Assembly: GCA_024207135.1 (NCBI GenBank)
Contig: CP042428.1
Coordinates: forward strand, 3,224,001 to 3,288,000
Length of the DNA stretch: 64,000 nucleotides
Direction of reading: 5' to 3'
Origin: Arthrobacter sp. C2
Lineage (GTDB): Bacteria; Actinomycetota; Actinomycetes; Actinomycetales; Micrococcaceae
The notes below the pieces were generated by a model. That model searched no databases, had not been told where the DNA came from, and saw only the letters and a program-made list of their open reading frames with translations. Positions 1 through 64,000 of this stretch are shown here, in pieces (the stretch's first letter is position 1; every line of letters begins with the position of its first letter). A program made the translations under genes and the position numbers.

Positions 1-342
1 CTGGTCACCGGATCGTTCGAGGATAAGAAACGCTGGCGCCAGTACAAGGCGCGCAAGGAACAGCTCCCCACGAGCTATCGAACCGCGATCGACGGGATCG
101 AGCGCTACTTCATGTACGCCGGGTCGATCGTCAAGGGCGATGTCTTCATGCAGATGCTCGAGGAGCTCGCCGACCTGATCGAGCGCGCAGCCACCGACGG
201 CACCCCGATCCGGGACATCGTCGGGGAAGACCCGGTCGAGTTCGCCGATGCCTTCATCGCAAACTACGCGGATGGCCAATGGATCAACAAGGAACGCAAA
301 CGCCTGAACGATGCCATCGACCAGTCCGTCGACGAAGCCTGA
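1..342 (+). CDS. DUF1048 family protein (5' end outside window)
   Basis: The frame is open from base 1 and ends at TGA 340-342, leaving 113 visible residues; the true start lies upstream. The visible part begins LVTGSFEDKKRWRQYKARKE and continues as a small, charged, helical soluble protein, which matches DUF1048. Proteins of this family are about 110-120 residues, so little is missing. DUF1048 genes are usually found between a PadR regulator and a drug-type ABC exporter, and an exporter of that kind follows 25 bp downstream. The biochemical role is unknown; a link to regulation or assembly of the exporter is inference from position. Confidence 0.8.
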   Translation: MVTGSFEDKKRWRQYKARKEQLPTSYRTAIDGIERYFMYAGSIVKGDVFMQMLEELADLIERAATDGTPIRDIVGEDPVEFADAFIANYADGQWINKERKRLNDAIDQSVDEA

Positions 343-367
343 CCCCACCGGAAACGGAGAAACCCCT

Positions 368-1201
368 ATGGAAACAGACCAAGCCCCCGGGCCCGCGATC
401 CGGGTGCGGGGCATCGAGAAATCCTTCAAGGACCTGCAGGTGCTGCGGGGCGTCGACTTCGACGTGTGGACGGGCAGCATCTTCGCGCTGCTCGGCTCCA
501 ACGGCGCCGGAAAGACCACGCTGGTGCGGATTCTCTCGACGCTGCTGAAGGCCGACGCGGGCACCGCGGCGGTCAACGGCTTCGACGTCGCCGCCCAGCC
601 AAGCCAGGTGCGCGAGTCGATCAGCCTGACCGGCCAGTTCGCCGCGGTCGACGAGGTGCTCACCGGCCGGGAGAACCTGGTGCTGATCGCCAGGCTGCGC
701 CACCTGAAGGACCCCGGCGCGATCGCCGAGGACCTGCTAGCCCGCTTCGGGCTCACCGAGGCGGGGAACCGCAAGGCCTCGACGTACTCCGGCGGCATGC
801 GCCGCCGGCTCGACATCGCGATGAGCCTGATCGGCAATCCGCCGGTCATCTTCCTCGACGAGCCCACCACCGGACTGGATCCGCAGGCCCGACTCGAGGT
901 GTGGCAGACCGTCAGGGGCCTTGCCGCCGCCGGCACGACCGTGCTGCTCACGACGCAATACCTTGACGAGGCCGAGACCCTGGCGGACCGCATTGCGATC
1001 CTGCACAGGGGCACCATCATCCAAAACGGCACCCTCGCCGAACTCAAGGCACTGCTCCCGCCCGCCAAGCTCGAATACGTCGAGAAGCAGCCTTCCCTCG
1101 AAGACGTCTTCCTGGCCCTCGTCGAAGAGAGCGGCGGGATTGACACCGCCACGGGCGGCCGCACCGACGGCACGGTCCAAGCGGGAAAGGAAATCCAATG
1201 A
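368..1201 (+). CDS. ABC transporter ATP-binding protein, DrrA/daunorubicin-resistance type
   Basis: A 277-residue nucleotide-binding subunit of a two-gene ABC exporter. Walker A is GSNGAGKT at residues 43-50, the signature is YSGGMRRR, Walker B is VIFLDEPTTGLDP, and the C-terminus carries the extra QPSLEDVFLALVEE segment typical of DrrA-like ATPases. The ATG at 368 was chosen because a GGAGA ribosome site sits just upstream and the ABC domain starts shortly after it; an upstream in-frame ATG at 311 would overlap the DUF1048 gene. The stop overlaps the permease start by four bases (ATGA), so the two are translationally coupled. Substrate unknown; drug or lipid-like export is the family role. 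Confidence 0.9.
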   Translation: METDQAPGPAIRVRGIEKSFKDLQVLRGVDFDVWTGSIFALLGSNGAGKTTLVRILSTLLKADAGTAAVNGFDVAAQPSQVRESISLTGQFAAVDEVLTGRENLVLIARLRHLKDPGAIAEDLLARFGLTEAGNRKASTYSGGMRRRLDIAMSLIGNPPVIFLDEPTTGLDPQARLEVWQTVRGLAAAGTTVLLTTQYLDEAETLADRIAILHRGTIIQNGTLAELKALLPPAKLEYVEKQPSLEDVFLALVEESGGIDTATGGRTDGTVQAGKEIQ

Positions 1202-1962
1202 CCACCCACGTCCTGGCCGACACCGGCGTCCTGACCGGCCGCTCGCTGCGCCACATTCTGCGCAGCCCCGACACCATCATCACCACCGTCATCACCCCGA
1301 TCGCCCTGATGCTGCTGTTCGTGTACGTGCTCGGCGGCGCGATCAATACCGGCTCCGGGCAGTCATACGTCAACTACATGCTCCCGGGCATCCTGTTGAT
1401 CACCATCGCCTCCGGCGTCGCGTACACCGCCTACCGCCTGTTCCTGGACATGCAGGGCGGCATCTTCGAACGCTTCGCCTCCATGCCGATCGCCCGCTCG
1501 TCCGTGCTCTGGGCCCACGTGCTGACGTCCCTGGCCGCAAACCTTCTCTCCGTTGCGGCGGTCGTCGGCGTCGCGCTGCTCATGGGCTTCCGCACGGGGG
1601 CCTCGGTGGGCGCCTGGATCGCCGTGGTCGGCACCCTGGTCCTCTTCACCCTCGCGCTGACCTGGATCGCCGTGATCGCCGGACTCTCGGCAAAGACGGT
1701 CGACGGGGCTAGCGCGTTCAGCTACCCGTTGATCTTCCTCCCGTTCATCTCTTCGGCCTTTGTGCCCACCGGGTCGATGCCCGGCCCCGTGGCGTGGTTC
1801 GCCGAGAACCAGCCGGTGACCTCCATCGTGAACACCGTCCGGGCATTGTTCGCCCAGCAGCCCGTCGGCAACGACATCTGGATCGCGCTGGCCTGGCTGC
1901 TCGGCATCCTGGCCGTCTCCTACGGGTTCGCGATCGCCAAGTACCGCCGCAAGATCCGCTGA
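1198..1962 (+). CDS. ABC-2 type exporter permease, DrrB-like
   Basis: A 254-residue integral membrane protein with about six hydrophobic segments, for example LITIASGVAYTAYRLFLDMQ and a terminal WLLGILAVSYGFAIAKYR. It matches ABC-2 permeases that dimerise with DrrA-type ATPases to export hydrophobic compounds across the plasma membrane. The residues GGIFERFASMPIARSSVLWA form the usual cytoplasmic coupling region. It starts inside the stop of the ATPase gene (ATGA at 1198). The DUF1048-ATPase-permease order is a standard actinobacterial drug-exporter arrangement, probably under a PadR regulator lying before the window. Confidence 0.88.
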   Translation: MTTHVLADTGVLTGRSLRHILRSPDTIITTVITPIALMLLFVYVLGGAINTGSGQSYVNYMLPGILLITIASGVAYTAYRLFLDMQGGIFERFASMPIARSSVLWAHVLTSLAANLLSVAAVVGVALLMGFRTGASVGAWIAVVGTLVLFTLALTWIAVIAGLSAKTVDGASAFSYPLIFLPFISSAFVPTGSMPGPVAWFAENQPVTSIVNTVRALFAQQPVGNDIWIALAWLLGILAVSYGFAIAKYRRKIR

Positions 1963-2389
1963 GGCGCCGGGGCCCGCAGCTCCGCCGCCGTGAACGTCAC
2001 GCGACAAAGCGGCGTTGGCTTGTGAAGACACAGGCCACGTCGCTTTCGTCGTGCCAAGCGAGGGGGCCGTGGAGGGGCCTGGTGCGGCAGCACGGCCAGC
2101 CGGGGAAGGGCCGGGCGGAGATCGGGAAAATCCGCGACACCAAGACATCCGGAGAAGCTGCGTTGCTTCCGCGCCCCGCCGGGATCAGCCAAGGGGCAAA
2201 GGTGCTGTCGACCCCGTCCTTCGAAGTAGCAATGTTGCGCAGGACACAGTGCCCCGGATATCGTGGCATCGTCAGGCGGAACGATTCTGCAGTTCTGGCC
2301 GTCGCTCTAAAAATGGGCGAAATCCGGGCGCAATGCCCGAAGACGAATATGGCCATAATTCTTTTTTGCTGCATTCGAAAGTCACAAAA
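1963..2389. other. 427-bp intergenic region, no gene recognised
   Basis: No convincing coding sequence or RNA was seen. The last 100 bases are clearly more AT-rich than the surroundings and hold a near-perfect palindrome around TATGGCCATA (2348-2357), 33 bases before the downstream ATG. This part most likely contains the promoter and operator of the ThDP-enzyme gene. No strong terminator hairpin was found after the exporter. Confidence 0.5.
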
Positions 2390-4051
2390 ATGTCTACAGT
2401 TTCCGCTGCCGTTTCCCGCGCCCTTTTAACCTGCACCTCCGAGATCTTCGGGGTCATGGGGAACGGCAATGCCCATTTCCTTGACGCCGCCGTGCGCACC
2501 GGGTTCCGCTTCACCGCCGTGCGCCACGAAGCCGCCGCCGTCACCGCCGCAGATGCCTACTTCCGGATCACCGGAAAGCCCGCCATCGCCACCACCACCT
2601 ACGGCGCGGGCTTCAGCAACGCGGTCACCCCGTTGGCCGAGGCCGCCAAGGCCCGGGTCCCGATGGTGCTGCTCACCGGCGACCAGCCCACCGCCGGCGC
2701 CCGTCCGTGGGACATCGACCAGAAGGCCGTCGGCGACGCCGTGGGAGCCAAGACCTTCGTGGTCGATGCCCGGCGCCCCATGGCCATTGCCCTAAAGGCC
2801 GTGGCCCACGCCCTGCGCGAGCGCACCGCGGTGGTCATCTCGATTCCCTACGACATCGTCGCCGACGAAGCCGCCGAGGAACAGGCCCCTGCCCTGGCGG
2901 ACTTTGCCCTTGATCCCGGCTACCCGTCCGCCGCACCGCAACTGCTCGCACAGGCCGCCTCGGCCCTGAACGAGGCCAAGCGCCCGCTGGTGCTCTACGG
3001 GCGCGGGGCGCGCCTGGCCGGTGCCGCGAACGCGATCACCGCGCTCGCCGATTCCCTGGGTGCGCTGAGTTCCAGCACCGTCCTGGCGCCGAACCTGCTG
3101 GCCGGGCGCCACGGCGACCTGGGGATCACCGGCGGCTTTTCCTCGGAAGAAACCGCGGCACTGGTCCACGAGTCCGACGTGGTGCTGGTGCTCGGAGCGG
3201 GCCTGAACCAATTCACCACCCGTTTCGGGGAGCTGTTCAACGACGGTGCCCAGGTGGTCCAGGTCGATGTCGCGCAGGCAGCGACCAGCCCGCGGGTGGA
3301 TGCCTTCATCCGGGCCGACGCCGCGGCGGTTGCGACCGCCTTGCTGCCGCTGGTGGCCCGGCGCGCGACCGGTGCGCGCTGGGTGGACCAGGCGGGAGAC
3401 CGCCTGGCCCGGACCGGCGACCATGCGCCCGGGGATGAGACGGCGCCGGACGGGCTGCTCGACCCCCGCACGGTGGCCCGGGAACTGGATTCGATCATGC
3501 CGGCGGAGCGCGTGGTGGTGCAGGACGGCGGGCACTTCATCGGCTGGGGCCCGATGTACTGGAAGGTGCCGGGCCCGCACGCGCTGCACCTGGTGGGCAC
3601 CGCCTACCAAAGCATCGGACTGGGCCTGGCCTCCGCGGTGGGTGCCGGGGCTGCAGCGCCGGATTCCACGGTCGTGCTGGCCAGCGGGGACGGCGGCTTC
3701 CTGATGGGGCTGGCGGACCTGGAATCGGTCATCCGCTCGGTGCGCAGCGGCATCATCGTCATCTACAACGACGCCGGCTACGGGGCCGAGATCCACCAGT
3801 ACGGCTCGATCGGGCTGCACGAGGGGCCCATGCTGATTCCCGAGGTCGACTTCGCCGCCGTGGCCCGTGGGCTCGGCGCCCGGGCCACCAAGGTCCGCAC
3901 CATCGAAGACCTCGCGGGCCTGCGGGACTGGGTCGCCGCCGGCGCCAACGGGGTGTTCCTGGTGGACTGCCGCATCTCCCCGGAGGTGCGCGCCCCCTAC
4001 ATGGAAGAGGTCCTTCAGGCCAACCGCAGGGCCGCCGAGGTGCGCCGCTGA
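2390..4051 (+). CDS. Thiamine diphosphate-dependent enzyme, acetolactate-synthase-like
   Basis: A 553-residue ThDP enzyme of the acetolactate synthase/benzoylformate decarboxylase superfamily. The N-terminal PYR domain carries the catalytic glutamate in VRHEAAAVTAADAYFR (E47), a central cofactor-like domain follows (residues about 180-320), and the C-terminal PP domain holds the ThDP/Mg motif GDGGFLMG ending in IYNDAGYG. The frame stays open far upstream, but ATG 2390 gives the family N-terminus and length; the ribosome site is weak (GAAAG). The sequence does not say whether it makes acetolactate, decarboxylates a 2-oxo acid or acts on another substrate. No small ALS subunit is adjacent, which argues against a biosynthetic IlvB. 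Confidence 0.82.
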   Translation: MSTVSAAVSRALLTCTSEIFGVMGNGNAHFLDAAVRTGFRFTAVRHEAAAVTAADAYFRITGKPAIATTTYGAGFSNAVTPLAEAAKARVPMVLLTGDQPTAGARPWDIDQKAVGDAVGAKTFVVDARRPMAIALKAVAHALRERTAVVISIPYDIVADEAAEEQAPALADFALDPGYPSAAPQLLAQAASALNEAKRPLVLYGRGARLAGAANAITALADSLGALSSSTVLAPNLLAGRHGDLGITGGFSSEETAALVHESDVVLVLGAGLNQFTTRFGELFNDGAQVVQVDVAQAATSPRVDAFIRADAAAVATALLPLVARRATGARWVDQAGDRLARTGDHAPGDETAPDGLLDPRTVARELDSIMPAERVVVQDGGHFIGWGPMYWKVPGPHALHLVGTAYQSIGLGLASAVGAGAAAPDSTVVLASGDGGFLMGLADLESVIRSVRSGIIVIYNDAGYGAEIHQYGSIGLHEGPMLIPEVDFAAVARGLGARATKVRTIEDLAGLRDWVAAGANGVFLVDCRISPEVRAPYMEEVLQANRRAAEVRR

Positions 4052-4122
4052 GCCCGCTGCCGGCGGCTCCCCGCGGGGCCGCCGGATTCCGCCGGAAGAA
4101 AAACCGTTGAGTGGATAAATTA

Positions 4123-4157
4123 TTGACCTACCGTCAAGTAGGTTCCGCGCCTAGGGT
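4123..4157 (+). promoter_or_regulatory. Dyad and -10 box before the secreted EEP protein
   Basis: A perfect dyad TTGAC-CTACC-GTCAA lies at 4123-4137, overlapping a second dyad ACCTAC/GTAGGT. A TAGGGT box at 4152-4157 sits six bases before the GTG start at 4164, consistent with a leaderless transcript. The dyad is in the -35 region and could be a repressor or activator site; no regulator is known. Confidence 0.45.
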
Positions 4158-4163
4158 GGGAGG

Positions 4164-5417
4164 GTGCATTACCTGATCCGTACGGCCCTGGCCGCAGCAG
4201 CAGTGGGCGCATTGGCCCTCGGGGGAGCCGTCCCGGCGCAGGCCCGGCCCGTGACCGAAGTGAGGTCGAGCATCGTGCACCCCGACAGTGCGGCCACCGC
4301 GCCCATCCCCGATGGTTTCGACACCGTGGGGCCAAGGCTGCGGGTGGCAACCTTCAACGCCTCGCTCAACCGGCCCCAGCCCGGGCAGTTGGCCCTGGAA
4401 CTCGAGTCGTTTGTCGACCCCCAGGCGCAGGCCGTGGCCGAGATCGTCCAGCGCAACGCCCCGGACGTGCTGCTGCTCAACGAGTTCGACCACGACGCCG
4501 AGGGTGCCGCCGCGGAAAGCTTCAGGGACAACTACCTGGCCCGCTCCCAGCGCGGACAGGCGCCCATCGACTACCCCTACATGTACCTGGCCCCCTCCAA
4601 CACGGGCATCCCCAGCGGCGCCGACCTCGACGGGGACGGCGTCGTAGGCGGCCCGGCCGACGCGCTGGGCTACGGCGACTTCGAGGGACAGTACGGCATG
4701 GTGCTGTATTCGAAGTACCCCATCGACACCGCCAACGTGCGCACCTTCCAGAAGTTCCTGTGGAAGGACATGCCCGATTCCCGGCTGCCGACCCGGCACT
4801 ACGACGAACTGGTCCGCGGCGTGCTGCGGCTGCCCAGCAAGTCCATGTGGGACGTGCCGGTCCAGGTCGGCGGCCAAACGGTCCACGTGATTGCCGCCCA
4901 CCCCACCCCGCCGGTCTTCGACGGCCCCGAAAAACGCAACCAGGCACGCAACCACGACGAGATCCGGATGGTCAACGACTACCTCGGCGGCAGCGGCAGC
5001 TACATCTACGACGATGCGGGCAAGCGCGGCCCGCTGGCCCCGGGCAGCAACTTCGTGGTGCTCGGGGACCTGAACGCCGATCCGCGCTCCGGGGATTCCA
5101 GCCCGGAGGCCATCAGGGAGCTGCTGGAAAACCCGCTGCTGGTTGATCCGCTGCCCGCAGTGCCCCAGGCCGCGGGCGACCCGGTGCGCGGGCTTGCCGG
5201 GATCACGCGCGACGTGACGGGCACCGCCGACTTCGGGAGGGGAGGCGCCGGGGTGCTGCGCGTGGACTACGTCCTGCCCTCGGCGACGCTGCCGGTGCGC
5301 AGCTCGGGGGTCTATTGGCCCGCCGCCGGGCAGGACGGCGCCGACCTGGTATCCGGATGGCCGCCGGCCAGCAGCGACCACCGGCTGGTCTGGGTCGAGG
5401 TCTCGCTCGGGAACTAG
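4164..5417 (+). CDS. Secreted endonuclease/exonuclease/phosphatase family protein
   Basis: A 417-residue exported protein. The N-terminus MHYLIRTALAAAAVGALALG followed by GAVPAQA is a Sec signal peptide with an Ala-X-Ala type cleavage site. The mature part shows the EEP fold landmarks: TFNASLNRP, LLLNEFDHD (metal Glu), an NP-to-P core, LGDLNADP and a terminal SDHRLV (catalytic Asp-His pair). An inserted loop with DLDGDGVVGG resembles a calcium-binding DxDxDG loop. The family includes nucleases, sphingomyelinases and phosphatases, so the substrate cannot be fixed; an extracellular phosphoesterase or nuclease is likely. GTG 4164 was chosen for the signal peptide and the -10 box six bases upstream. 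Confidence 0.85.
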   Translation: MHYLIRTALAAAAVGALALGGAVPAQARPVTEVRSSIVHPDSAATAPIPDGFDTVGPRLRVATFNASLNRPQPGQLALELESFVDPQAQAVAEIVQRNAPDVLLLNEFDHDAEGAAAESFRDNYLARSQRGQAPIDYPYMYLAPSNTGIPSGADLDGDGVVGGPADALGYGDFEGQYGMVLYSKYPIDTANVRTFQKFLWKDMPDSRLPTRHYDELVRGVLRLPSKSMWDVPVQVGGQTVHVIAAHPTPPVFDGPEKRNQARNHDEIRMVNDYLGGSGSYIYDDAGKRGPLAPGSNFVVLGDLNADPRSGDSSPEAIRELLENPLLVDPLPAVPQAAGDPVRGLAGITRDVTGTADFGRGGAGVLRVDYVLPSATLPVRSSGVYWPAAGQDGADLVSGWPPASSDHRLVWVEVSLGN

Positions 5418-5438
5418 GCGCGGCGTTCCGGGCCACGA

Positions 5439-5480
5439 CGAACGGCCGCCACTTCCCCGCGGGGAGGTGGCGGCCGTTCG
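5439..5480. terminator. Bidirectional terminator hairpin
   Basis: Arms CGAACGGCCGCCAC (5439-5452) and GTGGCGGCCGTTCG (5467-5480) pair perfectly over 14 bp, and the loop contains a further CCCC/GGGG pairing. It lies between two converging genes (ends 5417 and 5502) and lacks a strong U-tract on either strand. Confidence 0.75.
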
Positions 5481-5501
5481 GCATTCGGGGCGGCCGGCGG
5501 G

Positions 5502-6944
5502 TCAGGAAACCCGGTGGTCGCCACGCTCCGCGTCCGCGGATTCCCCTGGCTGGACCCCGGCTCCGGGGGCCCCGGGGGCCGCCAGGCGCCGGGCGCGCCG
5601 CTGGGCCAGGGCGTTGAGCACCCCGATTGCCACCGTGAGCCCCAGGGTGGCAAGCAGCTGGGTGCGGCTGGCGGGGTCGAAGAGCGCCAGCACCACGATG
5701 CCCGCGAGCATCACAAGTGCCAGGATCGAGAGGTACGGGAAGAACGGCATCCGCACCGGCAGGTGGATGGACGGGTCCCGGTCCGCGCGGATGCGCAGGA
5801 TCAATTGCGACACCGCGATGAACCCCCAGGTGACCAGCAGCGTGGAGCCCACGGCGTTGAGCAGCATCGGCATGACCAAATCCGGGGCCAGGTAGTTCAT
5901 GACCACCGCGACCGTGCACAGGACCACCGAGGCGGTCACCGCGACGTACGGGGTGTTTCTGCGGTTGCGCACCTGGATGACCCTGGGTGCGATCCCGCGC
6001 TCGGAGAGCGAAAGCAACATGCGCGAGGCGGCATAGATGTTCGCGTTCATGGCCGAGAGCAGGGCGATGACCACCACCAGGGCCATGACCGAGTCGATCC
6101 AGGGGATGTGCGCGAAGGTGAGCACCGCGACGAACGGCGAGGCGGCAAGCTCCGGCGAATACCAGGGCAGCACCGAGACCATCACCAGGGCCGAGCCCAC
6201 GTAGAACACCAGCACGCGGAACAGCACGCCGCGCACGGCCTTGCGGATCGAGGTGCGCGGGTCGTCGCTTTCGGCCGCGGCAATGGCCACGATCTCGATG
6301 CCGCCAAAGGCGAAGATGACCATCAGCAGCCCGGCGCACAGCCCGACCAGGCCGTTGGGCAGGAAGCCGTCGTGCGCCACCAGGTTGGACAGTCCCGTGG
6401 CCGCCACCCCGGGCACCAAACCTAGGATGATCGCCACGCCGATGCCCAGGAACGCCACGATCGCGGCCACCTTCAGGAAGGAGAACCAGTACTCGAACTG
6501 CCCGAAGCGCGCCACGTTCGCGAGGTTGACGGCGGTCAGCAGCACCACGAAGAGCAGCGACCAGGTGCCCTGGGAAACCCCGGGGAACCAGCCGCCGATG
6601 ATGGCCGCGGCGCCGGTGGCCTCGGCGGCGATGACGATGACCCCCTGGATCCAGTAGAGCCAGCCGATGATCGCCCCGGCGTTGGGACCCATGGCCTTGG
6701 CGGCATAGACGGAGAAGGAGCCCGAGGACGGGTTCGCCGCGGCCATCTCGCCGAGCATGTTCATGATCAGGATGACCAGGAAGCCGGCCAGCGCGAAGGC
6801 CAGGATGATGCCCGGGCCGGCCACGGCAACGGCTTGCCCGGAGCCGATGAACAGTCCGGCGCCAATGGCGCCGCCCAGGCCCATCATGGTGATCTGGCGG
6901 GTGTTCAGGCTCGCGGTCTTGGGAGCCACGGCGTTGCTAGACAT
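5502..6944 (-). CDS. APC-superfamily amino acid permease
   Basis: A 480-residue transporter of the amino acid-polyamine-organocation superfamily, with about 12 membrane spans. The diagnostic first helix is GLGGAIGAGLFIGSGQAVAV, followed by GPGIILAFALAGFLVILIMN and FGGIEIVAIAAAESDDP, typical of GABA/aromatic/proline permeases (AAT family). It imports amino acids with protons. Its start (ATGTCTAG, 6937-6944) overlaps the stop of the aminotransferase gene, so it is translationally coupled and last in an Lrp-aminotransferase-permease set. Substrate not proven; the aminotransferase neighbour suggests an aromatic amino acid or histidine-like substrate. Confidence 0.9.
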   Translation of the reverse strand: MSSNAVAPKTASLNTRQITMMGLGGAIGAGLFIGSGQAVAVAGPGIILAFALAGFLVILIMNMLGEMAAANPSSGSFSVYAAKAMGPNAGAIIGWLYWIQGVIVIAAEATGAAAIIGGWFPGVSQGTWSLLFVVLLTAVNLANVARFGQFEYWFSFLKVAAIVAFLGIGVAIILGLVPGVAATGLSNLVAHDGFLPNGLVGLCAGLLMVIFAFGGIEIVAIAAAESDDPRTSIRKAVRGVLFRVLVFYVGSALVMVSVLPWYSPELAASPFVAVLTFAHIPWIDSVMALVVVIALLSAMNANIYAASRMLLSLSERGIAPRVIQVRNRRNTPYVAVTASVVLCTVAVVMNYLAPDLVMPMLLNAVGSTLLVTWGFIAVSQLILRIRADRDPSIHLPVRMPFFPYLSILALVMLAGIVVLALFDPASRTQLLATLGLTVAIGVLNALAQRRARRLAAPGAPGAGVQPGESADAERGDHRVS

Positions 6945-8016
6945 GGGCGGGGGCTTCCTGCAGTGCGGAGATGAGGGCGGTGGCGATGGTCTCGTTGGCC
7001 TCGGCGGACCCGATGGAGATCCGGATGCCTTCCCCGGGGAAGGCACGCGCCCAGATGCCGGAGGCGCGCAGCGCCGCATCCACGGCCCCGGTGTCCTCGC
7101 CGGTGGAAATCCAGATGAAGTTGGCCTGGGAATCGGTGGCGTTGATTCCGGCGTCGCGGAGCGTGGCCAGCAGGGTTTCGCGGGCGGCGACCAGGTTGTC
7201 GATGCGCACCTGCAGTTCGCCCTCGTGCTCCAGCGAAAGCACCGCGGCGCGCTGGGCCAGGGCGGTGACGCCGAAGGGGACGGCGGTCTTGCGGAGGTTC
7301 GCGGCGACCTCCGGGGGAGCCACGGCGTAGCCGATGCGCAGCCCGGCCAGCCCGTAGGCCTTGGAGAAGGTGTGCAGCACCGCGACATTGGGATAGCGGC
7401 GGAAGAAATCCAGGCCGATGGCCGAGCCCGGGTCGGTGTTGAAGTGGACGTAGGCCTCGTCGATGACCACCAGCACGCGGGCCGGGACCTTGGCCATGAA
7501 GGCATCGACCGCGGCGGTGTCCACGACGGTGCCGGTCGGGTTGTTCGGGTTGCAGATGAACACCAGCGCGGTGCGCTCGGTGATGGCCTCGGCCATGGCG
7601 GGAAGGTCGTGGGCACCGCGCGCGTCCAGCGGCACCGCCACCGGGGTTGCCCCGGCCACGTGGGTGAGGATCGGGTAGGCCTCGAAGGAGCGCCAGGCAA
7701 AGACGACCTCGTCGCCCGGGTTGGCGGTGGCGTGGATCAGCTGTCCTGCGACCTCGACCGAGCCGGCACCCAGGGCAATGGTGCCCGGCTCCACGCCGAG
7801 GCGTGCGGCCAGTGCGCCAACCAGCTGGGGGGCCGCGGCGTTGGGGTATTGGTTGATGGCGCCCAGTTCCGCGGCAAGCCCGCCGGCGACCGAATCCAGC
7901 GGCGGGTAGGGGTTCTCGTTAGAGGAGAGCTTGAACGCCTGCTGACCGGCACCCGGCGTGGCGCCCTGCTTGTAGGCGGGGATCGCGTGCAGGGATGTGC
8001 GCTGGACAATGCTCAT
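6937..8016 (-). CDS. HisC-like PLP aminotransferase (histidinol-phosphate / aromatic)
   Basis: A 359-residue fold-type I aminotransferase. PLP is expected on K219 in HTFSKAYGLAGLRIGY; LSSNENPYPP near the N-terminus, CNPNNPTG and VVIDEAYVHF are HisC/Pat family motifs. Start ATG 8016 gives MSIVQRTSLH; the frame is open further up but that part has no family similarity. Neighbouring an amino-acid permease and an Lrp regulator and away from other his genes, it is more likely an aromatic (phenylalanine-type) aminotransferase than biosynthetic HisC. This is inference: both families share these motifs. It overlaps the permease by eight bases. Confidence 0.85.
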   Translation of the reverse strand: MSIVQRTSLHAIPAYKQGATPGAGQQAFKLSSNENPYPPLDSVAGGLAAELGAINQYPNAAAPQLVGALAARLGVEPGTIALGAGSVEVAGQLIHATANPGDEVVFAWRSFEAYPILTHVAGATPVAVPLDARGAHDLPAMAEAITERTALVFICNPNNPTGTVVDTAAVDAFMAKVPARVLVVIDEAYVHFNTDPGSAIGLDFFRRYPNVAVLHTFSKAYGLAGLRIGYAVAPPEVAANLRKTAVPFGVTALAQRAAVLSLEHEGELQVRIDNLVAARETLLATLRDAGINATDSQANFIWISTGEDTGAVDAALRASGIWARAFPGEGIRISIGSAEANETIATALISALQEAPAHV

Positions 8017-8032
8017 GGTGGGGGGTGCCTTT

Positions 8033-8093
8033 CGAAAACAAGCTGCTCGCACGTCGCCGGTGACGTGACTCACAAAAGCTACGAAAACAAGCT
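8033..8093. repeat. Direct repeat CGAAAACAAGCT (two copies)
   Basis: Exact 12-bp copies lie at 8033-8044 and 8082-8093, with starts 49 bases apart, in the 143-bp gap between the Lrp gene and the aminotransferase it precedes. On the minus strand the unit reads AGCTTGTTTTCG. Paired AT-rich repeats of this kind just before a target gene are plausible binding sites for the adjacent Lrp-type regulator. Confidence 0.5.
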
Positions 8094-8159
8094 CCGGCGG
8101 GTCAACCGCCCGGCAAAACACCGCACAACATGTACACAAGGTTCACTGTGCGTCGTGAA

Positions 8160-8735
8160 TCACTGGGCATTGTGTCCAATGTTTTTTCTAGCCGCATTCA
8201 GCGTACCGCCATTGCGCTGCACGCCGTTTCGCGACCGCCCGCCGGGCTCGGGGGCGGGCTCGGGATTCCGGAGGGCTGCATCCCTCGCCAACGGGATGAC
8301 CCGGTTCTCGAAGTGCGTTGCCAGCACGATGGAGGAGGCGGAGCGCCCCATGCCCTCGGTGGAGGAAATCGCATCGAGCACCCGCTGCAGGTCCGCCGTC
8401 GAGCGGGCGACGATCTTCACGAGGAAGTCGCTGGAGCCCGAGACGGTGTGCAGTTCGAGGATCTCGGGGATCTGCGCGAGTTTCTCCGCCATGCCGTCGT
8501 GGCCCAGGTTCTGCTGGATCCTCAGCGAGCAGAATGCCGTGACCGGGTAACCCATGGCCGCGGCATCGATGTGCGGGGCAATCCGGGTGATCACCCCGGA
8601 CTCGTGCAGCCGGTTGAGCCGGTTCTGCACGGTGCCGCGGGCCACCCCCAGGCGCTTGGAGCACTCCATGACCCCGATGCCGGGAAAATCGGTGAACAGC
8701 TCGATCAGCGACACGTCCAACGAATCGATTCTCAT
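8160..8735 (-). CDS. Lrp/AsnC family transcriptional regulator
   Basis: A 191-residue regulator. Residues 1-60 form the winged HTH (LDVSLIELFTDFPGIGVMEC, then RLGVARGTVQNRLNRLHESG) and residues about 70-150 the RAM ligand-binding domain (GYPVTAFCSLRIQ, HTVSGSSDFLVKIVARSTAD). A polar tail of about 40 residues is specific to this protein. Lrp proteins form octamers and sense amino acids. It lies 143 bp upstream of the aminotransferase and permease on the same strand, so it probably controls them. ATG 8735 was chosen because the HTH starts directly after it; CATACT lies seven bases before it, consistent with a leaderless transcript. Confidence 0.9.
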   Translation of the reverse strand: MRIDSLDVSLIELFTDFPGIGVMECSKRLGVARGTVQNRLNRLHESGVITRIAPHIDAAAMGYPVTAFCSLRIQQNLGHDGMAEKLAQIPEILELHTVSGSSDFLVKIVARSTADLQRVLDAISSTEGMGRSASSIVLATHFENRVIPLARDAALRNPEPAPEPGGRSRNGVQRNGGTLNAARKNIGHNAQ

Positions 8736-8805
8736 GCGCCCCAGTATGCGATGCGGCTCACCGTCCGCGCGAATCGGGTGGCCCGGCACCGGTTACGGTG
8801 GAGGA

Positions 8806-9432
8806 ATGGATGAGGGAATCTATTCGCGCCCGGCGCCGCAGCGTGAAGGCACCGACCTGGTCGTGGTGCTCCACGGGTACGGTTCGAACCCCGAACGCAT
8901 GACGGGCTGGTTCGACGAACTTCCGCCGCACGCCACCGGCGTGGCACTGCGCGGCCCGATGGATGTGGGCGGGGGCTGCGGTTGGTTCCTGCTGGACTAC
9001 TTCCTGGCCAACGACTTTGCCCAGGTCGTCGCCGCCGCGCAGCGGGTCTTCGACTGGCAGGACCGCCACGCCCTTGGCTACCGTTCGATCAGCGTGCTCG
9101 GGCATTCCCAGGGCATGGCCATGGCCACCACGCTGCATCGGCTGCGGCCCAAAACCTACAAGGCCCTCGTGGGCCTGAGCGGCTTCGTGCTCTCCAACGA
9201 ACTGCTGAACCTCACGGACACGGTTCCCGAGCCCGGGGCCGCGATCCCGTGCTTCTGGGGACGGGACCCGCGCGATGTGGTCATCAACCCGGACGCCATC
9301 GCCCACACGGACCAATGGCTGGCGGGCAACACGGCGCTGACCGCACGCACCTACCCGGAGATGGGGCACGGGTTCGGGGCGGACGAACGCCGCGACGTGC
9401 GCAACTTCCTCAAGCACTACCTGGCACCCTGA
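8806..9432 (+). CDS. Carboxylesterase/phospholipase, alpha/beta hydrolase
   Basis: A 208-residue alpha/beta hydrolase of the small esterase/phospholipase type. Landmarks are VVVLHGYGSNPERM (oxyanion hole HGYG), the nucleophile elbow GHSQGMAMA with its Ser, an Asp near DPRDVVINPD and a catalytic His in EMGHGFG. The family hydrolyses short carboxylic esters or lysophospholipids in the cytoplasm. ATG 8806 is preceded by TACGGT at 8794-8799 and GGAGGA, so both a leaderless and a ribosome-site reading fit this start. It diverges from the Lrp gene. Physiological substrate unknown. Confidence 0.85.
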   Translation: MDEGIYSRPAPQREGTDLVVVLHGYGSNPERMTGWFDELPPHATGVALRGPMDVGGGCGWFLLDYFLANDFAQVVAAAQRVFDWQDRHALGYRSISVLGHSQGMAMATTLHRLRPKTYKALVGLSGFVLSNELLNLTDTVPEPGAAIPCFWGRDPRDVVINPDAIAHTDQWLAGNTALTARTYPEMGHGFGADERRDVRNFLKHYLAP

Positions 9433-9464
9433 CCAGGCCTGCGCCTGGCGGGGGCGACAAGCAG

Positions 9465-9484
9465 GATCAACCGGATGGTTGATC
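9465..9484. promoter_or_regulatory. Palindromic operator candidate (motif copy 1)
   Basis: Arms GATCAACC and GGTTGATC surround GGAT. The same motif, ATCAACC-NNAT-GGTYGAT, is found at 36331-36348 before an ABC exporter gene. It lies 119 bases before the DUF2871 gene. MarR or TetR proteins commonly bind dyads of this size; the regulator is not known. Confidence 0.55.
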
Positions 9485-9602
9485 CGGGCGGGAACGCTTC
9501 CGGGCAGAGTTGGTGGTGGGATGCGGCAAGGCCCGGGCCCCTCGGGTCCTGCCGGCACAACCATCGCCTGCCCGGGCACCTGCGACAAGGAAGAACACTC
9601 TC

Positions 9603-10055
9603 ATGATGCGCCTGCTCTACACCGCCTTTGCCTTTGGAGCCACCGGGGTCCTTTCGGGCCTGTACTACCGGGAGCTGACCAAGGCCAACGACTTCATGGA
9701 CCGCTCGGCCTCCCAGCTGCCGTTGGTCCACACGCACCTGCTGGTGCTCGGCTTCGTCTTCCTGCTCATCGTGCTGGCGCTGGAGAAGCTCTTCGCCATC
9801 ACCGCCGCCGCCCCGCGCGCCTTCACCTGGTTCTACTGGCTGTGGACGCTCGGCGTAGCGGTGACCGGAGGGATGATGCTGGTGAAGGGGACGCTCGTGG
9901 TGCTGGGCGCCGACGCCAGTTCGGCGGCCTTCGCCGGGATCGCCGGCCTGGGACACATCTCGCTGGCCGTTGCCGTGCTGTTCGTGTCCCTGCGGGCGGC
10001 GCTGAAGAAGGCCGAGGCCGTCGGCCCGGTTGCGCCGGCGCTCGCCGGTCGCTGA
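9603..10055 (+). CDS. DUF2871 family membrane protein
   Basis: A 150-residue protein with four hydrophobic segments: MMRLLYTAFAFGATGVLSGL, LLVLGFVFLLIVLALEKLF, WLWTLGVAVTGGMMLVKGTL and GLGHISLAVAVLFVSLRAAL. The order and the LVHTHLLVLGF motif match DUF2871, a family of four-helix bacterial membrane proteins of unknown function. Its histidines (VHTH, GLGH) lie near helix ends and might bind a metal or haem, but nothing shows this. Two ATG codons stand in tandem at 9603 and 9606; AAGGAAG lies upstream. It appears to be transcribed alone, with a palindrome 119 bases upstream that is shared with the exporter at 36445. Confidence 0.75.
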   Translation: MMRLLYTAFAFGATGVLSGLYYRELTKANDFMDRSASQLPLVHTHLLVLGFVFLLIVLALEKLFAITAAAPRAFTWFYWLWTLGVAVTGGMMLVKGTLVVLGADASSAAFAGIAGLGHISLAVAVLFVSLRAALKKAEAVGPVAPALAGR

Positions 10056-10214
10056 GGGGACGCCAAGCCGGTTGCGCCCGCGGCGCGGCGCCTTCCGCCG
10101 CGGAAACCCGCCGCGCCACGGGCTTGCCGCAGGGCGGGCGGTGCGGTTGCCAGCATATGCCCAGCGAAAATACGTTTACGGCGACCGGCCCGGTGCCCAT
10201 AGAGTGGGGGCAGG

Positions 10215-11036
10215 ATGAAAAAGAACCCGATTACCTCCACTGTCATTGGCCCGGACGGCAAGCCCAAGCCGGGAGTGCAGGGCGCCATCATGAAGGCCGT
10301 TGGCGTGCAGCGCCCCATGGTCCTGGCCTACCTGCGGCGGATGCGGCGCAAGAACCCGGACCGGAGCGCGGCGGAACTGGCCAAGCTGGTCGAGCGCGAC
10401 TACCTGCTCACCATCACCGGCTCCGGTGCTGCGGTGGGTGCCACCGCGGCCATCCCCGGCGTGGGGACCGTCGCGGCCCTGGGGTTTTCGGCCGCTGCAA
10501 CCGTGGCCTTCCTCGAGGCCAGCGCCCTCTACGCCCAATCACTGGCGGAACTTCACGGCATCACCACCGAGGACCCGGACAAGGCCCGTCTCCTGGTCAT
10601 GGCGATCCTGCTGGGCGACGAGGGCAGCTCGATGATTTCGGCCCTGACCCACCAGGCCGCAGGCCACGGCGCGGGACCCGTCAAGGGATGGGCGGCAATG
10701 TTCGGGACCAACAAACCCTCCAGCCTGGTCTCGACGCTGCAGGGAACCATCCAGCGGACCTTCCTGAAGAAGATGTTCGCCACCCAGGGTGCTTCGATGC
10801 TTGGGCGGATGGTCCCCTTTGGCATCGGCGCGGCGGTTGGTGGCTTCGGCAACCGCTTCCTGGGCAAGAAGGTCATCGAGGCCGCGGGCCTGGCCTTCGG
10901 CACCCTGCCGACCACCATCCCCGGGCAACTGGTCAGCGAGGGCGAACGGCGCGAGGCCATGGCCGAGGTCGAGGCCGGCATCGAGGCCGAACGCCTGCGG
11001 CGCGGAACGAGCCTGGAAGCCGGCGAGACGCCTTAA
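10215..11036 (+). CDS. Hypothetical protein with glycine-rich hydrophobic segments
   Basis: A 273-residue protein I could not assign firmly. Residues about 68-105 form two glycine/alanine-rich hydrophobic stretches (TGSGAAVGATAAIPGVGTVA, then LGFSAAATVAFLEASAL), and another lies near 195 (GRMVPFGIGAAVGGFGNRFL). These glycine-zipper-like stretches resemble EcsC-like and other peripheral membrane proteins. The N-terminus is basic with a helical region and the C-terminus is a charged helix. The stop overlaps the converging DUF445 gene by four bases. Upstream, TAGAGT at 10200-10205 lies nine bases before ATG 10215 with a purine-rich spacer. Function unknown. Confidence 0.6.
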   Translation: MKKNPITSTVIGPDGKPKPGVQGAIMKAVGVQRPMVLAYLRRMRRKNPDRSAAELAKLVERDYLLTITGSGAAVGATAAIPGVGTVAALGFSAAATVAFLEASALYAQSLAELHGITTEDPDKARLLVMAILLGDEGSSMISALTHQAAGHGAGPVKGWAAMFGTNKPSSLVSTLQGTIQRTFLKKMFATQGASMLGRMVPFGIGAAVGGFGNRFLGKKVIEAAGLAFGTLPTTIPGQLVSEGERREAMAEVEAGIEAERLRRGTSLEAGETP

Positions 11037-12304
11037 CGCAGCAGCGCGTTGGCCACCGTGAAGATGGCCAGGCCCGCCAGGGAGCCCACGACCGTGCCGT
11101 TGATGCGAATGAACTGCAGGTCCCGTCCCACCTGCAACTCGATCTTTTCGCTGGTTTCCCGCCCGTCCCAGCGGGCCACGGTCTCGGTGATCAGCGAGGT
11201 GATCTGCCCGCGGTAGTTCTCCACGACGTAGCCCACGGCGTTGCCCACCCACCCGTTGACCTTCGCCGCGAGCTGCGCGTCGTCGCGCAGCCTGGCGCCG
11301 AGGTCGCGGATCGCCGCAATCATGGATCGGCGCAGTTCCGATTCCGGGTTTTCCATGGAGTCGATTAGGCCGGCCTTGATCGAGGACCAGCTGGTGGCCG
11401 CAAGATCACGCAATTGCGCATCCCCCAGCACCGAATGCTTCAAGGCCTCGACCTTGGCGATCATTTCGGCGTCGTCCTGCATGTCGGTGGCGAATTTCTC
11501 CAGCCACGCATCGATGCTCAGCCGCATCGGGTGGTGCGGGTTCTCGCGCACGGCACGGACGAATTTGTGCAGCTCGCGGTGAAGCTTCTCGCCCAGCAGG
11601 GTGTCGACCATCGCCGGCACCCAGGAAGGGGAACGCTCGGCGACCAGGGACACGATCATGACGCGGTTGCCGTCGACCCACTGCTCGGCGCGTTCGGCCA
11701 GCAGGTCCACCGCGGGTTTGTGGTGCCCGTCGGCGACCACGCGCGCCATGATCCGCCCCAGGGTCGAGGACCACTCTGGGGCGAGCATGTGTTTCTTGGC
11801 CAGCGACTCCAGCAGGGCCAGCACGTCGCGGTCGTCCAAGACCTCCAGCACCGCCCGGGCCACCGTGGAAACCTCCTGGGAAACCCGGGTGGCCGCCTCG
11901 TCCTTGGCGAGCCACGTCCCGACGCTGCGCGAGACATCGAATTGCTGCAGCTTGGCGTCCACGACCTCCCGGGAGAGGAAGTTTTCCTGCACGAACTGGC
12001 CCAGGCTTTCGCCGATCTGGTCCTTCTTGCGCGGGATGATCGCGGTGTGCGGGATCTTGAGCCCCATCGGGTGTTTGAACAGGGCGGTGACGGCGAACCA
12101 GTCGGCCAATGCGCCAACCATTCCGCCCTCGGCCGCCGCCCGCACGTACTCCAGCCACGGGTAGCTGTGCTGCAGCGCGAAGGCCACGGCGAAGATCACG
12201 GCAAAGACCGCCAGCAGGGAGGTGGCCAGGCGTTTCATCTTGCGCAGCGCGACCGCCTTGGCGGCATCGTTTGCTGCGGCAAGGCCGAATCCTGTCGATG
12301 TCAT
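11033..12304 (-). CDS. DUF445 family protein
   Basis: A 423-residue protein of the DUF445 (YheB/YtxH-neighbour) family. The N-terminal membrane segment LLAVFAVIFAVAFALQHSYP is followed by the family hallmark AAAEGGMVGALADWFAVTAL and FKHPMGLKIPHTAIIPRKKD, then a long helical domain, and the C-terminus ends in a second membrane segment VVGSLAGLAIFTVANALL. The family is widespread in bacteria and has no settled function; a scaffold between membrane and cytoplasm is only a guess. It has a good ribosome site (AGGGAG) and runs divergently from the GDPD gene. Confidence 0.85.
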   Translation of the reverse strand: MTSTGFGLAAANDAAKAVALRKMKRLATSLLAVFAVIFAVAFALQHSYPWLEYVRAAAEGGMVGALADWFAVTALFKHPMGLKIPHTAIIPRKKDQIGESLGQFVQENFLSREVVDAKLQQFDVSRSVGTWLAKDEAATRVSQEVSTVARAVLEVLDDRDVLALLESLAKKHMLAPEWSSTLGRIMARVVADGHHKPAVDLLAERAEQWVDGNRVMIVSLVAERSPSWVPAMVDTLLGEKLHRELHKFVRAVRENPHHPMRLSIDAWLEKFATDMQDDAEMIAKVEALKHSVLGDAQLRDLAATSWSSIKAGLIDSMENPESELRRSMIAAIRDLGARLRDDAQLAAKVNGWVGNAVGYVVENYRGQITSLITETVARWDGRETSEKIELQVGRDLQFIRINGTVVGSLAGLAIFTVANALLR

Positions 12305-12419
12305 GGGTGCGGCTCCCTTGGCCTGGGCGTGCGGGTGGGACAGGGTTCCAACGATAGTTCACTAAGCCACAGGCGCGGGAAGCGGCACGGATGCCGTGCC
12401 CGGCGGTAGCGTGAAAGGC

Positions 12420-13301
12420 ATGAGAACCCTCGTCTATGCCCACCGCGGTTCGTCACAGGCCTACGCGGAAAACACGCGCGCAGCCTACATGCAAGCCCTT
12501 GCTGACGGGGCGGACGGCATCGAGTGCGACATCCACCTGAGCTCGGACGGCTTCGTGGTGTGCCACCACGACCCCACGGTCGATAGGACCTCGGACTCCA
12601 GCGGGCGGGTAGGGGAAAAGACCCTGTCGGAGTTGAAGGCACTGGATTTTTCGTCCTGGAAGAACCCGGCGATCCCGGCGGCCTACGGGGGGCTGCACGA
12701 GCAATTGGTGACGCTGGGTGAACTCGTCGGGCTCCTGCAGGATGCCGGCCGTCCCATCGGCCTGGCCGTGGAGATCAAGCATCCAAGCCCCTTCGGCAGG
12801 CGGCTGGAGGAGGCGATGTTCGAGGAGCTTTCGGCCCTGGGTTGGGACGCGGAGACCTCCGCGCTGGGCAACATCCAGGTCTCCTTCATGAGCTTCGACC
12901 CGGATTCGGTGCGGTACCTGATGGAACGGGTGTCCCCGGACCACGTCTGCCAACTGGTCACCGAGGTCGACGAGGAGTGGATCGATGAGCTGGTCAAGGC
13001 CGGGGAAACCGACAGGGCCGGCGTGGCCGCGGTGCTGGCCCGGGCCATGACCGCGGGGGTCGACCTGCTTGGTTCCGGGGTGCCGCAGCTCGCCGGCCCG
13101 GGCGTGGCCTACATGCGCAAGTACCCACAACTGACCGATGCCTGGCTGGCCCGCGGGGCGATACTCCGGGTGTGGACCGTCGATGACCCGCAGGACGCCA
13201 GCTACCTCGTGAAGCGCGGGGTCGCCCAACTCACCAGCAACGTTCCCGCGGCCATCAAGGAACACCTCGGCCTGAACGGGTGCCCGGGAGCCGAAGCGTA
13301 G
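12420..13301 (+). CDS. glpQ: Glycerophosphodiester phosphodiesterase
   Basis: A 293-residue cytoplasmic GDPD. The TIM-barrel signature is intact: [20 protein letters not shown] (catalytic His and Arg), [20 protein letters not shown] (Glu, Asp) and [11 protein letters not shown] (second His). The C-terminal [20 protein letters not shown] is the usual barrel end. It hydrolyses glycerophosphodiesters to glycerol-3-phosphate and an alcohol, recovering phospholipid headgroups. No signal peptide is present, so it acts inside the cell. ATG 12420 fits the family N-terminus and lies seven bases after TAGCGT (12407-12412), a leaderless configuration. Confidence 0.9.
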
Positions 13302-13311
13302 GCTGGCATTC

Positions 13312-13986
13312 GTGGAACCACAAACAAGCGCATATTTCTCCGACACCTACCTCTTCGAGACCGAAACCGTCGTCATCGCCGCCGGGCACACCGATGCCGG
13401 CGAAGCGTGGATCGCGTTGGGCCCGAACATCTTCCACCCGCGCGGCGGGGGACAGATGGAGGACGCCGGCACGGTCGATGGCCGCGAAGTCACAGTGGCT
13501 CGCCAAGGGAACGGCCTGGTGGTCCTGTCCGGCGAGGAACTGCCCGGGCTCGGGACCACGGTGCACGCCGCCGTGGATCCCGGCACCCGCTTGCTGCATG
13601 CCGCCCTGCACACCGCCGGCCACTTGGTTGGATTCCTGGGCGAGGAGCGGGGCTGGCGGCACAGCGGGCACAGCCACTTCCCCGGCCAGGCCCGCCTGGA
13701 CTTCCACCCCGAGTCTGTCGCCGAGGACCTCGGCGACCCGGACACCCGTGCCGCGGTTATCGCGCAGCTCCAGGCGCGGATGCAGGAACTGATCGACACC
13801 CGGGCGCCGGTCACCAGCAGCATTGACGCCCACGGGATCCGCACCGTGGCGATCGCCGGGGTCAACGCCGAACCGTGCGGCGGCACCCACGTCAGCGACC
13901 TGGGTGCCTTGAAGGGTGCCCGGATCCTGGAGGCCAAGATCAAACGCGGCGCACTGAAGGTGCGCTACGAGGCCACCCACGCCTAA
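13312..13986 (+). CDS. AlaX-type alanyl-tRNA editing / threonyl-alanyl-tRNA SAD hydrolase
   Basis: A 224-residue free-standing editing protein. It has the second-additional-domain fold with zinc ligands H100 and H104 (HTAGH) and C189 and H193 (CGGTH), and the strand motif [14 protein letters not shown], all as in AlaX and the AlaRS editing domain. The family deacylates mischarged tRNA-Ala (Ser or Gly). It begins with GTG 13312, seven bases after TAGGCT (13299-13304), which overlaps the stop codon of the GDPD gene. Homologues are sometimes annotated as metal-dependent hydrolases; the zinc motif makes tRNA editing the best call. Confidence 0.82.
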
Positions 13987-14054
13987 GCCCGGGCCACAGG
14001 CAACCGCAGACCACGATGCACGCGGCGGCATCGGCGATGGCTAAGCTTGATGCC

Positions 14055-14777
14055 GTGCCATCCCTCATGACTCCAGCAACCAAGATCGGTTCATCCATTG
14101 CGGTTGCCACGGGCCTTTATGCGATTTCCTACGGCGCGCTGGGCGTTGCCGCAGGGTTGAACCTCTGGCAGGTAATGGCGCTGAGCCTGTTGATGTTCAC
14201 CGGGGGCTCGCAATTCGCCTTCATCGGGGTGATCGCCGGCGGGGGTTCCCCGGGGGCGGCCTTTGGCGCGGCCACGCTCCTGGGCGTAAGGAATGCCGTC
14301 TACGGCATGCAGATCAAGGCCATGCTCAGACCGAACGGACTGAAAAAGCTGCTGGCCGCGCAGGTGACCATCGACGAATCCACGGCCACCGCCGCCGGGC
14401 AGAGCGACCCGGCCGAACAGAAACGCGGTTTCTGGGTCGCGGGAATCGGCGTATACGTCTTGTGGAATATCTTTACCGTCGCCGGGGCCCTGCTTGGCGA
14501 CGCGCTGGGAGACCCCAAGGCCTGGGGCCTTGACGGTGCCGCGGTGGCGGCGTTCCTGGGGCTGCTGTGGCCCCGCCTGAAATCGGCCGAACCGGTTGCC
14601 ATCGCCACGGTGTGCGCATTGGCCACCGTCCTGGCGATCCCGCTGGTCCCGCCGGGTGTGCCGATCCTGGTGGCGGCCCTCGTTGCGGGCGTGTGGGGCT
14701 ACTTCGGGCGGGGACCGGCAACGGAGGGGCTCGAACCGGATGTCGAGCCGCGCGCAACACGTGGGGAGTCCGAATGA
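14055..14777 (+). CDS. azlC: AzlC family branched-chain amino acid exporter subunit
   Basis: A 240-residue membrane protein of the AzlC/YgaZ family with six to seven hydrophobic segments. Characteristic stretches are YAISYGALGVAAGLNLWQVM, LMFTGGSQFAFIGVIAGGGS and LGVRNAVYGMQIKAML. With AzlD it exports branched-chain amino acids or analogues such as azaleucine. GTG 14055 is preferred: TAAGCT (14042-14047) lies seven bases upstream, the same arrangement as the gene at 16762. In-frame ATGs at 14016 and 14037 lack any ribosome site. Its stop overlaps azlD by four bases. Confidence 0.85.
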   Translation: MPSLMTPATKIGSSIAVATGLYAISYGALGVAAGLNLWQVMALSLLMFTGGSQFAFIGVIAGGGSPGAAFGAATLLGVRNAVYGMQIKAMLRPNGLKKLLAAQVTIDESTATAAGQSDPAEQKRGFWVAGIGVYVLWNIFTVAGALLGDALGDPKAWGLDGAAVAAFLGLLWPRLKSAEPVAIATVCALATVLAIPLVPPGVPILVAALVAGVWGYFGRGPATEGLEPDVEPRATRGESE

Positions 14778-15088
14778 GCGAATTGTGGTGGTGGATCCTT
14801 GCCGGCTGCGCGGCAGCCTACGGCATCAAGCTCCTGGGCTACCTGGTCCCGGAAAAGATCCTTGAAAACGAGAAGATGACCCGTGCCGCGGGGACCTTGA
14901 CCATCGGCCTGCTGGCATCACTGACCATCGTCAACACCGTGGCCAGCGGAACCGCGGTGGCATTCGATGCGCGGGTGGCGGCCCTGCTTGCCGCCGGCGT
15001 CGCGCTGCTGCTGCGCGCCCCGTTCCTCGTGGTGGTCATCGTCGGCGCAGGGGCCGCGGCCCTGGCTCGCTACCTGGGTTGGGGCTAG
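14774..15088 (+). CDS. azlD: AzlD family branched-chain amino acid transport protein
   Basis: A 104-residue, very hydrophobic protein with three to four membrane segments (LWWWILAGCAAAYGIKLLGY, AAGTLTIGLLASLTIVNTVA, RAPFLVVVIVGAGAAALARY). It is the small partner of AzlC and starts within the azlC stop codon (ATGA). Its stop overlaps the end of the converging lipoprotein gene by four bases. The GYLVPEKIL motif after the first helix is family-typical. Confidence 0.85.
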   Translation: MSELWWWILAGCAAAYGIKLLGYLVPEKILENEKMTRAAGTLTIGLLASLTIVNTVASGTAVAFDARVAALLAAGVALLLRAPFLVVVIVGAGAAALARYLGWG

Positions 15089-15519
15089 GACCCTTGCCCC
15101 GGGGCGCTGGCAAAAACCAGCGTCGAATAGGTGTTGCCCGGCTCCAGGGCGATTGACACGAAGCCCGGACGGGCCGTGCCCGTGACGAAGACGTCCACCG
15201 TGGCAACCTTCCGGTCGCATGGAACCGCCAACAGGTTGCCGTGTTCCAGCTCCAGATGCAGCGTCCCGGACCCGGCGCACACGGCCATCAACGTCAGCCG
15301 GGTTCCCTCGTAGCGCCCCAGCTTGGCGGTTGCCTTGACCGTCGCCCGGTCGGCCGACCCCATGCCCATCAGAACCTGGGCCTCGCCGGGAACAAGATCC
15401 ATGAGGTCCTCCAAGGCGTCGCTCGGGGATGCCCGCGACGGGACAAGGGGCCCGGCGGAGCAGCCGCCCAGCACACCAAGCAGCACCGCGGCCGCTCCGA
15501 TCCTCAGAAATGCCCCCAT
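15085..15519 (-). CDS. Putative lipoprotein, unknown function
   Basis: A 144-residue protein. The N-terminus MGAFLRIGAAAVLLGVLGGC gives a lipoprotein signal peptide with a lipobox LGGC, so the mature protein should be lipid-anchored to the outside of the membrane. The rest (about 120 residues) is probably a beta-rich domain with two further cysteines (AVCAGSG, AVPCDRK) that could form a disulfide. It looks like the small actinobacterial lipoproteins of unknown role; no family is recognised. ATG 15519 is chosen for the signal peptide. Confidence 0.7.
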   Translation of the reverse strand: MGAFLRIGAAAVLLGVLGGCSAGPLVPSRASPSDALEDLMDLVPGEAQVLMGMGSADRATVKATAKLGRYEGTRLTLMAVCAGSGTLHLELEHGNLLAVPCDRKVATVDVFVTGTARPGFVSIALEPGNTYSTLVFASAPGQGS

Positions 15520-15668
15520 GTCTACCGTCTCCCAAGTATTTTCCGGTTGGGCTTGAGCCTTGCAGAGCCCCCGGCGCTTGGCAAGGAAAACAACAACGGA
15601 TCTCCTTGCATGTCGTGTTTCCGGCGCCGGCAAGTGACATGTCGGTGCCGCGGTGGCACAGTGGAAGC

Positions 15669-15974
15669 ATGATTGTTGCCTTCTCTGTCGCCCCCAGCAC
15701 CGACAACACCGACGGGTCCGTCCACGAAGCCGTGGCCGCCGCCGTCAAGGTCGTCCGGGACTCCGGCCTGCCCAACTCCACCTCCTCGATGTTCACGGAA
15801 CTCGAAGGCGAATGGGACGAGGTCATGGACGTCGTCAAGCGGGCCACCGAAGCCGTTGCCGCCTACGGTTCCCGGGTATCCCTCGTGCTCAAGGCCGACA
15901 TCCGTCCCGGCTACACCGGCGAGCTGACCGGAAAGATCGAGCGACTGGAAAAGGCCATCAACTCACAGGAGTAG
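15669..15974 (+). CDS. Thiamine-binding protein, MTH1187/YkoF-like family
   Basis: A 101-residue protein of the MTH1187 (DUF77) family. It begins MIVAFSVAPS, contains VRDSGLPNSTSSMFTELEGE and ends with RVSLVLKADIRPGYTGELTG, the family's ferredoxin-like core. Members form tetramers and bind thiamine or a thiamine precursor. It is six bases upstream of an O-methyltransferase gene with a shared direction, so the pair is probably co-transcribed. No thiamine genes or TPP riboswitch are adjacent. Confidence 0.82.
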   Translation: MIVAFSVAPSTDNTDGSVHEAVAAAVKVVRDSGLPNSTSSMFTELEGEWDEVMDVVKRATEAVAAYGSRVSLVLKADIRPGYTGELTGKIERLEKAINSQE

Positions 15975-15979
15975 CAAAC

Positions 15980-16669
15980 ATGGATACCCCAGCTGCCGTG
16001 CCCGGCCCGGCCGACGTCGACAAGTACATGGTGGAAAAACTGCTCGCCCCGGAACCGGAAATGGCGAAGGCGCGGGAACGCGCCCACGCCGCCGGGTTGC
16101 CGCACATCGAGGTCAGCGAGGTGCAGGGCAAGTTCCTGATGCTGCTGGCCCAGATCGCCGGTGCCAGGCGGGCGCTGGAAATCGGCACCCTGGGCGGGTA
16201 TTCCACGACCTGGCTGGCCCGCGGGGTCGGCCCCGGCGGCCATGTGACCACCTGCGAGTACGAGCCGTTGCACGCCCGGGTGGCCGCGGACAACCTTGCC
16301 GCGTGCGGGGTCGAGGACCGGGTCGACATCCGCATCGGCGCGGCCCTGGACACCCTCGATGCCCTGCTGGCCGAGGGCGGCGAACCCTTTGACTTGATAT
16401 TCATCGATGCGGACAAGGAAAACAACGGGCACTACATCGAGTTGGCCATCGCGCTGGGCCGCACCGGAAGCGTCATCGTGGTGGACAATGTGGTGCGCGA
16501 GGGCGCGGTGCTGCGGCCCGGGGATCCGCTCTCCGAGGCCGGGCGGATGGTCAACGGCGTGCGGCAGGGGATCGATGTGCTCGGCTCCAACCCGCGGCTC
16601 GACGCCACGGCACTGCAGACCGTCGGGGCCAAGGGCTGGGACGGCTTTGCCCTGGCCGTCGTCCGCTAG
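15980..16669 (+). CDS. SAM-dependent O-methyltransferase (catechol/caffeoyl-CoA OMT type)
   Basis: A 229-residue class I methyltransferase of the O-methyltransferase 3 family. SAM-binding landmarks are ALEIGTLGGYSTTWLARGV and TCEYEPLHARVAADNL; the metal-site Asp residues are in LIFIDADKENNG and VVDNVVREGAV. Such enzymes methylate catechol-type hydroxyls using Mg2+. AGGAG lies 10 bases before ATG 15980. The natural substrate cannot be told from sequence. Confidence 0.85.
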   Translation: MDTPAAVPGPADVDKYMVEKLLAPEPEMAKARERAHAAGLPHIEVSEVQGKFLMLLAQIAGARRALEIGTLGGYSTTWLARGVGPGGHVTTCEYEPLHARVAADNLAACGVEDRVDIRIGAALDTLDALLAEGGEPFDLIFIDADKENNGHYIELAIALGRTGSVIVVDNVVREGAVLRPGDPLSEAGRMVNGVRQGIDVLGSNPRLDATALQTVGAKGWDGFALAVVR

Positions 16670-16761
16670 GAAGCCCGGCAGGCAACGGCCCCGGGGCGGG
16701 GCTGATTCGGGGTGCCCGCTCCTTTCGTCGCGGCGGCCGCCAAGCGCATAAGCTTGCCCCT

Positions 16762-17283
16762 GTGACTACCGATCCCTGCACCATCCGACTTGCCGTGCCC
16801 GAAGACATTCCCGCAGCCCTCGAAATGAAGCTCGCATCCTGGGAAGAGGCCTATGGCAGCCAGCGCCCCGCCTCCTTCTTCGCCAACGCCCGCGCGTCGC
16901 TGGAGCAACAGGCCGACTGGTGGACCCGCGGCCTGGCCCAGGGCGCCGAGCTGTGGATCGCCACCAGCGCATCGGGTGACGTCGTTGGCGTGGCCGGTGG
17001 CGGGCCCGCGGCGGACGACGACGCGGACACGCAGGTCGCCATCGAACTGCAGGTCCTCTACGTCCTGGCCTCGCACCACGGCACCGGACTGGGCGAGCGC
17101 CTGATGGCCGCCGCGCTGGGGAACCGCGACGCGGTGCTCTGGGTGCTTGAGCACAACCCGCGTGCCCGCCGGTTCTACGAGAAGCACGGCTTCGTCGCCG
17201 ACGGCCGCGTCGAGGCATTGGTCGACGACTGGGCCGGGCTGAACGAGCTGCGCATGGTCCGCCACGGTGCCGACCGTGGCTAA
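16762..17283 (+). CDS. GNAT family N-acetyltransferase
   Basis: A 173-residue acetyltransferase. The acetyl-CoA motif A is LQVLYVLASHHGTGLGERLM, followed by VLWVLEHNPRARRFYEKHGF, both standard GNAT signatures. The start is GTG 16762, seven bases after TAAGCT (16749-16754). It overlaps the next gene by eight bases (GTGGCTAA), so the two are translationally coupled. Substrate unknown; proteins of this size often acetylate ribosomal proteins, antibiotics or small amines. Confidence 0.85.
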   Translation: MTTDPCTIRLAVPEDIPAALEMKLASWEEAYGSQRPASFFANARASLEQQADWWTRGLAQGAELWIATSASGDVVGVAGGGPAADDDADTQVAIELQVLYVLASHHGTGLGERLMAAALGNRDAVLWVLEHNPRARRFYEKHGFVADGRVEALVDDWAGLNELRMVRHGADRG

Positions 17284-18154
17284 GGGCAGGAACAAGGGAT
17301 CCCGGAACAACGCCCCGGTGGCGCCCACCTCCCTGGCCGCACCGACCGACGGCCCGCTCGAGGGCATCTACCCCATCGACACCGGCACCGCGGAACTGGA
17401 ACGGGACCCGTACTCGCCCACCGGCTGGCTGCTGCGCATCAACGACGTCCCCTCCTCGCACGTGGATTTGGCCGACCCCGGGCACCTGGACTTCGAATAC
17501 ATGCGGTGGATCGCGGCCCTGATCCGTTCGCGCTTTGTCCCCTCGCAGATCGAGGCGGCGGGGCACAAGCTGAGGGTCCTGCACCTGGGCGGCGGCGCCT
17601 GCTCGATGGCGCGCTGGGCCTCGGACACCTACCCCAACGCCCGCCAGGTCGTCGTCGAACTGGACGGCAAGCTCGCCGCACTGGTGCGTGCCTGGTTCGA
17701 CCTGCCGCGCGCACCGCTGCTGCGGATCCGCGTGGGGGAGGCCGGGGCCGTGCTGGCCACGCTCACCGACGCCACCCGCGACCTGCTGATCCGCGACGTC
17801 TTCGCCGGGGACCAGACGCCCAAGGACCTGACCACCCTGGCGTTCACCGCGCACGCGGCCCGCGTGCTGGACGCCGACGGGCTGTACATCGTCAACTGCG
17901 GGGACACCCCGGCCTTGGAAAACGCCAGGCGGGAGGCCGCCACCATCGGTGCTGTCTTCAAGCACGTGGCCATCGTCGCGGACCCGACCATGCTCAAGGG
18001 CCGGCGCCACGGAAACGTCATCATCGCCGGATCGCATGCGCCGATCCCCGCCGGGGCCGGGTTCATCCGCGAACTGCTCGGCGGCGGGGTCCCGGCCCAG
18101 CACTGGGACGATGCCACGGTGCGCAACTTCGCGCGCCACTCCACCGCGCTCTAG
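17276..18154 (+). CDS. Spermidine synthase-like methyltransferase-fold protein
   Basis: A 292-residue protein with the polyamine-synthase Rossmann core: LRVLHLGGGACSMARWASDT (nucleotide loop), RQVVVELDGKLAALVRAWFD (acidic ribose-binding residue) and LLIRDVFAGDQTPKDLTTLA. A typical SpeE active-site pair of Asp residues (for example DxxD in DSSDP) is not evident, since LLIRDVFAG stands there. Many actinobacterial proteins of this kind are annotated spermidine synthase without evidence. GTG 17276 overlaps the GNAT stop; an alternative GTG is at 17267. Role uncertain. Confidence 0.72.
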   Translation: MAKGRNKGSRNNAPVAPTSLAAPTDGPLEGIYPIDTGTAELERDPYSPTGWLLRINDVPSSHVDLADPGHLDFEYMRWIAALIRSRFVPSQIEAAGHKLRVLHLGGGACSMARWASDTYPNARQVVVELDGKLAALVRAWFDLPRAPLLRIRVGEAGAVLATLTDATRDLLIRDVFAGDQTPKDLTTLAFTAHAARVLDADGLYIVNCGDTPALENARREAATIGAVFKHVAIVADPTMLKGRRHGNVIIAGSHAPIPAGAGFIRELLGGGVPAQHWDDATVRNFARHSTAL

Positions 18155-18288
18155 ACCGGCCCGGCCCCTGGCCTCGCCGGAGGGTGGCCGCCCGCCGCCC
18201 GCTATAGGCTTGGGTTCCGCGACCGAACCGCGGCGGAACCGGTTTCGCCGCACGACCCACCCATCTTGAGCAGGAGCCACGCACCGCG

Positions 18289-19428
18289 ATGAATACCCCG
18301 GCAACAATTTCCTTCACGCGTGAGGGAGAGGAACGCAGCGCCCGCTGGTCCTCGGCCAACGACGCGGCCGCGCCCCGCAGCATCCAGGTCGTCGACGACG
18401 CACTCGGCGCCGACGAGGCCTACCGGCTGGCCGCGGCGGGCACCGGCCTGCTCTTCACCGGGGACTACCACAACGCCCGCCAGCTGCTCGGGGCGATCGC
18501 CCGGCGCATCCCCGACGGAACGCGGGCCAAGCCCAAGCGCAACGCCGCGGAACCCACCACCGCCGAGCGCTTCTACAAGTACCGCCAGGCGCGCACCCAG
18601 CGCGCGCGGGTGCTGGCAATGCTGCTGGTCCCGGTGGATCCGGGACCCGTGGTCCCGCTGCGCCGCGCCCCCGACGTCTCCGAGGCCTGGCTCAACGCCT
18701 TCGGCCCGGTCGACGAACCCACCGTGGTGTCCCTGCAGGAACTGCTCGGGGCCATCGGCGCCCAGCAGTGGCGGGCCACCGGGCTGCACGTTCCGGCCCT
18801 GGGCGCGAGGATCCACCCGCACTACGGCACCTTCGCCCCGGTGCGCGGGGAATACCTGGACCTGGTGGCACGCGCGGAACTTCCGGGCACCGCGCTGGCC
18901 TTCGACATCGGCACCGGCACCGGGGTGCTGGCAGCGATCCTGGCCCAACGCGGCGTCGGGCAGGTCACCGGCACCGACTCGCAGGCCCGGGCCGTGGCCT
19001 GCGCCAACGCGAACCTCGAGGCTCTGGGCCTGTCCGGCAGCGCCACCGCCATCGTGCAGGACATGTACCCGCAGGGCAAAGCGGACGTGGTGGTGTGCAA
19101 CCCGCCGTGGCTGCCCGGGACCCCGCAGACGCTGCTGGACTACGCGGTCTACGACCCGAAATCGGCCATGCTGCGTGCGTTCCTCAGGGGCCTGCCGGCG
19201 CACCTTTCCGAGGGCGGGCAGGGCTGGCTGGTCATTTCCGATCTGGCCGAGCGCCTGGGGTTGCGCACCCGCGAACAATTGCTGGGGTGGATCGAGGAGG
19301 CCGGGCTGGTGGTGCGCGGGCGCGATGACACCGTACCGTCGCACGGCCGCGCCGCCGACGCGTCCGACCCGTTCCACGCCGAACGCTCGGCCGAGGTCAC
19401 CTCGCTGTGGAAGCTCGAGGCCAGGTAG
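18289..19428 (+). CDS. Class I SAM-dependent methyltransferase with NPPW motif
   Basis: A 379-residue protein. The N-terminal half (to about 190) has no recognised domain; the C-terminal half is a methyltransferase-small (MTS) domain with LAFDIGTGTGVLAAILAQRG and the catalytic DVVVCNPPWLPG. The NPPW form of motif IV is seen in N6-adenine, N5-glutamine and rRNA/protein methyltransferases such as PrmC and RlmG. RNA or protein is the likely target. GGAG lies about 12 bases before ATG 18289. It ends at a strong shared terminator hairpin. Confidence 0.8.
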   Translation: MNTPATISFTREGEERSARWSSANDAAAPRSIQVVDDALGADEAYRLAAAGTGLLFTGDYHNARQLLGAIARRIPDGTRAKPKRNAAEPTTAERFYKYRQARTQRARVLAMLLVPVDPGPVVPLRRAPDVSEAWLNAFGPVDEPTVVSLQELLGAIGAQQWRATGLHVPALGARIHPHYGTFAPVRGEYLDLVARAELPGTALAFDIGTGTGVLAAILAQRGVGQVTGTDSQARAVACANANLEALGLSGSATAIVQDMYPQGKADVVVCNPPWLPGTPQTLLDYAVYDPKSAMLRAFLRGLPAHLSEGGQGWLVISDLAERLGLRTREQLLGWIEEAGLVVRGRDDTVPSHGRAADASDPFHAERSAEVTSLWKLEAR

Positions 19429-19455
19429 CCGCACGAACGCGCCGGGGAGACAAAA

Positions 19456-19497
19456 GAAGCGGGCCGCGGGGAGGATTTCCTCCCCGCGGCCCGCTTC
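19456..19497. terminator. Bidirectional terminator, 20-bp perfect stem
   Basis: Arms 19456-19475 (GAAGCGGGCCGCGGGGAGGA) and 19478-19497 pair perfectly, with a two- to four-base loop. It lies between genes converging from 19428 and 19525. There is no U-run on the plus strand; on the minus strand the stem is followed by CTTTTGTC. Confidence 0.8.
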
Positions 19498-19524
19498 CGT
19501 GCAGGCGGTGTCCAATGCCGCGGG

Positions 19525-20991
19525 CTAGGCGCCCATTGCCTGCTCGATGACGCCGATGCCGAAGAACAGCACGAAGGCGGCGGCAACTGCCCACATCAGC
19601 GGGTGCACCTCGCGGGCGCGACCCTGGATGGCCCGGATGAACACGAAGGACACGAAGCCGGCCCCGATGCCGTTGGCGATCGAGTAGGTGAAGGGCATCA
19701 GCACGAAGGTCAGGAACGCGGGGATGGCCACACCCATGTCGTTCCAGTCGATCTTCGAGACGTGCGAGATCATCATGAAGCCAACGACCACCAGGGCCGG
19801 GGCTACGGCCTCGAACGGGACCAGGTGGATCAGCGGGGTCAGGAACATCGCGGCCAGGAACAGCACTCCGGTGACGATGGAAGCCAGGCCGGTGCGGGCG
19901 CCCTCGCCGATGCCGGCACCGGACTCCACGTAGATCTGGCTGGAGGAAGCCGAAGCGCCGCCGCCCACCACGGCACCCATGGCGTCGACCAGCAGCACCT
20001 TGTCCACGTCAGGGATGTTCCCGTCCTTGTCCACGGAGCCGGCCTCATTGGCCAGGCCCACCATGGTGCCCATGGCGTCGAAGAAGATGGACAGCAGGAT
20101 CACGAAGGCCAGCAGCAGGGCTGCGGTCACGCCGAGGTTCTGGAAGGCGCCGAAGATGTTGGCCTGCCCGATCAGCGAGAGGTCCGGCAGCGCCCAGTTC
20201 GGCATCGAGGGGGCCACCAGCGACCAGCCCTGCGGGTTGGCGGTGGTGCCGTCGAAGGACGGGCCGATCTTGAACACGGCCTCGAGGACGTTTGCCAGGA
20301 CGGCGGAGACGATGATGCCGATGAGGATGGCGCCCTTGGTCTTGCGCACGACCAGGGCGATGGTCAGCAGCAGGCCGACGATGAACACCAGGATGGGCCA
20401 GCCGACCAGCGTGCCCTCGAAGCCCAGGCCGACCGGGACGGTGGTTCCGGCGGCATCCGGGATGCGGCGCACGAAGCCGGCGTTGACCAGCCCGATCAGC
20501 GCAATGAACATGCCGATGCCGACCACGATGGCGGACTTGAGGCTCGCGGGCACGGCGTTGAACACCGCGGTGCGGAAGCCGGTGAGCACCAGCACCAGCA
20601 TGGTCAGGCCCGAAACGATGACAAGGCCCATGACGTCGGGCCAGGTGAGCCCGGGGTTGGTTGCCACGGTCACGGCGATGAAGGCATTGACGCCCAGCCC
20701 GGTGGCCATGGCGAAGGGGTGCCGGGCCCAGGCACCCATCAGGATAGTCATGATGCCGGCAACCAGTGCGGTGGCGGCGGCGACCCGGGCCGAACCCAGG
20801 GAGTCGCCGTTGGAATCCGCACCGGCAAGGATCAGCGGGTTCAGCACCACGATGTAGCTCATGGCAAAGAAGGTGGCAAAGCCGCCACGGATTTCTCTGG
20901 AGTAGTTGGATCCGCGTTCGGAGACCTTGAAGTAACGGTCCAGACGCGAAACTTTCGTCTTTTCGAGGAGGGAGTTTTCCTGTGAGGGCAT
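19525..20991 (-). CDS. NCS2 family (AzgA-type) purine permease
   Basis: A 488-residue transporter with about 13 membrane segments from the AzgA/GhxP branch of NCS2: GFATFFAMSYIVVLNPLILA near residue 40, ATGLGVNAFIAVTVA, and IFFDAMGTMVGLANEAG, which contains the substrate-site Asp. These permeases import adenine, guanine or hypoxanthine with protons. ATG 20991 is preceded on its strand by TATACT (21003-20998) with six bases between, a leaderless arrangement. The frame is open beyond, but the upstream part has no family similarity. Confidence 0.9.
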   Translation of the reverse strand: MPSQENSLLEKTKVSRLDRYFKVSERGSNYSREIRGGFATFFAMSYIVVLNPLILAGADSNGDSLGSARVAAATALVAGIMTILMGAWARHPFAMATGLGVNAFIAVTVATNPGLTWPDVMGLVIVSGLTMLVLVLTGFRTAVFNAVPASLKSAIVVGIGMFIALIGLVNAGFVRRIPDAAGTTVPVGLGFEGTLVGWPILVFIVGLLLTIALVVRKTKGAILIGIIVSAVLANVLEAVFKIGPSFDGTTANPQGWSLVAPSMPNWALPDLSLIGQANIFGAFQNLGVTAALLLAFVILLSIFFDAMGTMVGLANEAGSVDKDGNIPDVDKVLLVDAMGAVVGGGASASSSQIYVESGAGIGEGARTGLASIVTGVLFLAAMFLTPLIHLVPFEAVAPALVVVGFMMISHVSKIDWNDMGVAIPAFLTFVLMPFTYSIANGIGAGFVSFVFIRAIQGRAREVHPLMWAVAAAFVLFFGIGVIEQAMGA

Positions 20992-21160
20992 GGGGGAAGT
21001 ATAGTTCGGTTTTACGCCGCTAGGCGAAAAAACAAGGGAGAAATGCGCCACGCTCGGCAACAGATAGACCCACGTCACACTGTGGTGAACAATGGAAGCA
21101 CGGGACCTCGTACGGGGAAGCCCGCGAGGACCCAGACCGTGACGCGTAGGAGTGAAGACG

Positions 21161-22132
21161 ATGAGCGAAAACAACAGGCCCGAGGGTGACGCCGAGGTCA
21201 TCGAGGGAATCGTTGTCGGTGTCGACGGTTCGGACCAGGGCCTTTGCGCCCTGAAGTGGGCCGCACAGGAAGCCAAGCGGCGCGGAAGCATCCTGAACAT
21301 CGTGACGGCCTACACGATCCCTGTCTTCGCCGCCTCGTCCATGGATGCAGGCTATGCCACGCTGGACGACCAACTGATCCGCAACGGCGCCGAGGAAGTC
21401 GTCCGCCAGGCGCGTGCCACGATCACCGACACGGACATCACGGTGCGTACCTACATCGAGTCCGGCGACCCGGCCGGGGTGCTGCTGGACCTGAGCCGGC
21501 AGGCCGAGCTGATCGTGGTCGGCACCCGGGGCCGCGGCGGATTCGTCGGAAGGCTGCTCGGATCGGTTTCCAGTGCACTTCCGGCCCACGCCAAGTGCCC
21601 GACCGTCGTGGTGCCGCTGTGCGTTGCCAAACGAGAGGAAGGCGACGTCCAGGTCCAGGACCGCATCGTCGTCGGCGTGGACGGATCGGACCGGGCGCGC
21701 CTGGCCGTGCTCGTTGCCGCCGAGCTGGCCGCCACCCGCGGACTGACGCTGCGCGTGGTCTGTGCACTGGCCCCGATCAGCGGCGCCCTGGCCTGGATGC
21801 CGGCAACCGTCGACCAGGAAGCCGTCACCGCCGACGTGCGCCACCAGATGGGCATCGGCAAGGCCTGGCTGCAGAGCCTGTTCCCGGGCCTGGAAATCGA
21901 GACCGACGTGATCGACGGCGCCCCGGTGGAAATCCTGATCCGTGAATCCCAGACCGCCAGGCTGCTGGTGACCGGCTCACGCGGCCGTGGAGGCTTTGCG
22001 GGGATGCTCCTGGGCTCGACCAGCCAGGGTGTGCTGCACCACTCCAAGGGCCCCGTGATGGTGGTTCCCGACGGGGACGACCCGCGGCTGGCTTCTCGCC
22101 AGGAGTTCGAGGACAGGGCCAACGGCCTGTAG
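21161..22132 (+). CDS. Universal stress protein with two UspA domains
   Basis: A 323-residue tandem-UspA protein. Domain 1 (about 17-155) starts GIVVGVDGSDQGLCALKWAA and carries the ATP motif VVGTRGRGGFVGRLLGSVSS; domain 2 (about 167-310) starts RIVVGVDGSDRARLAVLVAA and has VTGSRGRGGFAGMLLGSTSQ. Both keep the G-2x-G-9x-G(S/T) ATP-binding pattern. Such proteins are induced by starvation, hypoxia and other stresses. AGGAG sits eight bases before ATG 21161. It ends at a 21-bp hairpin shared with the converging NlpC/P60 gene. Confidence 0.9.
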   Translation: MSENNRPEGDAEVIEGIVVGVDGSDQGLCALKWAAQEAKRRGSILNIVTAYTIPVFAASSMDAGYATLDDQLIRNGAEEVVRQARATITDTDITVRTYIESGDPAGVLLDLSRQAELIVVGTRGRGGFVGRLLGSVSSALPAHAKCPTVVVPLCVAKREEGDVQVQDRIVVGVDGSDRARLAVLVAAELAATRGLTLRVVCALAPISGALAWMPATVDQEAVTADVRHQMGIGKAWLQSLFPGLEIETDVIDGAPVEILIRESQTARLLVTGSRGRGGFAGMLLGSTSQGVLHHSKGPVMVVPDGDDPRLASRQEFEDRANGL

Positions 22133-22147
22133 GCCGATTCCCGTCAG

Positions 22148-22192
22148 ATGAGTGAGGGCGCTGCAACCAAGGGTTGCAGCGCCCTCACTCAT
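22148..22192. terminator. Bidirectional terminator, 21-bp perfect stem
   Basis: Arms 22148-22168 and 22172-22192 are exact reverse complements with a three-base AAG loop (ATGAGTGAGGGCGCTGC... on the left). It separates the converging usp and NlpC/P60 genes and has no U-tract. Confidence 0.8.
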
Positions 22193-22214
22193 GGTGGGCC
22201 GGCTTGCTTCGTGC

Positions 22215-23846
22215 CTAGTAGCGTCCCGCGTAGGGATGCAGGTTGTTGACCCAGCTCAGCGGGGTCACGGAGATGCCGCTGTTGGGGTTGCGTGCATGCA
22301 GGACCTGTCCGTCGCCCAGGTAGATGGCGACGTGGTAGAACGAATTGCCGCCGTTGGACGAAGAGAACACCAGGTCACCCCGGCGCAGCTGGCTGATGGG
22401 CACCTTGGTCGGGGCCGCGGCGTACTGCTGCGAGGAGCTCCGGGGCAGGCTGATTCCCGACTTGGAATAGGCCGCCTGCGTGAATGACGAACAGTCGTAG
22501 AAGTCCGGGCCGTTGGCGCCGTACCTGTACTGCTTGGATTCGTCATTGGCGATCATGCGGCCCCAGGCGAAGGCGGCGTTGTAGTTGCGTGACGACTGCG
22601 GTGCCGAAGCCTCGGGCTCGGGCTTGGGCTTGATCGATTCCTTCGGGGCCTGCGGAGCGATTGTTGGTGGCTTCGGCTTCGGCTTGGCCGTTTCCTTGGG
22701 CGCTTCGGGCTTGGCCGTCTCCTTGGGCTTGGGAGCCGGCTTGGGTGCCTGCGTCGCCTCGGGTTTGGGCTTGGCCGTTTCCTTGGGCTTGGGGGTTGGT
22801 TTGGGTGCCTGCGTCGTCTCGGGCTTCGGGGCAGGGGTCGACTCGGGGGCCTTGGGCGGAACCGCGACGGTCAGCTGGGGGGCCTTGGGCACCGAGGCCT
22901 TGGGGACCAGGGTTTGCCCCTGCGGGCGCTCGGTGGGAACCTTCGGCGGGGCGGCAAGAGGCTTGACCTCAGGCGCCTTGCTTTGCCGGATCTCCATCGG
23001 CTTGGCCTGCGGCGCGTTGTCCATCAGCTCCTGGAGCTTCTTGGCTTCGGCCGCCGCTTCCTTGGCGGCAATGCGCTCGGCTTCCTTGGCCGCGTCGACC
23101 TCGTGCAGGAAGGCCAGCTGCCCAATGAGCTGCTCACGGAGCTGTTCCTGCGGCGCGATGGAATCCTGGTAGCTGGAAAGAGTGGTGGTGGCCTCGGCAG
23201 CCGCGGTGCGCTGGGCGGCGGTGGCCTCGTCGGCGGCTTCCGCGGCCGCCGCTGCATAGTCCTGCCACGCCGTCCACAGTGCTGCTGCGTCCTCGGCATT
23301 GCTCACTGCCATGGTGCGGTTGGCGCTCAGGGCGTCCAAGGTGGAGGCCTTGTACAGGACGTCGTTGTCCTTGCTGTCCTCCAGCAGGGTCACCACGCCG
23401 GGGTTGACGCCGCCGTTGCGGTACAGGTCCGAGGCCAGTGCCCCGACATCCTTTTTGCTCGAAAGCAGGAACTCGGTGGCCTTCTCTGCCTCGGTCTTGG
23501 CTTCGTCGGCCGCTTGGGTGCGTTCGGCCACGAGCTGGTCCGCATCCAGCAGGATGTCCTGGGCGTCCAAGGCGGCGGCCTCGGCGGTGATGATGCGCTG
23601 GCGGCCTGATTCGATTTCGGATTCAAGCTGATCGACCATGGCGCTGAGGGCCTCGGGATCCGACTTGGCTGCTTCCAGCTGGGCTTGGGTAGGCAGCGCG
23701 GTGCCCACGGTGTGGGGCTGTGCTGCGATACCGATGGTGCTTGCTGCGTTCAGCGTTGCCGCTGCGGCGGGGAGTCCGCCAGTAAAGCACGTGGCTGCCA
23801 ATGCAATTGAGCAGGCGGCGACGCCCAGTGTTTCCCTGATTGCCAT
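22215..23846 (-). CDS. Secreted NlpC/P60 peptidoglycan hydrolase with Pro/Lys-rich linker
   Basis: A 543-residue exported protein. The signal peptide is in MAIRETLGVAACSIALAATC with an AAA-type cleavage region. Residues about 45-270 form alanine/glutamate-rich coiled coils as in RipA/CwlO-type hydrolases, followed by a long Pro/Lys/Ala-rich linker (about 280-425). The C-terminal NlpC/P60 domain holds the catalytic Cys in FYDCSSFTQA and His residues in SFYHVAIYLG and HARNPNSGIS. It cleaves D-Glu-to-diamino-acid bonds in stem peptides for cell separation. AAGGAT precedes ATG 23846. Its paralogue lies directly upstream (24127-25239), with the same terminal YAGRY. Confidence 0.9.
   Translation of the reverse strand: MAIRETLGVAACSIALAATCFTGGLPAAAATLNAASTIGIAAQPHTVGTALPTQAQLEAAKSDPEALSAMVDQLESEIESGRQRIITAEAAALDAQDILLDADQLVAERTQAADEAKTEAEKATEFLLSSKKDVGALASDLYRNGGVNPGVVTLLEDSKDNDVLYKASTLDALSANRTMAVSNAEDAAALWTAWQDYAAAAAEAADEATAAQRTAAAEATTTLSSYQDSIAPQEQLREQLIGQLAFLHEVDAAKEAERIAAKEAAAEAKKLQELMDNAPQAKPMEIRQSKAPEVKPLAAPPKVPTERPQGQTLVPKASVPKAPQLTVAVPPKAPESTPAPKPETTQAPKPTPKPKETAKPKPEATQAPKPAPKPKETAKPEAPKETAKPKPKPPTIAPQAPKESIKPKPEPEASAPQSSRNYNAAFAWGRMIANDESKQYRYGANGPDFYDCSSFTQAAYSKSGISLPRSSSQQYAAAPTKVPISQLRRGDLVFSSSNGGNSFYHVAIYLGDGQVLHARNPNSGISVTPLSWVNNLHPYAGRY
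22681..22830. repeat. 60-bp imperfect tandem repeat encoding Pro/Lys-rich linker
   Basis: Two to three copies of a roughly 60-bp unit encode the TQAPKP(T/A)PKPKETAKP sequence of the hydrolase linker. Near-identity at the DNA level suggests recent expansion. The basic linker probably crosses or binds the cell wall. Confidence 0.65.
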
Positions 23847-24126
23847 GCCGTGTTGATCCTTACCGCGCGATCGGTTTGCAAGTCTCGCAACCAATGCGAG
23901 AAATACGGCCTGAACGGTGCGGCCTGATCGCTGCTTCCTATAGCACCCTATGGGATACCTATTCACACTGGCAACAGCAGCCACATCAATAACTTCAATT
24001 ACAACGGTGTAATTATTCCTTAATTCGACCTTAATATGCAGGCCATTCCGAGACAACGCCCCGCACCGAAGCCATGTTGTCCAAGGTCAGTGCGGGGTGT
24101 CGCCGGACGCCGCCAAGCGGTTCCGA
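23847..24126. promoter_or_regulatory. Leader/promoter region of the first NlpC/P60 gene
   Basis: This 280-bp gap has an AT-rich core at about 23985-24035, with a perfect dyad AATTACA-ACGG-TGTAATT at 23997-24014, 151 bases before the start codon. A weak hairpin (CCCCGCAC 24059-24066 with GTGCGGGG 24090-24097) may end the upstream paralogue's transcript. I looked for a c-di-AMP (ydaO) riboswitch because such genes often have one, and did not find its conserved segments. Confidence 0.5.
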
Positions 24127-25239
24127 TCAGTAGCGGCCTGCGTACTTGTAGATATTGCGCATGCCCGCATAATTCAACCTGGTTACGGAAATACCGGCCT
24201 TTGGGTTGCGGGCATGGGCGATCTTGCCGTTTCCGACGTACATGGCCACATGGTAGAAGGACCGGCCGCGGTTGGACGACCAGAACACCAGGTCACCCTT
24301 CTTCAGCTTCGACAGCTTCACCTTCTTGGGCGCCGCCTGGTACTGGGCGCTGGAGGTGCGCTTGAGCTTCTTCCCGGCCTGCGCAAATGCCTTGCCCACG
24401 TAGCCGGAGCAATCGAAGTACCGCGGGCCGGTGGCGCCATAGCGGTACTTGTACTTGTTGTTCTTGGCGATTTTCTTGGCCCACTCGACGGACTTCTTGA
24501 TTCGGGCCGTCCGCGTCATTTTTTTGGTGGGAACCTGGATAGCGGCGGTGGCCACGGAGGCGGTGCCGAGCGCGCCGACGGCCACCTGGGTGCTTTCGAG
24601 CGTCTCTGGATCCAGCGCCGGATCATTCACCGGTTCGGCGACGTCGGATTCGGAGTCCTCCAGCGCGGCGATGAGTTCGGCCTCCTCGCGGGATTCGGAC
24701 ACCCTGGCAAGCCGCGCACTTTCTCGGGCAACCGAGGTCTTGCGCAGCGCCGCGGACGCCTCCACCAGATCCTCGTGCTTGGCATTGAGCCGCAGCTCGG
24801 CCTGGTCGAAGAGCCGCTGGGCGGTGTGGGCGAGCCTCGCGGACTCCAGCTGCTGGACCAGGGCCTGGCTCCGGCCCAGGGTTGCCAGGGAGGTTCCGGC
24901 CAGGGAAGCTGCGGTGGTCCGGTCTTGCGTGGCGGCCTCTTCCGCGGCCACGGCGTTCTCCGTGGCCTCAAGTGTTGCCGCCTCGGCGTCTTGGAGGGCC
25001 GCGCGGACGGTGGCCAGCTGCTTCTCAAGGGCCTCTGTGGTCTTCGCGGGGGAGAGCTGGGCGGCTGCCATGGACTTGGTGATGGCGGCCAGCAGGCCCG
25101 GATTGAGCTGTTCGGGGGCCGCAGCGTGGAGCTGTGTGGTCCGGCCGGCAGCTGGTGCCGGTGCACTGCTGGCGGTCAGCGCGCCGGAGGCAATGAGTGC
25201 TGCGCTGGTCACGACGACCACGCTTTTGAGGATGGACAT
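24127..25239 (-). CDS. Secreted NlpC/P60 peptidoglycan hydrolase (paralogue)
   Basis: A 370-residue exported protein, paralogous to the downstream gene. The signal peptide is MSILKSVVVVTSAALIASGA with cleavage near PAPAAG. Residues about 40-220 are an Ala/Glu-rich coiled-coil region. The C-terminal NlpC/P60 domain has the catalytic Cys in YFDCSGYVGKAF and His in SFYHVAMYVG and HARNPKAGIS. A very basic stretch (KKMTRTARIKKSVEWAKKI) precedes it and replaces the Pro-rich linker of its neighbour, perhaps to bind teichoic acids or wall polymers (inference). Likely role: peptidoglycan remodelling in growth or daughter-cell separation. Confidence 0.88.
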   Translation of the reverse strand: MSILKSVVVVTSAALIASGALTASSAPAPAAGRTTQLHAAAPEQLNPGLLAAITKSMAAAQLSPAKTTEALEKQLATVRAALQDAEAATLEATENAVAAEEAATQDRTTAASLAGTSLATLGRSQALVQQLESARLAHTAQRLFDQAELRLNAKHEDLVEASAALRKTSVARESARLARVSESREEAELIAALEDSESDVAEPVNDPALDPETLESTQVAVGALGTASVATAAIQVPTKKMTRTARIKKSVEWAKKIAKNNKYKYRYGATGPRYFDCSGYVGKAFAQAGKKLKRTSSAQYQAAPKKVKLSKLKKGDLVFWSSNRGRSFYHVAMYVGNGKIAHARNPKAGISVTRLNYAGMRNIYKYAGRY

Positions 25240-25594
25240 GAAGGGGGTTCCTAACCGCCTTGCAGTCCAACCAGGTGCTTGATTCGTGGCCGGGCAACCC
25301 GAAGCAGGATGGGCCTGCCGGGGTCAATTAGCGAAAATGGTCACGGGCTGTACTGCATCCCCAAGATGAAGGTGGGAGTGTGTGGGGGTGGCTTATGCAA
25401 CGAATGCATAACGATAATGCGGGAGCTTTTGGGGTTTGTCGAGCCCCGCCTAGCGAGAAGCGGTGATTATGGGCGATTTCCGAGACCGTTTCGTTACATT
25501 GCGGATTGCCGAAACGCCGGGCTGGCCGGGGGCGATGCGTCAACGGGCCGAGGTCGGGGAAAGCCGCAGGAAATTTTTCGAGCGAAACCGCCCG
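25240..25594. promoter_or_regulatory. 355-bp leader region of the second NlpC/P60 gene
   Basis: No gene seen. It holds a perfect dyad TTATGCA-ACGAA-TGCATAA at 25393-25411, 154 bases before the ATG at 25239, the same distance range as the dyad of the downstream paralogue. The region is otherwise rich in short C-runs on the minus strand and probably contains a long 5' leader. No riboswitch could be recognised. Confidence 0.5.
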
Positions 25595-25966
25595 TCAGCC
25601 CCAACCGAGCTCGTGCAGCCGATCATCGTCGATGCCGAAGTGGTGGGCGATTTCGTGAACGATCGTGATGCCAACCTCTTCGACCACCTGCTTTTCCGAG
25701 GAGCATATTTCCAGGATTGCATCCTTGAAGATCGTGATGCGGTCCGGCATCGCCCCGGCGCCCCATCCCGAGTCACGCTCGGTCAGGGCCGTCCCCTCAT
25801 AGAGGCCAAGTAGTTTGGTTCCAGGGTCTTCGCCCGGCAACGGCTTGTATGCGTCCTCGATGAAGATGGCGACGTTTTCCATCATCGAAAGCAGGGCCTT
25901 CGGGATCTCGTCCAGGGCGCGCTCGGCCACAAGCTCAAATTCATCGTCGGTCATTTCGTACCCCAT
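25595..25966 (-). CDS. Metallopeptidase family protein (minimal gluzincin fold)
   Basis: A 123-residue protein with the zincin motif HEIAH at residues 104-108 inside VGITIVHEIAHHFGIDDD. This is the DUF1025/minimal-gluzincin family found next to tRNA or housekeeping genes in actinobacteria; the cytoplasmic substrate is unknown. The start is ATG 25966, seven bases after TAGAGT (25979-25974, minus strand); a GTG at 25975 overlaps that box and is less likely. Confidence 0.88.
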   Translation of the reverse strand: MGYEMTDDEFELVAERALDEIPKALLSMMENVAIFIEDAYKPLPGEDPGTKLLGLYEGTALTERDSGWGAGAMPDRITIFKDAILEICSSEKQVVEEVGITIVHEIAHHFGIDDDRLHELGWG

Positions 25967-26075
25967 GCTTTGCACTCTACCGAGCGCAACTCCCGGCGGG
26001 GCAAGCGGTTTGGTGAGGTGGGACGTCGAAATCAGGGTGATGCGGGTCGCATCTTGCGCTCTCGATCGGTTCGTT

Positions 26076-26104
26076 TTGCGCGGCGGGAAATTTACCTCTA
26101 TAGT
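26076..26104 (+). promoter_or_regulatory. Promoter of the tRNA cluster
   Basis: TTGCGC (26076-26081), a 17-bp spacer and TATAGT (26099-26104) form a good sigma-70-type promoter about 45 bases before tRNA-Glu. Confidence 0.7.
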
Positions 26105-26149
26105 TGTTTGAGTCCACTGCTGCGGAGAAATTCACGGTAGAGGTTCCTG

Positions 26150-26222
26150 GCCCCCATCGTCTAGCGGCCTAGGACACTGCCCTTTCACGGCAGCGGCACG
26201 GGTTCGAATCCCGTTGGGGGTA
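26150..26222 (+). tRNA. tRNA-Glu (anticodon TTC)
   Basis: A 73-nt cloverleaf. The acceptor GCCCCCA pairs with TGGGGGT (one G-U at the end), the anticodon stem is CTGCC/GGCAG around CTTTCAC, and the T-loop is TTCGAAT. CCA is not encoded. Confidence 0.96.
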
Positions 26223-26239
26223 CGCATGAAATGCGGATT

Positions 26240-26267
26240 TTGCACGAGCGAAAAGCTCTGGTAGAGT
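26240..26267 (+). promoter_or_regulatory. Second promoter before tRNA-Asp
   Basis: TTGCAC (26240-26245), a 16-bp spacer and TAGAGT (26262-26267) lie between tRNA-Glu and tRNA-Asp, so tRNA-Asp and tRNA-Phe may also be transcribed separately. Confidence 0.5.
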
Positions 26268-26302
26268 TCTTGTCTTGTGAGCGAGGGAGACTTCGCGAGT
26301 AA

Positions 26303-26376
26303 GGCCCTGTAGCGCAGTTGGTTAGCGCGCCGCCCTGTCACGGCGGAGGTCGCGGGTTCAAGTCCCGTCAGGGTCG
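26303..26376 (+). tRNA. tRNA-Asp (anticodon GTC)
   Basis: A 74-nt cloverleaf. The acceptor GGCCCTG pairs with CAGGGTC, the anticodon stem is CCGCC/GGCGG around CTGTCAC, and the T-arm is GCGGGTTCAAGTCCCGT. CCA is not encoded. Confidence 0.96.
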
Positions 26377-26432
26377 CTTTGGTTTTCTGGTTCGCCGGAG
26401 GATCTCGGTGATCATCTTGCCTGATGATGCCA

Positions 26433-26505
26433 GGCTCTGTAGCTCAGTTGGTAGAGCGTTCGACTGAAAATCGAAAGGTCACCGGATCGACGCCGGTCGG
26501 AGCCA
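26433..26505 (+). tRNA. tRNA-Phe (anticodon GAA)
   Basis: A 73-nt cloverleaf. The acceptor GGCTCTG pairs with CGGAGCC and the anticodon stem TTCGA/TCGAA encloses CTGAAAA. The T-loop reads ATCGACG, giving GGATCGACGCC in place of the common TTCGAAT. CCA follows in part (ACCACC). Confidence 0.95.
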
Positions 26506-26513
26506 CCATCTAA

Positions 26514-26541
26514 AACCCTCTTGGAAACAAGGGGGTTTTTG
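26514..26541 (+). terminator. Intrinsic terminator of the tRNA cluster
   Basis: Arms AACCCTCTTG (26514-26523) and CAAGGGGGTT (26528-26537) form a 10-bp stem with a GAAA tetraloop, followed by TTTTTGCTTT on the plus strand. This is a classical rho-independent terminator. Confidence 0.9.
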
Positions 26542-26744
26542 CTTTAACAAGAATCGCGGCCAGCGACGCCCGCTGCTGACAGCTTGTAGGCCTAGAGGCA
26601 CAAATGTATGTCTGCCCCGTATCCGGCCCCGAGAGCGGCGGAGTCCCTGCCCACCTGACAATTCTTGCGATATGCGTCACGTTCAGTTGTAGGCTGGGGA
26701 CGTACGCCGAGTGCCGTGTGGCGAGCGCAGAGAGGACCGGAACC

Positions 26745-27182
26745 GTGGATCATGAACTGACGGTGCACAACCTGCCCGAAACGGAAGCCAGCGGAACCAC
26801 AAGAATCACCGACCTTGCCGTGGCAAAGGTTGCAGCCGCCGCGGCCCGCGCAATTCCGGGAGTGCATTCCCTGGGATTGGGCACCTCGCGGGCGTTGGGT
26901 GCCCTGCGCGGTGCGGTGGGATCGCCCCAGGAGCCGGCCCACGGGGTCAGCGTCCAAGTGGGGACCCGGCAAGTTGCCATCGACCTGGTGCTCACGGCGA
27001 ACTACGGGGTCCGCCTGCACGACCTGGCCGGCGCGGTGCGTGAAGCGGTATTCAATGCCGTCCAGGACCTAACCGACTTCGAGGTCATTGAGGTCAATAT
27101 CGAAATCGGCGATGTCCACATTCCCGTCTCCGTTGCGGGATCCGAGAAACGTCGCGATGCGACTGTGGAGGAACAGGCATGA
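26745..27182 (+). CDS. Asp23/Gls24 family envelope stress protein
   Basis: A 145-residue Asp23 domain protein, first of a five-gene operon. The core runs from TTRITDLAVAKVAAAAARAI, through VQVGTRQVAIDLVLTANYGV, to VIEVNIEIGDVHIP. Asp23 proteins collect at the inner membrane face via the AmaP anchor and counter alkaline and cell-wall stress. The GTG at 26745 is used; AGAGGA lies upstream. TAGGCT at 26692-26697 could be the -10 box. The stop overlaps the next gene (ATGA). Confidence 0.85.
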   Translation: MDHELTVHNLPETEASGTTRITDLAVAKVAAAAARAIPGVHSLGLGTSRALGALRGAVGSPQEPAHGVSVQVGTRQVAIDLVLTANYGVRLHDLAGAVREAVFNAVQDLTDFEVIEVNIEIGDVHIPVSVAGSEKRRDATVEEQA

Positions 27183-27370
27183 AACCCACACTGATTGGTG
27201 CGCTCCTGGGAGCCATCTTGGCCTGGGCGGCGCTGGCCCACGGTCTGGGCGGGTTCCTGCTCATGGCTCTGTTCATGGCGATCGGCGCCTTGGCTGCCCG
27301 GGTTGCCGGCGGACGGGTCGACATGCGTGCGATCCGGGACGCGCTGACCGGTCGACGATCCTCGTCATGA
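27179..27370 (+). CDS. DUF2273 small membrane protein
   Basis: A 63-residue protein with one long hydrophobic hairpin (LIGALLGAILAWAALAHGLG, then FLLMALFMAIGALAARVAGG) and a basic C-terminus. DUF2273 proteins are regular partners of Asp23 and AmaP genes. It overlaps both neighbours by four bases (ATGA). Confidence 0.82.
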   Translation: MKPTLIGALLGAILAWAALAHGLGGFLLMALFMAIGALAARVAGGRVDMRAIRDALTGRRSSS

Positions 27371-27729
27371 GCCAGCAGCCCCCTGCCACGCTGCGCGATC
27401 CGGGGGTTCCCCCGCGCGCGGGCTACACCAGGGTCAGCGCCCAGGCGCTGGCCGGCACGGCGCGTGCGGTGGCGGCCGATGCCTTTGGTGTCGATCCGTC
27501 CCTGGTGAGGGCGTTCCTGCGTGACGACGCCGGATACCTGGCCTTGTTCATCCAGCTGCCCGTGCCGCTCACGGATGCCGGCGGCATGGCCCGCGGCACG
27601 GTGCTTGGCCGGGTGCGCGAGAAGCGCGCGGGCATCGGCGAGCAATTCACCGCACTTACCGGTTCCCTGGTCAGCCGAGTGGATGTGCGCGTCACCGGCA
27701 TCGTGGACCAGACCCAGGGGAGACACTGA
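27367..27729 (+). CDS. Asp23-operon small protein, unknown domain
   Basis: A 120-residue soluble protein. The part after residue 20 resembles an Asp23-like beta-alpha domain (ALAGTARAVAADAFGVDPSL, then LALFIQLPVPL and VSRVDVRVTGIVD), matching the Asp23/Gls24-related second paralogue seen in actinobacterial operons. It starts in the stop of the DUF2273 gene, and its own TGA overlaps the next ATG (TGATG at 27727). It probably joins a complex with the neighbouring Asp23 protein (inference). Confidence 0.7.
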   Translation: MSQQPPATLRDPGVPPRAGYTRVSAQALAGTARAVAADAFGVDPSLVRAFLRDDAGYLALFIQLPVPLTDAGGMARGTVLGRVREKRAGIGEQFTALTGSLVSRVDVRVTGIVDQTQGRH

Positions 27730-28304
27730 TGCCGGAGCAGCCAGGGGGAATCCGTGAGCGCGAGTTGACCAGCGGGCGCTCTCCCGCAGCGATCGCCGCG
27801 GCCGCGTTGGTCATCCTGGTGTGCCTTTATGCCCTCTTTGAAGCGGCACTCAAGGCCCTGGGGCAGGAGCCTCTGGTGGCCACCCCGGAAACCTGGTGGC
27901 TCTGGCTTTCCACCCTTCCTGGGAGCCTGCCGCCTGCCGGGCTGGCGGCCATCGGACTGGCCTCGGCCCTGTTTGGCCTGCTGCTTCTGGTGCACGGGCT
28001 GCGCCGCGGAAGGCGCGCACGGCACGCCCTGGCCTGTGAGGATGCAATCCTCATTGTCGACGACCAGGTGTTGGCCGCCTCGCTGGCCCGCCGGGCACGG
28101 GCGGAAGCCGGCGTCGGCCCGGGGCAGGTGCTGGTCACGGTGAACGGCGAACGCGTCGAGGTGCAGCTCAGCCCGACATCGGGCACCCCGGTCAACCCGG
28201 CTGCGGTCGTTGCCGGCCTGGAGGACGAGCTGCGGCTGAACCTGGTGGAACCGGCTCCGAGGGTCTACCTGCGGGTTGCCGAACGCGGGGTGGTCGGGCA
28301 ATGA
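27729..28304 (+). CDS. DUF6286-like membrane anchor protein of Asp23 operon
   Basis: A 191-residue protein with two membrane segments (AIAAAALVILVCLYALFEAA and LAAIGLASALFGLLLLVHGL) followed by a cytoplasmic domain of about 100 residues with ARRARAEAGVGPGQVLVTVN and ending PAPRVYLRVAER. It matches the membrane protein usually found after the Asp23 and DUF2273 genes in actinobacteria (DUF6286). It overlaps both neighbours and is probably part of the membrane complex. Confidence 0.72.
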   Translation: MPEQPGGIRERELTSGRSPAAIAAAALVILVCLYALFEAALKALGQEPLVATPETWWLWLSTLPGSLPPAGLAAIGLASALFGLLLLVHGLRRGRRARHALACEDAILIVDDQVLAASLARRARAEAGVGPGQVLVTVNGERVEVQLSPTSGTPVNPAAVVAGLEDELRLNLVEPAPRVYLRVAERGVVGQ

Positions 28305-28915
28305 ACCGGACCCCGAGACTTCTCAACAGGATGGTCCTGTCCTTGTTGGGCCTGCTGCTGCTGGCCGGCGGCCTGAACGCGCTGCTGGTCGCGATCTCCG
28401 AGGGCTACGCCCGCGGATGGCGGAACGTGGCCTCGGGTCTCGGCGCGTGGTTCGACGCGATGCTGGCCGAGACCACCTTGCCGGGCCAAAAGGACTCCTG
28501 GCTGTGGATCGTGGTGGCCGCCTTGCTGATTTGTGCCATCCTGGTGATGCTGTGGTGGATTGCCGTCCAGGGCAGGGGCCGGGGCGGCGACTACCTGTCC
28601 ACGTACATTCCCGATGAGTCCATGCCCGGCCGGGTGGAAATCTCCCAGAGCACCGTGGAACAGGCGCTGCGCCACTTCCTGGGCCGGCGCGGCGACGTGG
28701 TCTCGATCAACGTCAGTGTGTGGGAGTTGGGTCCCGAGGCCGGGCTGCGCATCAAGGTCCAGCCCCGCAAGGGAACCGCCCCGGGGGCGCTGGGCAGGGA
28801 TGTCGCCACCGCGGCGCGGCTCGCCCAGGCCGCCCTGGGCGTTGGCGGGCCCGTGCTCATCTACCTGGTGGTGGGCACGCGCTCCCGCTTTGCGCGGTCC
28901 GAACGCGTCTTGTGA
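28301..28915 (+). CDS. amaP: AmaP-like alkaline shock membrane anchor protein
   Basis: A 204-residue protein with two membrane segments (LLNRMVLSLLGLLLLAGGLN and SWLWIVVAALLICAILVMLW) and a C-terminal cytoplasmic Asp23-like domain (VEISQSTVEQALRHFLGRRG, GLRIKVQPRKGTAP). The layout equals AmaP, which tethers Asp23 to the membrane in Staphylococcus. It is the last gene of the operon and starts within the previous stop (ATGA). The converging YdcF gene ends nine bases later without a clear terminator. Confidence 0.78.
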   Translation: MNRTPRLLNRMVLSLLGLLLLAGGLNALLVAISEGYARGWRNVASGLGAWFDAMLAETTLPGQKDSWLWIVVAALLICAILVMLWWIAVQGRGRGGDYLSTYIPDESMPGRVEISQSTVEQALRHFLGRRGDVVSINVSVWELGPEAGLRIKVQPRKGTAPGALGRDVATAARLAQAALGVGGPVLIYLVVGTRSRFARSERVL

Positions 28916-28924
28916 CCGGTGGTG

Positions 28925-29929
28925 TCAGCGCTGGTTGGCGATGACCGCCATGACCAGCACGGCGGTGAACCCCATGAAGGGCAGGCACAGCAGCGCATGC
29001 AGCCACTTGTGCTCCACCAGCACCGCCACGTATTCGCGCAGGAAGGCGCTGGGCAGGTAGTACCTGGCGGTGGGGGCACCCACCACCTCGGCGTCGATCC
29101 GCAGCCTGCGGGCCAGCAGGGCCGCGCGCAGCACGTGGTAGTTGTTGGTCACCGCCAGCAGCGGGCCGCTGCGGCCTGACTCCGCAAACAGCTCCGAGGA
29201 GAGCAGCAGGTTTTCCTCGGTGTTCACTGACTTGCCCTCCACCATGACATCCCCCGGAGCCGCCCCGGCGGCCACCAGGTACTCGCCCATGGCAACTCCC
29301 TCGGGGCGCGGCTCGTCGTGTCCCTGCCCGCCGGAGGGAATCAGCAGCGGCCTCGGCGAGGTGTCGCGGTAGATCTGCAGGGCCCTGTCCAGGCGGCTGC
29401 GCAGCAGCGGGGGAACTTCGCCGTCGATCAGCCGGGAGCCCAGCACCACGATTCCCTGCGGCGTTTCGCGGAACGGCATGCGCCCGTAGGCGATGGCGTA
29501 CGCCAGGAACACGACGAACACCACGCCGAAGTAGCTGCACAGGAAAAAGAGCAGCGCCGCCAGCCCGATTGCCAGGGGGCTGAGCGTGAGCACCAGGGCC
29601 ACCGCCAGGATCGGCAGGGCAATCAGCAGCAGGCCCAGCAGCAGGGAGACCATGTTGCCCAATCGCCTGCCCTCGGAGCGGAACATCACCACGCCGTTGT
29701 GGATCAGGGCGGCGGCCAGCGCCAGCACTGCCAACGGGGCCACGGCCAGCAAGGCCAGGAAAACATAGGACGCACCGGGAACCCAGCGTGAAACCAGGTT
29801 GCCCGCCTCGAGCAGCAGCAGATAGCAGGCGGCCACCAGGACCACGCCGTTGCGCAGCATCCGGCGATCCCGGCGGCGCAGGTAGAAGTACAGGGCAAAG
29901 AGCAGAAGGGCCGGGATCAACGTCACCAC
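28925..29929 (-). CDS. YdcF/SanA family protein (DUF218)
   Basis: A protein of 333-334 residues. The N-terminal half has five or six membrane segments and the C-terminal half is the DUF218 domain: GIVVLGSRLIDGEVPPLLRS, SRLDRALQIYR, LLIPSGGQGHDEPRPEGVAM, GKSVNTEENLLLSSEL and TNNYHVLRAALLARR. SanA/ElyC relatives affect envelope integrity and lipid carrier use. Tandem GTG codons occur at 29929 and 29926; TAGTCT (29938-29933) lies six bases before the second, so 29926 may be the real leaderless start. Confidence 0.85.
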   Translation of the reverse strand: MVTLIPALLLFALYFYLRRRDRRMLRNGVVLVAACYLLLLEAGNLVSRWVPGASYVFLALLAVAPLAVLALAAALIHNGVVMFRSEGRRLGNMVSLLLGLLLIALPILAVALVLTLSPLAIGLAALLFFLCSYFGVVFVVFLAYAIAYGRMPFRETPQGIVVLGSRLIDGEVPPLLRSRLDRALQIYRDTSPRPLLIPSGGQGHDEPRPEGVAMGEYLVAAGAAPGDVMVEGKSVNTEENLLLSSELFAESGRSGPLLAVTNNYHVLRAALLARRLRIDAEVVGAPTARYYLPSAFLREYVAVLVEHKWLHALLCLPFMGFTAVLVMAVIANQR

Positions 29930-30078
29930 TTGAGACTATCAACCGGATAGCAGCACCGGGCCATCGCGCTCCGGCGCCGGCACCCACTCGAGGGCCGGGG
30001 GACGCTTAGCGGTGACCAGGGGTCCTTCGGCGAACGCCATGGCGCACGCATGGCAGGGGCGAGCCGTTGAGGGCCCGG

Positions 30079-30930
30079 CTAGTTGGCCCGGGCGAGCTGG
30101 CGGACCGCCAGCCAGCGGTTGGAGAGCCTGCGGTAGGAGGCCGCGGCCCCGGTCATGTCGGATTCGGCCAGCGACTCGATGCCCAGGCGCAGGTCGTGCG
30201 GGGAATCATCCGGCCACACCAAGGTGGCAATGCGCCCGTAGTCGAGTTCAACCACCGATTCCTTGTCGAAGAGCTGCAGCCATTCGCTCAGGGCCGCGAG
30301 CTCGTCGAGCAAGTCCATCTCCGGCGCGTGGATCGCCAGGGTGGCCGCGGCATAGCGGACGCGGTCCAGGGCCTGGTGCAGCGGGGTGTAGATCCGGCTG
30401 GAGAGCAATTCCTCCCCGTCCTCGATGACATCCACCTCGTCGTCCTCGTGCACCAGGATCAACCAGCCGAAGGGGATGCCCCAGGTCGCGGTGCGGGTGT
30501 GCAGGTGGGCCAGGTCGTCGGTGAAGCGCTGCCGGTCCACGCGCGCGGCGTTGGCCGCCCGGGCGGCGCTGGGCACCAGCAATTCCAGCAGCTGCGGGCG
30601 CATGGAACCGTCGAGCTGTTCCGAGGCCAGGATGGTGCGCGTGGCCAGCTGGTCCGGGCAGTACAGGGTGTTGACGGCGCCGTCCCAGGAGGTGGTGACA
30701 AGCCTGCGGAAGACCTCGGTGTGGTGGTGCGGGAACGGGTCGGAGGCCGGGCGGGTCAGTCGCGCCAGCGCCGCGGCCGCGCTGGCATCCTCCAGTGCCT
30801 CGCGGTTCACCCGGCCGGTGGCCACGGCCACCAGCTGGTCGGCATCCGAAAAGGCACGCAGGGGCTCGAAGACGCGCAGGTAGGAGGTCGGCGGGAGGGC
30901 TCGCCGACTGGAACCACTTGCCTGCGCCAT
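30079..30930 (-). CDS. Conserved hypothetical protein, unknown function
   Basis: A 283-residue soluble, acidic protein I cannot place in a family. It is probably mostly helical, with repeated hydrophobic heptads and a His-rich spot SDPFPHHHTEVFRR at about residue 66. A central region WLILVHEDDEVDVIEDGEEL is strongly acidic. It has no signal peptide or membrane segment and lies three bases downstream of the exonuclease III gene, so it is likely co-transcribed with it. Any function is speculative. Confidence 0.6.
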   Translation of the reverse strand: MAQASGSSRRALPPTSYLRVFEPLRAFSDADQLVAVATGRVNREALEDASAAAALARLTRPASDPFPHHHTEVFRRLVTTSWDGAVNTLYCPDQLATRTILASEQLDGSMRPQLLELLVPSAARAANAARVDRQRFTDDLAHLHTRTATWGIPFGWLILVHEDDEVDVIEDGEELLSSRIYTPLHQALDRVRYAAATLAIHAPEMDLLDELAALSEWLQLFDKESVVELDYGRIATLVWPDDSPHDLRLGIESLAESDMTGAAASYRRLSNRWLAVRQLARAN

Positions 30931-30933
30931 GGC

Positions 30934-31737
30934 CTAGTCCAGCTCCACGATCACCGGGACGTGGTCCGAGGCGCCCTTGCCCTTGCGTTCCTCGCGGTCG
31001 ATCTGCGCGTCGACGACACGCGCGGCCAGCGCGGGGGAGGCCAGGGTGAAGTCGATCCGCATGCCCTCGTTCTTCGGGAAGCGCAGCTGCGTGTAGTCCC
31101 AGTAGGTGTAGGTCTTGGGGGTGTCGGTGCGCGGGCGGACCACGTCGACGAACCCGGTCTCCAGGAAAGCCTCGAAGGCGGCACGCTCCGGGGCCGAGAC
31201 ATGGGTGAGGTTGTTCTCGTGGAAGAAGCCGATGTCCCAGACGTCCTCGTCGCGCGGGGCGATGTTGAAATCGCCCATCAAGGCGACCTGCGCCTCGGGG
31301 TCCTGCCCGAGCCAGCCCGCCGCCTGCTTGTTCAGCGTGTCGAGCCAGGAGAGCTTGTAGGGCATGTGCTCGTCGTCCAAGGCGCGGCCGTTGGGCACGT
31401 ACAGGCTCCAGATGCGCACCCCGCCGCAGGTGGCGCCGATGGCGCGGGCCTCCTGCACGGGGTCCTTGCCCCCCTTGCCGAAGGCCGGCTGCTCCACGAA
31501 GGTGCGTTCGACGTCTTCAAGGCCCACGCGGGAGGCGATGGCCACGCCGTTCCACTGGCTGAATCCGAAGTGGGCCACCTCGTAGTCGTTGTTCTCGAAC
31601 AGTTCCCAGGGGAAGTTCTCGTCCTTGCACTTGGTTTCCTGGATGGCCAGGACGTCGACGTCGCTGCGGCGCAGCCAGTCCTCGACGCGGTCGGCACGGG
31701 CACGGAGGGAGTTCACATTCCAAGTAGCAATCTTCAC
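30934..31737 (-). CDS. xthA: Exodeoxyribonuclease III
   Basis: A 267-residue AP endonuclease/3'-exonuclease. EEP-fold catalytic motifs are WNVNSLRARADRVEDWL, LAIQETKCKDENFP (metal Glu34), SLYVPNGRALDDEHM, LMGDFNIAPRDEDVWD and the terminal KGKGASDHVPVIVEL with its Asp-His pair. It acts in base-excision repair of abasic sites. The start codon is GTG 31737, six bases after TAGGTT (31749-31744), which suits a leaderless transcript. Confidence 0.93.
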   Translation of the reverse strand: MKIATWNVNSLRARADRVEDWLRRSDVDVLAIQETKCKDENFPWELFENNDYEVAHFGFSQWNGVAIASRVGLEDVERTFVEQPAFGKGGKDPVQEARAIGATCGGVRIWSLYVPNGRALDDEHMPYKLSWLDTLNKQAAGWLGQDPEAQVALMGDFNIAPRDEDVWDIGFFHENNLTHVSAPERAAFEAFLETGFVDVVRPRTDTPKTYTYWDYTQLRFPKNEGMRIDFTLASPALAARVVDAQIDREERKGKGASDHVPVIVELD

Positions 31738-31815
31738 CCTCCCAACCTATCAACTTCGGTGCACTCGGTCAGGTTTGGGAACCAGCAATCGGCGGGGCGC
31801 CCCGCCCCTAGCAAT

Positions 31816-31833
31816 TTAGTAGGAAGTCCGAGT
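31816..31833. promoter_or_regulatory. AGTAGGA-type operator copy 1 (upstream of mmsA)
   Basis: TTAGTAGGAAGTCCGAGT is shared, with two differences, with 40736-40753. Together they approximate an AGTAGGA-NN-TCCTACT dyad. The site lies 84 bases before the mmsA start. Confidence 0.6.
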
Positions 31834-31916
31834 ATATTTTTGGGTACAGGGCGTGGTGCGCATCACAGGACGTTGCCGCGTTTTTCGCAAGTTCTTGCCG
31901 AAGGAGCATCAATCAC

Positions 31917-33416
31917 ATGACTCGTGAACTGACCCACTACGTGGGCGGCGCCCACGTCGCCGGAACCTCCGGGCGTTTCTCCGACGTGTACAACCCCTCC
32001 ACCGGGGCCGTGCAATCGAAGCTTCCGCTGGCCTCGGCCGACGAGGTACGCGCCGCGATCGCCGTGGCCGAGGCGGCCCAGGTCGAATGGGGACAGGTGA
32101 ACCCGCAACGCCGGGCCCGCATCCTGAACAAGTTTGTCGAGCTCGTCTACGCGAACATGGACGAGCTGGCAGCACTGCTGACCAGCGAGCACGGCAAGAC
32201 CTTCCCCGACTCCAAGGGTGACATCCAGCGCGGGCTCGAGGTCATCGAGTTCTGCGCCGCGGCCCCGTCCCTGCTCAAGGGCGAATTCTCCGACAGCGCC
32301 GGAGCCGGCATCGACGTGCACTCGATGCGCCAGCCCCTGGGCGTGATCGCCGGAATCACCCCGTTCAACTTCCCGGCCATGATCCCGCTGTGGAAGGCCG
32401 GACCGGCACTGGCCTCGGGCAACTCCTACATCCTCAAGCCCTCCGAGCGCGACCCCTCCGTGCCGCTGCGCCTGGCCGAGCTCTTCACCGAGGCCGGCCT
32501 GCCCGACGGGGTGTTCAACGTCGTCAACGGCGACAAGGAGGCGGTGGACACGCTGCTCGAGGACCCGCGCGTGAAGGCCATCGGGTTCACCGGATCCACC
32601 CCGATCGCCCAGAGCATCTATGCCTCCGCCGCCGCGCACGGCAAGCGCGCCCAGTGCTTCGGCGGGGCCAAGAACCACCTGGTGATCATGCCGGACGCGG
32701 ACCTGGAAATGGTTGCCGACGCCCTCATGGGCGCGGGCTTCGGGTCCGCCGGCGAACGCTGCATGGCCATCTCCGTGGCCATCCCGGTCGGCGAGGCCAC
32801 GGCCGATGCCCTGGTCTCCAAGCTGAAGGAGCGCATCGGGAAGCTGAAGGTCGGCGACGGCATGGACGAGAGCGCCGACTTCGGCCCGGTCGTGGCCCAA
32901 AGCGCCAAGGAACGCATCGAAGACTACATCCAGGTCGGCGTGGACGAAGGCGCCTCGCTGCTGATCGACGGCCGCGGGCTGAACGTGGCCGGGCACGAGG
33001 ACGGCTTCTGGGTCGGTCCCACGCTCTTTGACAACGTCACCGAGGACATGAGGATCTACCAGGAGGAGATCTTCGGGCCGGTGCTCTGCGTGGTGCGCGC
33101 CAAGGACTACGAGGAGGCGCTGCGCCTGCCCAGCGAGCACCGGTACGGCAACGGCGTGTCCATCTTCACCCGGGACGGGGACACCGCGCGGAACTTCTCC
33201 TCGCGCGTGCAGGTCGGCATGGTCGGGGTCAACGTGCCGATCCCGGTGCCGATCGCCTACTACACCTTCGGCGGCTGGAAGGCCTCCGGGTTCGGGGACC
33301 TGAGCGAGCACGGGTCCGACGGCTTCCGCTTCTGCACCAAGACCAAGACCGTCACCACACGCTGGCCCTCGGGCATCCGCCAGGGTGCCAGCTTCGTGAT
33401 GCCGGAGGGCAGCTAG
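31917..33416 (+). CDS. mmsA: CoA-acylating methylmalonate-semialdehyde dehydrogenase
   Basis: A 499-residue aldehyde dehydrogenase of the MmsA branch. The nucleophile is Cys282 in GSAGERCMAISVAI; ITPFNFPAMIPLWK and FGGAKNHLVIMPDAD are MmsA-type substrate and cofactor signatures. It converts methylmalonate semialdehyde plus CoA and NAD+ to propionyl-CoA at the end of valine and inositol breakdown. AAGGAG lies ahead of ATG 31917. It heads the mmsA-HIBCH-mmsB set, with four bases to the next gene. Confidence 0.93.
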   Translation: MTRELTHYVGGAHVAGTSGRFSDVYNPSTGAVQSKLPLASADEVRAAIAVAEAAQVEWGQVNPQRRARILNKFVELVYANMDELAALLTSEHGKTFPDSKGDIQRGLEVIEFCAAAPSLLKGEFSDSAGAGIDVHSMRQPLGVIAGITPFNFPAMIPLWKAGPALASGNSYILKPSERDPSVPLRLAELFTEAGLPDGVFNVVNGDKEAVDTLLEDPRVKAIGFTGSTPIAQSIYASAAAHGKRAQCFGGAKNHLVIMPDADLEMVADALMGAGFGSAGERCMAISVAIPVGEATADALVSKLKERIGKLKVGDGMDESADFGPVVAQSAKERIEDYIQVGVDEGASLLIDGRGLNVAGHEDGFWVGPTLFDNVTEDMRIYQEEIFGPVLCVVRAKDYEEALRLPSEHRYGNGVSIFTRDGDTARNFSSRVQVGMVGVNVPIPVPIAYYTFGGWKASGFGDLSEHGSDGFRFCTKTKTVTTRWPSGIRQGASFVMPEGS

Positions 33417-33420
33417 TCCC

Positions 33421-34509
33421 ATGGCCGAACCCGAAGTCCTCTTTGAGGTGCGCGGCACCCTGGGCGTGATCACGCTGAACCGGCCGCGGGCGGTCAATGC
33501 CCTGACGGCCTTCATGGCCGAGGCCATGCTCGAGACCCTTACCGACTGGGCGCAGGACCCGGCGGTGGACCAGGTGCTGGTGCGCGGGGCCGGGGAGCGC
33601 GGGCTGTGCGCCGGAGGCGACATCGTGGCGATCCACCGCGACATCGCCTCCGGCGGCACGCAGACCGCGGGCTTCTGGGCGACCGAATACCGGCTCAACT
33701 CCCTGATCAACGCCTATCCCAAGCCCTACATCGCCTACATGGACGGGCTGGTCCTGGGCGGCGGCGTGGGCATCTCCGCCCACGGCAGCCACCGGCTGGT
33801 CACCACCCGGACACGCAGCGGCATGCCGGAAACCACCATCGGATTCGTCCCGGATGTCGGGGGCACCTACCTGCTCTCCCGCGCCCCGGGGCAGACCGGC
33901 ACCCACGCAGCCCTGACCGGGGAGCACCTGGGCGCCGCCGAGGTGCTCTACCTGGGACTGGCCGATCACCTGATCGACTTCAACCGTGCGGAGGAACTCT
34001 TCAGTGCCCTGGAGCAAGCCCCTGTCGCTGATCTCCTGCCCGGCTTCATCCTGCCGGCCCCCGCCTCCCAGCTGGAATCCTGGCGCCCCTGGCTCGATGT
34101 CGCCTACGGGCACGACGAAGTCGAAGCCATTGTTGCCGCACTGGCGGTCCTGGCAGACGCGGGCAACGAGGAAGCCCGGATGTCGGTGGAGACGCTGGCG
34201 AAGAAATCGCCGACGGCGCTGAAGCTGACCCTGGCCTCGCTGCGCCGGGCCGGGGAGTTGGCAACCCTCGAAGAGGCCCTGGAGCAGGAGTACCGGGTGG
34301 GGCTGCGCGCCCTGGCCTCCCGCGATTTCCCCGAGGGCATCCGCGCCCAGGTCATCGACAAGGACTACGCCCCGGCGTGGAACCCCGCCACCCTGGCCGA
34401 GGTGGACCGGGAGCTGGTGGAAGCCAGCTTTGCCCCCCTGGGGAGCCGCGAACTCAAACTGAACCCACGCGTGCCGAGCGACACGACGATGACCGGAGGA
34501 AGAACATGA
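33421..34509 (+). CDS. 3-hydroxyisobutyryl-CoA hydrolase (enoyl-CoA hydratase family)
   Basis: A 362-residue crotonase-fold enzyme of the HIBCH group. The oxyanion-forming segments are GLCAGGDIVAIHRDI and LGGGVGISAHGSHRLVTTRT, and SGMPETTIGFVPDVGGTYLL matches HIBCH. The C-terminal extension (EEARMSVETLAKKSPTALKL) is diagnostic: hydratases are about 100 residues shorter. It hydrolyses 3-hydroxyisobutyryl-CoA to 3-hydroxyisobutyrate in valine degradation. The stop overlaps mmsB by four bases. Confidence 0.9.
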   Translation: MAEPEVLFEVRGTLGVITLNRPRAVNALTAFMAEAMLETLTDWAQDPAVDQVLVRGAGERGLCAGGDIVAIHRDIASGGTQTAGFWATEYRLNSLINAYPKPYIAYMDGLVLGGGVGISAHGSHRLVTTRTRSGMPETTIGFVPDVGGTYLLSRAPGQTGTHAALTGEHLGAAEVLYLGLADHLIDFNRAEELFSALEQAPVADLLPGFILPAPASQLESWRPWLDVAYGHDEVEAIVAALAVLADAGNEEARMSVETLAKKSPTALKLTLASLRRAGELATLEEALEQEYRVGLRALASRDFPEGIRAQVIDKDYAPAWNPATLAEVDRELVEASFAPLGSRELKLNPRVPSDTTMTGGRT

Positions 34510-35432
34510 GCGAGAAAACACCCGCCTCCGCGGGCAAGATAGCATTCCTGGGACTCGGGCACATGGGCGAACCCATGGCGGTGAACCTCATCAAGGCCGG
34601 ATTCGACGTCGCTGGCTTCGACGTGGTTCCCGCGGCCGTGGACGCCGCCACCGCCGCCGGGGTGCCCTGCGCCGCCAGCGCCGCCGAGGCCGCCACCGGT
34701 GCGGCCATCGTGTTGACGATGTTCCCCTCCGGCGACATCCTGCTCGACGCCTACCGCGGCGTCGGGGAACCCGGCCTGCTCGAGGTCGCCGGGCCCGACA
34801 CCCTGTTCCTGGACTGCTCCACCATCGACGTGGCCCAGGCCCGCGAGGCCGCGGAGCTCGCGCTGTCCGCCGGGCACCGCTCCGCCGACGCCCCGGTCTC
34901 CGGCGGAGTGGTCGGAGCCGAGGCCGGGACGCTGACCTTCATGATCGGTGCCGAGGCCCCCGACCTGGAACAGATCACCCCGCTGCTGCAGGTTATGGGC
35001 AAGAAACTGGTGCATTGCGGCGGGCACGGGGCCGGCCAGGCCGCGAAGATCTGCAACAACATGCTGCTGGGCATCTCCATGATCGGCGCGGCCGAGGCCT
35101 TCGTCCTTGGCGAGAAGCTCGGGCTGACCCACCAGGCGCTCTTCGACGTGATCTCCACGGCCTCGGGCCAATGCTGGTCGGTCACCACCAACTGCCCGGT
35201 CCCCGGCCCGGTGCCGGCCTCCCCGGCGAACCGCGACTACGTTCCCGGGTTTGCCGGGGCGTTGATGGCCAAGGACCTGGGCCTGGCGCTGAACGCGCTC
35301 GAGCATGCGGGGGTCGCCGCGCAACTGGGCCCGCTCGCCGCGCAGATCTACCGCAGGTTCGCCGACGAGGGCGGGGCCGGACGCGACTTCTCCGGCATCA
35401 TCACCGACATCAGGGACGGCTCGCAAGGCTAG
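34506..35432 (+). CDS. mmsB: 3-hydroxyisobutyrate dehydrogenase
   Basis: A 308-residue beta-hydroxyacid dehydrogenase. The N-terminal Rossmann motif is AFLGLGHMGEPMAVNLIKAG, the substrate signature DAPVSGGVVGAEAGTLTFMI and the catalytic Lys is in GAGQAAKICNNMLLG. It oxidises 3-hydroxyisobutyrate to methylmalonate semialdehyde with NAD+, handing the product to MmsA. ATG 34506 lies in the ATGA overlap with the hydrolase gene. Confidence 0.92.
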   Translation: MSEKTPASAGKIAFLGLGHMGEPMAVNLIKAGFDVAGFDVVPAAVDAATAAGVPCAASAAEAATGAAIVLTMFPSGDILLDAYRGVGEPGLLEVAGPDTLFLDCSTIDVAQAREAAELALSAGHRSADAPVSGGVVGAEAGTLTFMIGAEAPDLEQITPLLQVMGKKLVHCGGHGAGQAAKICNNMLLGISMIGAAEAFVLGEKLGLTHQALFDVISTASGQCWSVTTNCPVPGPVPASPANRDYVPGFAGALMAKDLGLALNALEHAGVAAQLGPLAAQIYRRFADEGGAGRDFSGIITDIRDGSQG

Positions 35433-35490
35433 CCGGGCACGTTCGCCGGCGGGGCCCCACGGCCCGCAGCCGACACGGAAGGGAGCTGCG

Positions 35491-36306
35491 ATGACCATCT
35501 TCACCTGTTCGACCTGCGCCATCGAACACCCGGACACCGCCCTGCCGCCGGAGCGCTGTGCGATCTGCGAGGACGAACGCCAGTGGGTCCCAGCCACCGG
35601 CCAGGCCTGGACCACCCGCGACGAGCTCGAAGCCGCCGGCCACCGGCTTGTGGTCAAGGAACTGGAACCCGGCCTCCACGCCGTCACCACGACGCCGCGC
35701 CTGGGGATCGGGCAGCGCGGGCTGTTGGTGAACACGCCCGGCGGGAACCTGCTCTTCGAACCGCCCGGCTTCATCGACGCGGCCGGAGCGGCGCGCATCG
35801 AGGAACTCGGCGGGGTGGCGGCCATCGCCTCGAGCCACCCGCACCTGACCGGTTCCTCGATCCAGTACAGCCACCGCTTCGGCCATGCCCCGGTCTACGT
35901 GGCGCGGGCCGACGAACCATGGATCCGGCGGCCCGATCCGGCCATCAAGCTCTGGGAGCGAAGCATCGAGCTGCTGCCCGGGCTGGTGATGCACCAATGC
36001 GGAGGCCACTTTGCCGGCAGTTCGGTAGTGCACTGGCCGGCCGGCCAGGCCGGCGCCGGGGTGCTGATCACCGGGGACACCATCGCCGTGGGCGGGGACA
36101 GGAAATCGGCAAACGCCATGCGCAGCTACGTCAACAACATCCCGCTGCCGGCGAGCACCATCGAGCGGATCCTGGACACCGTGATGCCGCTGGAATTCGA
36201 GCGGCTGTACAGCGCCTTCGGGGTTTTGGAGTCCGACGCCCGTACCACCGTCGAACGCACGCTGCGTCGCTACATCGCGTGGGTGCGCGGGGAAATGCCC
36301 GAATAG
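35491..36306 (+). CDS. MBL-fold protein with N-terminal Cys pairs and degenerate metal motif
   Basis: A 271-residue protein. Residues 1-30 carry FTCSTCAIEH and ERCAICED, a zinc-ribbon-like set of two CxxC pairs. The remainder looks like a metallo-beta-lactamase fold (RGLLVNTPGGNLLFEPPGFI, VLITGDTIAVGGDRKS), but where HxHxDH is expected there is ASSHPHLTGSSIQYSH, so the canonical dinuclear site is incomplete. It follows mmsB by 58 bases with AAGGGAG upstream and is probably co-transcribed. Enzymatic activity uncertain. Confidence 0.7.
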   Translation: MTIFTCSTCAIEHPDTALPPERCAICEDERQWVPATGQAWTTRDELEAAGHRLVVKELEPGLHAVTTTPRLGIGQRGLLVNTPGGNLLFEPPGFIDAAGAARIEELGGVAAIASSHPHLTGSSIQYSHRFGHAPVYVARADEPWIRRPDPAIKLWERSIELLPGLVMHQCGGHFAGSSVVHWPAGQAGAGVLITGDTIAVGGDRKSANAMRSYVNNIPLPASTIERILDTVMPLEFERLYSAFGVLESDARTTVERTLRRYIAWVRGEMPE

Positions 36307-36330
36307 GACGCCATCAACCAACCCGGGCCG

Positions 36331-36348
36331 ATCAACCATATGGTCGAT
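36331..36348. promoter_or_regulatory. Palindromic operator candidate (motif copy 2)
   Basis: ATCAACC-AT-AT-GGTCGAT forms a nearly perfect 18-bp palindrome 97 bases before the exporter permease. The same motif is found at 9465-9484. A third half-site (ATCAACC) occurs at 36313-36319. Confidence 0.55.
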
Positions 36349-36444
36349 GTGCACGGGCACGGGAAAACGGAGGATTGGAGATAAGAAGGGGGAGGTTGCC
36401 GCCGGCAAGATCCCCGCTCCATCCACTGAAAGCGAACCCCGCCC

Positions 36445-37560
36445 GTGTTTCTTGCCATCCGCGACATCCGCTTCGCCAAGGGCCGCTTCGCCCTCATGGG
36501 GTCGGTGGTTGCCCTCATCACGCTGTTGCTGGTCATGCTCTCCGGGCTCACCGCGGGACTGGGCAACCAATCCACCTCCGCGCTGAAAAACCTCGGCAGC
36601 GAATCCCGGCCCGTCGACACCATCGCCTTCGGTGCCGCCAGCGGCAACGACCCCAAGGCCTCCTTCACCGAAAGCCAGGTCACTGCCGACCAGGTGCGCG
36701 CCTGGGGCAACCGCCCCGGCGTCGCCTCGGCGCAGGCGCTCGGCATCACCCAGACCCGCCTGACCGGATCCGCGGCCGGCTCCGAGACCAGCACCGGCAC
36801 CACCAATGTCGCGGTCTTCGGCCTCCCGGACGGCAGCGAGTTGGCGCCGCTGCCCCTCGAGGCCGGGAAGGTCGTCATCGGCGACTCGGTCGCCAAGGAC
36901 CTCTCCCTGCGCATCGGCGACACCATCTCCATGGCCGGGGTGGACCTGGTGGTCGGCGGGATCGCCGCCGACAACTGGTACTCGCACACCTCGGTCCTCT
37001 ACACGGACCTGGATTCGTGGGCCAAGCTCGCGCACCTGGGCCAGGGCACGCAGGTCGGAACCGTCATCGCCGTCACCAACCAGGACGGCGCCACCGTGGA
37101 CACGGATGGCGCAAATGCCGCAGCGGCCACCGTCAGCACCACCCGCACCGGCTCCTACGCGGCGCTGGGCTCCTACAAGAGCGAGAACGGCTCGCTGCTG
37201 ATGATGCAGGGCTTCCTCTACGGCATCTCGGCCCTGGTGATCCTGGCCTTCCTCACGGTCTGGACCGTGCAGCGCACCCGCGACATCGCGGTGCTCAAGG
37301 CCCTGGGTGGGTCGGGCGGCTACGTGCTGAAGGACGCCATCACCCAGGCCATCATCGTGCTGCTGCTCGGCGCCGGGATCGGCGGAGGCATCGGAATCCT
37401 CGGCGGCACCTTCGCCGCCAAGGCCGCACCCTTCCTGCTGACCCCCGCTACCACGCTGCTGCCCATCGCCGGGGTCGTGCTGCTCGGCCTGGCCGGGGCC
37501 GCGCTCGCCGTCTCCCGCGTCACCAAGGTCGACGCGCTCATTGCCCTCGGCGGCAACTAG
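36445..37560 (+). CDS. ABC transporter permease, FtsX/MacB (DevC-like) type
   Basis: A 371-residue permease with one N-terminal membrane segment (LMGSVVALITLLLVMLSGLT), a periplasmic-type domain of about 210 residues, and three C-terminal segments (YGISALVILAFLTVWTVQRT onward). The FtsX-motif ALGGSGGYVLKDAITQA lies just after the second. Paired with the ATPase 63 bases downstream it forms a MacB/DevBCA-type exporter or mechanotransmission complex. The start is GTG 36445. Substrate unknown. Confidence 0.85.
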   Translation: MFLAIRDIRFAKGRFALMGSVVALITLLLVMLSGLTAGLGNQSTSALKNLGSESRPVDTIAFGAASGNDPKASFTESQVTADQVRAWGNRPGVASAQALGITQTRLTGSAAGSETSTGTTNVAVFGLPDGSELAPLPLEAGKVVIGDSVAKDLSLRIGDTISMAGVDLVVGGIAADNWYSHTSVLYTDLDSWAKLAHLGQGTQVGTVIAVTNQDGATVDTDGANAAAATVSTTRTGSYAALGSYKSENGSLLMMQGFLYGISALVILAFLTVWTVQRTRDIAVLKALGGSGGYVLKDAITQAIIVLLLGAGIGGGIGILGGTFAAKAAPFLLTPATTLLPIAGVVLLGLAGAALAVSRVTKVDALIALGGN

Positions 37561-37623
37561 CACCGCGCAGCCCCGGCACCGCCCACCAACGTTTCCCCTG
37601 AATCTCCCGCGCAAAGGAATCCC

Positions 37624-38352
37624 ATGACCACCCCAGAACCAACCCGGCCTGCCGCAACCACCACCATGCCCCTGCAACTGATCGACCTGACCCTTCAATA
37701 CCCGGATGGCCAGGGCACCATCAAGGCGCTGGACTCGGTGAACCTGGGTGTGGGAGGCGGACAGATGCTCTCGCTGATCGGCCCCTCGGGCTCCGGCAAG
37801 TCCTCGCTGCTGGCCGTCGCCGCAACCCTGATCCGTCCCACCAGCGGGCTGGTCATTATCGACGGCACCACCGCCAGCGACCTTAACGACACTGAAATGA
37901 CCACGCTGCGCCGCGAGAAGGTGGGCATCATCTTCCAGCAGCCCAACCTGCTGGCCTCGCTGACCGCCCTCGAGCAGCTGATGATCTCCGACCACCTGCG
38001 CGGCAAGCCCCTGAAGCCCGCCAAGGCCCGTGCCCTGGAACTGCTTGAAGTCGTGGGGCTGGAAGACAGCGCCACGAAGCGCCCGCACCAGCTCTCCGGC
38101 GGACAGCGCCAGCGCGTGAACATTGCCCGTGCCCTGATGGGCTCCCCGAAGGTGCTGCTGGTCGACGAGCCCACCGCGGCGCTGGACCATGCACGCAGCG
38201 AATCGATCGTGCGGCTGCTGGCCGAGGTGACCCGCGAATTCTCGGTTGCGACGGTCATGGTCACGCACGACACCGAATTCATCTCGCTCACCGATTCGGT
38301 GGCCACCATGCGCGACGGCGTGCTGGGCGCCTCCGAGCTCGTCGGTGTCTAG
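37624..38352 (+). CDS. ABC transporter ATP-binding protein, LolD/MacB type
   Basis: A 242-residue ATPase. Walker A is IGPSGSGKSSLL, the Q-loop FQQPNLLASLTALEQLM, the signature QLSGGQRQRVNIARALM, Walker B LLVDEPTAALDH, and the switch His in MVTHDTEF. LolD/FtsE/MacB-type ATPases lack a substrate-binding protein and pair with FtsX-like permeases. AAGGA lies six bases before the ATG. Confidence 0.92.
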   Translation: MTTPEPTRPAATTTMPLQLIDLTLQYPDGQGTIKALDSVNLGVGGGQMLSLIGPSGSGKSSLLAVAATLIRPTSGLVIIDGTTASDLNDTEMTTLRREKVGIIFQQPNLLASLTALEQLMISDHLRGKPLKPAKARALELLEVVGLEDSATKRPHQLSGGQRQRVNIARALMGSPKVLLVDEPTAALDHARSESIVRLLAEVTREFSVATVMVTHDTEFISLTDSVATMRDGVLGASELVGV

Positions 38353-38418
38353 GCGCGGGAGAGCCTTCGACCCCCCGTCAATGCGGGGACGCGAACGAGG
38401 AGCAAGGGGCAATCCTGC

Positions 38419-38988
38419 TTACTCGGGGCCGGGAGCCTCCGACGCAAAGTCCCCGGCATCCCGGCGGAACTTGGAGAAGATCCTGATCAAGGTGGAGATG
38501 TCCCGGTCCGAAAAACCCGAGTCGGCGAAGACCGTGGCGTTCAGTTCCCTCGTGGCGGCAGCGGCCAGCTCGCGGCCCTGAGGGGACAGAGCGATGAGCG
38601 TGGTGCGCTTGTCGGTGGGGTGCTTGGTGCGGGCCACCAGCCCGGCGCGCTCCAGACGGTCCACGGCGTTGGTCACGGAAGTGGCATGGACCTGGAGCAG
38701 CGCGCTGGCCCTGTTCATGGCCAGCGCGCCGTCGCGGGTGAAGCTGAGCAGGGCGAGCATCTCGTAGCGGGCGAAGGTGAGTCCGAAGGGCTTGAGCACC
38801 GTTTCGGCGCGCTGCAAAAGGATCTGTTGCGTCCGCATCAGGGCGGTGATCGCCGCCATGGGCTCGGCGACGTCCTGCCACCCGTGGCGTTCCCAATTGC
38901 GTTGCGCTTCCAAGATCGGGTCGCGCGATAGTGGCTGGCTCAATTTTCCCTCCGGATAGAACTCGTGCCCCAGCATATCCAAGCCCAC
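38419..38988 (-). CDS. MarR family transcriptional regulator
   Basis: A 189-residue MarR-like protein. The winged HTH spans about residues 60-140: MAAITALMRTQQILLQRAET, MNRASALLQVHATSVTNAVD and ERAGLVARTKHPTDKRTTLI (wing). It lies seven bases downstream of the acyl-CoA synthetase on the same strand and is probably the operon's own repressor. The shared AGTAGGA element at 40736-40753 lies in that operon's promoter and is the best candidate site. GTG 38988 or ATG 38976 could be the start. Confidence 0.87.
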   Translation of the reverse strand: MGLDMLGHEFYPEGKLSQPLSRDPILEAQRNWERHGWQDVAEPMAAITALMRTQQILLQRAETVLKPFGLTFARYEMLALLSFTRDGALAMNRASALLQVHATSVTNAVDRLERAGLVARTKHPTDKRTTLIALSPQGRELAAAATRELNATVFADSGFSDRDISTLIRIFSKFRRDAGDFASEAPGPE

Positions 38989-38995
38989 GTGGGGA

Positions 38996-40711
38996 TCAGG
39001 ATTTCAGGGACGGGAAATCGTCGTCGCGGTACTCGAGGCCCTGGGTCTCAAGGCCGCCGGAGTCTTCGTGGCGTGCCACTTCGTTGCGCCGCAGCTCCAC
39101 CCGGCGGATCTTCCCGGAGATGGTCTTGGGAAGATCGGCGAACTCCAGGCGGCGGATCCGCTTGTAGGGTGCCAGGTTTTCCCGGCAATGGCGCAGGATG
39201 CTTTCCGCCAGTTCCGCCGAGGGCGCGTACCCCTCGGCGGCGACAACGAACGCCTTGGGGACGGAGAGCCGCAGCGCATCGGGGGACGGGACCACCGCTG
39301 CCTCGGCCACCGCGGGGTGCTGGATCAGCACCGACTCGAGCTCGAAGGGGCTGAGCCTGTAGTCGCTGGACTTGAATACGTCATCCCCGCGCCCCACATA
39401 GGTGATGACGCCCTGTTCATCCATCTCGGCCATGTCCCCGGTGTGGTAAACGCCGTCGCGGAAGGCCTCCGCGGTCTTTTCCGCGTCCCCGTAGTACGAC
39501 TTCATCAGCCCCAGCGGGCGCGGATCCAGCCGCAGGCAGATTTCCCCCTCGCTGCCGGCTTCCCCCGTGGCGGGGTCGATGAGGACCACGTCGTAGCCGG
39601 GCATGGGGCGGCCCATGGCGCCGATCTTGATCGGCAGCCCCGGTGGGTTGGCGATCTGCACGGTGGTTTCGGTTTGCCCGAAACCGTCGCGGATCGTTTG
39701 CCCCCAGGCGCGGTTGACCTGGTCGATGACCTCGGCGTTCAGCGGCTCGCCGGCCGAGACGAGCTTGGCGGGAGGGTTCTTCAGTGCCGTGAGGTCGGCT
39801 TGGATGAGCAGGCGCCACACCGTGGGAGGCGCACAGAAGCTCGTGACGGATTCGGCGTCCATCTGGGCCATGAGCGCCTTGGCGTCGAAGCGGTCGTAGT
39901 TGTAGAGGAAGACGGTCGCCTCGGCGATCCAGGGGGCGAAGAAGTTGCTCCAGGCGTGCTTGGCCCAGCCAGGGGACGCGACATTCAGGTGCACGTCCCC
40001 TGGTTCCAGCCCGATCCAGAACATCGTGCTCAGGTGGCCGACCGGATAGGAGGTGTGGGTGTGCTCAACCAGCTTGGCCTTGGAGGTGGTGCCGGAGGTG
40101 AAATACAGCAGCAGGGTTTCGTCGGCCCGGGTGGGAACCTCGGGAACGAATTCCGTCGGGTGACCGGAGCTTTCGGTGTAGTCGAGGGCGCCGGACGGTG
40201 CGTTGCCATCGACGTGGATGACCGTGAAGGTGCCGGTGAGCTTGCCGAATTTTTGGGTGTCCCCGGTTCCGGCCAATGCCCAGCGTGCCTCGCCGCGATC
40301 GACCCGGTCCTGCAGGTCCGCGGGGGTCATTTGCGTGGTGGTGGGGATCATGACCATGCCGAGCTTGATGCCGGCGAGCATGATTTCCCAGAGTTCCACG
40401 CGGTTCCCCAGCATGACGATCATCTTTTCGCCGCGCTTCATACCGATCGAGCGCATCCAGTTGGCGACCTGGCCTGAGCGGGCCGAGAGCTCGGCCCAGG
40501 TGCGGCGGGTCGAGGAGCCGTCCTTCTCGACAATGACCAGGGCATTGGAGTCGACACGGGCGGGATCCCTGGCGACCGCATCGAACCAGTCGAGACCGAA
40601 GTTGAACTCGGTGAACTCCGGCCAGCGGAACTCCGCCAGGGCGCCGGCGTAGTCGGTGCGCAGCTCCAGGAGCCGATCGCGGGCCGCACGGAATTCTTCG
40701 GTTACGGTCAT
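38996..40711 (-). CDS. AMP-binding acyl-CoA synthetase (medium-chain/ACSM-like)
   Basis: A 571-residue adenylating enzyme. The P-loop-like motif is LLYFTSGTTSKAKLVEHTHT, followed by the acyl pocket region WAKHAWSNFFAPWIAEATVF, DGFGQTETT, YHTGDMAEMDEQGVITYVGR and the C-terminal catalytic Lys in PKTISGKIRRVELR. This pattern matches the ACSM/medium-chain acyl-CoA synthetase family. AAGGAC precedes ATG 40711. It is divergent from the acyl-CoA dehydrogenase and followed by MarR. Its preferred acid (branched, medium-chain or aromatic) is not determined. Confidence 0.88.
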   Translation of the reverse strand: MTVTEEFRAARDRLLELRTDYAGALAEFRWPEFTEFNFGLDWFDAVARDPARVDSNALVIVEKDGSSTRRTWAELSARSGQVANWMRSIGMKRGEKMIVMLGNRVELWEIMLAGIKLGMVMIPTTTQMTPADLQDRVDRGEARWALAGTGDTQKFGKLTGTFTVIHVDGNAPSGALDYTESSGHPTEFVPEVPTRADETLLLYFTSGTTSKAKLVEHTHTSYPVGHLSTMFWIGLEPGDVHLNVASPGWAKHAWSNFFAPWIAEATVFLYNYDRFDAKALMAQMDAESVTSFCAPPTVWRLLIQADLTALKNPPAKLVSAGEPLNAEVIDQVNRAWGQTIRDGFGQTETTVQIANPPGLPIKIGAMGRPMPGYDVVLIDPATGEAGSEGEICLRLDPRPLGLMKSYYGDAEKTAEAFRDGVYHTGDMAEMDEQGVITYVGRGDDVFKSSDYRLSPFELESVLIQHPAVAEAAVVPSPDALRLSVPKAFVVAAEGYAPSAELAESILRHCRENLAPYKRIRRLEFADLPKTISGKIRRVELRRNEVARHEDSGGLETQGLEYRDDDFPSLKS

Positions 40712-40735
40712 TGCCGTCCTTTCGTCGGGCCCCAA

Positions 40736-40753
40736 TTAGTAGGAAGCCCTAGT
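40736..40753. promoter_or_regulatory. AGTAGGA-type operator copy 2 (synthetase/dehydrogenase divergon)
   Basis: TTAGTAGGAAGCCCTAGT, 16 of 18 bases identical to the element upstream of mmsA (31816-31833). It lies 25 bases from the synthetase start and 100 bases from the dehydrogenase start. Confidence 0.6.
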
Positions 40754-40852
40754 GATTCGGATCACTTGCAAATATACTTTGATATCCAAGCGTTTGGAAG
40801 GGCTTGCAAACATCGAGCCAACCATTTCACCGGACCAGGAGTAACCCCTCTC

Positions 40853-42082
40853 ATGCCACTGAGCGAGACCTGCACATCACTCACCGAAACCGGCCACGAG
40901 CCGTACGCCAAGGAGCTGCCGTTTCCCGATGTGGACTTGATGCACATTTGGCAGCTGCTGGAACCGGGCGAACGAACCCGCTTGCGGGGCATCCGCGCCT
41001 TCCTGCAGGAACGGGTGCGTCCCGAATCCCTCGACTACTGGAACCGCGAGGAATTCCCGCACCACCTGCTGCGCGAGATGGCCGAATACGGCCTTGGGGG
41101 AATCGAACTTGAAGGCAGCAGCGAACTGTTCAAGGGACTTGTGTACGTCGAGGCCGCCCGCGCGGATGTTTCACTCTCGGCCCTGATCGGCATCCACAAC
41201 GAATTGATCGTCGGCATGATCGAGGCATTGGGGTCGCCGGAGCAAAAAACGACCTGGCTGCCCGCACTGGCCCGTTTCAGCGCGCTGGGCGCCTTCGCCC
41301 TGACCGAGCCCGACCACGGTTCGGACATCGCCGGGGGACTGTCCACCACCGCCACCCGCGAGGGCGATGAATGGGTCATCAGCGGCGCCAAGCGCTGGAT
41401 CGGTGCGGCCTCCATGGCGGACTTTTCCCTGGTCTGGGCCAGGGACACCACGGACAACGAGATCAAGGCCTTCATCGTCGAATCGGACCGCCCCGGGTTC
41501 AGCACCACCAAGATCAGCAACAAGATCGGCCTGCGGATCATGCAGAACGCCGACATCACGCTGGACTCGGTGCGGGTGCCCGAAGGCAACAGGCTTCCGG
41601 GGGCCAAGAACTTCGCTGCGGCCAACGAACTGCTGAAGCATTCGCGGGCCTGGGTCGGCTGGCAGGCGGCCGGCGTGCAACTGGGGATTTTCGACATCGC
41701 GCGCGACTATGCGCTGGCGCGCACGCAGTTCGGATCGCCCATTGCCGGGTTCCAACTGGTGCAGCTGCCGCTGGCGGAAATCCTGGGCAACGCCATGGCC
41801 AGCCTTTCCCTCATGGCGGACGTGGCAAGGATCCAGGGAACCGGGCAACTCGAAATGGTCCAGGCCGCCATGGCGAAGTCGACCACCACCCGCCTGGCCC
41901 GCGAATCGGCAGCCAAGGGCCGCGCGCTGCTGGGAGGCAACGGCGTCACCAGCGACTACGAGATGGCCAAGCTCTTCGGGGACGTGGAGATCCTCTACAC
42001 CTACGAAGGAACCTACGAGATCAATTCATTGATCGTTGGCCGGGCCGTCACCGGACACTCGGCGTTCGTCAACCCACACTGA
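40853..42082 (+). CDS. Acyl-CoA dehydrogenase (glutaryl-CoA-type family)
   Basis: A 409-residue flavoprotein. The FAD/substrate signatures are AFALTEPDHGSDIAGGLSTT, WVISGAKRWIGAASMADFSL and ARTQFGSPIAGFQLVQLPLA, and the base Glu is in YTYEGTYEINSLIVGRAVTG. Family placement is nearest GCDH/isovaleryl-like dehydrogenases; with the nearby valine genes, isobutyryl- or related acyl-CoA oxidation is plausible. AGGAG lies 10 bases before ATG 40853. The coding end overlaps the converging peptidyl-tRNA hydrolase by 14 bases. Confidence 0.9.
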   Translation: MPLSETCTSLTETGHEPYAKELPFPDVDLMHIWQLLEPGERTRLRGIRAFLQERVRPESLDYWNREEFPHHLLREMAEYGLGGIELEGSSELFKGLVYVEAARADVSLSALIGIHNELIVGMIEALGSPEQKTTWLPALARFSALGAFALTEPDHGSDIAGGLSTTATREGDEWVISGAKRWIGAASMADFSLVWARDTTDNEIKAFIVESDRPGFSTTKISNKIGLRIMQNADITLDSVRVPEGNRLPGAKNFAAANELLKHSRAWVGWQAAGVQLGIFDIARDYALARTQFGSPIAGFQLVQLPLAEILGNAMASLSLMADVARIQGTGQLEMVQAAMAKSTTTRLARESAAKGRALLGGNGVTSDYEMAKLFGDVEILYTYEGTYEINSLIVGRAVTGHSAFVNPH

Positions 42083-42797
42083 CGAAGGCGGTAGCCGACC
42101 CCGGGGTGATCTCGGTCCGGCCGGCATCATGGATCACCGGACCGCCTGCCGCGCGGGCGTTCTTCCGGAATGCCTTGGCGTCCAGCCGCTGGATCGACAA
42201 CGGGCAGCCGGAGTCCCGCCAGGCGTCCAGCTCCTCCGGGTTTCCCTCCAGGACCCAGGCGAACAGGGCGTGGGCCGCCTGGGCGGCGGCCTTCCCGGTG
42301 CTCATCCCCAGCGAATCGTTCAGCGCAATGCGCACCGTCGTGGAATCCATCGGCTCGCCCGGCGGCAGCGTGGTTCCCGAGACCTGGAGCTTGGCCAGGC
42401 GCTTGGGCAGCGAGTCGGCCTGCATCGGGGCAAACCCCATGGCCCGAGCGGACCCGACCTCGGCCATGACATGGGCAGGGAACTCACCGGCAACCTTGGC
42501 AAACATCTTGGCGTCCGCCCGGCGGACGCTCTTGGCAAAGGCGCCCTGCGCCCAGGGTCGCCAATACGGGTGTCGGGGATTGGCCAGCAGCGCGCTGACC
42601 GAGGCCAATGCCGCCACGGCAATGCCCTCGTCCTCCGGACAGGGTTCCTCGCGGTCCACCAGCAAGATGATTGGCTGGACCAGCTCGCCGGTTGGCTCCG
42701 GAAATTCTTCTGTCGGAGTTTCGGCCTCGGCGGGGTCGGGGCTCGATGCCGGGTCGTTCGCCGTGTTTTCCACTGGCTCAATCCGTTGCGAAGTCAA
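42069..42797 (-). CDS. Peptidyl-tRNA hydrolase (Pth2-like)
   Basis: A protein of about 242 residues. The N-terminal 40 residues are acidic and proline-rich. The C-terminal part carries the Pth2-like motifs LNDSLGMSTGKAAAQAAHAL and IHDAGRTEITPGSATAFVSV. It recycles peptidyl-tRNA. TTG 42797 is preferred because AGGA lies six bases upstream; a GTG at 42821 would overlap nadE by 16 bases. Pth2 enzymes are rarer than Pth1 in bacteria but well known in actinobacteria. Confidence 0.75.
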   Translation of the reverse strand: MTSQRIEPVENTANDPASSPDPAEAETPTEEFPEPTGELVQPIILLVDREEPCPEDEGIAVAALASVSALLANPRHPYWRPWAQGAFAKSVRRADAKMFAKVAGEFPAHVMAEVGSARAMGFAPMQADSLPKRLAKLQVSGTTLPPGEPMDSTTVRIALNDSLGMSTGKAAAQAAHALFAWVLEGNPEELDAWRDSGCPLSIQRLDAKAFRKNARAAGGPVIHDAGRTEITPGSATAFVSVG

Positions 42798-42805
42798 GGG
42801 TCGTC

Positions 42806-43630
42806 CTAGCTCTTCCACCACGAGTCAAGGCTGGTGACCGGGGTGGTGCGCTTGTGGCGCGAACGCAGGAACTTCGACTCGATGTTCTGCGCCGCGTCCT
42901 GGGGGATCTCGCGACCTTCAAGGTAGTCGTCGATGTTCTCGTAGGTGATGCCCAGCTCGTCCTCGTCGGTGCGCAGCGGCTGCCCGTCGAGCAGGTCTGC
43001 CGTGGGGACCTTTTCCCACAATTGCCGAGGCGAGCCCAGGTGCCGCAGCAACTCGCGGTTCTGCCGCTTGTTCAGTCCGAATAGCGGCAGGAGGTCCGCT
43101 CCGCCGTCCCCGAACTTCGTGAAGAAGCCGGTAACCGATTCGGCACCGTGGTCGGTGCCGATGACCAGCAGGTTGTCCTCGCCGGCAAGGGTGTACTGGG
43201 CGATCATGCGCATGCGCGCCTTGATGTTGCCCTTGTTGAAATCGGAGACGGGGGTGCCCACGGCCTTGTGGAAGGCGGATTCGAGGCCGTCGACTCCGGC
43301 CTTGACGTTGAAGGTCCGCTCGACGTCGGCGGCCACGAAGTCCAGGGCGGCTTGGGCATCGTCTTCGTCGAGCTGGGTGCCGTAGGGAAGCCGCACGGCC
43401 ACGAACTTGGCATCGGTTCCCGCCGCGCGCAATTCCTCGGCGGCGAGCTGGGCCAGGCGCCCGGCCAGGGTGGAGTCCAGCCCTCCGGAAATGCCCAGCA
43501 CAAACCCATGGGTGTGCGTGGCAACGAGGTACTCCTTGAGGAAATCAATGCGTGCACGGACCTCCGCGGCGGGATCGATCCGGGGCTTGACACCCATTTC
43601 CTTGATGATGACGGCCTGTAGTTCGCGCAT
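42806..43630 (-). CDS. nadE: Ammonia-dependent NAD+ synthetase
   Basis: A 274-residue NadE. The PP-type ATP pyrophosphatase motif SGGLDST is at residues 48-54 ([14 protein letters not shown]), and [33 protein letters not shown] and the C-terminal [12 protein letters not shown] match the family. It amidates NaAD to NAD+ using free ammonia. A glutaminase domain is absent, so it is the short bacterial form. Ammonia from the nearby urease could feed it, but there is no evidence of linkage. Confidence 0.94.
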
Positions 43631-43676
43631 GCCCCAAGCCTATCCCGTCCCCGCGACGAGGCCGCGGGGTGTTTAC

Positions 43677-44129
43677 CTAGACATCGGCTGGAGGCTTGTC
43701 CGGATCCCAGCCGAGGTTCACGGCCATCTTCTTCAGGGATTCGACGGTGGTGGCGTACTCCTCGGTGCTGATTCCCGAGCTGGACTCCTCGCGCATCTCG
43801 TCGACGATCTCGGTCAGCCGGTCCAGCGACACCGCTCCGCGCTCGGTGAGCGTGAAGGTGTGCCCTTCTTCGGCAATCCAGCCCGACTCAACCAGCTCGG
43901 CCAGATGCTCGGACGGGCTGGTCGGCTCGTCCTCGGCCTGTGCCTCGCCGAAGAACGGGGCGAGGGCCGCGGTGAGCTCCCCGCCGGTGGCCGGTCCCAG
44001 CGAGAGGACATTGAGTAATTGCCATTGCCGGCGCGTGACGCCGTGCTCTTCGAGGGAGTTGGCGAACTGCTCGGAAATGAGCGAGTCAACCAATTTAAGC
44101 CAGTAACCCAAAGGGCGAGAATCGGTCAT
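43677..44129 (-). CDS. MarR family winged-helix regulator
   Basis: A 150-residue winged-helix protein: LVDSLISEQFANSLEEHGVT, RRQWQLLNVLSLGPATGGEL, then a charged linker with many Glu and a wing region FTLTERGAVSLDRLTEIVDE. It is short and the HTH resembles MarR proteins. It is divergent from pyrE with a 151-bp region between. No target can be named. Confidence 0.8.
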   Translation of the reverse strand: MTDSRPLGYWLKLVDSLISEQFANSLEEHGVTRRQWQLLNVLSLGPATGGELTAALAPFFGEAQAEDEPTSPSEHLAELVESGWIAEEGHTFTLTERGAVSLDRLTEIVDEMREESSSGISTEEYATTVESLKKMAVNLGWDPDKPPADV

Positions 44130-44280
44130 GTCCCCACCCTAACCCCGGGACCACCTGCCTGTCTGTAGCAGGATCGCGGCACCGCCGGTCCGGACGGGCC
44201 GCGGCGCGGACCTCACGGGCCAGGGGGCATGCGGGCATGGCGAACGCCGGAGGGCCGAACTCCAAACTAGAATTGGGTCC

Positions 44281-44838
44281 ATGACCAACACTGCTGCCCG
44301 CGCACGCCTGCTCGAACTCATCAAGGAACTCGCCGTGGTCCACGGCAAGGTCATCCTTTCCTCCGGCAAGGAGGCCGACTACTACATCGATCTTCGCCGC
44401 ATCACCCTGCACCACGAGGCCGCGCCGCTGGTCGGCCAGGTCATGCTCGACATGCTCGATGCGGCAGGCATCGACTTCACGAACGCCGGAGGCCTGACCA
44501 TGGGCGCCGATCCGGTGGGCACCGCACTGATGCACGCCGCCGGACACAACGGACGTGCGATCGACGCGTTCGTGGTGCGCAAGGCACAGAAGTCCTACGG
44601 CATGGGCCGCCAGGTCGAGGGGCCCTCGGTCGAGGGCCGCAACGTCGTCGTTCTGGAAGACACCTCGACCACCGGCGGATCCGCGCTGGCCGCCGTCGAG
44701 GGCGTCCGCAAGGCCGGCGGCAACGTCGTTGCCGTGGCAGTGATCGTTGACCGCGACACCGGTTCCAAGGAGCGCATCGAGGCCGAGGCCGGGGTGCCGT
44801 ACCTCTTCGCCTTCGGCAAGGACGAACTGGGGCTTTAA
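44281..44838 (+). CDS. pyrE: Orotate phosphoribosyltransferase
   Basis: A 185-residue PRTase. PRPP-binding motif VVVLEDTSTTGGSALAAVEG is complete, and FVVRKAQKSYGMGRQVEGPS is the OPRTase loop. It makes OMP from orotate and PRPP in pyrimidine synthesis. ATG 44281 is preceded by TAGAAT (44268-44273) with a seven-base gap, a leaderless pattern. It ends at a 26-bp hairpin. Confidence 0.94.
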   Translation: MTNTAARARLLELIKELAVVHGKVILSSGKEADYYIDLRRITLHHEAAPLVGQVMLDMLDAAGIDFTNAGGLTMGADPVGTALMHAAGHNGRAIDAFVVRKAQKSYGMGRQVEGPSVEGRNVVVLEDTSTTGGSALAAVEGVRKAGGNVVAVAVIVDRDTGSKERIEAEAGVPYLFAFGKDELGL

Positions 44839-44860
44839 GGCCGTCCGGGCCGCCGGGCCA

Positions 44861-44915
44861 AAGCCACGCGTCCCGCGGGTTTCACCAAGGGTGGAAACCG
44901 CGGGACGCGTGGCTT
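44861..44915. terminator. Very long hairpin terminator after pyrE
   Basis: Arms 44861-44886 and 44890-44915 pair over 26 bp with two mismatches (AAGCCACGCGTCCCGCGG on the left arm) around a three-base loop. It lies 22 bases after pyrE and 223 bases before ureA, and is the only terminator candidate here. Confidence 0.75.
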
Positions 44916-45138
44916 AAGCCTAGGTCAGCACCGGATTGGGTGCCTTGGCGGGGCCGCCGCCCGTAAACGGGGAACCACGGGTGGACCACGGTGCTGGCGC
45001 GCCGCCCGAATCGGCGGCTGATTGCCGGTTTTCTTCTGCTATTCTTGCGATATCCACGGACCTCCCGGCGCATCTGCCCGCCGGTTGAAGATAACGGGTG
45101 GCGTTTATTATTACCGCTGTTGAGAACTGGAGCCCTAG
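44916..45138 (+). promoter_or_regulatory. Urease operon promoter region
   Basis: TTGAAG (45085-45090), an 18-bp spacer and TATTAC (45109-45114) make the likely promoter. The transcript would start about 45121, giving an 18-base leader containing GGAG before ATG 45139. No nickel or nitrogen regulator site was recognised. Confidence 0.55.
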
Positions 45139-45441
45139 ATGCATTTGACCCCGCGTGAGCACGAAAAACTCATGGTGGTTGTTGCCGCCGATTTGGCGCG
45201 CCGCCGGCAATCCCGCGGACTGCTGCTCAACCACCCCGAGTCCGTCGCCATCATTACCTACGAACTCATTGAAGGTGCCCGGGACGGGCGCACGGTGGCC
45301 GACCTGATGAGCTACGGAACCACGATCCTGACCCGCGAGCAGGTCATGGAGGGGGTCGCCGACATGATTCCCGACGTGCAGGTCGAAGCGACCTTCCCCG
45401 ACGGAACCAAGCTGGTCACCGTCCACAATCCGATTCGCTAG
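45139..45441 (+). CDS. ureA: Urease gamma subunit
   Basis: A 100-residue UreA beginning [20 protein letters not shown], with [20 protein letters not shown] and [10 protein letters not shown] at the end, the complete conserved gamma subunit. It forms the (UreABC)3 holoenzyme that splits urea to ammonia and CO2. The GGAG site is seven bases upstream. ureB follows after 19 bases. Confidence 0.96.
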
Positions 45442-45460
45442 GCATAAGGGAGAGAAGACC

Positions 45461-46036
45461 ATGAAACCGGGAGAATACATCCTGCGTGACGAGCCCGTGC
45501 TCTGCAATTCGGAGCTCGAAACCCGAATCCTGAACCTGGTCAACCACGGGGACCGCCCCATCCAGGTCGGATCGCACTACCACTTCGCCGAGGTCAACCC
45601 GCAGCTGGACCTGGACCGGGTCGCCGCTCGAGGCTTCCGCCTGGACATTCCCGCCGGCACCGCGGTGCGTTTCGAGCCCGGGGACGCCAAGACCGTCCAC
45701 CTGGTCGAATTCGCCGGCCGCCGCCACGTCTACGGATTCCAGGACCGCGTGAACGGGCCGCTGGGCGAAACCATCCCCGCGGTCGAAACCGAGGCCATTG
45801 GCGGTTCCGCCGGCATCAACCCGGTGACCGAAGCGGAAATCATTTCCGACTACGACATCGACCTGCCGAACCTGGGCCGCGAATCGGTCGGCTTCCACAC
45901 CGACTTCGGCGTCGACGATGTCGACGAATCCCTGCCGCCGCACCCCGACGAGGTGCGCCGCGCCACCGAAGAAAGCGAAAAGGCGGAAGCCGAGTCGGCT
46001 TCGAAGGACGAGACGAAGGAGGAAGACCAGGCATGA
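45461..46036 (+). CDS. ureB: Urease beta subunit with long acidic C-terminal extension
   Basis: A 191-residue UreB. Residues 1-102 are the standard beta subunit: [53 protein letters not shown] and [17 protein letters not shown]. UreB is usually about 100-125 residues, so roughly 85 are extra. The tail (from about 103) contains a patterned region ending in [20 protein letters not shown], highly acidic and probably disordered. Function of the tail unknown; it could bind nickel chaperones or affect assembly. It overlaps ureC by four bases. Confidence 0.93.
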
Positions 46037-47745
46037 GCTTCGAGATGAGCCGCAAGCACTATGCGGAAATGTACGGTCCGACCACCGGGGACGCCATTCG
46101 CCTGGCAGACACCGAGCTGCTGGCCGAGATCGAGCACGATTACACCAACTACGGCGACGAGGTCGTCTTCGGCGGCGGCAAGGTCATCCGCGACGGCATG
46201 GGCCAAAACGGACAGCTGACCCGCGACCAGGACATCCCGGACACCGTCATCACCAACGTGGTGGTGCTGGACTACACCGGCATCTACAAGGCCGACGTGG
46301 CCCTGCGCGACGGGCACATCTTCAAGATCGGCAAGGCCGGCAACCCGGACATCACCAACGGGGTCAACATCACCATCGGTGCGGCCACCGACATCATTGC
46401 CGGCGAGCACAAGATCCTCACCGCCGGCGCGATCGACACCCACATCCACTTCGTGAGCCCCGACCAGATCCCGGTGGCGCTGGCCTCCGGCGTCACCACC
46501 ATGATCGGCGGCGGCGCCGGGCCCTCCGACGCCTCCAAGGCGACCACCGTGACCCCCGGCCCGTGGCACATTGCCCGGATGCTGCAGGCCGTGGAAAACC
46601 TGCCGATGAACATCGGCTTCCTGGGCAAGGGCCATGCCAGCGCGCGAGCACCGCTGGCCGAGCAGATCAGGGCCGGAGCCATCGGCCTGAAGATCCACGA
46701 GGACTGGGGAGCAACCCATTCCTCGATCGACAACTCCCTGAAGATCGCCGACGAATTCGACGTGCAGATCGCCATCCACGCCGACACCCTGAATGAGTGC
46801 GGCTTCGTCGAGGACACCATTGCGGCCATCGACGGACGCGTCATCCACACCTTCCACACCGAGGGCGCGGGCGGCGGGCACGCACCTGACATCATCCGCA
46901 TGGCGGGCCTGCCCAACGTGCTGCCGGCCTCCACCAACCCCACCCTGCCGTACACGAACAACACCGTGGACGAGCACCTGGACATGCTCATGGTGGCCCA
47001 CCACCTCAACGCGGACATCCCCGAGGACGTGGCCTTTGCCGACTCGCGCATCCGCGCCGAGACCATCGCCGCGGAGGACGTCCTGCATGACTTGGGCGTG
47101 TTCTCCATGACCTCCTCCGATTCCCAGGCCATGGGCCGCGTCGGGGAGACGGTGCTGCGCACCTGGCAGGTCGCCGACGCCATGAAGCGCCAGCGCGGCA
47201 AGCTGGAGGGCGACCCGGAGGTCGGGGACAACTTCCGGATCAAGCGCTTCGTGGCGAAGTACACCATCAACCCGGCCATCGCCCACGGCATCGCCGATTC
47301 CATCGGCAGCATCGAGGAAGGCAAGTTCGCCGACCTGGTGCTCTGGGATCCCGCGTTCTTCGGCGTGAAGCCGGACATGGTGATCAAGGGCGGGTTGATC
47401 GTGCAGTCGCTGATGGGCGACGCGAACGGCTCGATCCCCACCCCGCAGCCGCGCACGCTGCGCGAGAACTTCGGTGCGCTGGGCACAGCGGTGCACCACT
47501 CCTCGATCACCTTCCTGTCCCAGGCCGCGATCGAGGAGGGCGTTCCCGAGCGCCTGCGGCTGCGCAAGGTCATCCGCCCGGTGTCGGGGATCCGCTCGCT
47601 GACCAAGGCAGACATGAAGTTCAACGGGGAAACCCCGGACATCCAGGTCGACCCGCAGACCTACCAGGTCACCGTCGACGGCGTGCTGGCCACCTGCGAG
47701 CCCTCCAGCGTGCTGCCCATGGCCCAGCGCTACTTCCTCTTCTAA
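46033..47745 (+). CDS. ureC: Urease alpha (catalytic) subunit
   Basis: A 570-residue UreC whose numbering matches Sporosarcina pasteurii. Nickel ligands H137/H139 (THIH), carbamylated K220 (GLKIHEDW), H249 and H275, and D363 (SDSQAMG) are all present. The flap reads MLMVAHHL, so residue 322, Cys in most ureases, is Ala; the catalytic H323 remains. It converts urea and water to ammonia and carbamate. ATG 46033 overlaps ureB (ATGA). Confidence 0.96.
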
Positions 47746-47774
47746 ACCGACGGCGAGAACAACCAAGGAGTTTC

Positions 47775-48248
47775 ATGATCATCGAGCAGCTATCGGGGAA
47801 CAAGAAAGATGTTCCCGCGGCCGAGCTGGCGAAGCTGCACGAGGAAAAAGTCGTGCTGCCCTCGTCGGCACTGGTCAAGCGCATCCAGCGCGTCACCACC
47901 GACCACGGGCGGGAGCTGGGCATCCGCCTGGCCCCGGGACCCGACCTGGCCGACGGGGACATCCTGTTCCGCAACGAGCAGGAGATCATCACGATCTCGG
48001 TGCTGCCCACCGACGTGTTGGTCATTGCCCCGGGATCCGTCTTCGAGATGGGGCAGGTCGCGCACGCGCTGGGCAACCGGCACCTGCAGGCCCAGTTCTT
48101 CGACGCGGATTCCGACTACGGGACGGCGGTGATGGTGGTGCAGTACGACCACACCGTGGAGGACTTCCTCAAGCACCACCACACGCCGTACCAGCGCCAG
48201 GAACGCGTGATGCCGGTGCCGTTCCGCCATGCCGAACACACCCACTAG
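47775..48248 (+). CDS. ureE: Urease accessory protein UreE
   Basis: A 157-residue nickel metallochaperone. The N-terminal domain (VVLPSSALVKRIQRVTTDHG, LGIRLAPGPDLADGDILFRN) and the C-terminal nickel domain (VAHALGNRHLQAQFFDADSD) are clear. The terminal tail is short (FRHAEHTH), with few histidines compared with Klebsiella UreE. It delivers nickel to the UreDFG-apoenzyme complex. It overlaps ureF by 20 bases. Confidence 0.94.
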   Translation: MIIEQLSGNKKDVPAAELAKLHEEKVVLPSSALVKRIQRVTTDHGRELGIRLAPGPDLADGDILFRNEQEIITISVLPTDVLVIAPGSVFEMGQVAHALGNRHLQAQFFDADSDYGTAVMVVQYDHTVEDFLKHHHTPYQRQERVMPVPFRHAEHTH

Positions 48249-48930
48249 GCAGGCGGCGGGGCACCTGCTCACGCTGCTGCAACTGACCGACTCGGCGCTG
48301 CCCACCGGCGCATTCAGCCACTCCATGGGCCTGGAAAGCTACCTATCCACCCGGGCGGTGCACGACGAGGCCAGCTTCACGCTGTGGCTGGAGAAGTTCC
48401 TGTCCCAGTCGCTGGCCTACACCGACGGACTCACCGTGCGCCTCGCCCACGAGGCCGCCGGGGGAGAAGCGCTGGCGCGCCTCGATGCGCTGGTGACCGC
48501 CGCGGCGGTGCCCCGGCAGATCCGCGAGGCCGGGGTGAAGATGGGTGCACGCATGCTGCACGTGGCCACCAGCGTCTTCCCCACGCCCGAACTGGAAGCG
48601 TACCGCCTGCAGGTGGAGTCAGGGGCGTGCTCAGGACATCCGGGCATCGCCTTCGCCCTGGGCGCGAAAGGCGCCGGCGCCCCGTGCGCCGACACCGTGG
48701 CCGCCTACCTGTTCTCCACCATCACCTCGCTGACGCAGAACGCGATCCGCGGCATCCCGATCGGGCAGAACGCCGGGCAGCGGGTGCTGCGGGCCATGCA
48801 CACCCCGGTGCTGGCGGCCGTGGAGACGATCTTCACCCTGGACGAGGAAGACCTGGGCGCGGCGGCGCCGGGCCTGGAAATAGCGCAGATGCGCCACGAA
48901 CACTTGCGCGCCCGCATGTTCATGTCCTGA
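48229..48930 (+). CDS. ureF: Urease accessory protein UreF
   Basis: A 233-residue Ure[38 protein letters not shown] and a C-terminal RMFMS. The helical all-alpha fold and [15 protein letters not shown] motif are diagnostic. UreF acts with UreD as a GTPase-activating scaffold for UreG. Its ATG lies inside ureE; ureG follows 46 bases later. Confidence 0.93.
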
Positions 48931-48976
48931 CCGGACGGACACGCGGGGCGCGAAACCCACGACAGTAAGGAAGTGC

Positions 48977-49591
48977 ATGATGGAACCGATTTGCATTGGC
49001 ATCGGAGGCCCCGTGGGAGCGGGCAAGACCCAGCTCATCGAGCGGATCACCCGGCGGCTGAACGACGAGGTGTCGATGGCCGCGATCACCAACGACATCT
49101 ACACCATCGAGGACGCCAAGATCCTGGCGGCCAACGGCGTGCTGCCGCTGGATCGGATCGTCGGCATCGAGACCGGCGGCTGCCCGCACACCGCGATCCG
49201 CGAGGACACCTCGATGAACTCCGCGGCCATCGAGGAGCTCAAGGCCAAGCACCCGGATTTGCAGATCATCTTCGTCGAATCCGGGGGAGACAACCTCTCG
49301 GCGACGTTCTCCCCGGAGCTGGTGGACTTCTCCGTCTACATCATCGACGTGGCCCAGGGCGAGAAGATCCCGCGCAAGGCCGGCCAGGGCATGATCAAGT
49401 CGGATTTGTTCATCATCAACAAGACCGACCTGGCCCCGTACGTGGGTGCCGACCTGTCGGTGATGGAGCGCGACTCCAAGGAGTTCCGCGGGGACAAGCC
49501 GTTCTGCTTCACCAACCTCAAGACCGACGAGGGACTGGACACCGTGATCGACTGGCTCAAGCACGAGGTGCTGATGCTGGATCTGGGCTAG
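48977..49591 (+). CDS. ureG: Urease accessory GTPase UreG
   Basis: A 204-residue SIMIBI GTPase. The P-loop is GPVGAGKT at residues 11-18, [19 protein letters not shown] and [17 protein letters not shown] include the CPH nickel-binding motif, and [16 protein letters not shown] holds the guanine-specificity NKTD. GTP hydrolysis drives nickel insertion. AAGGAAG precedes ATG 48977. ureD starts six bases after its stop. Confidence 0.96.
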
Positions 49592-49596
49592 GGCCA

Positions 49597-50493
49597 ATGG
49601 CACCGAAAATGGCCGAACAGCCGGCGATCCGGGAGCTGGGCCCCTCGCCCTTTGAAGGAACCAAGCTCGTCGGCGAGCTGCGCCTGCAGGTGGGCACGCG
49701 CGCCGGCAAGGCCATCGCCACGCGGCAGTACCACCAGGGCGCGCTGCGGATCCTGCGCCCGCACTACCTCGATGACACCGCCCAGGTCTGCTACACCATC
49801 GTGAATCCCGGCGGCGGGTACCTGGGCGGGGACAACTACGGCATCGAGGTCTCGGTGGACGAGGGCACCTCGCTGCTGCTGACCACCCAGTCGGCGACCA
49901 AGGTCTACAAGACCCCGGGGAGCTTTGCCCGCCAGGACATGGTGGTGCGCCTGGGGCCGGGCGCGGTGCTCGAATACGTGCCCGACCAGCTCATTGCCTA
50001 CCGCGGGGCCAGCTACCGGCAGTTCACGCGGGTGGACATGCACCAGGACTCCAGCCTGCTGTTCTGCGAGGTGCTCACCCCCGGGTGGAGCCCGGATGGG
50101 AAGCTCTTCCGCTACGACGAGGTGCGCCTGCGCACCGAGGTCAGCGTGGGAGGCAAGCTCGCGGTGCTGGACAACCTGCTGGTGCGGCCCGGGGAGGACT
50201 CGCTGGATTCGCTGCTTTTCCTGCAGGATTTCACGCACGTGGGCATGCTGCTGGCCATCGATGCGAAGATCGGGGCGTCGGATGTCGAGCGCATCCGCGA
50301 GCTGGCCTACCGCATGGGGGAAGCGCAGCGCACGCCGGTGCACCTGGGCATCAGCCAGGTGCCGGGCCCGGGCGTCGCGGTGCGGGCACTGTCGAACTCC
50401 ACCGAGGCCATCAATGCGGTCCTGATGGCCGTGGTTGACGAGCTTCGCCTCCACCTGAGGGGCCAAAAGGCACTGAACCTGCGCAAGTACTAG
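49597..50493 (+). CDS. ureD: Urease accessory protein UreD
   Basis: A 298-residue UreD (UreH). Conserved sections are RILRPHYLDDTAQVCYTIVN, PGGGYLGGDNYGIEVSVDEG, TTQSATKVYKTPGSFARQD and LEYVPDQLIAYRGASYRQFT. UreD forms the platform for UreF and UreG on apo-urease. ATG 49597 was used; ATG 49609 is an alternative. The ureABCEFGD order is complete, but no nickel permease gene is within the operon. Confidence 0.93.
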   Translation: MAPKMAEQPAIRELGPSPFEGTKLVGELRLQVGTRAGKAIATRQYHQGALRILRPHYLDDTAQVCYTIVNPGGGYLGGDNYGIEVSVDEGTSLLLTTQSATKVYKTPGSFARQDMVVRLGPGAVLEYVPDQLIAYRGASYRQFTRVDMHQDSSLLFCEVLTPGWSPDGKLFRYDEVRLRTEVSVGGKLAVLDNLLVRPGEDSLDSLLFLQDFTHVGMLLAIDAKIGASDVERIRELAYRMGEAQRTPVHLGISQVPGPGVAVRALSNSTEAINAVLMAVVDELRLHLRGQKALNLRKY

Positions 50494-51014
50494 GGCGTGC
50501 GCCCCACGGGCCAAGGCCGACAGCCCGCCACTCGGAGCGCGGGGAGGTTGCGCGGGGAGCCAGATTCGTGCTCTCCCGCCGCGCGCAAGGTTCGGGTTTG
50601 CCGACCGGCCCCTGTGCCCGGCACGCCCCCAAGTTTGGTCGTGCCGAGTACACGGGCGATCGTCCTGAAACCGCCGCGGTTCCCGCTTGCGGATGCCAAG
50701 TGGAGCCTTGGTATTAAATTCCAATTGAGGAATATATCCATGGTCCGGACATCCCATGATGCCGCGGGGCCGAGGCTCTCGGTGGCCAGATGTCAAGATC
50801 GAGACGTCTGGCATTCGACCGCTGGCCGCCACCCAAATATCAACATAGCTGACGCGGCAAGCAAAAATGCCCGAACTTCCGGTTCTCGAACAACCCCGAA
50901 CAAAGCCGAATTGTCCGAACGGGTCGTCACAACGTTCCTAGTGGGGCAGCCGGATGCCTAAGATTGCAGGTGACGCATGGCGCGGGATGCGCGCCCGTGG
51001 CCGAAGAGGACCAA
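50494..51014. other. 521-bp intergenic region with dyad, no gene recognised
   Basis: No coding sequence seen. A dyad GCCAGATGTC (50785-50794) and GACGTCTGGC (50803-50812) has 9 of 10 matching positions around an eight-base spacer. A TAAGAT box at 50959-50964 is the most likely -10 of the downstream gene. An AT-rich patch lies at 50710-50738. No terminator with U-tract was found after ureD. Confidence 0.5.
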
Positions 51015-52133
51015 ATGACTGACCAACCCCGCGCAGTGGACGCCCCTATGGGTGCGTATGACGAAATTGCGCAGGACCTGCAGCAATTGCGCTTCGCCGC
51101 TGGCGACGTTTCCTACGCCGAGATCGTTCGACGCATTGCCGCCCACCGGGAACGCAACGGCGTGGACGCCGGCAATGCCCGTCCCGCCCGCACCACCGTC
51201 TATGACGCCTTCCGGACCGGACGGACCCGGGTCAACCCCCATCTTGTCGGCGAAATCGCCCGCGTCCTGGAGGCCTCCGAAATCGAGTCCGCACAATGGG
51301 AGGAACGGTGCCTTCTCGCCAGAAGGAACCTGCCAGCGGCACCGGCCGTGACGCCTGAACCGGACGTCTTGCCTGAACCGGCTCAGTCGGACCCTCGGCC
51401 CGCGGTGGTCGAAACGGCGGCTCCGGCCAATGGCCGGAAGTTTATGCTGGTTTTGGCATGCATCGGATTAAACGTCCTGGGGTTCACGCTCGTGGCCAGG
51501 TTGGGGCTGCCGCTCTACTTCGACATGGTGGGCACGGCGATAGCCGCAATCGCGCTTGGCCCCTGGGCGGGCGTGGCGGTGGGGTTGTCAACGAACGCCA
51601 TTGGCCTGGGCATCACCGACTCCTCGTCGATTGCCTTCGCGCTGGTCAACGTCGTCGGCGCCCTGGTGTGGGGGTACGGGGCACGCAGCCTCCGGCTGTG
51701 CCGGACCTTCCCCGGATACCTGTTGCTCAATGTCCTGGTCGCCCTCAGCTGTTCGGTGGTCGCAACCGCGTTGCTGCTCCTGCTGTTCAACGGCGGAACC
51801 GGCCACGCCTCGGAGCACACGACCCGGAACCTCGCCCAGATGGGCAATCCCCTGTCCGTGGCCGTCCTGGGATCGAATGTGGTTCATTCGTTGGCCGACA
51901 AACTGCTGACCGGCTTCATTGTCCTTGGCGCGCTGGGTGCCGTGCGGCGATGGATCGAGGTTCCGTTCTACGACAACCTGAGTGCGGACGTGATGCTCCA
52001 CGTAAAGGCGATCGGCAACCCCGTCCGCGGTGCCGGGCATGGTTCCCGCCCATTGCCCGCCAACCTGGCGGTCAATGGGCCGGTGCCCGGGACCCGGAGG
52101 GGCTTCTCGAAACAGGCCCCCGATTCACCGTGA
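51015..52133 (+). CDS. HTH-ECF-S-like membrane protein, candidate one-component membrane regulator
   Basis: A 372-residue protein with an unusual composition. Residues 1-95 resemble the small actinobacterial HTH/XRE-like N-termini: DLQQLRFAAGDVSYAEIVRR, ARTTVYDAFRTGRTRVNPHL, GEIARVLEASEIESAQWEER. A Pro/Glu linker follows, then five to six hydrophobic segments (about 135-310): FMLVLACIGLNVLGFTLVAR, LPLYFDMVGTAIAAIALGPW, AGVAVGLSTNAIGLGI. This core resembles S components of ECF transporters, with no ATPase or T component nearby. I suggest a membrane-embedded ligand sensor that regulates DNA directly; this is inference. ATG 51015 has AGAGGA upstream; in-frame GTG 50970 and TTG 50964 are alternatives. 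Confidence 0.6.
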   Translation: MTDQPRAVDAPMGAYDEIAQDLQQLRFAAGDVSYAEIVRRIAAHRERNGVDAGNARPARTTVYDAFRTGRTRVNPHLVGEIARVLEASEIESAQWEERCLLARRNLPAAPAVTPEPDVLPEPAQSDPRPAVVETAAPANGRKFMLVLACIGLNVLGFTLVARLGLPLYFDMVGTAIAAIALGPWAGVAVGLSTNAIGLGITDSSSIAFALVNVVGALVWGYGARSLRLCRTFPGYLLLNVLVALSCSVVATALLLLLFNGGTGHASEHTTRNLAQMGNPLSVAVLGSNVVHSLADKLLTGFIVLGALGAVRRWIEVPFYDNLSADVMLHVKAIGNPVRGAGHGSRPLPANLAVNGPVPGTRRGFSKQAPDSP

Positions 52134-52178
52134 ACCGTCTCCCCGTCCGGGACCTGTCCGCCGGGCGGCATGCTGGGT

Positions 52179-52883
52179 TTAGGCGCGCCCGGTACGATCT
52201 CCTGCCCGGTTGATCCCCGCCAGGTCCAGCATCCTGTCGGCGACCCCCGACAGCGCGGCGGTGTCGTGCGAGGCGATGAGGACCGCGGCCCCTGCTGCGG
52301 CACGGTTCGCCAGCATTCCCAGGACGGCAGCGGTGTTTTCGGAATCAAGCTGGGCCGTGGGTTCGTCGCAGAGGAGCACGTCGGGGTCCAGTGCCAGGGC
52401 GCGGGCCACCATGGCCCGCTGGAGCTGCCCGTCCGAGACCTGGTGCGGGTAGCGGTGCAGGAGTTCCGGATCCAGCTGCGCCAGTTCGGCCAATTCGGCC
52501 AGGCGTCCGGCGTGGCGCCGCGGATGCGGACGCCACCAGCCCTCGCGGAAGGACAGCGGCGCGCTAATCAGGGCATCGAGGCGCATTCGCGGATCGGCCG
52601 CTGCCCGTGGTGACTGCAGCACCACGCCCACGGATCGGCGCACCTCCCGCGGCACCGGGGCGCCGGGGGCAAAGCCCCGCCCGTTGATGAGCACGGTTCC
52701 CGCATCCGCGGGCACCATCAAGGCGGCAATGCGCAGCAGCGTCGACTTGCCGGCAGCCGACGGGGCACGGAGCCCCACCATTTCCCCCGCGCCCACGGCC
52801 AGGTCCACCCGGTCCAGCAGCTTCCCGGCCGCCTGGTCGGCACCGGGGTGCGTGAAAGCGACATCCCTCAGCTCCAGGCTCAT
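52179..52883 (-). CDS. ABC transporter ATP-binding protein (Opp/Nik F/E-type)
   Basis: A 234-residue ATPase. Walker A APSAAGKSTLL is slightly unusual (APSAAGKS), the signature is QVSDGQLQRAMVARALAL, and Walker B is VLLCDEPTAQLDSEN. Oligopeptide/nickel importers have two distinct ATPases; this is the shorter, second one. It starts within the stop of the fusion gene (ATGA at 52880). The usual C-terminal peptide-type extension is absent. Confidence 0.85.
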   Translation of the reverse strand: MSLELRDVAFTHPGADQAAGKLLDRVDLAVGAGEMVGLRAPSAAGKSTLLRIAALMVPADAGTVLINGRGFAPGAPVPREVRRSVGVVLQSPRAAADPRMRLDALISAPLSFREGWWRPHPRRHAGRLAELAELAQLDPELLHRYPHQVSDGQLQRAMVARALALDPDVLLCDEPTAQLDSENTAAVLGMLANRAAAGAAVLIASHDTAALSGVADRMLDLAGINRAGDRTGRA

Positions 52884-54523
52884 GCGGGGGCCCCCAGCAG
52901 CATGCCGGTCTCCGGATGCGCACTGTCGCCCAGCACCTCGGCGGCGGGTCCGGAATCGACGACCCGCCCGTGGCGGAGCACCACCACGTGGTCGGCGAGA
53001 CGGCGGGCCAGCTCGAGGTCGTGGGTGACCATGACGACGGTCGTGCCCGCCGCAGCCCGGGACCGCAGGAGCGTTTCGATGTGGCCAACGGTGTCGGCAT
53101 CCAATGCGCTGGTGGGCTCGTCCACCAGCAGGATCCGTGACTCCACGGCAACGCCCAGCGCCAGGGCCACGCGCTGGGCCTGCCCGCCGGAGAGCTCGTG
53201 GGGGTGGCGCCCGGCCAGCGCGCCGTCTACGGCTGCGGCCTCGAGCGCCGCCAGGACATCGGCGGAGGACCCAGGACGCCCGGAGGCCCGGAGGGTCTGC
53301 CGCATCTGCGCGGCAACCCTGCGCACCGGGTTCAGCGCTGTGGCGGCCGAGCCCGGCACCAGCACGGTGCCGGTGCCCCGTGCGGCGGCCAGCCCTGCCG
53401 CATCCAGTGTCCGCCCGTTGATCACGATGTTTCCCGTGAAACGGGCACCGGCCGGCAGCAGCCCGACGAGCGTCCGCAGCAGCAGGGACTTGCCTGCCCC
53501 CGAGGCGCCCAGGATGACATTGATGCACCCGGCCTCGGCCCGGAAGTCGATTCCCTTGAGCACCAGCGTGCTTGCCCGCGGGTCGGTGGTCGAGGGGAGC
53601 CGGAGGTCCAAGCCGGAAACCAGGATCGCCGGACTGCCGGGGGCATGGTCCGAGGCGGCGTGGGTGGCCGAAGCTGCCGGCGAAGCGGCCGTGCCGGTGC
53701 AGGGGCCTCGTCCGAAGAGCCTGGACAGCCGGCGGCGCCGGGAGGTCCCCGCGGTGTCGATGAGCGAAGCGGCGCACCAGCTGACCAGCACCAGCAGCCC
53801 GGCGGGGAAGGCCAGCAGCCACCAGGCCCCGGCCAGCAGCCCGCCGCGGGCATCCTCCAGCAGCAGGCCCAGCGATGCGGATTCGGGCGGAAGCCCCACC
53901 CCCAGGAAGGAGAGCGAGCTCTCATGCCAGATGGCGTGGGGCAGCTGCAGCACCAGGGCGATGGCGGCCTGCGGCGCAACGGCGGGAACCAGGTGGGTGC
54001 ACCAGATCGCTGCCGCCGGGGCTCCGGAGGCACGGGCCAGCTGCACGTAGTCAGCGGTGCGTTCGGCGAGCAACCGCGAGCGCACGATCCGTGCGACCTG
54101 CGTCCAGTGGGTCAAGGCAATGGACAGCACGATCGCCCACCATTGCCCGCGCCACAGGGCCACGATGACCACCGCCAGCAACAGGTGCGGCAGGGCGTTG
54201 GTCGTGTCCACCAGGCGCATGGCCAGGCGGTCAACGATCCCCCCGCGCCAGGCGGCCAGCAGCCCCACGCCCACACCGAGCGCCGTGGAGAACACCGAGG
54301 CGCCCAGCGCCAGGAGCAGGGACATGCGCAGGCCCTGGGCCGAACGGATCCAAACGTCCCGGCCCAACTGGTCGGTGCCGAAGAAATGCTCGGGGGAGGG
54401 CGCCCGGAGCACCGCGGACAGGTCCACCGCGCGCGGGTCCAGGGGTTGCAGCCACGGAACCAGCACGGCGAAGGCGAGGACAATCCCCAGCAGCACCACG
54501 GGAAGCGGGCGGGGCCTAGACAT
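52880..54523 (-). CDS. ABC importer permease-ATPase fusion (DppC/NikC plus D-type ATPase)
   Basis: A 547-residue fusion. Residues 1-270 form the DppC/NikC-type permease (FFGTDQLGRDVWIRSAQGLR, ALPHLLLAVVIVALWRGQWW, WHESSLSFLGVGLPPESASL). A linker rich in Ala/Ser/Thr (about 275-310) joins a full ABC ATPase with Walker A LGASGAGKSLLL, the signature ELSGGQAQRVALALG, and Walker B ILLVDEPTSALDADT. Separate genes are normal in this importer family. It overlaps the DppB-type gene by eight bases (ATGTCTAG). Confidence 0.85.
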   Translation of the reverse strand: MSRPRPLPVVLLGIVLAFAVLVPWLQPLDPRAVDLSAVLRAPSPEHFFGTDQLGRDVWIRSAQGLRMSLLLALGASVFSTALGVGVGLLAAWRGGIVDRLAMRLVDTTNALPHLLLAVVIVALWRGQWWAIVLSIALTHWTQVARIVRSRLLAERTADYVQLARASGAPAAAIWCTHLVPAVAPQAAIALVLQLPHAIWHESSLSFLGVGLPPESASLGLLLEDARGGLLAGAWWLLAFPAGLLVLVSWCAASLIDTAGTSRRRRLSRLFGRGPCTGTAASPAASATHAASDHAPGSPAILVSGLDLRLPSTTDPRASTLVLKGIDFRAEAGCINVILGASGAGKSLLLRTLVGLLPAGARFTGNIVINGRTLDAAGLAAARGTGTVLVPGSAATALNPVRRVAAQMRQTLRASGRPGSSADVLAALEAAAVDGALAGRHPHELSGGQAQRVALALGVAVESRILLVDEPTSALDADTVGHIETLLRSRAAAGTTVVMVTHDLELARRLADHVVVLRHGRVVDSGPAAEVLGDSAHPETGMLLGAPA

Positions 54524-55529
54524 CGCCCACCCGCGGATCAAGCAGCAGGTAGCAGGCGTCGGCCAGCGCGGACCCGGCAAAGACCGCCGCGCAGGTCAGC
54601 GCGGTCACCGCGGCCAGCAGCGGGAAGTCGCCGGCGGTCGCCGAGGACACCGTGGCCGAGGCCAGGCCCGGCCAGGAAAACACCGCCTCGATGAGCAGCG
54701 CCCCGGTGACCAGCTCGCCGAGCCGGGAACCCAGCACCGTGATGAACGGCAGCAATGCGACCGGAAGCACGTGGGTGCGCAGCACCGTGAACTCGCCGAG
54801 CCCGCGGCCGCGCGCGGCCAGCACCGCATCGGATTCCAGCGCTTCGAGCAGCGAGGCCCGCAGGTTCAGCACCAGCCACGGCAATAGGGTCACGGCCAGC
54901 ACTCCCACGGGCAGGACCAGGTGCAGGGCAAGGCCCTCGGGCGTGGGGTCGGCCCCTCCCGAGGAGGCGCCGCCGGCCGGCAGACCCAGCCCGATCGCAA
55001 AGACGGCGATGGCCACCAGGCCCAGGACGAAGGGCGGAATCGCCTGGGCAAGGTGCACCAGCCCCAGGCCGAGGGCGTCCACGGGGGAGCCCGGGCGCCG
55101 GGCGGCACCCGCCGCCAGCAGCACGGAGAGCGCAATGGCGACCATTAGCCCGAGCCCCACCAGCAGCGCGGTGTAGGGGAGGCGTTCGGAAACCACCTGG
55201 GCCACCGGCTGGCCGAAGAGCCGGGAGATTCCCCAGTCCCCGCGCAGGGCACCGGAAGCCCAGCGCCCCCAGATTGCGTACCAGGCGTCGTTGAGTCCCA
55301 GCCGGTCGACCAGTTGCGCGCGCGCCTCCGGGGTCGCGTGTTCGTATTGGGTGCCCATGTACAGGGCCAACGGGTTGAAGGGGGCCAGGGACGCGAGCCA
55401 GAAGACCGCCGCGGTGATTGCGGCCGTGGCCGGGACCCCCACCAGGGCCCGGCGTCCGAGCAGGGTCAGGACCTCGCCGGCACGCGAGCGGCGTCGTTTC
55501 GTGCCCGCCGTCGGGACGCGCGTGCTCAT
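54516..55529 (-). CDS. ABC importer permease, DppB/NikB type
   Basis: A 337-residue permease with about six membrane segments. The opening RALVGVPATAAITAAVFWLA and the family motif LFGQPVAQVVSERLPYTALL, plus RGRGLGEFTVLRTHVLPVAL (EAA loop), match DppB/NikB. It forms the channel with the fused permease-ATPase. It overlaps the binding-protein gene by four bases (ATGA at 55526). Confidence 0.88.
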   Translation of the reverse strand: MSTRVPTAGTKRRRSRAGEVLTLLGRRALVGVPATAAITAAVFWLASLAPFNPLALYMGTQYEHATPEARAQLVDRLGLNDAWYAIWGRWASGALRGDWGISRLFGQPVAQVVSERLPYTALLVGLGLMVAIALSVLLAAGAARRPGSPVDALGLGLVHLAQAIPPFVLGLVAIAVFAIGLGLPAGGASSGGADPTPEGLALHLVLPVGVLAVTLLPWLVLNLRASLLEALESDAVLAARGRGLGEFTVLRTHVLPVALLPFITVLGSRLGELVTGALLIEAVFSWPGLASATVSSATAGDFPLLAAVTALTCAAVFAGSALADACYLLLDPRVGDV

Positions 55530-57154
55530 GGTTTCGGGACCCATTGGCCGATCTTGACCCACGGGCCCCACGCGGTGCCGTGGTCGTGGGGTTCGAGCAG
55601 CGTCCCGGTGCCGGTCCAGGCCTCGGAGACGGAGGTGCGCTGGATGTAGGTGTGGTCGATGAACGCGAGCAGCACCATGGATGGGTCCTCGACGTAGCGG
55701 CGCTGAACCTCACGGTAGGCGGCGGCGCGTTTGGTCTCATCCAGGGTGGTGCGCCCGGTTTCCAGGGCCCGGTCCATGGCCGGGTCGGCGAACCTGCTCG
55801 GGTTGTCGTAGTAGGCGCCGGCCGCCGGGTAGGAGGAGTGCAGCATCTTGTACAGCTGGGTGTCCACGTCGTAGGGGGTGTCGCCGCCGCCGAGCATGAT
55901 CGCATCGGTGCCCACCCGCGGCTCGGCCATCTCGAAGGTTGCTGCCTCGACCGGAACGTCGATGCCCAGCTGCTTCATCTGGGCGGAGAACGCCAGGGAC
56001 ATGTCCCGGCGCAGCTGGTCCCCGGGGTTGTACATGAGCGTGAACGCGGCAGGGGTCCCGTCCTTGGAGCGCATGGAGTCAGCTTCGAGAACCCATCCGG
56101 CCTCGTCCAACAGTTGGGCGGCGCGGGCCGGGTCGTGGGCAAAGACGGCCGCGGGGTCGAAGGCATCCCCGTACTCGGCGGGAACAAAGGTGTGGGCCGG
56201 GCGCCCGGCGCCGGCCAGGACCCCGTCGACCAGGCCCTGCCGGTCCACCGCAAGGTTCAGCGCAAGGCGCACCTTCGGGTCGGACGTCAGCGGGTTGTCC
56301 GCCGGCAGGGAGAGTCCGCGCCAATCCGCGGAAGTGGCCGTCACCTGCTCGAAGGCCGTATTGGCCTCGAAGGTGGCCGCCAGGCGCGGGGGCAGCACGG
56401 TGCCGTCGAATTCCCCGGCCAGCATGCGCTGGGCGCGGGCGTTGTCATCGGGGGCCGCCTCATAGGTGACGCGCTTGAGCGCGGCCTCGCCGTCGCGGTA
56501 TTCCGCGTTGGCCACCAGGACCAGGCGCGAGGGGCCGATCGAATCCACCAGGTAGGGTCCGGTGCCCACCGGTGTCCGGTTCAAGGCCGATTCCTCGACC
56601 CGTTGTCCGGGCTCGATGGCTTCGGACGGGGCGATGCCGATGAGCATCGCGGTCTTGAACGAGACCTGGGATTCGCGCAGCGTGAATTCGACGGTGTGCG
56701 CATCCAGGGCCTTGACGTCCACGACGTTTGAGAGCGTGCCGATGATCGGCGAGGCGCTCGCCGGATCCATGATGGCCTGGTAGCTTGCCACGACATCCGC
56801 GGCATCAAAGGCGGTTCCGTCGCTGAACCGGGCGTCGTCGCGCAGCGGGACCGTCCACGTGCGCGCATCGGCGGAAACGGTTGGTTCGTCCGCTGCCAGC
56901 AGGGGCGTGATCCGCGGCAACCGGTCGGGGGAGCCGGTGAGGGTGTAGAGGGATTCGTTGATCTTGCCCGTGCCGTTGTTGTCGAATCCGGCCAGCGGAT
57001 TGAGCGTCTCGGGAAGGGCCGCGGTGAGCAGGGACAGCGCGGGCTGGGCGGGCTTCGCGCCGCTGGTCCCGGGAGCCGCAGGTGCGCAACCGGTGCCGAC
57101 CAATAGAATGGAGGTAAGAACGGCCAGCGTCGTCAGGCGTTGTGGATTTCGCAC
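55526..57154 (-). CDS. ABC importer substrate-binding lipoprotein (peptide/nickel, SBP family 5)
   Basis: A 542-residue solute-binding protein. The lipoprotein signal ends LLVGTGC, then the cluster-C type SBP_bac_5 fold: SLLTAALPETLNPLAGFDNN, RTWTVPLRDDARFSDGTAFD, NRTPVGTGPYLVDS, and a C-terminal lobe ending WGPWVKIGQW. SBP5 family members bind peptides, nickel chelates or siderophores; nickel is suggested here by the divergent ArsR gene and the urease operon 5 kb away. It heads the operon on the minus strand. Confidence 0.87.
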   Translation of the reverse strand: MRNPQRLTTLAVLTSILLVGTGCAPAAPGTSGAKPAQPALSLLTAALPETLNPLAGFDNNGTGKINESLYTLTGSPDRLPRITPLLAADEPTVSADARTWTVPLRDDARFSDGTAFDAADVVASYQAIMDPASASPIIGTLSNVVDVKALDAHTVEFTLRESQVSFKTAMLIGIAPSEAIEPGQRVEESALNRTPVGTGPYLVDSIGPSRLVLVANAEYRDGEAALKRVTYEAAPDDNARAQRMLAGEFDGTVLPPRLAATFEANTAFEQVTATSADWRGLSLPADNPLTSDPKVRLALNLAVDRQGLVDGVLAGAGRPAHTFVPAEYGDAFDPAAVFAHDPARAAQLLDEAGWVLEADSMRSKDGTPAAFTLMYNPGDQLRRDMSLAFSAQMKQLGIDVPVEAATFEMAEPRVGTDAIMLGGGDTPYDVDTQLYKMLHSSYPAAGAYYDNPSRFADPAMDRALETGRTTLDETKRAAAYREVQRRYVEDPSMVLLAFIDHTYIQRTSVSEAWTGTGTLLEPHDHGTAWGPWVKIGQWVPKP

Positions 57155-57222
57155 GTTTTGGGTTTGGGCCTTTCATCCGGGTCGCCGACGGGCAAACGGG
57201 ATGCGGCAACGCCCCTACTGTA

Positions 57223-57244
57223 CATCTGTCCAGGTGGACAGATG
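57223..57244. promoter_or_regulatory. 22-bp dyad operator between the SBP gene and arsR
   Basis: Arms CATCTGTCC (57223-57231) and GGACAGATG (57236-57244) are exact reverse complements, separated by AGGT. On the minus strand the dyad sits between TTCATC and TACAGT, spacer 18 bp, so an ArsR repressor bound there would block the importer promoter. This is typical of ArsR-type sites. Confidence 0.7.
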
Positions 57245-57311
57245 AAGGGTTCGGGGCATGGGTCCGGTGAGCTTGGGCACCAGCCCGCAACGAAGGGAAG
57301 GAGGGGACCAC

Positions 57312-57665
57312 ATGCCGGAAACGGAACACAGCAAGATCGGGGCGGACGCGGTGGCCGCCTCGGAGCCGAACATGCCCGACTGGATCGACGTCTTTGCCTT
57401 GGTTGCGGATGCCACGCGAATGAAGATCCTCATCGCCATGCATGCCGCCCCGGACTCCGCGGTCAGCCAGCTGGCCGCCGCCACGGCGCTGGGAGCGAAC
57501 ACCGTCACCCAGGCCCTGGCCACCTTGCACAAGGCGGGCGTGGTGAGCGTGCGTGCCGACGGCCGCTACCGCCGCTGGACGCTGACCCACCCCGAGGTCC
57601 ACCGGCTGCTGCACCAGATGCAGGCACCGCATTCGGAATTGCATCCCGAGCACCCGGATCACTGA
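57312..57665 (+). CDS. ArsR/SmtB family metalloregulator with His-rich C-terminus
   Basis: A 117-residue regulator. The winged HTH (VSQLAAATALGANTVTQALA, RYRRWTLTHPEVHRLLHQMQ) is followed by a tail with seven histidines from residue 93 on (H93, H97, H101, H107, H111, H114, H117), comparable to the alpha-5 nickel/cobalt site of NmtR. GGAAGGAGG precedes ATG 57312. It is divergent from the ABC importer with a shared dyad. Nickel or cobalt sensing is the best inference; zinc is not excluded. Confidence 0.8.
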   Translation: MPETEHSKIGADAVAASEPNMPDWIDVFALVADATRMKILIAMHAAPDSAVSQLAAATALGANTVTQALATLHKAGVVSVRADGRYRRWTLTHPEVHRLLHQMQAPHSELHPEHPDH

Positions 57666-57831
57666 GGCCCCGGGCACGTCGTGCTGCCCGGAATAGGGGA
57701 TGCCCGCTCAGCGGCTACCCCGGCAAACTCCGGCAGGGCTTGATCGGCGACGAAGCGTTCGTCCCTTCCTGATGGGCATCATCTCGAACCCCGGAGGCTA
57801 CGCCGCTGCGGGTGACGTGTGCGGCATCTGA

Positions 57832-57871
57832 AACCGCCTTGGCGGCAACTTTCGCTGCCGCCAAGGCGGTT
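57832..57871. terminator. Bidirectional terminator, 16-bp stem
   Basis: Arms AACCGCCTTGGCGGCA (57832-57847) and TGCCGCCAAGGCGGTT (57856-57871) pair perfectly. It lies between arsR (ends 57665) and the BCCT gene (ends 57894). Confidence 0.75.
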
Positions 57872-57893
57872 CCATGTTCGGTTCGTGTGACGA

Positions 57894-59522
57894 CTACTGT
57901 TCCGGATTTTGCTTATGTCCGTAGACGGTCTTGCGCAAGTCGAACCTGGACTTCCGCAACACGTCAAACTCCGGATCCCTCCGAAGCTCTATGGTCAGCG
58001 ATACTCCCAACAGCGCAACGATGATGGTGAAGGGCAGCGCGGACAGCATCGCTGCCTGTTGCAATGCCGCCAGACCGCCAACCAAGAGAAGCAGCACGGC
58101 GCTGACCCCGGTCAGTACGCCCCAAATGGTCAGCACCGGCCGGGTCGGCGTCAAGTGTCCCTTGCTGGACATCATGCTCAACACATAGGTGTTTGCGTCG
58201 GCACCCGAGATAAAGAACAGCGCCACAAGAATCATGGTGATCACGGAAGTGACCTGCACTAGCGGCAGCTCGTTGAGCATCGCAAAGAATGCCGAATTCA
58301 GGTTCTCCGCCGTTTGCGCTGCGATGGGTGCCCCATCCATCTCGAATTTGATGGCGGTTCCGCCGAAGATTGTGAACCACGCGAAGAACACCAGGCTGGG
58401 GACACCGAGGACGCCCGCTACGAACTGGCGGATGGTCCGGCCCTTGGAGATTTTCGCCAGAAAAACGCCCACGAAGGCTCCCCAACTGAGCCACCAAGCC
58501 ATCATGAAGTAGGTCCACCACTGCATCCACTGAAGGTCGTCCGGAGTGGAGGGAGTGATCAGGGAAACCTGGAAGAAGTCACTCACATATTGGCCGATGG
58601 ACCGGAAGAAGATATTGCCGATGAAGCTGGTCGGTCCCATCAGCAGGACGAATAGGGCCAGACCAGCCGAAAGGGCCATCGTGATCTGACTTATGTACTT
58701 GATGCCGCGGTTAACCCCCGACAGCGCCGAAAGCGTGAACAAGACGGTGATGATGGCGATGATGATGACTTGGACACTGAGCCCGGTTGGTAGTCCGAAT
58801 ACCCGGTTCAGCCCTTCCTCGATCTGGGCCGCACCTAGGCCCAGCGACGTTGTGGTGCCGAATAGCGTAGCTAGGATGGCAAACACATCGACGAGTTTCC
58901 CAAACCAGCCATCCACCAATTTCCCCAGCACAGGGCGCAACATGGGGGAGACCAGTCCCGGGCGCCCCTTGCGGTGCGTTGAGTAGCCGATGGCCAGGCC
59001 GAAGACGCCGAAAACCGCCCAAGCGTGGGGGCCCCAGTCGAAGAAGCTGAATTGCAGCGCGCGTACGGCGGCAGCCATGGTCTCGGGCTCTTCCAGAGCA
59101 TGCGGAGGAGCCATGAAGTGGGAGATCGGCTCCGCGACGCCGTAGCTGATCAGGCCGATTCCCATCACGGCCGACAGGATCATCGCGAGCCAGGCCCACG
59201 TGGAGAATTCCGGCCTGTCGTCGTTCGAGCCGAGCCGGATGCTGCCGTAGCGGCTCGCTCCCAGATAAATCATCAGGCCGATGCACCCCAGCGTTACCAA
59301 CAGATAGCTCCAGCCGACGGAGCGGGTGATCCACTCCATGCTGCTGGTCATCAGGTATCCCAAGCTCGCCGGGGAGATGCTGGCCCAGAGCAGGAACCCG
59401 GCAAGAAGGACCAGAGACGCCCAGAACACGGCGCCCACCTTGGGCAGGTCCGAGTGCCGTCTCGCTGGAGTTGGCTGAGTCGGACCCGGACTGGGTTTCT
59501 CTACCAATGTCTTCTCGACCAT
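57894..59522 (-). CDS. BCCT family betaine/choline/carnitine transporter
   Basis: A 542-residue transporter with about 12 membrane segments. Signature parts are GIGLISYGVAEPISHFMAPP, FDWGPHAWAVFGVFGLAIGY, QMQWWTYFMMAWW-like segments and WLSWGAFVGVFLAKISKGRT, where the aromatic WTYFMMAWWLSW box is BCCT-specific. It imports quaternary ammonium compounds with Na+ or H+. AGGAG lies upstream of ATG 59522. It follows the flavin reductase gene by 72 bases on the same strand. Substrate not provable. Confidence 0.88.
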   Translation of the reverse strand: MVEKTLVEKPSPGPTQPTPARRHSDLPKVGAVFWASLVLLAGFLLWASISPASLGYLMTSSMEWITRSVGWSYLLVTLGCIGLMIYLGASRYGSIRLGSNDDRPEFSTWAWLAMILSAVMGIGLISYGVAEPISHFMAPPHALEEPETMAAAVRALQFSFFDWGPHAWAVFGVFGLAIGYSTHRKGRPGLVSPMLRPVLGKLVDGWFGKLVDVFAILATLFGTTTSLGLGAAQIEEGLNRVFGLPTGLSVQVIIIAIITVLFTLSALSGVNRGIKYISQITMALSAGLALFVLLMGPTSFIGNIFFRSIGQYVSDFFQVSLITPSTPDDLQWMQWWTYFMMAWWLSWGAFVGVFLAKISKGRTIRQFVAGVLGVPSLVFFAWFTIFGGTAIKFEMDGAPIAAQTAENLNSAFFAMLNELPLVQVTSVITMILVALFFISGADANTYVLSMMSSKGHLTPTRPVLTIWGVLTGVSAVLLLLVGGLAALQQAAMLSALPFTIIVALLGVSLTIELRRDPEFDVLRKSRFDLRKTVYGHKQNPEQ

Positions 59523-59594
59523 AGTGGTCTCCTACTTCTCTGATCTGGTCCGCTGGAACGCGCGGTCCGTTAGCTGGTGGTGCTTTGGCAAGGG

Positions 59595-60551
59595 CTAAAG
59601 CGAGGCGAGGTTTGCCCCGTCGTAGAAGCGCCCTGCCTTGTAGACCATGGGTTCGATGTCGGTAACCTCTGCATGGCGCACACGGCAGACAAAAATCGTG
59701 TGGGTCTTGGCCTGGAAGCGTTCGCGGATTTCCGCCTCGATCATGGCCGATGAAGAGTCGATCAACGGGCTGCCTTCCGGGCCCTGGTGCCACTCGATGT
59801 CGGCGAACTTGTCGGTCGACTTCGAGGCGAACGTGGAAACGGTGTCCTTCTGCTCGCGGGAAAGGATGTTGATTCCGAGGTGGGTGGAAGCGAACAACGC
59901 CGGGTACGTTGAAGACGTCTTCTGCACGCACACCATGACCAGTGGCGGTTCCAAGGAAATCGAGGAGTAGGCGTTGACGGCAAGGCCCTTGGGCTTTCCG
60001 TCTTCCATGGTGGTCACCACGGTCACACCGGTGACGAACTGGCGGTTGAATGCCTTCATCGCGTCAAGGTCGGGTTCCCCCGACAGATCGACCACGACGA
60101 CCTCCGCTGTCTGTTCCTTCTCGGCAGCGATGGCGTCGGACAGCGAACGGATTCCGAGCGCGTTGAGCAATTCGGTTCCGTCCCAGGTGACCGTTTCTCG
60201 GTGGATCAGCCCGTCGCGCAATTCGACTTGATTGGAGCCCTGGGTTACGACGGACTTGCCGGTGGCCGGCACACCAAGGAACGTTTCGGTGTGCGTGCCG
60301 GTGGTCGTCCAGAAGATGGCCGCCCGCTCGCCGTCGGCGATGATCGAATCAATGGTCGTGCTCAGATCCGGAAAACCCTGGCGAATGGCACGAATCTCAT
60401 CCAGGTACTGGTCCAGGTTCATCGGGGAGCCGCCGGACTTGCCGTGCCGAGTGTAGCCGTCACTGGAGATGGATTTAAGAGCATCGACTTCGCCGCGATC
60501 CCATGCGGAGGTCCATGCGTTCACGAGAGTATCTTCAAATGTCTGTTGCAT
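59595..60551 (-). CDS. SnoaL-like/NTF2 domain fused to flavin reductase
   Basis: A 318-residue fusion. Residues 1-137 look like a SnoaL/ester-cyclase NTF2 fold (SAWDRGEVDALKSISSDGYT, FPDLSTTIDSIIADGERAAI, TGTHTETFLGVPATGKSVV). Residues 160-318 are a flavin reductase: NRQFVTGVTVVTTMEDGKPK, VNAYSSISLEPPLVMVCVQK, HLGINILSREQKDTVSTFAS. The C-terminal domain is expected to supply reduced FMN to a monooxygenase, absent from the window. ATG 60551 is chosen because TACAGT (60564-60559) lies seven bases upstream; GTG 60578 is an alternative. Confidence 0.82.
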   Translation of the reverse strand: MQQTFEDTLVNAWTSAWDRGEVDALKSISSDGYTRHGKSGGSPMNLDQYLDEIRAIRQGFPDLSTTIDSIIADGERAAIFWTTTGTHTETFLGVPATGKSVVTQGSNQVELRDGLIHRETVTWDGTELLNALGIRSLSDAIAAEKEQTAEVVVVDLSGEPDLDAMKAFNRQFVTGVTVVTTMEDGKPKGLAVNAYSSISLEPPLVMVCVQKTSSTYPALFASTHLGINILSREQKDTVSTFASKSTDKFADIEWHQGPEGSPLIDSSSAMIEAEIRERFQAKTHTIFVCRVRHAEVTDIEPMVYKAGRFYDGANLASL

Positions 60552-60558
60552 ACTAGAG

Positions 60559-60588
60559 ACTGTAATGCCGGTCACCATACCCGGTCAA
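60559..60588 (-). promoter_or_regulatory. Leaderless promoter of the flavin reductase gene
   Basis: On the minus strand TTGACC (60588-60583), an 18-bp spacer and TACAGT (60564-60559) are followed by seven bases and ATG 60551. Confidence 0.65.
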
Positions 60589-60654
60589 CCGGATTGCAGA
60601 AATTCCTAAATTCCCCGCGATATCAGGAACTTACTTCGGAAGCTGATGCACAGA

Positions 60655-60695
60655 TTGACTTGATCTTGCATGCATCGTAGTGTTCTTGTATGCAA
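60655..60695 (+). promoter_or_regulatory. gntR promoter with overlapping GntR-type boxes
   Basis: TTGACT (60655-60660), a 17-bp spacer and TAGTGT (60678-60683), then six bases to ATG 60690. TTGCATGCA (60666-60674) is in the spacer and TTGTATGCAA (60686-60695) covers the start codon, so autorepression is likely. The box recurs at 63992-64000. Confidence 0.65.
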
Positions 60696-61370
60696 GGTAC
60701 ATCGGAACTCACTGACCTCGGGGCGCCTCCCCCATCGGACGATTCATTGCTTGCCCGGATCCGGGGGTTGGTGCTCGGGGGAACTTATGCTCCAGGCGAG
60801 CCGTTGTCGGAAATCTTCCTGGCCCAGCAGTTCGATGTCAGCAGGACCCCGGTGCGCGAAGCGCTGAAGCAGCTCGAGCGCGAGGGTCTGATTGAAATCA
60901 GGCCAAAGGTCGGCACATACGTCCGCGAACCAACCAAGCGGGAAATCGTCGAGCTCTTCCAGCTCAAGGAAGGCCTGGAAGGCCTGGCCGCCGGCCTGCT
61001 GGCGCGGCGGGGCAGGACGCCGAGCCTGGAATTCTTGGAGAAGAACGTCAAAGCGTCGGAGGCCGCCGCTGCGGCCCGCGATTCTGAACGCTACGCCCAG
61101 CTGGTGCATGAGTTCCACTGGGCCTTGGTCAACGGTTCCGACAACACCAAGCTGGTCGAGCACTACAGGCTGCTGATGAACCAGTTGGCCTTCCATCGAT
61201 TGGTGCTCAAGACCGTGGAGAATCCACGGAGGATTTCCGCCTCCAGCGGCGAACACCGACAGGTGCTGCAGATGATCCAGGACAAGGACCACTTCGGGGC
61301 CGAGGCCGCGATGCGAAACCACGTGTATGCCTCGGCCCGCGAGTTGCTGGGTGGCAACCGCGATACGTAG
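60690..61370 (+). CDS. GntR family regulator, FCD subfamily
   Basis: A 226-residue regulator. The GntR HTH (GTYAPGEPLSEIFLAQQFDV, SRTPVREALKQLEREGLIEI) spans about residues 20-85 and the FCD ligand domain about 90-215 (VELFQLKEGLEGLAAGLLAR, HEFHWALVNGSDNTKLVEHY, AMRNHVYASARELLGG), with His residues for a metal-carboxylate ligand. FCD proteins sense organic acids of catabolic paths. It is surrounded by the transporter and hydrolase genes it probably controls. ATG 60690 has the promoter directly upstream. Confidence 0.9.
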   Translation: MQGTSELTDLGAPPPSDDSLLARIRGLVLGGTYAPGEPLSEIFLAQQFDVSRTPVREALKQLEREGLIEIRPKVGTYVREPTKREIVELFQLKEGLEGLAAGLLARRGRTPSLEFLEKNVKASEAAAAARDSERYAQLVHEFHWALVNGSDNTKLVEHYRLLMNQLAFHRLVLKTVENPRRISASSGEHRQVLQMIQDKDHFGAEAAMRNHVYASARELLGGNRDT

Positions 61371-61437
61371 CGCCCGCAGTGGTGGTGTCCGGCTCTTGCG
61401 GTCGGATGCAGATGCCCGCGACCGCCTCCATGTGGCG

Positions 61438-61494
61438 CGAAAGCGGCGGTGCCGGGAAGTACCAATAATGCTCATCCCGGCACCGCCGCTTTCG
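61438..61494. terminator. Bidirectional terminator, 20-bp perfect stem
   Basis: Arms 61438-61457 (CGAAAGCGGCGGTGCCGGGA) and 61475-61494 are exact reverse complements with a 17-base loop, between gntR (ends 61370) and the converging amidohydrolase (ends 61522). Confidence 0.8.
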
Positions 61495-61521
61495 TGTGAG
61501 GCTAGGCCGCTGCTTCTTGAA

Positions 61522-62118
61522 CTAACCGGATGCCTGGGCCGCAGCCTTGGTGCTATCCAGCAGTTCCGCGGTGTCCACGACCCGAACCATGGGTGACAGC
61601 AGCTTCATGAGGCCAATGGCCTGGTCATGCGCCTCCGGAGTCGCCCCGCCGCAGGCGTCGGCCACTAAGGTGACGTGCTTTCCTGCGTCGACCGCACCCA
61701 TCACCGTTGACAACACGCAGCAGTCCGTGGCGACGCCACATACAATCAAGTGTTCGTTGTCGGCGGTCAGTGAAGCCAACTCTGGACCCCACTTCGAGAA
61801 CGTTGGCAGGGTCAGGACTTGGTCGCGCTGGGAGACAGACAGGGTCAGGTCCCAGTCAACTGCGTGGGGTTCCAGCCGGCAGGATCCCCACCGGTCGTAG
61901 TATGCGCCCCAACTGCCTTGTTCCTCGGGGTCCCTGACGAACCTCGTCCAGATGACGTTCGAGGGGAACCGGGAAACGAGCCGTCCGACCCTTGACGCCA
62001 CCTGCTCGTACGTCGATACGTGCCACTGGCTGTGCGGATCCTGAAAGATCACCTGCATGTCGATGGCCACGAGTGCACTATTCCCCTGCACGATGCGCAT
62101 CGGTGAATTCCCGGTCAT
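61522..62118 (-). CDS. Isochorismatase-fold cysteine amidohydrolase
   Basis: A 198-residue cysteine hydrolase. The catalytic triad is D20 (VAIDMQ), K109 (TFSKWG) and C134 (GVATDCCVLST). The fold houses N-carbamoylsarcosine amidase, RutB (ureidoacrylate hydrolase), nicotinamidase and biuret hydrolase; residues between K109 and C134 do not single out one. It starts one base after the NCS1 permease stop and is co-transcribed with it, so it probably works on the imported nitrogen compound. ATG 62118 or 62100 could start it. Confidence 0.85.
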   Translation of the reverse strand: MTGNSPMRIVQGNSALVAIDMQVIFQDPHSQWHVSTYEQVASRVGRLVSRFPSNVIWTRFVRDPEEQGSWGAYYDRWGSCRLEPHAVDWDLTLSVSQRDQVLTLPTFSKWGPELASLTADNEHLIVCGVATDCCVLSTVMGAVDAGKHVTLVADACGGATPEAHDQAIGLMKLLSPMVRVVDTAELLDSTKAAAQASG

Positions 62119-62119
62119 G

Positions 62120-63553
62120 TTACTTGGCCTCTACCTTTTCGGTTCGGGGGTCGTTCGCCGCATGGTCTCGGCCGGCGGTGCGCATGAAGGGCAATACGGG
62201 TAGACGGTACAGCAATAGGTACGCAGCCGTCGATGCCAAGGCTCCGGTGACGAACCCGAGATCTCCCCAAGCCACGAACGCGTTGGCCAACGGGCCTGTC
62301 CAAAGGCTGGTGTTCCAGAACAGGGAGGAGACCACGCAACCGATGAGCCATGCCGCGAATCCCCACTCGATCGAACGACGGCGATCGAACAGTTCGGTGA
62401 CGGCCTTTGAAAGGTCGCGGCGCATGCGCAAATAGTAGTCCAGCAGCAGGATGGTGCTGAACGGAACGACCAAGTACGCCAAGACCGAGAGGAAGTCGTA
62501 GAAGTTTCCGTAGGGATTGGTTTGCATCAGCAACGTGATCCACAGGCTGACCGCGGCAATGATGATCACGCCGACAACACGGTTGACCGGGACGCGGATC
62601 GTGAGCAGCGACAGGGATCCGCCATAGAGGTTCATGGCGCTGACCGGCAGCGTCGAAATTACTACGGTGATCATGGCCACCGGCGCCCAGGAACCGGTGA
62701 GTTCGGCCAGCGCTGCGATCGCATCTAGCTCACCGGCGAAACTCGAAACGAGCACTCCGATGCCGCCCAGCCAGGTCATGGCGACGAAGCTTCCGGCCGC
62801 GGTATAGCCCATCACCTTGAAGTGCGGGGTCTTGCGCGGAAGGTAGCGGGAGAAGTCGGAAGCGAACGGGGTCCAGGTCATCACATAGGCGAAGAAGAAG
62901 CCTGCGAAGGTTGCCCATCCGGCAAAACTTCCCATGTATAGCGGAGCCTCGACGTTGACCGCCGCACTGAAGTCGGCCTCGCGCATTGACAGCACGGTGA
63001 TCACGGCAAAGAGGATGGCCAGCACCACCGTGGCGATCTTGTTGACGAGGTGGACAAGGTTGTGGCCCCAGATGGCGAAGACCGATTGCACGGCGAAAAT
63101 GAGCGACGCTGCGAGCCAGAAGGGCACATCGACGAGCATGCGCAGGGCGATCACGGCGAAAACGGTGTTGACTGCCGTCCAACCGATGGCTGAAACGATG
63201 GTCAGCAGCGTGATTGGCGCGAAGTTGGCGTAGAAGCCCATTGGGCCTCGGCCCTGCACCTGTTGCGGAACCCCAAGCTTCGTTCCGATCCCGGCCAGAA
63301 CGCCCATGACGATAACGCCCAAGAGGGTTCCGACTGCCACGGCGCTCAACCCTTGCCACACCGAAAGGCCGAACATCGAGGAGAAGAATCCGGAGACCAT
63401 GACGGCAAGCACCATGTTGGCGGCGAACCACAGGGTGAATTGGTTGCGGGAATGGCCATGGCGCTCGCCGTCGGGAATCTCCTCGGTTGCGAATGGCTCT
63501 GCCTTGGTAAGCGACGTGCCGTACGCAGGTTGCGAGTCATCGTACTGTGACAT
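62120..63553 (-). CDS. NCS1 family nucleobase/hydantoin permease
   Basis: A 477-residue transporter with about 12 membrane segments (cytosine/uracil/allantoin/hydantoin permease type): LWFAANMVLAVMVSGFFSSM, VQGRGPMGFYANFAPI, YVMTWTPFASDFSRYLPRKT and NLYGGSLSLLTI. The FSRYLP motif is typical for NCS1. It imports a heterocyclic nitrogen compound. AAAGGA lies seven bases before ATG 63553. It heads an operon with the amidohydrolase; a long leader of unknown content lies upstream. Confidence 0.87.
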   Translation of the reverse strand: MSQYDDSQPAYGTSLTKAEPFATEEIPDGERHGHSRNQFTLWFAANMVLAVMVSGFFSSMFGLSVWQGLSAVAVGTLLGVIVMGVLAGIGTKLGVPQQVQGRGPMGFYANFAPITLLTIVSAIGWTAVNTVFAVIALRMLVDVPFWLAASLIFAVQSVFAIWGHNLVHLVNKIATVVLAILFAVITVLSMREADFSAAVNVEAPLYMGSFAGWATFAGFFFAYVMTWTPFASDFSRYLPRKTPHFKVMGYTAAGSFVAMTWLGGIGVLVSSFAGELDAIAALAELTGSWAPVAMITVVISTLPVSAMNLYGGSLSLLTIRVPVNRVVGVIIIAAVSLWITLLMQTNPYGNFYDFLSVLAYLVVPFSTILLLDYYLRMRRDLSKAVTELFDRRRSIEWGFAAWLIGCVVSSLFWNTSLWTGPLANAFVAWGDLGFVTGALASTAAYLLLYRLPVLPFMRTAGRDHAANDPRTEKVEAK

Positions 63554-64000
63554 CGTTATGTCCTTTGTCTGTGAGTGAATGCGAAATAGCCACAGGCCGG
63601 GCGGCCCACGTGGGGAAGATCCGACCCTCCGGGGCTTTGAACGGAGGGATGGAGCCAGTGGCAGCCCCATATTGGCCGGGGCCATGATGTCGATCCAGCG
63701 TCGGTCGATCAGTGCTCCCGGCGCGAGGACGACGGTTGGTGGAAGCGGCGTGCCCAGGTGGAGTCCGGGTTGGGGACGCACCCCGGGTGCTGCCGTTTCC
63801 TGGACCTGCTCCGAAGATCATCCAGCGTCGACCCTCAGCGAAGCGGAACCTCTGACCGGCGGCGCCCCCAGCGTCCGCGGCCACGGTCGGCGAATAGCGA
63901 GCAGAGTCAAGAGCCCAACAAAGCGCCCGTGCTCCCTGCTCCGAGGCGCCCGTGCCCGGGAGCCGTAGAGCGGAAAAATAGTATTGATTTGTTGCATGCA
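63554..64000. other. 447-bp region upstream of NCS1, no gene recognised
   Basis: Open frames here have no recognisable protein signature. It holds a hairpin (CCCTCCG 63625-63631 with CGGAGGG 63642-63648) and ends with TTGCATGCA at 63992-64000, the same box as at gntR. An AT-rich stretch at about 63974-63991 is the likely promoter zone. A long, perhaps structured, leader is possible; I matched no riboswitch. Confidence 0.45.

Follow-up and report, generated by a model that had tools for sequence, protein, structure and literature searches.

A candidate 'transceptor' in Arthrobacter sp. C2: an ECF S-type membrane core fused to a helix-turn-helix-like domain

Can a nutrient-binding membrane core of the type found in ECF transporters act directly on DNA? 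The question is raised by a gene on the forward strand (51015..52133) of the window, the whole 64,000-nucleotide stretch of contig CP042428.1 of Arthrobacter sp. C2 analysed here. Its 372-residue product joins a helix-turn-helix (HTH)-like domain to an ECF S-type core. The initial annotation had seen in it a single-protein membrane regulator acting on DNA, set between urease and nickel-uptake genes; the fusion and an operator-like upstream repeat speak for that regulator, and a link to nickel or urease was not supported. By chances a shade better than even, we take the protein to be a 'transceptor', in which an S-fold nutrient-binding core is tied to a DNA-binding domain and the promoter repeats are shared with NB-ARC regulators carrying the same HTH.

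The fused membrane core and its stand-alone relatives

The gene was delimited as an open reading frame whose ATG at 51015 is conserved among near congeners; these retain it over an upstream TTG at 50964, an alternative start that would give 389 residues. A candidate -10 box, TAAGAT (50959..50964, forward strand), picked out by eye, lies within a stretch conserved among congeners. From the ATG the forward strand encodes an HTH_31-like domain (residues 12-103; 51048..51323), recognised by profile matches with its helices and an insert assigned by eye; a Pro/Ala-rich linker (residues 104-140; 51324..51434), of varying length among aligned relatives; a CD3073-type ECF S membrane core (residues 141-312; 51435..51950), identified from profile, alignment, hydropathy and tree; and a tail (residues 313-372; 51951..52130) that is alike in near congeners and elsewhere short or different in the alignment. 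Pfam and NCBIfam scans of the fusion protein reported no ATPase, T or kinase domain, and no SARP domain, NB-ARC or TPR. Profile matches and homologues bore out what was first described, an HTH-like domain joined to an ECF-S core that has no energising module, and the scans agreed that ATPase, T component and kinase domains were missing.

The core matched the NCBIfam family NF045596 (ECF_S_CD3073) over residues 146-307, model positions 4-165 of 174, at 73.9 bits (E 1.2e-20), under the curated cut-off of 180, which was also missed by a pair of ECF-linked relatives when each was scanned by itself (114.7 and 120.7). Every aligned row (28/28) matched CD3073, and with this sub-cut-off match the ECF-S-like character first proposed for the core holds. 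Other families scored under their cut-offs on the window protein: the NCBIfam folate ECF S family (E 1.8e-4), Pfam ECF_trnsprt (17.5 bits against 30.7), ODV-E18 and 5TM-5TMR_LYT (10 bits, E 0.64). A PDB search with a profile of 28 relatives returned four folate-type S chains (E 0.0035-0.0063). Hydropathy showed several hydrophobic blocks from about residue 143 to 310, by a method that cannot separate five from six helices; the topology given here is predicted.

Residues of the core have been kept in both settings. At 28 positions, among them N153, D170, W184, N194, N212, W219, S292, D295 and K296, identity was at least 85% in fused (n=56) as well as stand-alone (n=20) cores, the latter including L052, a broken fusion that was left out of the helix-1 motif counts (n=19). 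Positions specific to the stand-alone proteins include Y141, V146-P147-V148 and G157 in helix 1; the VPV motif occurred in 17/19 stand-alone cores and 0/56 fusions, the row of the fragment L068 having gaps in this helix. We read this loss as a transport-linked constraint that the fusions may have given up. The AXXXA motif, known from the part of PMC11109136 on S-component docking, was found in helix 1 of 9/56 fusions and 1/19 stand-alone proteins. Because it is rare in the stand-alone set too, it says nothing on transport here, and its loss is unusable as proof of non-transport.

A tree of 54 S cores (31 of the 56 fused, 12 of the 20 stand-alone and 11 paralogues; from the stand-alone rows, near-copies, the fragment L068 and L052 were left out) placed all 31 fused cores on one side of a branch with support of 100/99, in an unrooted tree whose bootstrap had not settled and whose long branches were flagged. 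Read most simply, this topology means that the fused cores arose once.

The stand-alone proteins have a different company. A pattern scan of species genomes yielded 38 loci: the fusions L031-L046, the fusion L052, broken across two frames, and 21 stand-alone S proteins, chiefly from Chloroflexi and Actinomarina. Beside the latter, on loci several of which are short contigs, we found two ABC ATPases (each at 20/21 loci), a CbiQ T component (19/21), a PNP_UDP_1 nucleoside phosphorylase (18/21) and a Q_salvage (queuosine-salvage) protein (10/21). In the flanks of 17 fusion loci, unlike these, neither a T component (0/17) nor a nucleoside phosphorylase (0/17) was present; ATPase homologues occurred at 5/17, and at four of these loci, those of the window and its near relatives, they belonged to the nickel-type cluster.

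These comparisons bear on the best of the alternatives, that the fusion is a transporting S component which shares a cellular ECF module and whose HTH adds regulation of its own gene. The genome has four CbiQ-type T genes that could supply such a module, the S-core residues are kept, and solitary transporting S components are mentioned in a section of PMC11109136. The 17 fusion loci, with no T gene in their flanks, argue the other way, as do the helix-1 VPV, Tyr and Gly lost from the fusions and retained by ECF-linked relatives; an extra cytoplasmic domain and linker might moreover hinder toppling. We therefore regard a transporter as unlikely, if the strongest competitor of the transceptor reading.

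The same neighbourhoods offer a guide to the ligand. All four phosphorylases that were scanned scored best with the uridine phosphorylase model, one over its cut-off (282.6 against 280.3), two just under and one at 241.9. At L191 (2728-8664) the Arthrobacter sp. C2 genome itself encodes another CD3073 S protein, with T and double ATPase genes after it; about 1.9 kb upstream of that S gene, with other frames between, lies a nucleoside hydrolase, above the cut-off of Pfam IU_nuc_hydro and far below that of the nearest NCBIfam model, RihA. Because of the nucleoside genes beside the stand-alone relatives and this second S gene, a nucleoside, perhaps uridine, is the first candidate and, through guilt by association, most likely the ligand of the fusion.

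Two further loci deserve mention. At L051 (11550-14649) four consecutive nucleoside phosphorylase genes stand behind one ECF operon, which suggests several related substrates. At L056 (13712-14692), in Actinomarina, a queuosine salvage protein is encoded near a stand-alone CD3073 S operon; a queuosine transporter is the subject of PMC11130926.

The N-terminal domain and the upstream repeats

Resemblance of the N-terminus to an HTH had been proposed from the start, and homologues strengthened it. On its own the window's domain matched Pfam HTH_31 weakly (E 0.072, 13.8 bits against a cut-off of 27), and 16/17 aligned homologous domains matched the same family at E up to 10, the best at 1.3e-4. 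Among five homologous domains from proteins other than S proteins, scanned alone, three matched HTH_31 and two did not; only that of the NB-ARC protein L102 exceeded the cut-off (29.3 bits against 27), the two further matches falling below. By eye, a long insert separates the pair of helices predicted to make up the HTH, and searches of structure databases gave no convincing resemblance of the N-terminal domain to solved structures. On profile evidence, we assign the first ~105 residues to a divergent HTH_31-like domain, for which we predict DNA binding.

Frame-by-frame reading of strong matches in the actinobacteria searched showed this domain mostly fused to an S core or to NB-ARC/TPR-like parts. 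NB-ARC was above cut-off in all three scanned proteins that share the N-terminal HTH, and the single one scanned by NCBIfam resembled HaaT and AfsR, below their cut-offs. These are three of 17 loci counted as 'STAND', which were sorted by absence of the S core and by eye; one of the 17, L095, is TPR-like with no visible NB-ARC part. L143, placed under 'other', could be a fusion that has been damaged, and L103 was dropped from the counts as occupying the same place as L093. In the HTH tree, fused and STAND domains did not separate cleanly: the tree needs two label changes, and a single change suffices in 16% of bootstrap trees. NB-ARC proteins headed by the same HTH include L080, L099 and L014 among others, some with the same upstream repeats.

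Those repeats were recognised from congener alignment and motif counts. Upstream of the congener fusion genes the alignment contains a conserved block with repeated CCGAACA units, represented in the window by the operator-like direct repeats TCGAACA / CCGAACA / CCGAATT / CCGAACG, at 9-10 bp spacing (50886..50921, forward strand). The initial annotation had placed a binding site elsewhere, at 50785..50812. An imperfect palindrome does exist there, but comparison by eye shows it only partly retained in L002-L004 and does not find it in L005-L008; we rejected it as operator, since it is not conserved through the genus and the conserved repeats lie at 50886-50921.

To count the repeat we used the consensus CCGRACR-N3-CCGRACR with at most one mismatch, on the coding strand within 300 bp upstream, measured at some loci from the gene start and at others from where the HTH match begins; its R positions were chosen after some of the 46 upstream regions had been viewed. 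Outside the discovery genera the repeat was present before 11/46 fusions and 4/18 STAND/other genes, against 23/2158 background windows, and three scrambled motifs gave 0/64 each. The remaining 35/46 fusions had no repeat within one mismatch, which leaves other lineages with a different site or no site at all. Among fusions retrieved once the motif was fixed the count was 6/22 against a background of 7/360 (p 2.4e-5), and among STAND/other genes 4/18 against 3/282 (p 2.9e-4); these p values are too small because related genes are not independent, and only the 22 fusions were wholly held out, the STAND unit positions having been listed before the motif was fixed. None of the 17 stand-alone S genes examined had the repeat within two mismatches.

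Among the 46 fusions an 11-bp period was also enriched (4/46), 9 bp weakly so (2/46) and 12 bp not (1/46). Looser chains of CGAAC/CGGAC at 9-11 bp preceded 14/46 fusions and 4/18 other genes, against 35/2158 in the background, and at L148 five or more units stand in an array.

Across whole genomes, the three-unit pattern was exact at one site in each of five congeners, before the fusion gene; eight other three-unit sites had 1-2 mismatches each, and the reversed control pattern gave five sites. The repeat occurred at 43 sites with at most two mismatches in the Arthrobacter sp. C2 genome, against 11 for the reversed control. All six other one-mismatch sites examined overlap mechanical open reading frames, which says little because one such frame overlaps the gene's own promoter site too. 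In the five genomes searched only the gene's own promoter has the exact site, and we make no claim of a wider regulon.

The best argument for the HTH as reader of the repeats is that they also precede genes with which the fusions have just the HTH in common. These repeats weigh, too, on a further alternative, that the N-terminal domain is a protein-protein adaptor common to NB-ARC STAND proteins which does not bind DNA, and the fusion a membrane partner in signalling or defence. The weak HTH signal, the long insert between helices and the presence of the same domain in NB-ARC proteins would all suit an adaptor. Against it stand the repeats upstream of genes of both kinds, fusion and NB-ARC, and the resemblance of the scanned NB-ARC relative to the regulator AfsR in its NB-ARC part. 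Moreover, the Arthrobacter sp. C2 genome has at least one match to the domain, with no NB-ARC partner (11 scored of 119 first-look candidates). An adaptor thus seems to us somewhat less plausible even than a transporter, and a DNA-binding domain remains our preferred reading.

Genomic distribution and the urease junction

Some match was present in 32/148 related genomes, that of Arthrobacter sp. C2 included. The fusion extended over most of its length in 10/15 congeners (own included) and in two genomes of another genus of the same family, and in G116, from the same order, both halves lie within one frame. At least five named genera have it; fusion loci come from Paeniglutamicibacter, Arthrobacter sp. 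AQ5-05, a Micrococcaceae MAG, Cryobacterium, Salinibacterium, Microbacterium and Nocardioides. The fusion is real, and it is older than the genus. The HTH domain was found in at least 25/394 genomes of the class and at least 44/147 genomes of one genus, probably Nocardioides to judge by the likeness of its fusions to L042 and L046; both tallies are lower bounds, with 11 or 29 scored of up to 245 first-look candidates.

The gene does lie, as first noted, between a urease operon and a putative nickel importer. Upstream is ureD (the urease genes were named by eye from translations), and downstream, on the other strand, a nickel-type ABC cluster with nickel (Nik) and oligopeptide families among its best matches, none of which reaches the curated cut-off; the fusion has the same position in other congeners. 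This nickel/oligopeptide-type cluster (52179-57665) has a permease and an ATPase fused in one open reading frame (52880-54580), and beside it a divergent ArsR/SmtB-like gene (57258-57665) scores 49.2 bits against an NCBIfam cut-off of 55.

A functional meaning of this setting was not supported by presence and absence. Among the 15 congeners, eight have fusion and urease, two the fusion without urease (one of these genomes being 88% complete), two neither, and three lack the fusion but carry both urease and the nickel-type cluster; presence of the fusion tracks neither cluster (against urease, Fisher p 0.56). In G013 and G008 urease, nickel-type genes and the ArsR-like gene are all present with no fusion at the junction. 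Beyond near relatives, no common neighbour that would hint at a regulon was evident in the flanks of 17 fusion loci, and a search for conserved neighbours, proposed with the original interpretation, found that fusions in other genera adjoin other genes. Apart from this, the urease-nickel junction of one fusion-less congener (L176, 4300-7200) contains other open frames, including one that by eye resembles an isochorismatase.

A regulator that senses nickel in the membrane and controls urease or nickel uptake would fit the place between ureD and the nickel-type cluster, yet we hold it to be very improbable and rejected it on presence/absence and synteny: the fusion does not track either cluster in the 15 congeners, both can meet without it, other genera give it other neighbours, the nickel-type cluster has an ArsR-like gene alongside (just below cut-off), and the CD3073 family is linked to nucleoside genes.

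Proposed mechanism and relation to known systems

It is fairly probable, in our judgement, that the protein works as a one-component membrane receptor in which the S core senses a ligand, the HTH binds the repeats of its own promoter and the ligand shifts transcription. The C-terminal core would sit in the membrane and bind a small ligand from outside or from within the bilayer; the likeliest is a nucleoside such as those processed next to the stand-alone relatives, with a uridine-like compound as first guess. The HTH, predicted to be cytoplasmic, would bind the tandem CCGRACR repeats, of 10-bp period, ahead of the fusion gene and might also use weaker sites in other places. The ligand, once bound, might then alter the position or pairing of the HTH domains, the signal passing across the linker, and hence transcription; such autoregulation may be of either sign.

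The protein combines known kinds, one-component regulators and S-fold receptors. CadC and ToxR are membrane-anchored one-component regulators in which, as proposed here, a cytoplasmic DNA-binding domain is tied to the membrane; they have a single membrane helix and a periplasmic sensor, as against the multi-helix, transporter-related core of the fusion. The CD3073 ECF S components (NF045596) have a homologous membrane core, with the 28 conserved positions in common; the stand-alone members found here are without an HTH, and mostly lie beside ATPases, a T component and nucleoside enzymes.

An S fold serving as receptor is also on record. In the pages of PMC11109136 that deal with receptors, Partipilo and Slotboom (2024) recognised, by structure prediction, the S-component fold in 5TMR histidine kinase receptors, sensors related to transporters as the fusion appears to be. 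Receptors of the 5TMR type are described there with kinase, GGDEF, MCP, phosphatase and other domains, whereas in the fusion an HTH precedes the core and the scans showed no kinase. None of the terms helix-turn-helix, HTH, DNA-binding and transcription occurs in the main text of that article.

On the DNA side, AfsR-like NB-ARC/TPR regulators offer a comparison: some carry the same N-terminal HTH and similar upstream repeats, but a nucleotide-binding STAND part takes the place of the membrane core. SARP regulators, in the portion of PMC10972967 devoted to their operators, likewise recognise direct repeats of heptamers, and a secondary operator described there has units of 10 bp; large SARPs have, per the same portion, a SARP domain instead of the HTH of the fusion. 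The initial annotation knew of no described system of this type, and our literature searches, which covered few subscription papers, concur in having found no DNA-binding S-fold receptor or regulator.

If the proposed reading is true, the protein would be an S-fold receptor that acts on DNA without a kinase, and one HTH module would have moved between two hosts, a membrane receptor and a STAND ATPase, with its operator kept. A tie to DNA would provide a very short route from a membrane ligand to a promoter, and a simple system in which ligand sensing by an S fold can be read by a reporter gene. The locus offers a concrete candidate operator, and the protein a ligand assay for CD3073, an S family labelled only putative by NCBIfam.
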